From Bacteroidales bacterium (lineage in GTDB: Bacteria; Bacteroidota; Bacteroidia; Bacteroidales; UBA12481): a DNA stretch of 12,636 nt. How positions within the stretch are numbered: position 1 is the first letter of the stretch; the number at the start of each line of letters is the position of its first letter. The position numbers were made by a program, and so were the translations under genes. The notes under the pieces were generated by a model. That model was given only the letters and a program-made list of their open reading frames with translations. It was not told where the DNA came from and searched no databases. The DNA lies in contig JAQWAJ010000017.1 of NCBI GenBank assembly GCA_028707745.1, positions 1 through 12,636 of the forward strand, given 5' to 3'. Positions 1 to 12,636 of this stretch are shown here, one piece after another.

Positions 1-1
1 C

Positions 2-1120
2 CTGAAAAGTCATCTAAGAAAGACCAAAGCGGATAACCATAATTATCCCGGAGGATTTGCCTTACAGGTGCTATACCCTGGCGGAGAAGCTTTTGTAACT
101 GCCGGTATGGGTGGCCCCGGAAATAATATTCATTTCAGAGCAGCCAGTAATACAAAAACGCTGACATCCACGGCTATACTGCTTTTGGCTGAAAGAGGCA
201 AAATCGATCTTAACCAGAGAATTACCGATACCATGCCGAAATCCCGCAAAACCTATTTGCCGGATGGGCCTGAGTATGCGATTCCTTTTAAGAATGAAAT
301 AACCATTCTGCAACTACTGCAGCACCGGGCTGGGGTTTTCGATGTGTCGAATTTCAACGTGCCGGACACGGTTACCGCCGATGTTCGATATAAAGGCAAA
401 AATTACGTCGAGTTCGTTTTGGAAAATCATCCCAGTCATACATTCACTTTCGAAGAGCTGATCAGTGTGAATGCAACCTGCGGGCTTTATGATTTCCGAC
501 CGGGGACCGGTTATCATTATTCGAACACCGGGTATTCCATTCTGGGTAAGATTATTGAACGGGTATCCGGAAAAACTTACTGTCAGTTCATTCGCGATGA
601 AATTTTGGAACCGATGGGCATGCGATCATCATCGATGCCCGAAGCCGGAAATGAGCAACAATTGCCCCAACCCTTTGCCGCCGGATATGTCCAGCTTGAA
701 GACGAGGTAATCAATGCTACGGAATCCAATATCTCCGCAAATGTTGCTGAAGGTAACATGGTTACCACTCCTGATGATCTGGCAAAATTTCTGCGCAGTT
801 TGTTGAGAGGAGAGGGCGTACTGAGCTCCACCTGGGTAAACAGTGTCATGATGAATGTCATACCAACCCAACCCGTCAGCAATTCAGCCTACGGTTGTGG
901 AATTACGTTTACGAATAATCTGGGCTACGGCCATAATGGAGCTCATGCCGGATATCTGTCACAGATGGTTTATGATCCTCAAACCGATATCACACTGGTT
1001 ATATTCACCAATACCTGGGATATGACAGACGAAGTGACTTCGCTGGGAAAACAGATGACAGGAATGCAGGAAGTTCTTTACCAATCGAAACAAATTATCA
1101 CTGATCATCTTCGTAATTAG
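2..1120 (+). CDS. Serine hydrolase, beta-lactamase class C / DD-peptidase family (5' end outside window)
   Basis: This is a penicillin-binding-protein-like serine hydrolase. The reading frame is open from the window edge, giving 372 visible residues; the codons before the GTG at 68 (ending FALQV) look like genuine family sequence, so the true start lies upstream. Counting from that GTG, the nucleophile motif SxxK is SNTK at residues 27-30, the YxN motif is YSN at 151-153, and the third motif, H/KxG, is HNG at 289-291. These three define the class C beta-lactamase / R61 carboxypeptidase / EstB esterase fold (Pfam Beta-lactamase). HxG in place of KTG is common in the esterase and peptidase-like members, so antibiotic hydrolysis should not be assumed. 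Location cannot be judged because any signal peptide would be upstream. It ends 22 bases before the oxidoreductase, with no terminator-like hairpin between them. Family confidence is high; substrate unknown. Confidence 0.88.
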   Translation: MKSHLRKTKADNHNYPGGFALQVLYPGGEAFVTAGMGGPGNNIHFRAASNTKTLTSTAILLLAERGKIDLNQRITDTMPKSRKTYLPDGPEYAIPFKNEITILQLLQHRAGVFDVSNFNVPDTVTADVRYKGKNYVEFVLENHPSHTFTFEELISVNATCGLYDFRPGTGYHYSNTGYSILGKIIERVSGKTYCQFIRDEILEPMGMRSSSMPEAGNEQQLPQPFAAGYVQLEDEVINATESNISANVAEGNMVTTPDDLAKFLRSLLRGEGVLSSTWVNSVMMNVIPTQPVSNSAYGCGITFTNNLGYGHNGAHAGYLSQMVYDPQTDITLVIFTNTWDMTDEVTSLGKQMTGMQEVLYQSKQIITDHLRN

Positions 1121-1142
1121 CAGAATATTAAATAAATATCAA

Positions 1143-2270
1143 ATGGAACCAGTTCGTATTTTATTCTCGGCCATTAACGGATATGGCTTTTATTATCTGA
1201 AAACCCTCTTTGAAGAGATACCTGAAGATCAGGCTGTTATATGCGGTGTAATCGCCCCGCACCCTGAAAAATCTGATTATTTTGAAAAGCTGACCGGCAT
1301 GGGTGTGCCGATCTATAAAGATTTTGATTCCTTTTTCAAGGATGGTCACCAGGCAGATCTGACGGTGATTTCATCCCCGTTACAGTATCATGTACCTCAG
1401 GCAATCACTGCATTGCGATATGGAAGTAATGTATTGGTAGATAAGCCTGTAGGGGTAACGCCTGAAGAGGTCAGCGAACTGATATCGGTTAAAAATAAGA
1501 CGGATAAATGGGTTGAGGTAGGCTATCAGTGGTCGTTCTCCAGTGCCATCCAAAATCTGAAAAAAGATATATTGGCCGGTAAATTCGGCAAAGCGATCCG
1601 GATGAAAGCGATCTGCATGTGGCCGCGCGGATATGCCTATTTCGGCAGGAACAACTGGGCCGGGAAGATCAGGGCCAATGACGGTACCCTGATTCTCGAC
1701 AGTGTGGCTAACAATGCCAATGCCCATCACCTGCACAACCTGTTTTTCCTCTCGGGACCGGTCATGAACCTGAGTTCAGTGCCGGTATCGGTTACGGGTA
1801 AGCGCTATCGTGCCAATGAAATCGAGAATTTCGATACGGTCGTTTGCAAGGCGCTAACCGACACGGGAGTCGATATTCAGTTTTATGCAACCCATGTCGC
1901 TGAAAATCCGCTGAATCCGGCATTCTATCTCGAATTTGAAAAAGCCAATATCCGCCTGGATGCCGATTCCAATGGCATTGAAGCTACCTTGGCTGATGGA
2001 ACCACCATGAATTACGGACATCCCGATTCGGATCATCAGTTCAAAAAACTCTTTGTGGGAATTGAAAAATGTAAAAACCCGGGAGTATCGATCTGCCCCC
2101 CGGAAGCTGCAATTTCTCAAACGATTTGTATCAACGCATTGAATGAATTGCCCGAAGCCATTCAGAATTTCCCTGCAGAATCTGTGGTTATGGCAGAAGA
2201 CAGGCGTTGGGTCAAAGGGCTTGGAGAGAAGATGGTGGAGGCGTATGGTACGTGGGGAGTGTTGGAGTGA
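1143..2270 (+). CDS. Gfo/Idh/MocA family NAD(P)-dependent oxidoreductase
   Basis: Predicted cytoplasmic dehydrogenase of 375 residues, normal for the family. The N-terminal Rossmann half begins RILFSAINGYGFYYL, a loose version of the GxGxxG dinucleotide loop. The family signature [DE]KP is DKPVG, with the presumed catalytic Lys101. The C-terminal half carries a histidine-rich active-site helix, NANAHHLHN. Family members oxidise, reduce or epimerise sugars and cyclitols, including uronates and amino sugars; the exact substrate cannot be read from sequence. The ATG is preceded by an A/T-rich stretch without a Shine-Dalgarno site, usual in Bacteroidota. Its TGA stop (2268-2270) falls inside the first unit of a heptamer repeat, so the last residues may have been shaped by repeat insertion. 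It sits upstream of a URO-D-like protein and a polysaccharide lyase, suggesting a step in the catabolism of the released sugar. Confidence 0.9.
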   Translation: MEPVRILFSAINGYGFYYLKTLFEEIPEDQAVICGVIAPHPEKSDYFEKLTGMGVPIYKDFDSFFKDGHQADLTVISSPLQYHVPQAITALRYGSNVLVDKPVGVTPEEVSELISVKNKTDKWVEVGYQWSFSSAIQNLKKDILAGKFGKAIRMKAICMWPRGYAYFGRNNWAGKIRANDGTLILDSVANNANAHHLHNLFFLSGPVMNLSSVPVSVTGKRYRANEIENFDTVVCKALTDTGVDIQFYATHVAENPLNPAFYLEFEKANIRLDADSNGIEATLADGTTMNYGHPDSDHQFKKLFVGIEKCKNPGVSICPPEAAISQTICINALNELPEAIQNFPAESVVMAEDRRWVKGLGEKMVEAYGTWGVLE

Positions 2271-2299
2271 CGAGTGACAAGTGACGAGTGACGAGTGAA
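2265..2299 (+). repeat. Heptamer tandem array, five units of GAGTGAC
   Basis: Five consecutive 7-bp units: GAGTGAC, GAGTGAC, AAGTGAC, GAGTGAC, GAGTGAA. The array begins three bases before the stop of the upstream oxidoreductase, supplies that stop, and ends 22 bases before the ATG of the next gene. Because 7 is not a multiple of 3 and each unit holds TGA, the array places stops in all three + frames. The same heptamer in reverse complement recurs at 10635-10662. Confidence 0.93.
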
Positions 2300-2321
2300 A
2301 AAACAACAGAAGCACATTAAA

Positions 2322-3335
2322 ATGAATTCACGTCAGTTAGTTGAGAAGACCCTGAATTTTGATTCTCCATCGCGGATTCCCCGGCATCTGTGGTTATTGC
2401 CTTGGGCCGAGCTGCGATATCCGGAGTATTCAGCGAAGATCAGGCAAATGTACCCTGATGATATTGCCCAGGCGCCGGCTGTATTTAATAAGCCGCTGAA
2501 TCTTACTGGCGGCAAGTATAAGAAGGGATTGTACATTGATGAGTGGGGATGCAAGTTCATGAACATGGAAGAAGGGTTGATGGGCATCGTTCATGAGCCA
2601 TTGATTAAAGAGTGGTCCGACCTCGAAACCTTTCATACTCCGGATGCCGCGCTCGATATTGACACTGATGCGATCAACCGCTTTTGCCATTCGACCGACA
2701 AATTCGTTTATGCCGGGAGTATCGTCAGGCCCCTCGAAAGGTTCCAGTTTCTCCGCACGATGGAACAATCGATGACGGATGTGCTGTTTGAGGAGCCTGA
2801 ATATGTTGAATTGCTGAACCGAATGCATATCCATTTTTGCAAAGAGGTGGAAGTATGGGCCAAAACTGACATCGACGCCATATTCCTGATGGACGACTGG
2901 GGCACCCAGCATGCCATGATGCTGTCGCCCGATGTGTTCCGGAAATATTTCAAGCCGATGTATAAAGAGTATTGCGAGATTGCCCGTCACTATGGGAAAT
3001 ATGTATTTATGCACTCCGATGGCAACATCGAAGAGATCATGCCTGAACTTGCCGAAGTGGGTGTAAATGCGATCAATAGTCAGCTTTTCTGTATGGATAT
3101 GGATCGTTTAAGCCGGGAAGTGGCCGGAAAAATCTCTTTCTGGGGTGAGATCGACAGGCAGAATATTTTGCCAAACGGAACTGAAGATGACATCCGTGAT
3201 GCAGTGAATCTGATTTACACAAAACTTTACAGAAATGGTGGGGTTATCGCACAATGCGAATTTGGCCCGGCCGCCAATCCGGAGAATATTTTAAATGTCT
3301 TTAAATACTGGAACAGAATAACACAAAACCAATAA
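2322..3335 (+). CDS. Uroporphyrinogen decarboxylase (URO-D) superfamily protein, MtaA/methyltransferase-like
   Basis: A 337-residue cytoplasmic protein of the URO-D superfamily, which includes HemE and the cobamide-dependent methyltransferases MtaA and MtbA. The opening MNSRQLVEKTLNF and the segment around RIPRHLW resemble the N-terminus of MtaA-type members. I chose the ATG at 2322; the in-frame GTG at 2295 lies inside the heptamer array and would add nine Lys/Gln-rich residues. In MtaA zinc is held by a HxC motif and a later Cys. Here the equivalent segment is MHSDGN (His231, Asp233), with Cys312 in AQCEFGP at similar spacing, so one Cys ligand has become Asp. A haem-synthesis role is unlikely, given the sugar-gene neighbourhood and this motif. 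It ends seven bases before the lyase and is probably cotranscribed with it. Methyl transfer or a decarboxylation on a sugar-derived compound is only inference. Confidence 0.85.
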   Translation: MNSRQLVEKTLNFDSPSRIPRHLWLLPWAELRYPEYSAKIRQMYPDDIAQAPAVFNKPLNLTGGKYKKGLYIDEWGCKFMNMEEGLMGIVHEPLIKEWSDLETFHTPDAALDIDTDAINRFCHSTDKFVYAGSIVRPLERFQFLRTMEQSMTDVLFEEPEYVELLNRMHIHFCKEVEVWAKTDIDAIFLMDDWGTQHAMMLSPDVFRKYFKPMYKEYCEIARHYGKYVFMHSDGNIEEIMPELAEVGVNAINSQLFCMDMDRLSREVAGKISFWGEIDRQNILPNGTEDDIRDAVNLIYTKLYRNGGVIAQCEFGPAANPENILNVFKYWNRITQNQ

Positions 3336-3342
3336 TTATAAA

Positions 3343-5655
3343 ATGAAACGTTTATTACTCCTCGTGCTCCTGATTCCCGTTTGTCTGGTTGCGACTGCAC
3401 AGACTCCGGTACAACAGATCCCACTGAAGAAGTATCTGGAATATGCCAGGGCTTCTGCTGATTATGTTTATAGTCAGAAAGATTCAATCGTGATTAAATG
3501 GCGTAAAGCTATGGACCCGGAAGATATTTTCGGATACCGTGCTCCGGGTAACCTGCTTGAAATGGCCGCTATTTATGCAACCCTTTATGAAATGGAGGGA
3601 AATAAGAAATATGCAGAACGGGCAAAAGAAGTTCTTCTGACTTACGGCGATTACGCAAAAGAGTTTCCGGTAGCCATAGCCCGCCGAAAAGCGGATTATG
3701 TTGACGGTGTGCCGGCACTGCCTGATTTCTTTACCACCATGCGATATCTGCAGGCTTACGATAAACTGAAGGATAAAGGTATACTGAGTGTATCTGAAAA
3801 AGCCAAAGTTGAAGACCTGATCGCAAAATGCCTGGTGTTTCTCCTCCGCACGCAGGAATGGGGCGCCATGAATCGGTCGGCTTTGCGTGCCGAGACTTTG
3901 TGCTGGGCCGTCAGGGTTTTGCCAAATCATCCGGTTACACCGATGTTGAAAACATACGAACAAGCGTTGCTTTCAGATAACTGGGGCAAATGGGAAATTG
4001 AAGATGCATCCTTATATCATGGGGTATGGCTATACTCTCTGATCGGTTGTGCAGATGCCAAAAACCAGATGAAAGAATTGTTCGAAGCTCCTACTATTTA
4101 CTTCTATTCCAGGTACTTCACTCAACTGATGTCTCCGCAGAGCATGATCCCGGATTACGGTGATGCCGCGAATTATACGAACTGGAACCGATGGATCGTG
4201 TTCTTTGAAACTGCCGCTAAACAGTATAATAACCCGAATATGAAATGGGCTGCCACCATGATTTCCCAAAAATTCATGGATCTCAGCAAACCTACCAGCG
4301 TAGGTCTCGGTTATATGCTGCTCGATGCCTATCGTTTCGGATCCGATAAAATTATCCCGAAAGCCCCATCAGAAATGAGCGAAGAGGTTCTCGAAGATAT
4401 GGTTGGCAAGAAAATGGTTTACCGCAACGGCTGGGATGCAAAGTCGACCTATATGTTGCTGAATTACCGGGATGAAGGTGACGGTGGCTTACTCTATCGT
4501 GATTATTTGCGTAATGCAATTCCTATTGAGGAAGAAAAAGTTACTCACGGTCATGCAGATGAAAACAGCATCGCCCTGTTGACCTATAAAGGATCAACTT
4601 TGCTGACCGATGGCGGCTATCGCGATTTTCTGCCCAGCGGCTATTACGGATCATTCCGTCAGGATTACTTCCACAACCGGTTGTGCGTCAGAAATGAGAA
4701 AGTTTGGTTTGGCCAGAACAAGGGTGAATATCGTTACGGACAGCCTGATCATCCTGCTATTGACCGCCAGAACATCATGGATTTCATGCACAACGCAGGC
4801 TCGTACCGGAAAACCAGAACCCAAAAGGTTGATTTTCTTACTTATCCTGATCATGATTATACCAGAACGCGTGTGATCGATGATGAAATGGGATATGAAA
4901 GCGACCGGGTGATCGTATATGTAAAAGATCCTGAAATGTTTGTTGTTTTCGATGTGCTCAAATCGAGATCTGAACAGTTCTTTACCGGTGTTAATCTTTG
5001 GCATGCACAAAAAATTGTGAGCCAGGGAAATCATTGGTATGATACTAAATATGAAACTGTTGCAACTCTTAAAGTTCCTGGCGACCAAAACCTGTTGATC
5101 TATTTCCCGAAGAATCATTATCGGTTTGAACAGACCAACAAAGAGAACCGTAACTATCAGCAGGAAATGGCAATTGCCGAATATTCAGGACAATTCTTTG
5201 AACTGGGGCAACAGACCGGTTTCGTTACTGTGTTAATTCCGCATTCCGAAAAAGTGAATCCTGAAACCCTGATCAAGGGAATTGAATATGTGCCTGCTTC
5301 AACTGAAGAAGCCGGGATGGCTGTCAGAATTAAGCTGGCCGACAAAACCATTTTTGTGGGTATGAAAAGTGATCTGAAAGAAGATCTGGTTAAAGATTAC
5401 CAGCGCCCGAAATATGATTTTGCTACTGGAAAACTCGCTTATGGTGATATTGAAACCAATGCTGATTTCTTTTATACCGAGCAAAAAGGCGATAAGCTCT
5501 CCTTTACCGTGGTTAACCTGACCAAAGCAACTTACAAGGGTAAAACTCTGTATGAACAGCCTTCGTCCTATTTCGGACTTAATTTCGATGGTCGTCAGGA
5601 TGCTCCGGATATCGGGAAAGCCAGACTATGGAGAGATACGATCGTAGTTAAATGA
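3343..5655 (+). CDS. Secreted heparinase II/III-family polysaccharide lyase
   Basis: A 770-residue exported protein. The N-terminus (MKR followed by a Leu/Val-rich core and VATA|Q) is a type I signal peptide, probably cut after residue 19. Residues from about 25 to 350 are helical with Tyr/Trp-rich repeats, as in the (alpha/alpha) toroid of the PL12/15/17/21-type lyases; candidate catalytic positions are Asn177 (AMNRSALRAET) and Tyr272 (IPDYGDA). Next comes the heparinase II/III-like beta domain (Pfam PF07940), with HGHADENS (His402, His404) and the FHNRLCV segment (His444), which matches the conserved HN-x-v strand of the family. The remainder to residue 770 is beta-rich. The family cleaves uronic-acid-containing polysaccharides by beta-elimination, leaving an unsaturated uronate at the new end. 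Which polymer (alginate, glycosaminoglycan, ulvan or other) cannot be decided here. It sits seven bases after the URO-D gene and is followed at once by KDPG aldolase, consistent with uronate catabolism. Confidence 0.88.
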   Translation: MKRLLLLVLLIPVCLVATAQTPVQQIPLKKYLEYARASADYVYSQKDSIVIKWRKAMDPEDIFGYRAPGNLLEMAAIYATLYEMEGNKKYAERAKEVLLTYGDYAKEFPVAIARRKADYVDGVPALPDFFTTMRYLQAYDKLKDKGILSVSEKAKVEDLIAKCLVFLLRTQEWGAMNRSALRAETLCWAVRVLPNHPVTPMLKTYEQALLSDNWGKWEIEDASLYHGVWLYSLIGCADAKNQMKELFEAPTIYFYSRYFTQLMSPQSMIPDYGDAANYTNWNRWIVFFETAAKQYNNPNMKWAATMISQKFMDLSKPTSVGLGYMLLDAYRFGSDKIIPKAPSEMSEEVLEDMVGKKMVYRNGWDAKSTYMLLNYRDEGDGGLLYRDYLRNAIPIEEEKVTHGHADENSIALLTYKGSTLLTDGGYRDFLPSGYYGSFRQDYFHNRLCVRNEKVWFGQNKGEYRYGQPDHPAIDRQNIMDFMHNAGSYRKTRTQKVDFLTYPDHDYTRTRVIDDEMGYESDRVIVYVKDPEMFVVFDVLKSRSEQFFTGVNLWHAQKIVSQGNHWYDTKYETVATLKVPGDQNLLIYFPKNHYRFEQTNKENRNYQQEMAIAEYSGQFFELGQQTGFVTVLIPHSEKVNPETLIKGIEYVPASTEEAGMAVRIKLADKTIFVGMKSDLKEDLVKDYQRPKYDFATGKLAYGDIETNADFFYTEQKGDKLSFTVVNLTKATYKGKTLYEQPSSYFGLNFDGRQDAPDIGKARLWRDTIVVK

Positions 5656-5671
5656 TTTGAATGAACTGATC

Positions 5672-6331
5672 ATGGAAAATATTAGAAACCAGATTGTTTC
5701 GGGGGGGATGGTGCCGGTTTTTAACCACACCGATCAGGAGATTGCCTGTCGGGTTGTTAAAGCTTGCTATGACGGAGGTTTACGGGTTTTTGAATGGACG
5801 AACCGGGGTGTTGAAGCAGAGGGGATGTTTAAGGTGGTTAAAGAGTTCATCAGCAAAAACTGCCCCGGAATGCTGCTGGGTGTGGGATCTGTGTTCGATG
5901 GGGATACCTGTCGCAGGTTTCATGCCATGGGAGCCTCATTCATCGTGAGTCCTGTGGTAGATCCGGAAATGGCTAAGGCTTGTAAAGAGCTGAAAGTTAT
6001 GTGGATACCCGGTTGTGGTACGGTTACTGAAATTTTTCAGGCACAGAAATGGGGTGCCGGAATCGTTAAGATATTCCCTGGTGATGCGGTAGGTGGTCCC
6101 GGCTTCGTGAAAGCGGTGCTGGGGCCCATGCCGTGGGCGCAGATCATGCCAACCGGTGGGGTTAGTCCCGAACCGGAAAATCTGAAGGCCTGGTTCAAAG
6201 CCGGTGTCTGCTGCGTGGGAATGGGATCCAAACTGTTCACTAAAGAGAGGATCAATGATCCGGATCCGGAAAAACTCGTCCTGGAGATTAAAATAGTGAT
6301 GCAAACTATCGAAGGATGCAGGATGAAATAA
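5672..6331 (+). CDS. eda: KDPG/KHG aldolase (2-dehydro-3-deoxy-phosphogluconate aldolase)
   Basis: Class I aldolase cleaving 2-keto-3-deoxy-6-phosphogluconate to pyruvate and glyceraldehyde 3-phosphate; related enzymes also cleave 4-hydroxy-2-oxoglutarate. I chose the ATG at 5672, giving 219 residues; an in-frame TTG at 5657 would add five. With this start the Schiff-base lysine in GIVKIFPGDAVGG is Lys133, the same number as in the E. coli enzyme, and the proton-transfer Glu plus phosphate-binding Arg are Glu41 and Arg45 in FEWTNRG. The second half shows the TIM-barrel phosphate loop PTGGVSPEPEN. It starts 16 bases after the lyase stop, and its 3' end overlaps the next gene. Linked to a polysaccharide lyase, it most likely completes uronate degradation via KDG and KDPG; KDG kinase is not in the window. 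A G7 run at 5701-5707 spans codons 10 to 12. Confidence 0.9.
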   Translation: MENIRNQIVSGGMVPVFNHTDQEIACRVVKACYDGGLRVFEWTNRGVEAEGMFKVVKEFISKNCPGMLLGVGSVFDGDTCRRFHAMGASFIVSPVVDPEMAKACKELKVMWIPGCGTVTEIFQAQKWGAGIVKIFPGDAVGGPGFVKAVLGPMPWAQIMPTGGVSPEPENLKAWFKAGVCCVGMGSKLFTKERINDPDPEKLVLEIKIVMQTIEGCRMK

Positions 6332-7206
6332 CCGGAGCAGGTATGGTAATCGCAGAAACCAATCTTCGCGACGTAGGAGGAATCCTGACGAAGAGCGGAC
6401 AAACCATCAGAAAGGGATTACTATACCGGTCGGGGAACCTTGAAAAATTGAATAAAGAAAACCAAATGGCTGTCTGTGGGTTAAACCTGCAGACAGCCAT
6501 TGATTTTCGTGCTGATGAGCAACGGAAAAGATCCCCGGGGAATTATTCCGGTATACGGGAAGTTGTTCTTCCCTGCGACATCGACAGGCCCACGAGAGAG
6601 CGCCTGAAACCTCTGCTGATGCGCCGTTCGGGAGACGAAGCAATCATCGGCGCCATGGATAGCGTGTACCGCGAAATGGTTGATATGATGGTTCAGCCCG
6701 TGGGTGATATGATCAGAATTCTGCTGAATCCGCATGACCGACCGGTGCTCATTCACTGCCAGGGTGGGAAGGACCGCACCGGTTTTGCCACCGCGGTGAT
6801 CTATTGGATACTCGATGTGGATCAGGAAGTTATTATTCACGATTATCTGAAATCCAACGAGTTCATGCATAAAAAGCTCCGTAAAATTATCAGACGGATG
6901 AGGATCTTTACCTTCGGAATATTTCCGAAAAGCAACCTGTATGCAGCATTCGAAGTTAGGGCACAATACCTTGACTCTGCCTGGTCGGTGATCCAGACAA
7001 AATATGGCGGGCTCGAAGGCTATCTGGCTGCAGCAGGAATCGGGACGGAGGATATTACTAAACTCAGGGAGGAACTCATGGAGACCGGAGAACGGAGACC
7101 GGAGACCGAAACCCAAAACCCAATACCCAAAACACAAAACACAAAACCCAATACCCAAAACGCGAGACGCGAGACGCGAGACCCGAAACCTGATACCCAT
7201 TCTTAG
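6316..7206 (+). CDS. Tyrosine-protein phosphatase family protein (Y_phosphatase3-like) with repeat-encoded C-terminal tail
   Basis: Predicted cytoplasmic phosphatase of 296 residues. The N-terminus carries the family signature NLRDVGG followed by GLLYRSGNL, as in PF13350 tyrosine/serine phosphatases, and the P-loop CX5R is [10 protein letters not shown] with nucleophile Cys148 and Arg154. Substrate may be phosphotyrosine, phosphoinositide or another phosphate ester. The ATG at 6316 overlaps the aldolase by 16 bases; an alternative in-frame ATG at 6343, preceded by GGAGCAGG, would give a protein nine residues shorter and removes the overlap, and is nearly as plausible. The recognisable domain ends near residue 255 (LREELM). 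The last 41 residues, rich in Thr, Asn, Gln, Lys, Arg and Pro, are translated from a 17-unit heptamer array, so this tail is probably an acquired, non-functional extension. The stop lies one base before the next ATG. Confidence 0.87.
7082..7200 (+). repeat. Heptamer tandem array, 17 units in unbroken 7-bp phase
   Basis: Seventeen consecutive 7-bp units without a phase break. Four resemble AGACCGG, seven resemble AACCCAA (with TACCCAA and AACACAA variants), then come AACGCGA, GACGCGA twice, GACCCGA, AACCTGA and TACCCAT. The loose consensus is D-A-C-N-S-R-R. The array codes for the C-terminal tail of the phosphatase and ends seven bases before the start of the permease gene. The unit sequence changes in blocks while the 7-bp phase is kept. 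Confidence 0.95.
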
Positions 7207-7207
7207 C

Positions 7208-7965
7208 ATGATAACCGACCTCCTCATCGCATTAGCAGCGGCCCTGACAGCGGGATTTATCAATGCTGTGGCCGGCGGAGGAACTCTGGTGAGTTTCCCG
7301 GTGCTGATTGCATTGGGATTGCCTCCGGTGGCTGCAAATGTGACGAATACCGTGGCGCTCTGTCCCGGTTATTTTGGTGGGATTCTTGCTCAGCGCAAGG
7401 ATTTTGCCACACATAAAAAAAGCTTTACCTGGTTCTGCCTTTGAGTATTCTTGGAGGGATTACCGGAGGCCTGATTCTGCTGAATACCGGAGAAAAGGCT
7501 TTCGAAGGAATTATTCCGTACCTGATTCTGCTGGCCTGTCTGCTTTTGGGCATTCAGGTTCCGGTTAAAAAGTGGATGCAATCCCGGAGCGGAAAACAGC
7601 ACAGCACCCTGATCAAACGTGCCGGCGCTCCGGTCATGCTTTTTCTGGCATCGGTTTACGGCGGTTATTTCGGTGCCGGAGTGAGTGTTATCGTCATTGC
7701 TGTTCTCGGACTGATTTATGATGACTCGCTAAACAGTTTAAACGTCCTGAAACAAGCGATCTCATTCAGTATCAATATTTCAGCAGCGATCTATTTCTGC
7801 TTTTCGGGCCAGGTTAATTGGGCCTTTGCGCTCGTAATGATGGCTGGTGCTGTACTCGGCGGTTTATTAGGCGGCCGTTTCGCAAGCCGAATTAAACCCT
7901 CGGCACTCCGCTGGACCGTCATTGTTATCGGAAGCACCGCCGCCCTGATCTATCTGTTTAAGTAA
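7208..7965 (+). pseudogene. TSUP family (TauE/SafE) membrane permease, split by a -1 frameshift
   Basis: Four-TMS-type sulfite exporter/permease family (PF01925), likely in the inner membrane, moving sulfite, sulfonates or other small organic or sulfur anions. The N-terminal part, frame from ATG 7208, reads [20 protein letters not shown] and [13 protein letters not shown], the classic TSUP start, but stops at TGA 7442-7444. The family match continues in another frame as [13 protein letters not shown] through to the TAA at 7963-7965, with further glycine-rich helices (FLASVYGGYFGAGVSV, AGAVLGGLLGGRFASRI). The frame switch maps to the seven-A run at 7415-7421: one extra A joins both parts into a protein of 252 residues, a normal TSUP length. 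So this is either a one-base indel (real mutation or sequencing error), or slippage on the A run during transcription or translation. An isolated start at TTG 7441 is unlikely to make a working protein. Confidence 0.87.
7415..7421 (+). other. A7 homopolymer at the permease frameshift site
   Basis: Seven A residues followed by G. The upstream frame reads CAT AAA AAA AGC; the downstream frame reads AAA AAG CTT from 7417. A gain of one A, or a -1 slip of the lysine tRNA from 7418-7420 to 7417-7419, restores one continuous reading frame. It is not a canonical X XXY YYZ site in the zero frame, because the base before the first AAA codon is T. Confidence 0.75.
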
Positions 7966-7967
7966 AC

Positions 7968-8066
7968 AACAACTACAACAACGACAACAGTTACAACAAC
8001 TACAACAATTACAACAACTACAACAATTACAACAACTACAACAACTACAACAACTACAACAACTAC
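7968..8066 (+). repeat. Nonamer tandem array, eleven units of AACAACTAC
   Basis: Eleven exact-length 9-bp units: eight are AACAACTAC; the variants are AACAACGAC (second), AACAGTTAC (third) and AACAATTAC (fifth and seventh). That makes nineteen bases different in none of the other eight units, so the array is young or homogenised. It starts two bases after the permease stop and ends 30 bases before the ATG of the next gene. All + frames through it are open, but no start codon lies in the frame of the downstream gene, so it is not translated as an extension of that protein. Confidence 0.95.
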
Positions 8067-8098
8067 ATCCTCCAAATCTTCAACCTTTCTACCCTTAT
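7991..8098 (+). promoter_or_regulatory. G-free leader immediately upstream of the GHL10 gene
   Basis: From 7991 to the first two bases of the ATG at 8097 there is no G on the + strand: 108 bases made of the nonamer array plus a C/T-rich stretch. If transcribed, this RNA could form neither G-C nor G-U pairs within itself and would stay largely single-stranded before the start codon. A role as a ribosome standby or translation-promoting leader is inferred from composition alone; no promoter or Shine-Dalgarno site is visible in it. Confidence 0.45.
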
Positions 8099-9155
8099 GA
8101 AAACAAAACTCCCCCTTCTCCTGATTGCCTGCATGCTCTGCCTTGGAGCCTTTGCTCAAAAAGAAAAAGGAAGCACGCCGGTATCTTCAACTGAATTCCG
8201 TGGTGTCTGGCTGCATTCGACTTTTTTCGATAAAAAGGCCGATATTGCCCGCGCACAAATTGTCAAACTCTTTGATTCCTACCAGGAAATCGGAATCAAT
8301 AATTTGTTCTGCTACTATACTTTACCTGAGGAAAACGGTCTCGACTGGGATTATCTCCAGGTATTGATCGATGAGGGGCACAAGCGGGGAATCAGGATAC
8401 ACCCGACTTTCTGTCCCGGTCATGAAACGGCCAGCATCGGCGAAATCAAGGATCATCCGGAGTGGTTGATCGTTAACCGTGATGGGACAAAATTCAATGC
8501 GCTGAATTTAACCCGCGCTGATGTTCGTGATTTCTGGAAGAGGCAGATCCGGGAAGTCATGAAGTACGATATTGACGGCATTCATCTCGATTACATGCGG
8601 TTTCCGGTCAATCAGCAATTCAGCTATGACAGCCTGACTATCAGTCTTTTCAGAAAAGAGTATGGCCGCTCACCGCTCGACGATTCACAGGATGACGGCA
8701 GCATTCTCTGGTGTGAATGGATCAACTGGAATGGAAGGCAGATAACCGGACTACTTAGGGAGATCCGGGAACTGGTCAACCAGTCGGGCAAGAAAATTCT
8801 GCTGGGTGCCGACGTATTTCCGAATCCCGAGACCTCAAAAGTATTGATCGGACAGGATTGGGCCAGCTGGGCCCAAACCGATTTACTGGATTTCATCTGC
8901 CCGATGTTTTATACCAACAACCTTGATCTTTTCAGGGAATATACAGACCGTGCGGTAAAGATTACAAAGAAAGGTATGGGTGTTTACCCGGGTGTTGGGG
9001 TAGGGACATCTCATAATAAGATTACTAAAGACCTGTTAGTTAAAGAGGTACAGATCACACGTGATGCGGGCACTGGCGGTGTCATCTTTTTTTCGGGCTT
9101 TTCATTCGATTCAGGAATGAGTGATACCCTAAAAACAACATTGTTCAGAAAATAG
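8097..9155 (+). CDS. Secreted family 10-like glycoside hydrolase (GHL10 / PF02638 type)
   Basis: A 352-residue exported protein with a TIM-barrel architecture typical of the GHL10 (formerly DUF187) group. A signal peptide spans MKTK plus a hydrophobic core to AFA|Q (about residue 20); an alternative lipobox LIAC at Cys12 is possible but the preceding region is short. The mature part begins FRGVWLHSTFF, the usual strand-1 signature (RGVW), followed by GINNLFCYY on strand 2. The key strand motif is DIDGIHLDYMRFP, with Asp160 and Asp165 as likely active-site acids, and later LLGADVFPN and FICPMFYTNN match the following strands. The GHL10 group is thought to hydrolyse polysaccharides, but the natural substrate of most members is unknown. 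It lies downstream of the nonamer array and 21 bases before the AGE-family gene, with which it probably forms a pair. Confidence 0.85.
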   Translation: MKTKLPLLLIACMLCLGAFAQKEKGSTPVSSTEFRGVWLHSTFFDKKADIARAQIVKLFDSYQEIGINNLFCYYTLPEENGLDWDYLQVLIDEGHKRGIRIHPTFCPGHETASIGEIKDHPEWLIVNRDGTKFNALNLTRADVRDFWKRQIREVMKYDIDGIHLDYMRFPVNQQFSYDSLTISLFRKEYGRSPLDDSQDDGSILWCEWINWNGRQITGLLREIRELVNQSGKKILLGADVFPNPETSKVLIGQDWASWAQTDLLDFICPMFYTNNLDLFREYTDRAVKITKKGMGVYPGVGVGTSHNKITKDLLVKEVQITRDAGTGGVIFFSGFSFDSGMSDTLKTTLFRK

Positions 9156-9176
9156 TAATTCCATTTTTAGCATAAA

Positions 9177-10634
9177 ATGAAAAGGTTAGGATTTATTTCG
9201 ATTCTCGCAGTATTTTTCTGTGCTTCCTGTTTTACGCAAAATGGTAAACAAACAGATGTGATTACTGGCAAATACTGGAAAAATCAGGTTGTCAAAGATA
9301 TATTGCCGTACTGGACTAATCTTGCTCAGGACACACTCAACGGAGGGTTTTTTACGACTCTGGATTCTGTCTGGAAACCATTTGGTGATACCCGTAAGTA
9401 TCCGAGTATGCTGTCGAGGCATGTATTTGGCTACTCGGTTGGATACTTGCTATCGGGAGATCAGCATTACCTGGATATTGCGCGTAAGACTGTTGATTAT
9501 CTTCTGGATCATGCATGGGATAAGGAATATGGAGGGTGGTATGATGTCTTGGATGAGCAGGGAAATCCCTTGGAAACCACCAAAAACATGTTCATCCAGG
9601 TTTACTCTACAACCGGACTTGCGATGTACTACTTCGTTACGAGAGATCCCAGGGTGCTGGAATATGTTGAAAAATCGAATCACCTGATTGAGGCTAATGC
9701 CTGGGATCAGGATTTTGGCGGATACTATAATAAAATGACCCGGGATTGGAAGGTGCTTGACAGCACAAAATCAATCAGTTCAGAGATTACTCCTGTTTCG
9801 GGATATCTGCTTTACCTCTATCAGGCCACGCATGAAGAGAAATATCTCGATCAGTGCCGGAAAATTCTGGATATGATTACCAGACAAATGATCGACCCTG
9901 AAAGCGATTGGGTTCTGGAATCCTTCTCACGGGAATGGCAATACCAGCCTGGAGCGCAGAATGAAACCGAAATCAGTCCCGGGCATAATATCGAAGTGGC
10001 CTGGATGCTTTACCGTTATTACCTGATTACCGGCCGGACGGACTATCTCGACCGAGCCAATCGATTAGGTGCCAAACTATTTCAGTTTTGTAACCAACCG
10101 GATCTGAATTTCTGGTATAATTCAGTGGGTCGTTTAAATCCGGAGCAGACCGCTGATATTACATACTGGTGGGTACAAGCTTATGGTATTATGTTTGACC
10201 TTATATCCTACCGTATTCAAAACCAAAACAAATACCTGGATGATTACCGGAAAGGAGCCTCCTTCTGGGATTCCTGTTTTGTGGACCGGAAGAATGGAGA
10301 TACCCAGTTCAGTGTTCTGACCAATGGAAAAGTGAAGGAGGCACTGAAAGCCAACCAATTTAAAGCATCCTACCACAATGCCGAAAATGGAATGCTCAAC
10401 TATCTCTATCTGAATGCATGGGTAAACAAAGAACCGATTGAATTGTATTTCTATCTTTCGGGGGATAGGGGAGACAAACCGTTTTATGCCAGTCCGATCG
10501 AAGGGAATGATCTAATGATTAAAAGTATTGAAACTGATAACAAATCTACAGTGATCCTTTCCAAGGACCGCCTTTCGGCAAACATTAAAGGGAAGAACAA
10601 TACCCGGCTGAAAGTAACCCTCATCACAAACTAA
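9177..10634 (+). CDS. Exported AGE-family (N-acylglucosamine 2-epimerase-like) protein
   Basis: A 485-residue protein of the AGE superfamily, an (alpha/alpha)6 barrel that isomerises sugars at C1/C2 (N-acylglucosamine and cellobiose 2-epimerases, mannose isomerase). Conserved active-site positions are visible: Arg81 in LSRHVFGYS, the repeated GGWYD and GGYYN loops, His270 and Glu273 in SPGHNIEVAWML, the WWVQAYG segment (usually WWxQAE), and His400 in ASYHNAENGM. Unlike typical cytoplasmic AGE enzymes it starts with a hydrophobic export signal ending FFCASC, a weak lipobox with Cys18, so it is probably periplasmic or membrane-anchored. A beta-like tail of roughly 70 residues follows the catalytic region. 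The E-to-Y change in the WWVQA segment and the export signal mean the activity may differ from sugar epimerisation, for example binding or hydrolysis of an oligosaccharide. It follows the GHL10 gene by 21 bases. Confidence 0.82.
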   Translation: MKRLGFISILAVFFCASCFTQNGKQTDVITGKYWKNQVVKDILPYWTNLAQDTLNGGFFTTLDSVWKPFGDTRKYPSMLSRHVFGYSVGYLLSGDQHYLDIARKTVDYLLDHAWDKEYGGWYDVLDEQGNPLETTKNMFIQVYSTTGLAMYYFVTRDPRVLEYVEKSNHLIEANAWDQDFGGYYNKMTRDWKVLDSTKSISSEITPVSGYLLYLYQATHEEKYLDQCRKILDMITRQMIDPESDWVLESFSREWQYQPGAQNETEISPGHNIEVAWMLYRYYLITGRTDYLDRANRLGAKLFQFCNQPDLNFWYNSVGRLNPEQTADITYWWVQAYGIMFDLISYRIQNQNKYLDDYRKGASFWDSCFVDRKNGDTQFSVLTNGKVKEALKANQFKASYHNAENGMLNYLYLNAWVNKEPIELYFYLSGDRGDKPFYASPIEGNDLMIKSIETDNKSTVILSKDRLSANIKGKNNTRLKVTLITN

Positions 10635-10662
10635 GTAACTCGTCACCCGTCACTCGTCACTT
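10635..10662 (-). repeat. Heptamer tandem array, four units of GTCACTC (reverse complement of GAGTGAC)
   Basis: Four 7-bp units on the + strand: GTAACTC, GTCACCC, GTCACTC, GTCACTT. The unit is the reverse complement of the heptamer at 2265-2299. It begins at the first base after the AGE-gene stop and ends three bases before the next ATG, so it makes up nearly the whole intergenic gap. In this orientation the + strand carries no stop codon in the canonical unit. Confidence 0.9.
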
Positions 10663-10665
10663 CTT

Positions 10666-11223
10666 ATGCAATCCACCACCAATCTCCCCTCCCTCGCCCT
10701 GCAGCTGGGGGCCACCCGCGCCGCCATCGTAGAGGTTTCTGAAATCCAGTTTTCTGATACCTTTCGTCAGTTGTGCGAATTGAACTCCTGCGGAAAGTAC
10801 AATGCCAGCTGGATGTGCCCGCCGGCCATCGGACCCTGTGATGAACTCAGAAACAAGGTCCTTGAATTTGACCAGGGATTGGTGGTTCAGACCGTTTATT
10901 ATCTGGAGGACTCTTTTGATTTTGAGGGCATGATGACAGCGGCAGCTATTCACGAAAAGGTGTTCCGGGATATTCTTAATCGTGTCAGAGACGAACATTT
11001 GCTGGATCCTTTTCTGGCATTAAATGCCGGAGTTTGTAAATTCTGCGAGAATTGCAGTTATCCCGACCGGGAATGTCTGTATCCTGATGAAGCCCTCTCC
11101 TCGGTTGAAGCCCATGGCATCGATGTGACTGCGCTGGTCACGGCGTGCGGAATACCTTACAACAATGGTCCGGCTTCGGTTTCGTATGTGGGGATGATAC
11201 TTTTTAAAAGTACTGGACTATGA
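10666..11223 (+). CDS. DUF2284 cysteine-rich predicted metal-binding protein
   Basis: A 185-residue predicted cytoplasmic protein matching the DUF2284 family (PF10050), annotated only as a predicted metal-binding protein. Two cysteine clusters are visible: Cys37, Cys42, Cys51 and Cys58 (spacing CX4CX8CX6C, with the family hallmark WMCPP), and Cys124, Cys127, Cys130 and Cys137 (CX2CX2CX6C, ferredoxin-like), plus Cys161 in TACGIPY. The pattern suggests one or two iron-sulfur clusters or zinc sites, and so an anaerobic or redox role, but the biochemical function is unknown. The ATG at 10666 comes three bases after a heptamer array, and the first 20 codons are richer in C and G than the rest. Its stop overlaps the next start as ATGA, so the two genes are translationally coupled. 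Confidence 0.83.
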   Translation: MQSTTNLPSLALQLGATRAAIVEVSEIQFSDTFRQLCELNSCGKYNASWMCPPAIGPCDELRNKVLEFDQGLVVQTVYYLEDSFDFEGMMTAAAIHEKVFRDILNRVRDEHLLDPFLALNAGVCKFCENCSYPDRECLYPDEALSSVEAHGIDVTALVTACGIPYNNGPASVSYVGMILFKSTGL

Positions 11224-12350
11224 ATAAAATCGCCATTCTAATTGCCTTAGCCATATACGGAGGAATCAATTTCTATTTGTTAAAACGTTCATGGCAGGCA
11301 ATTCCGGCTAATCCTTTGGTTCATACGATTTTCACTGTCCTGTTTGTGATTGTTTCACTATCGTTTTTCGTGGCCATGGCATTGGGTAACCGGTTGCCAA
11401 TCAGTTTGGTGGCAGTTCTGGAGAATATCGGGGCGTACTGGGTTATCGGGCTCTTCTATTTTATTATCGCAGCAGTGATTTTGGATGTCATCAGGGTATC
11501 AAATCATTTTCTGAATTTTTATCCGGATTGGATCACTGGTCACTATCAACAGGTAAAATTCATTGTTTTCCTTTCGTTGATCGGCCTGTTTGCATTGGTA
11601 TCACTGATAGGGAACTATCGGTTCCGTCATCCGGATATCAGGCAGGTAAATCTGGAGATGACAAAAGGCGACGGACCGGCCGGATCACTGACTGTTATTG
11701 CTGCCAGTGATGTCCATCTGGGTAACACCATCCGGAAAAACCGGTTAAAAAAGTATGTCAAGCTCCTGAATGAACAGCATGCCGATCTGATTTTATTCGT
11801 GGGAGACCTCGTCGATCACAGCATGAGACCAGTTGAAATAAACAAAATGGACGAGGAGCTTCGGCAACTAAAGTCGCGGTACGGAGTATACGGGATTTTC
11901 GGCAACCATGAGTATTATGGTAATATATTGAAGGCCAAAGAATTCTATGCCAAATCGGGAATAACACTACTCAGGGATACAGCACTGACTATTGATAACC
12001 GGATAGTTCTGATCGGTCGTGACGATATTTCTCAACACCGCCGAAAGCCGTTAAAAGAGATACTTGACCCGGTGAGTGTGAACCTGCCTGGCATTTTGCT
12101 GGATCACAACCCGTCAAAACTTGGGGATGCTCTGAAAAACGGTATCGATTTGCAAATTTCCGGACATACACATGACGGACAGATTTTTCCGGTGAACCTG
12201 ATCGTCAGAAAAATGTATCAGTTGGCTTATGGTTATCAAAAGATTGAAAATACTCATTTCTACGTGAGCTCCGGACTCGGTCTCTGGGCAGCACCGGTCA
12301 GGATCGGAACCCGATCTGAAATTGTACGGTTCAATATTCAATTGAAATAA
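11220..12350 (+). CDS. Membrane-anchored calcineurin-like metallophosphoesterase (YkuE-type)
   Basis: A 376-residue protein with four predicted N-terminal membrane helices (about residues 3-22, 35-58, 75-95 and 112-132) and a C-terminal dimetal phosphoesterase domain. All calcineurin-like motifs are present in order: Asp164 and His166 (SDVHLG), Asp196 (VGDLVDH), Asn229 and His230 (GNHEYY), His296 (LLDHNPSK), and His316 with His318 (SGHTHDG). The arrangement, membrane helices followed by this domain, is that of YkuE/YpbG-type proteins, which may hydrolyse phospholipid-linked or UDP-linked substrates at the membrane. The exact substrate is unknown. It overlaps the DUF2284 gene by four bases (ATGA), implying coupled translation. 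No clear terminator hairpin follows the TAA; the next 83 bases contain a possible weak promoter for the following gene. Confidence 0.9.
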   Translation: MNKIAILIALAIYGGINFYLLKRSWQAIPANPLVHTIFTVLFVIVSLSFFVAMALGNRLPISLVAVLENIGAYWVIGLFYFIIAAVILDVIRVSNHFLNFYPDWITGHYQQVKFIVFLSLIGLFALVSLIGNYRFRHPDIRQVNLEMTKGDGPAGSLTVIAASDVHLGNTIRKNRLKKYVKLLNEQHADLILFVGDLVDHSMRPVEINKMDEELRQLKSRYGVYGIFGNHEYYGNILKAKEFYAKSGITLLRDTALTIDNRIVLIGRDDISQHRRKPLKEILDPVSVNLPGILLDHNPSKLGDALKNGIDLQISGHTHDGQIFPVNLIVRKMYQLAYGYQKIENTHFYVSSGLGLWAAPVRIGTRSEIVRFNIQLK

Positions 12351-12387
12351 TGTTCGGCGAAGAGATTGGCTGATAGGTAGCAAGTAG

Positions 12388-12414
12388 TTTATATACTTCA
12401 AAATGATATCTTTA
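12388..12414 (+). promoter_or_regulatory. Possible weak Bacteroidota-type promoter
   Basis: TATCTTTA at 12407-12414 matches seven of eight positions of the Bacteroidota -7 element TAnnTTTG. The upstream TTTA at 12388-12391 could be a degenerate -33 element, but the 15-base spacing is shorter than the usual 19-21. It lies 20 bases before the ATG of the last gene, in the only sizeable non-repeat gap of the window (12351-12433). Confidence 0.28.
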
Positions 12415-12433
12415 TCAAACTAAAAACCTGACC

Positions 12434-12636
12434 ATGAATAAATATCTCAAATCCGGATTCTATGTCGCTGGAGTGCTGCTTCTTGTGATCATTGCCAGTG
12501 GTTGTGCCCATAAGGAAGGGCTTGATATGGTGAGCAATCCCCATACTCATGGGTTTTGGAGCGGACTGCTGCATGGCATTATTGCTCCGTTTGATTTTGT
12601 GGGAATGCTTTTTTCCGACCGGATTGTCATGTATGC
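12434..12636 (+). CDS. Small putative lipoprotein / membrane protein (3' end outside window)
   Basis: The first 67 residues of an unrecognised small protein. It starts MNKYLKSGFY, then a hydrophobic stretch ends in IIASGCAHKEG, a plausible lipobox with Cys24 (position -3 is Ala rather than Leu). The following part, HGFWSGLLHGIIAPFDFVGMLFSD, is a second hydrophobic, aromatic segment resembling short conserved hypothetical proteins of Bacteroidota with FWxGLxHGIIAPF-type motifs. It therefore looks like a small lipoprotein with a membrane segment. The ATG at 12434 is preceded by an A-rich leader and a weak promoter-like sequence, suggesting it is a separate transcription unit from the phosphoesterase. 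Function unknown; the stop codon lies beyond the window. Confidence 0.7.
   Translation, partial: MNKYLKSGFYVAGVLLLVIIASGCAHKEGLDMVSNPHTHGFWSGLLHGIIAPFDFVGMLFSDRIVMY

What the first reader, a model, noticed from the sequence alone, without database searches (positions are those of the whole stretch)
2265..10662. Short tandem arrays fill four gene junctions and each ends just before a start codon
Arrays at 2265-2299, 7082-7200, 7968-8066 and 10635-10662 end 22, 7, 30 and 3 bases before the next ATG, and three begin within three bases of, or just after, the previous stop. Unit lengths are 7, 7, 9 and 7 bp with different sequences. In a genome this compact, four arrays at such positions in 8.4 kb look like a recurrent process, such as slippage-prone junction spacers, a repeat-generating mechanism, or cis elements in 5' leaders. 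Heptamer repeats between genes are known from cyanobacteria (STRR); a comparable system here would be worth describing.
Basis: partly seen in the sequence, partly recalled or inferred. Interest (0 to 1): 0.78.

Follow-up and report, generated by a model that had tools for sequence, protein, structure and literature searches.

The report
Seven-base repeat arrays between bacterial genes
Short head-to-tail repeats, mostly of seven bases, sit between genes in a group of uncultured freshwater Bacteroidetes; they belong to a known but little-understood kind of bacterial repeat, they lie closer to gene ends than to gene starts, and in the commonest word some bases stay fixed while others vary.

Summary
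The arrays are real, but need three corrections: arrays 1 and 4 are one word (GTGACGA) on opposite strands; array 2 is three words in one 118-bp tract inside an ORF, adding about 40 residues to a phosphatase-like protein; array 3 is a 9-mer of another kind. Such arrays are genome-wide: in 69 readable contigs (377 kb) lag 7 gives 10 strong segments, lag 9 five, lag 8 one, two shuffles none. Of 21 period-7/14 arrays, 11 share the skeleton GTNAC. In 36 same-strand junctions the median gap is 3 bp to the stop and 34 bp to the start. No clear strand rule, no terminator signature. Orthologous junctions in three relatives mostly hold other words, though one shares the skeleton at g2-g3. Strong claim: within GTNAC arrays variation falls on the N and two spacer bases (core changes 1 of 17 in the sample; 1 of 80 in a congener), which simple slippage does not predict. 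New variant of known heptanucleotide repeats: the published words GGGNATC and TAACTGA occur in the same family. Cause and function stay open; an RVT_1 reverse transcriptase is not required.

The parts
2265..2299 (+). Array 1: about five GTGACRA heptads; the first unit holds the TGA stop (2268-2270) of the Gfo/Idh-like gene 1143-2270
   Evidence: (TRF score 61)
7080..7197 (+). Array 2: about 17 heptads in three successive words (GGAGACC, AAACCCA, GAGACGC) on a RANACNN skeleton (reverse complement NNGTNTY); inside ORF 6316-7206
   Evidence: register and skeleton read by eye
6316..7206 (+). g6, Y_phosphatase3 protein; the last ~40 residues are encoded by array 2; the L111 orthologue ORF has 263 residues against 296 here
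   Evidence: scan made from codon 6334: domain at residues 9-250 of 290
7966..8067 (+). Array 3: 11 copies of the 9-mer ACAACAACT with variants, directly after the TAA of the TauE-like frame
   Evidence: related 9-mers TACAACAAT in L082 and ACAACAATT in L106
10635..10662 (-). Array 4: about four GTNACNN heptads, the array-1 word on the other strand, directly after the TAA at 10632-10634
1143..2270 (+). g2, Gfo/Idh/MocA-type oxidoreductase upstream of array 1
   Evidence: PF01408
2322..3335 (+). g3, uroporphyrinogen-decarboxylase-like protein downstream of array 1
   Evidence: PF01208

Best explanation
The four arrays are local members of a genome-wide population of short tandem arrays, mainly heptads, that turn over quickly between genes. 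Shown: a small set of words recurs at many junctions; most orthologous junctions compared hold other words or none; arrays sit mostly just after stop codons and often overlap the stop; period-7 arrays are rare inside genes; no clear strand rule is seen. Inferred: units multiply by tandem duplication (replication slippage or unequal exchange), words are somehow copied between junctions, and arrays survive where little is constrained, downstream of stops rather than in promoter or leader DNA. Also shown: in GTNAC arrays the bases G, T, A and C stay nearly fixed while the N and the two spacer bases change. Inferred from that: an extra sequence-specific constraint (a DNA-binding factor, or a sequence-selective duplication or repair step) acts on these heptads. 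They are probably not 5'-leader regulators, not intrinsic terminators and not reverse-transcriptase products.
For: Strong arrays only at lags 7, 8, 9 and the multiples 14 and 18 among lags 2-20; two shuffles 0. Same word: 77 hits on 27 contigs, control 0. 11 of 21 period-7/14 arrays of the sample (parts of one tract counted apart) have a GTNAC consensus; about 2.7% of random heptad words would (my arithmetic, 64 of 2,340 cyclic words). Orthologous junctions: same gene order, mostly other words and periods in L111, L112, L113. Position: 36 same-strand arrays, median gap 3 bp to stop, 34 to start, 26 nearer the stop; 34 with free room: KS p=1.4e-5, sign test 24 of 34, p=0.024. Density per kb of junction: convergent 1.15, same-strand 0.48, divergent 0.36 (6, 16, 5 arrays). 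Strand: 7 GTGAC-sense, 5 GTCAC-sense. T-run after 3 of 25 arrays, 33 of 256 genes in general. Core changes 1 of 17, p=1.3e-5; in congener G001 1 of 80 in the middle units of all 88 listed matches on 45 contigs. PF00078 not found in array-rich G006, G160, G172, G180, G195.
Against: Pure slippage explains neither the same word at dozens of junctions nor the fixed core. No dispersal route is shown: beyond overlaps inside one locus, flanks of different arrays give only four short matches of 16-36 bp. Part of the spacer variation may be old and copied, so changes are not all independent. Within single arrays columns are not more conserved than uniform change predicts (248 invariant columns, 253 expected, 51 arrays); the effect appears when GTNAC arrays are aligned with each other, and no like rule was found for other words. 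In the distant genome G180 three of the 21 one-mismatch rows shown (capped list) change a core base. Over all same-strand arrays the sense strand is purine-rich in 23 and purine-poor in 12, a lean that a strand-specific role could also give. At g2-g3 the relative L112 has GTGACGC heptads right after the stop like the window, so inheritance in place is possible there. Stop-side preference is weak outside the own genome (11 of 19; own 13 of 15). Genes come from a script of mine; starts are uncertain.
Confidence: 0.6

Rival explanations
1. 5'-leader regulatory elements: arrays are binding sites in mRNA just upstream of start codons, as proposed for TAACTGA in Beggiatoaceae.
For: The four window arrays end 3-30 bp before an ATG. 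Related 8-mer arrays at g2-g3 run up to the ATG in L111 and L112, with a degenerate version in L113. 12 of 36 same-strand arrays lie within 10 bp of a start.
Against: 23 of 36 lie within 10 bp of a stop. Lowest density between divergent genes (5 arrays). Both orientations of the GTNAC word occur (7 and 5). In the window the same-word junction g3-g4 and g4-g5 have no array while the relatives do.
Confidence: 0.1
2. Plain neutral slippage at each junction, without spread between junctions and without constraint.
For: Heptanucleotides are the commonest long simple repeats in many bacteria (Mrazek 2007 as cited in PMC4679880). Within-array column variation looks uniform. Period-7 arrays avoid genes. 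Over the phylum the reversed control word is as widespread as GTNAC.
Against: Word sharing across dozens of junctions. GTNAC core nearly fixed. GTNACx4 in 6 of 7 congeners, the reversed control word in none of them.
Confidence: 0.2
3. Intrinsic terminators or RNA hairpins at gene ends.
For: Stop-side location. CG-spaced palindromic arrays fold well (6 of 25 arrays with z below -2; L019 z -6.8, L001 z -5.6; mononucleotide shuffles).
Against: Most GTGACGA arrays fold weakly; T-runs follow 3 of 25 arrays against 33 of 256 genes.
Confidence: 0.07
4. Repeat addition templated by a reverse transcriptase, telomerase-like.
For: A fixed period with a fixed core would fit a template (inference).
Against: PF00078 is found in 14 of 30 genomes (8 of 16 with at least 10 GTNACx4 hits, 6 of 14 with fewer) and not in array-rich G006, G160, G172, G180, G195. 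Other RT families were not tested.
Confidence: 0.02

Closest known systems
GGGNATC heptameric repeats of Xanthomonas and Nostoc (Rehm et al. 2015, PMC4692102; abstract and sections 3, 13, 16 read)
   Same: Period 7, intergenic, close to gene ends, under-represented between divergent genes, no functional class. The word occurs here too: GGGTATC arrays in this genome (12 hits at up to 1 mismatch, reversed control 4) and GGGAATC in family member G008 (64 hits).
   Different: There G-quadruplex formation, a preference for four units and a strand rule; here the main word GTNACNN has no G-tracts and several words can share one tract.
TAACTGA direct repeats of marine Beggiatoaceae, Cyanobacteria and some Bacteroidetes (MacGregor 2015, PMC4679880; abstract and sections 3, 8, 10 read)
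   Same: Heptamer direct repeats at junctions, patchy taxonomy. The exact word is in relatives G003, G006, G008, not found in this genome.
   Different: There mostly just before start codons, and one-base variants are rare as repeats; here stop-side, and variable at the N and the spacers.
Long simple sequence repeats with heptanucleotide units (Mrazek 2007; known only through PMC4679880 and PMC4692102)
   Same: General category: period 7 prominent.
   Different: No word skeleton or fixed core is described in the passages read.
Cyanobacterial STRR heptamers (recalled; no paper found)
   Same: Tandem heptamers between genes (recalled).
   Different: Words not compared by any tool.

Membership tests
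Intergenic heptanucleotide simple sequence repeats | Period 7 dominates and lies outside coding DNA | tested here: met
   10 strong lag-7 segments, 8 non-coding; 14 of 18 period-7 arrays non-coding
GGGNATC repeats (PMC4692102) | Repeat word GGGNATC | tested here: not met
   The four window arrays do not have it. Other arrays of this genome do: 12 hits in G000, reversed control 4
GGGNATC repeats (PMC4692102) | Near stop on the sense strand or near start on the antisense strand, few between divergent genes | tested here: inconclusive
   Stop-side position and low divergent density seen (5 divergent arrays); strand rule not clear (7 and 5 by word, 23 and 12 by purine content)
TAACTGA repeats (PMC4679880) | Repeat word TAACTGA | tested here: not met
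   0 hits in G000; present in G003, G006, G008 of 20 genomes
TAACTGA repeats (PMC4679880) | Mostly directly upstream of start codons | tested here: not met
   26 of 36 same-strand arrays nearer the stop; the four window arrays themselves do end 3-30 bp before an ATG
Cyanobacterial STRR | STRR consensus words | not tested
   No source with the words was found
Intrinsic terminators | Hairpin followed by a T-run | tested here: not met
   T-run after 3 of 25 arrays, 33 of 256 genes

The most novel reading that the evidence does not exclude
GTNAC (more widely GTNWC) heptad arrays are a genus-wide, and elsewhere in the phylum recurrent, recognition array: an unknown sequence-specific DNA factor, or a sequence-selective duplication machine, reads a core every seven base pairs at gene ends and spreads the words from junction to junction, switching on and off between sister species.
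Probability: 0.25. Interest if true: 0.8.

Novelty: new variant of a known kind. Interest (0 to 1): 0.52.

Why it matters
Heptamer repeats have been reported from several phyla without an explained cause (PMC4692102, PMC4679880). This lineage has many, in a few related words, and has sister species in which the main word was not found, so the cause can be sought by comparison. A fixed core with free spacers predicts something that reads the DNA. The arrays also overlap stop codons and can add new protein tails, as in the phosphatase-like gene of the window.

Tried and rejected
Rejected: intrinsic terminators as a general account; RVT_1 reverse transcriptases as a requirement; a strand-specific RNA element is not supported but not excluded (7 and 5 by word; 23 and 12 by purine content). 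Weak: Y1 transposase (PF01797) is present in 15 of 16 genomes with at least 10 GTNACx4 hits and 9 of 14 with fewer (hit counts); confounded by relatedness and genome size, and G008 counts as 'few' although rich in other words. A general 'five-base core plus two spacers' rule for other heptad words was tested and not supported (column distances 1, 2, 3 in 14, 9, 15 pairs of 16 arrays, p=0.44). GTNAC is neither avoided nor favoured outside arrays (observed/expected 1.07). At phylum scale the GTNAC word is not special: 33 of 296 genomes including our own, against 40 (my count of the listing) for the reversed control word; in the rest of the order 4 of 48 against 9 of 48. Paper searches: (open-licence papers; listings capped); of the short-tandem-repeat survey PMC12699852 only passages were seen, one of which names Bacteroidota as rich in such repeats. 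Script faults: one search called no genes (bug, redone); the header says three shuffles, two were run; one search is a one-step Markov control.

Rows dropped: contigs more than half N were left out from then on (12 of 80 in G000, 4 of 20 in G004, 9 of 20 in G006, 0 of 13 in G002). Clusters inside genes (11 of 70) and at contig edges (8 of 70) were left out of the distance counts.

Full report
What is in the window. The sequence and ORF list and my gene calls (12 genes) show a one-strand stretch: a partial first gene (not scanned), a Gfo/Idh oxidoreductase (g2), a URO-D-like protein (g3), a 770-residue protein without a Pfam match (g4), a KDPG-type aldolase (g5), a Y_phosphatase3 protein (g6), a TauE-like frame (g7), a GHL10 glycosyl-hydrolase-like protein (g8), a GlcNAc 2-epimerase-like protein (g9), DUF2284 (g10) and a metallophosphatase (g11) (the g5 and g6 translations began a few codons inside the frame). 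TRF confirms the reported arrays. Arrays 1 (2265-2299) and 4 (10635-10662) are one word, GTGACRA, on opposite strands. Array 2 (7080-7197) is a single tract that passes through three words, GGAGACC, AAACCCA and GAGACGC, keeping a seven-base register with one single-base slip (read by eye); it is open in the frame of g6 and supplies its last ~40 residues, beyond the phosphatase domain. Array 3 is a 9-mer, ACAACAACT.

Genome scale. The window is contig C109 of an unnamed draft genome (2,346,578 bases, 440 contigs, 67% complete). Scoring self-match at each lag from 2 to 20, strong segments occur only at lags 7 (10), 8 (1), 9 (5), 14 (7) and 18 (4), and none in two shuffles. Of 18 non-redundant period-7 TRF arrays 14 are non-coding, in DNA that my caller puts at 92% coding; three of the other four are array 2 of the window. 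Words without the skeleton also occur, such as AAGGGCG and AGGGCAG.

One skeleton dominates. CRAGTGA x3 with up to two mismatches has 77 overlapping hits on 27 contigs, reversed control 0. GTNNCNN x4 has 107 and 122 hits on the two strands, control 2 and 10. In the sample 11 of 21 period-7/14 arrays have a GTNAC consensus, parts of one tract being counted apart and two of the 11 lying in the window. A single tract can run from GTATCGG into GTGACGA into GTTACGG in register (L038 1682-1776).

Fixed core, free spacers. In the 11 GTNAC arrays of the sample, changes by column are G 0, T 0, N 8, A 0, C 1, spacers 6 and 2: core 1 of 17, expected 4/7, p=1.3e-5. In 19 further arrays around hits of the word search (biased sample) core changes are 15 of 54, p=2e-5. 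In the congener G001, all 88 matches to GTGACGA x3 with up to three mismatches were listed and used; in the middle unit the mismatches are G 1, T 0, N 3, A 0, C 0, spacers 23 and 53: core 1 of 80; over all 21 positions core 7 of 240. I therefore claim the core effect for GTNAC only.

Where arrays sit. From the sample, 14 further own-genome loci, G004, G006, L111 and L112, 70 clusters (periods 7, 8, 14 or 16) were placed: 36 in same-strand junctions, 7 convergent, 8 divergent, 11 inside genes, 8 at contig edges. Same-strand: median gap to the stop 3, to the start 34; 26 nearer the stop, 10 nearer the start. For the 34 with free room KS p=1.4e-5 and sign test 24 of 34, p=0.024; 23 of 36 lie within 10 bp of a stop, 12 of 36 within 10 bp of a start. 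Own genome 13 of 15 nearer the stop, other genomes 11 of 19. Density per kb of junction in the sets taken without regard to arrays (G000, G004, G006): convergent 1.15, same-strand 0.48, divergent 0.36 (6, 16 and 5 arrays). Orientation of the GTNAC word to the upstream gene: 7 and 5; purine-rich sense strand in 23 of 36, purine-poor in 12, so no clear rule, but a lean that more data should check. Several arrays contain or overlap the stop codon, array 1 among them.

Orthologous junctions. Three uncultured Bacteroidetes contigs (L111 Loclat_bin-03441, L112 PowLak16_MAG2, L113 AM-2014_bin-1198) keep the order g2-g3-g4-g5-(g6)-g7 at 67-84% protein identity for g2-g5 (g6 was not found in L113, g8 and g9 in none). 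At g2-g3 the window has GTGACGA heptads after the stop; L112 has GTGACGC heptads at the same place, the same skeleton, plus an 8/16-mer before the ATG; L111 has an 8-mer ATTAGCAC array ending at the ATG; L113 has a degenerate version of it (by eye). At g3-g4 the window has 7 bp and no array, L111 AAAGGGT heptads, L112 and L113 other AC- or GA-rich tracts (by eye). At g4-g5 the window has none, the three others 8-mers of the GCTAATTT/GTGCCAAT kind (L113 by eye). At g6-g7 and after g7, L112 has heptads of the GATAACC/GAAACCT kind and L111 none. So words are partly kept among relatives and partly replaced; at this divergence intergenic DNA is expected to be saturated, and the point is that the same junctions are filled again with other words.

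Distribution. GTNAC x4 hits 12 of 60 genomes: own, 6 of 7 congeners (134, 4, 52, 31, 88 and 11 hits; G002 none), 1 of 4 others of the family, 4 of 48 others of the order. The reversed control is absent from the genus but present in 9 of those 48. Over the phylum 33 of 296 genomes (our own included) have it, with on/off contrasts inside genera (g109: 322, 315, 0, 0; g135: 236, 0), but the reversed control word is in 40 of 296 (my count), so each lineage seems to have its own words and GTNAC is not special there. GGGNATC x3 (up to 1 mismatch) is in 8 of 20 chosen genomes, all in this family; in G000 12 hits against 4 for the control. TAACTGA x3 is in 3 of 20, not in G000.

Mechanism. Period and turnover fit tandem duplication; survival after stops fits relaxed constraint (both inferred). 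The same word at dozens of junctions seems to need copying between places, yet flanks of different arrays share only four short matches of 16-36 bp, so the route is unknown. Terminators and RVT_1 reverse transcriptases do not explain it. The fixed core is the one feature that calls for a specific reader or maker.

Novelty. Heptanucleotide repeats between genes are known (PMC4692102, PMC4679880; abstract and named sections read). New here, as far as the open-licence searches show: several related words in one register, the GTNAC core with free spacers, stop-side placement in a Bacteroidetes lineage, refilling of orthologous junctions with other words, and both published words in one family.

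Noticed in passing
window 7208-7965: The TauE-like gene reads as two frames (7208-7444 and 7441-7965) while the L111 relative has one frame of 253 residues; a frameshift, real or from assembly.
   Followed up: partly
L112 5991-6075: An array of ACACGGAGA-like units faces its complement and is followed by a T-run, so here a repeat tract does look like a terminator hairpin (by eye).
   Followed up: no
L113 about 10960, L112 about 7007, L081 about 2584: A dispersed GTCATCCCCGCGAAAGCGGGGACC-like hairpin repeat sits in junctions of several of these genomes, next to arrays.
   Followed up: no
L082 5857-6138: Clusters of 9/18-mers (AAGTACCTAAAGTGCCTA kind) fill a long intergenic stretch; another word set of period 9.
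   Followed up: no
G008 (same family): Rich in Xanthomonas-type GGGAATC arrays (64 hits) and TAACTGA arrays (25 hits) but without GTNACx4 hits.
   Followed up: partly
L014 707-795 and L015 1168-1265: Two different junctions carry the same composite order, a GGAGACC block beside a GTCACTC block, which hints at copying between junctions.
   Followed up: no
L113 and genome G004: Contig G004:C18 has the same length (105,251) as the L113 contig, so G004 is probably AM-2014_bin-1198.
   Followed up: no
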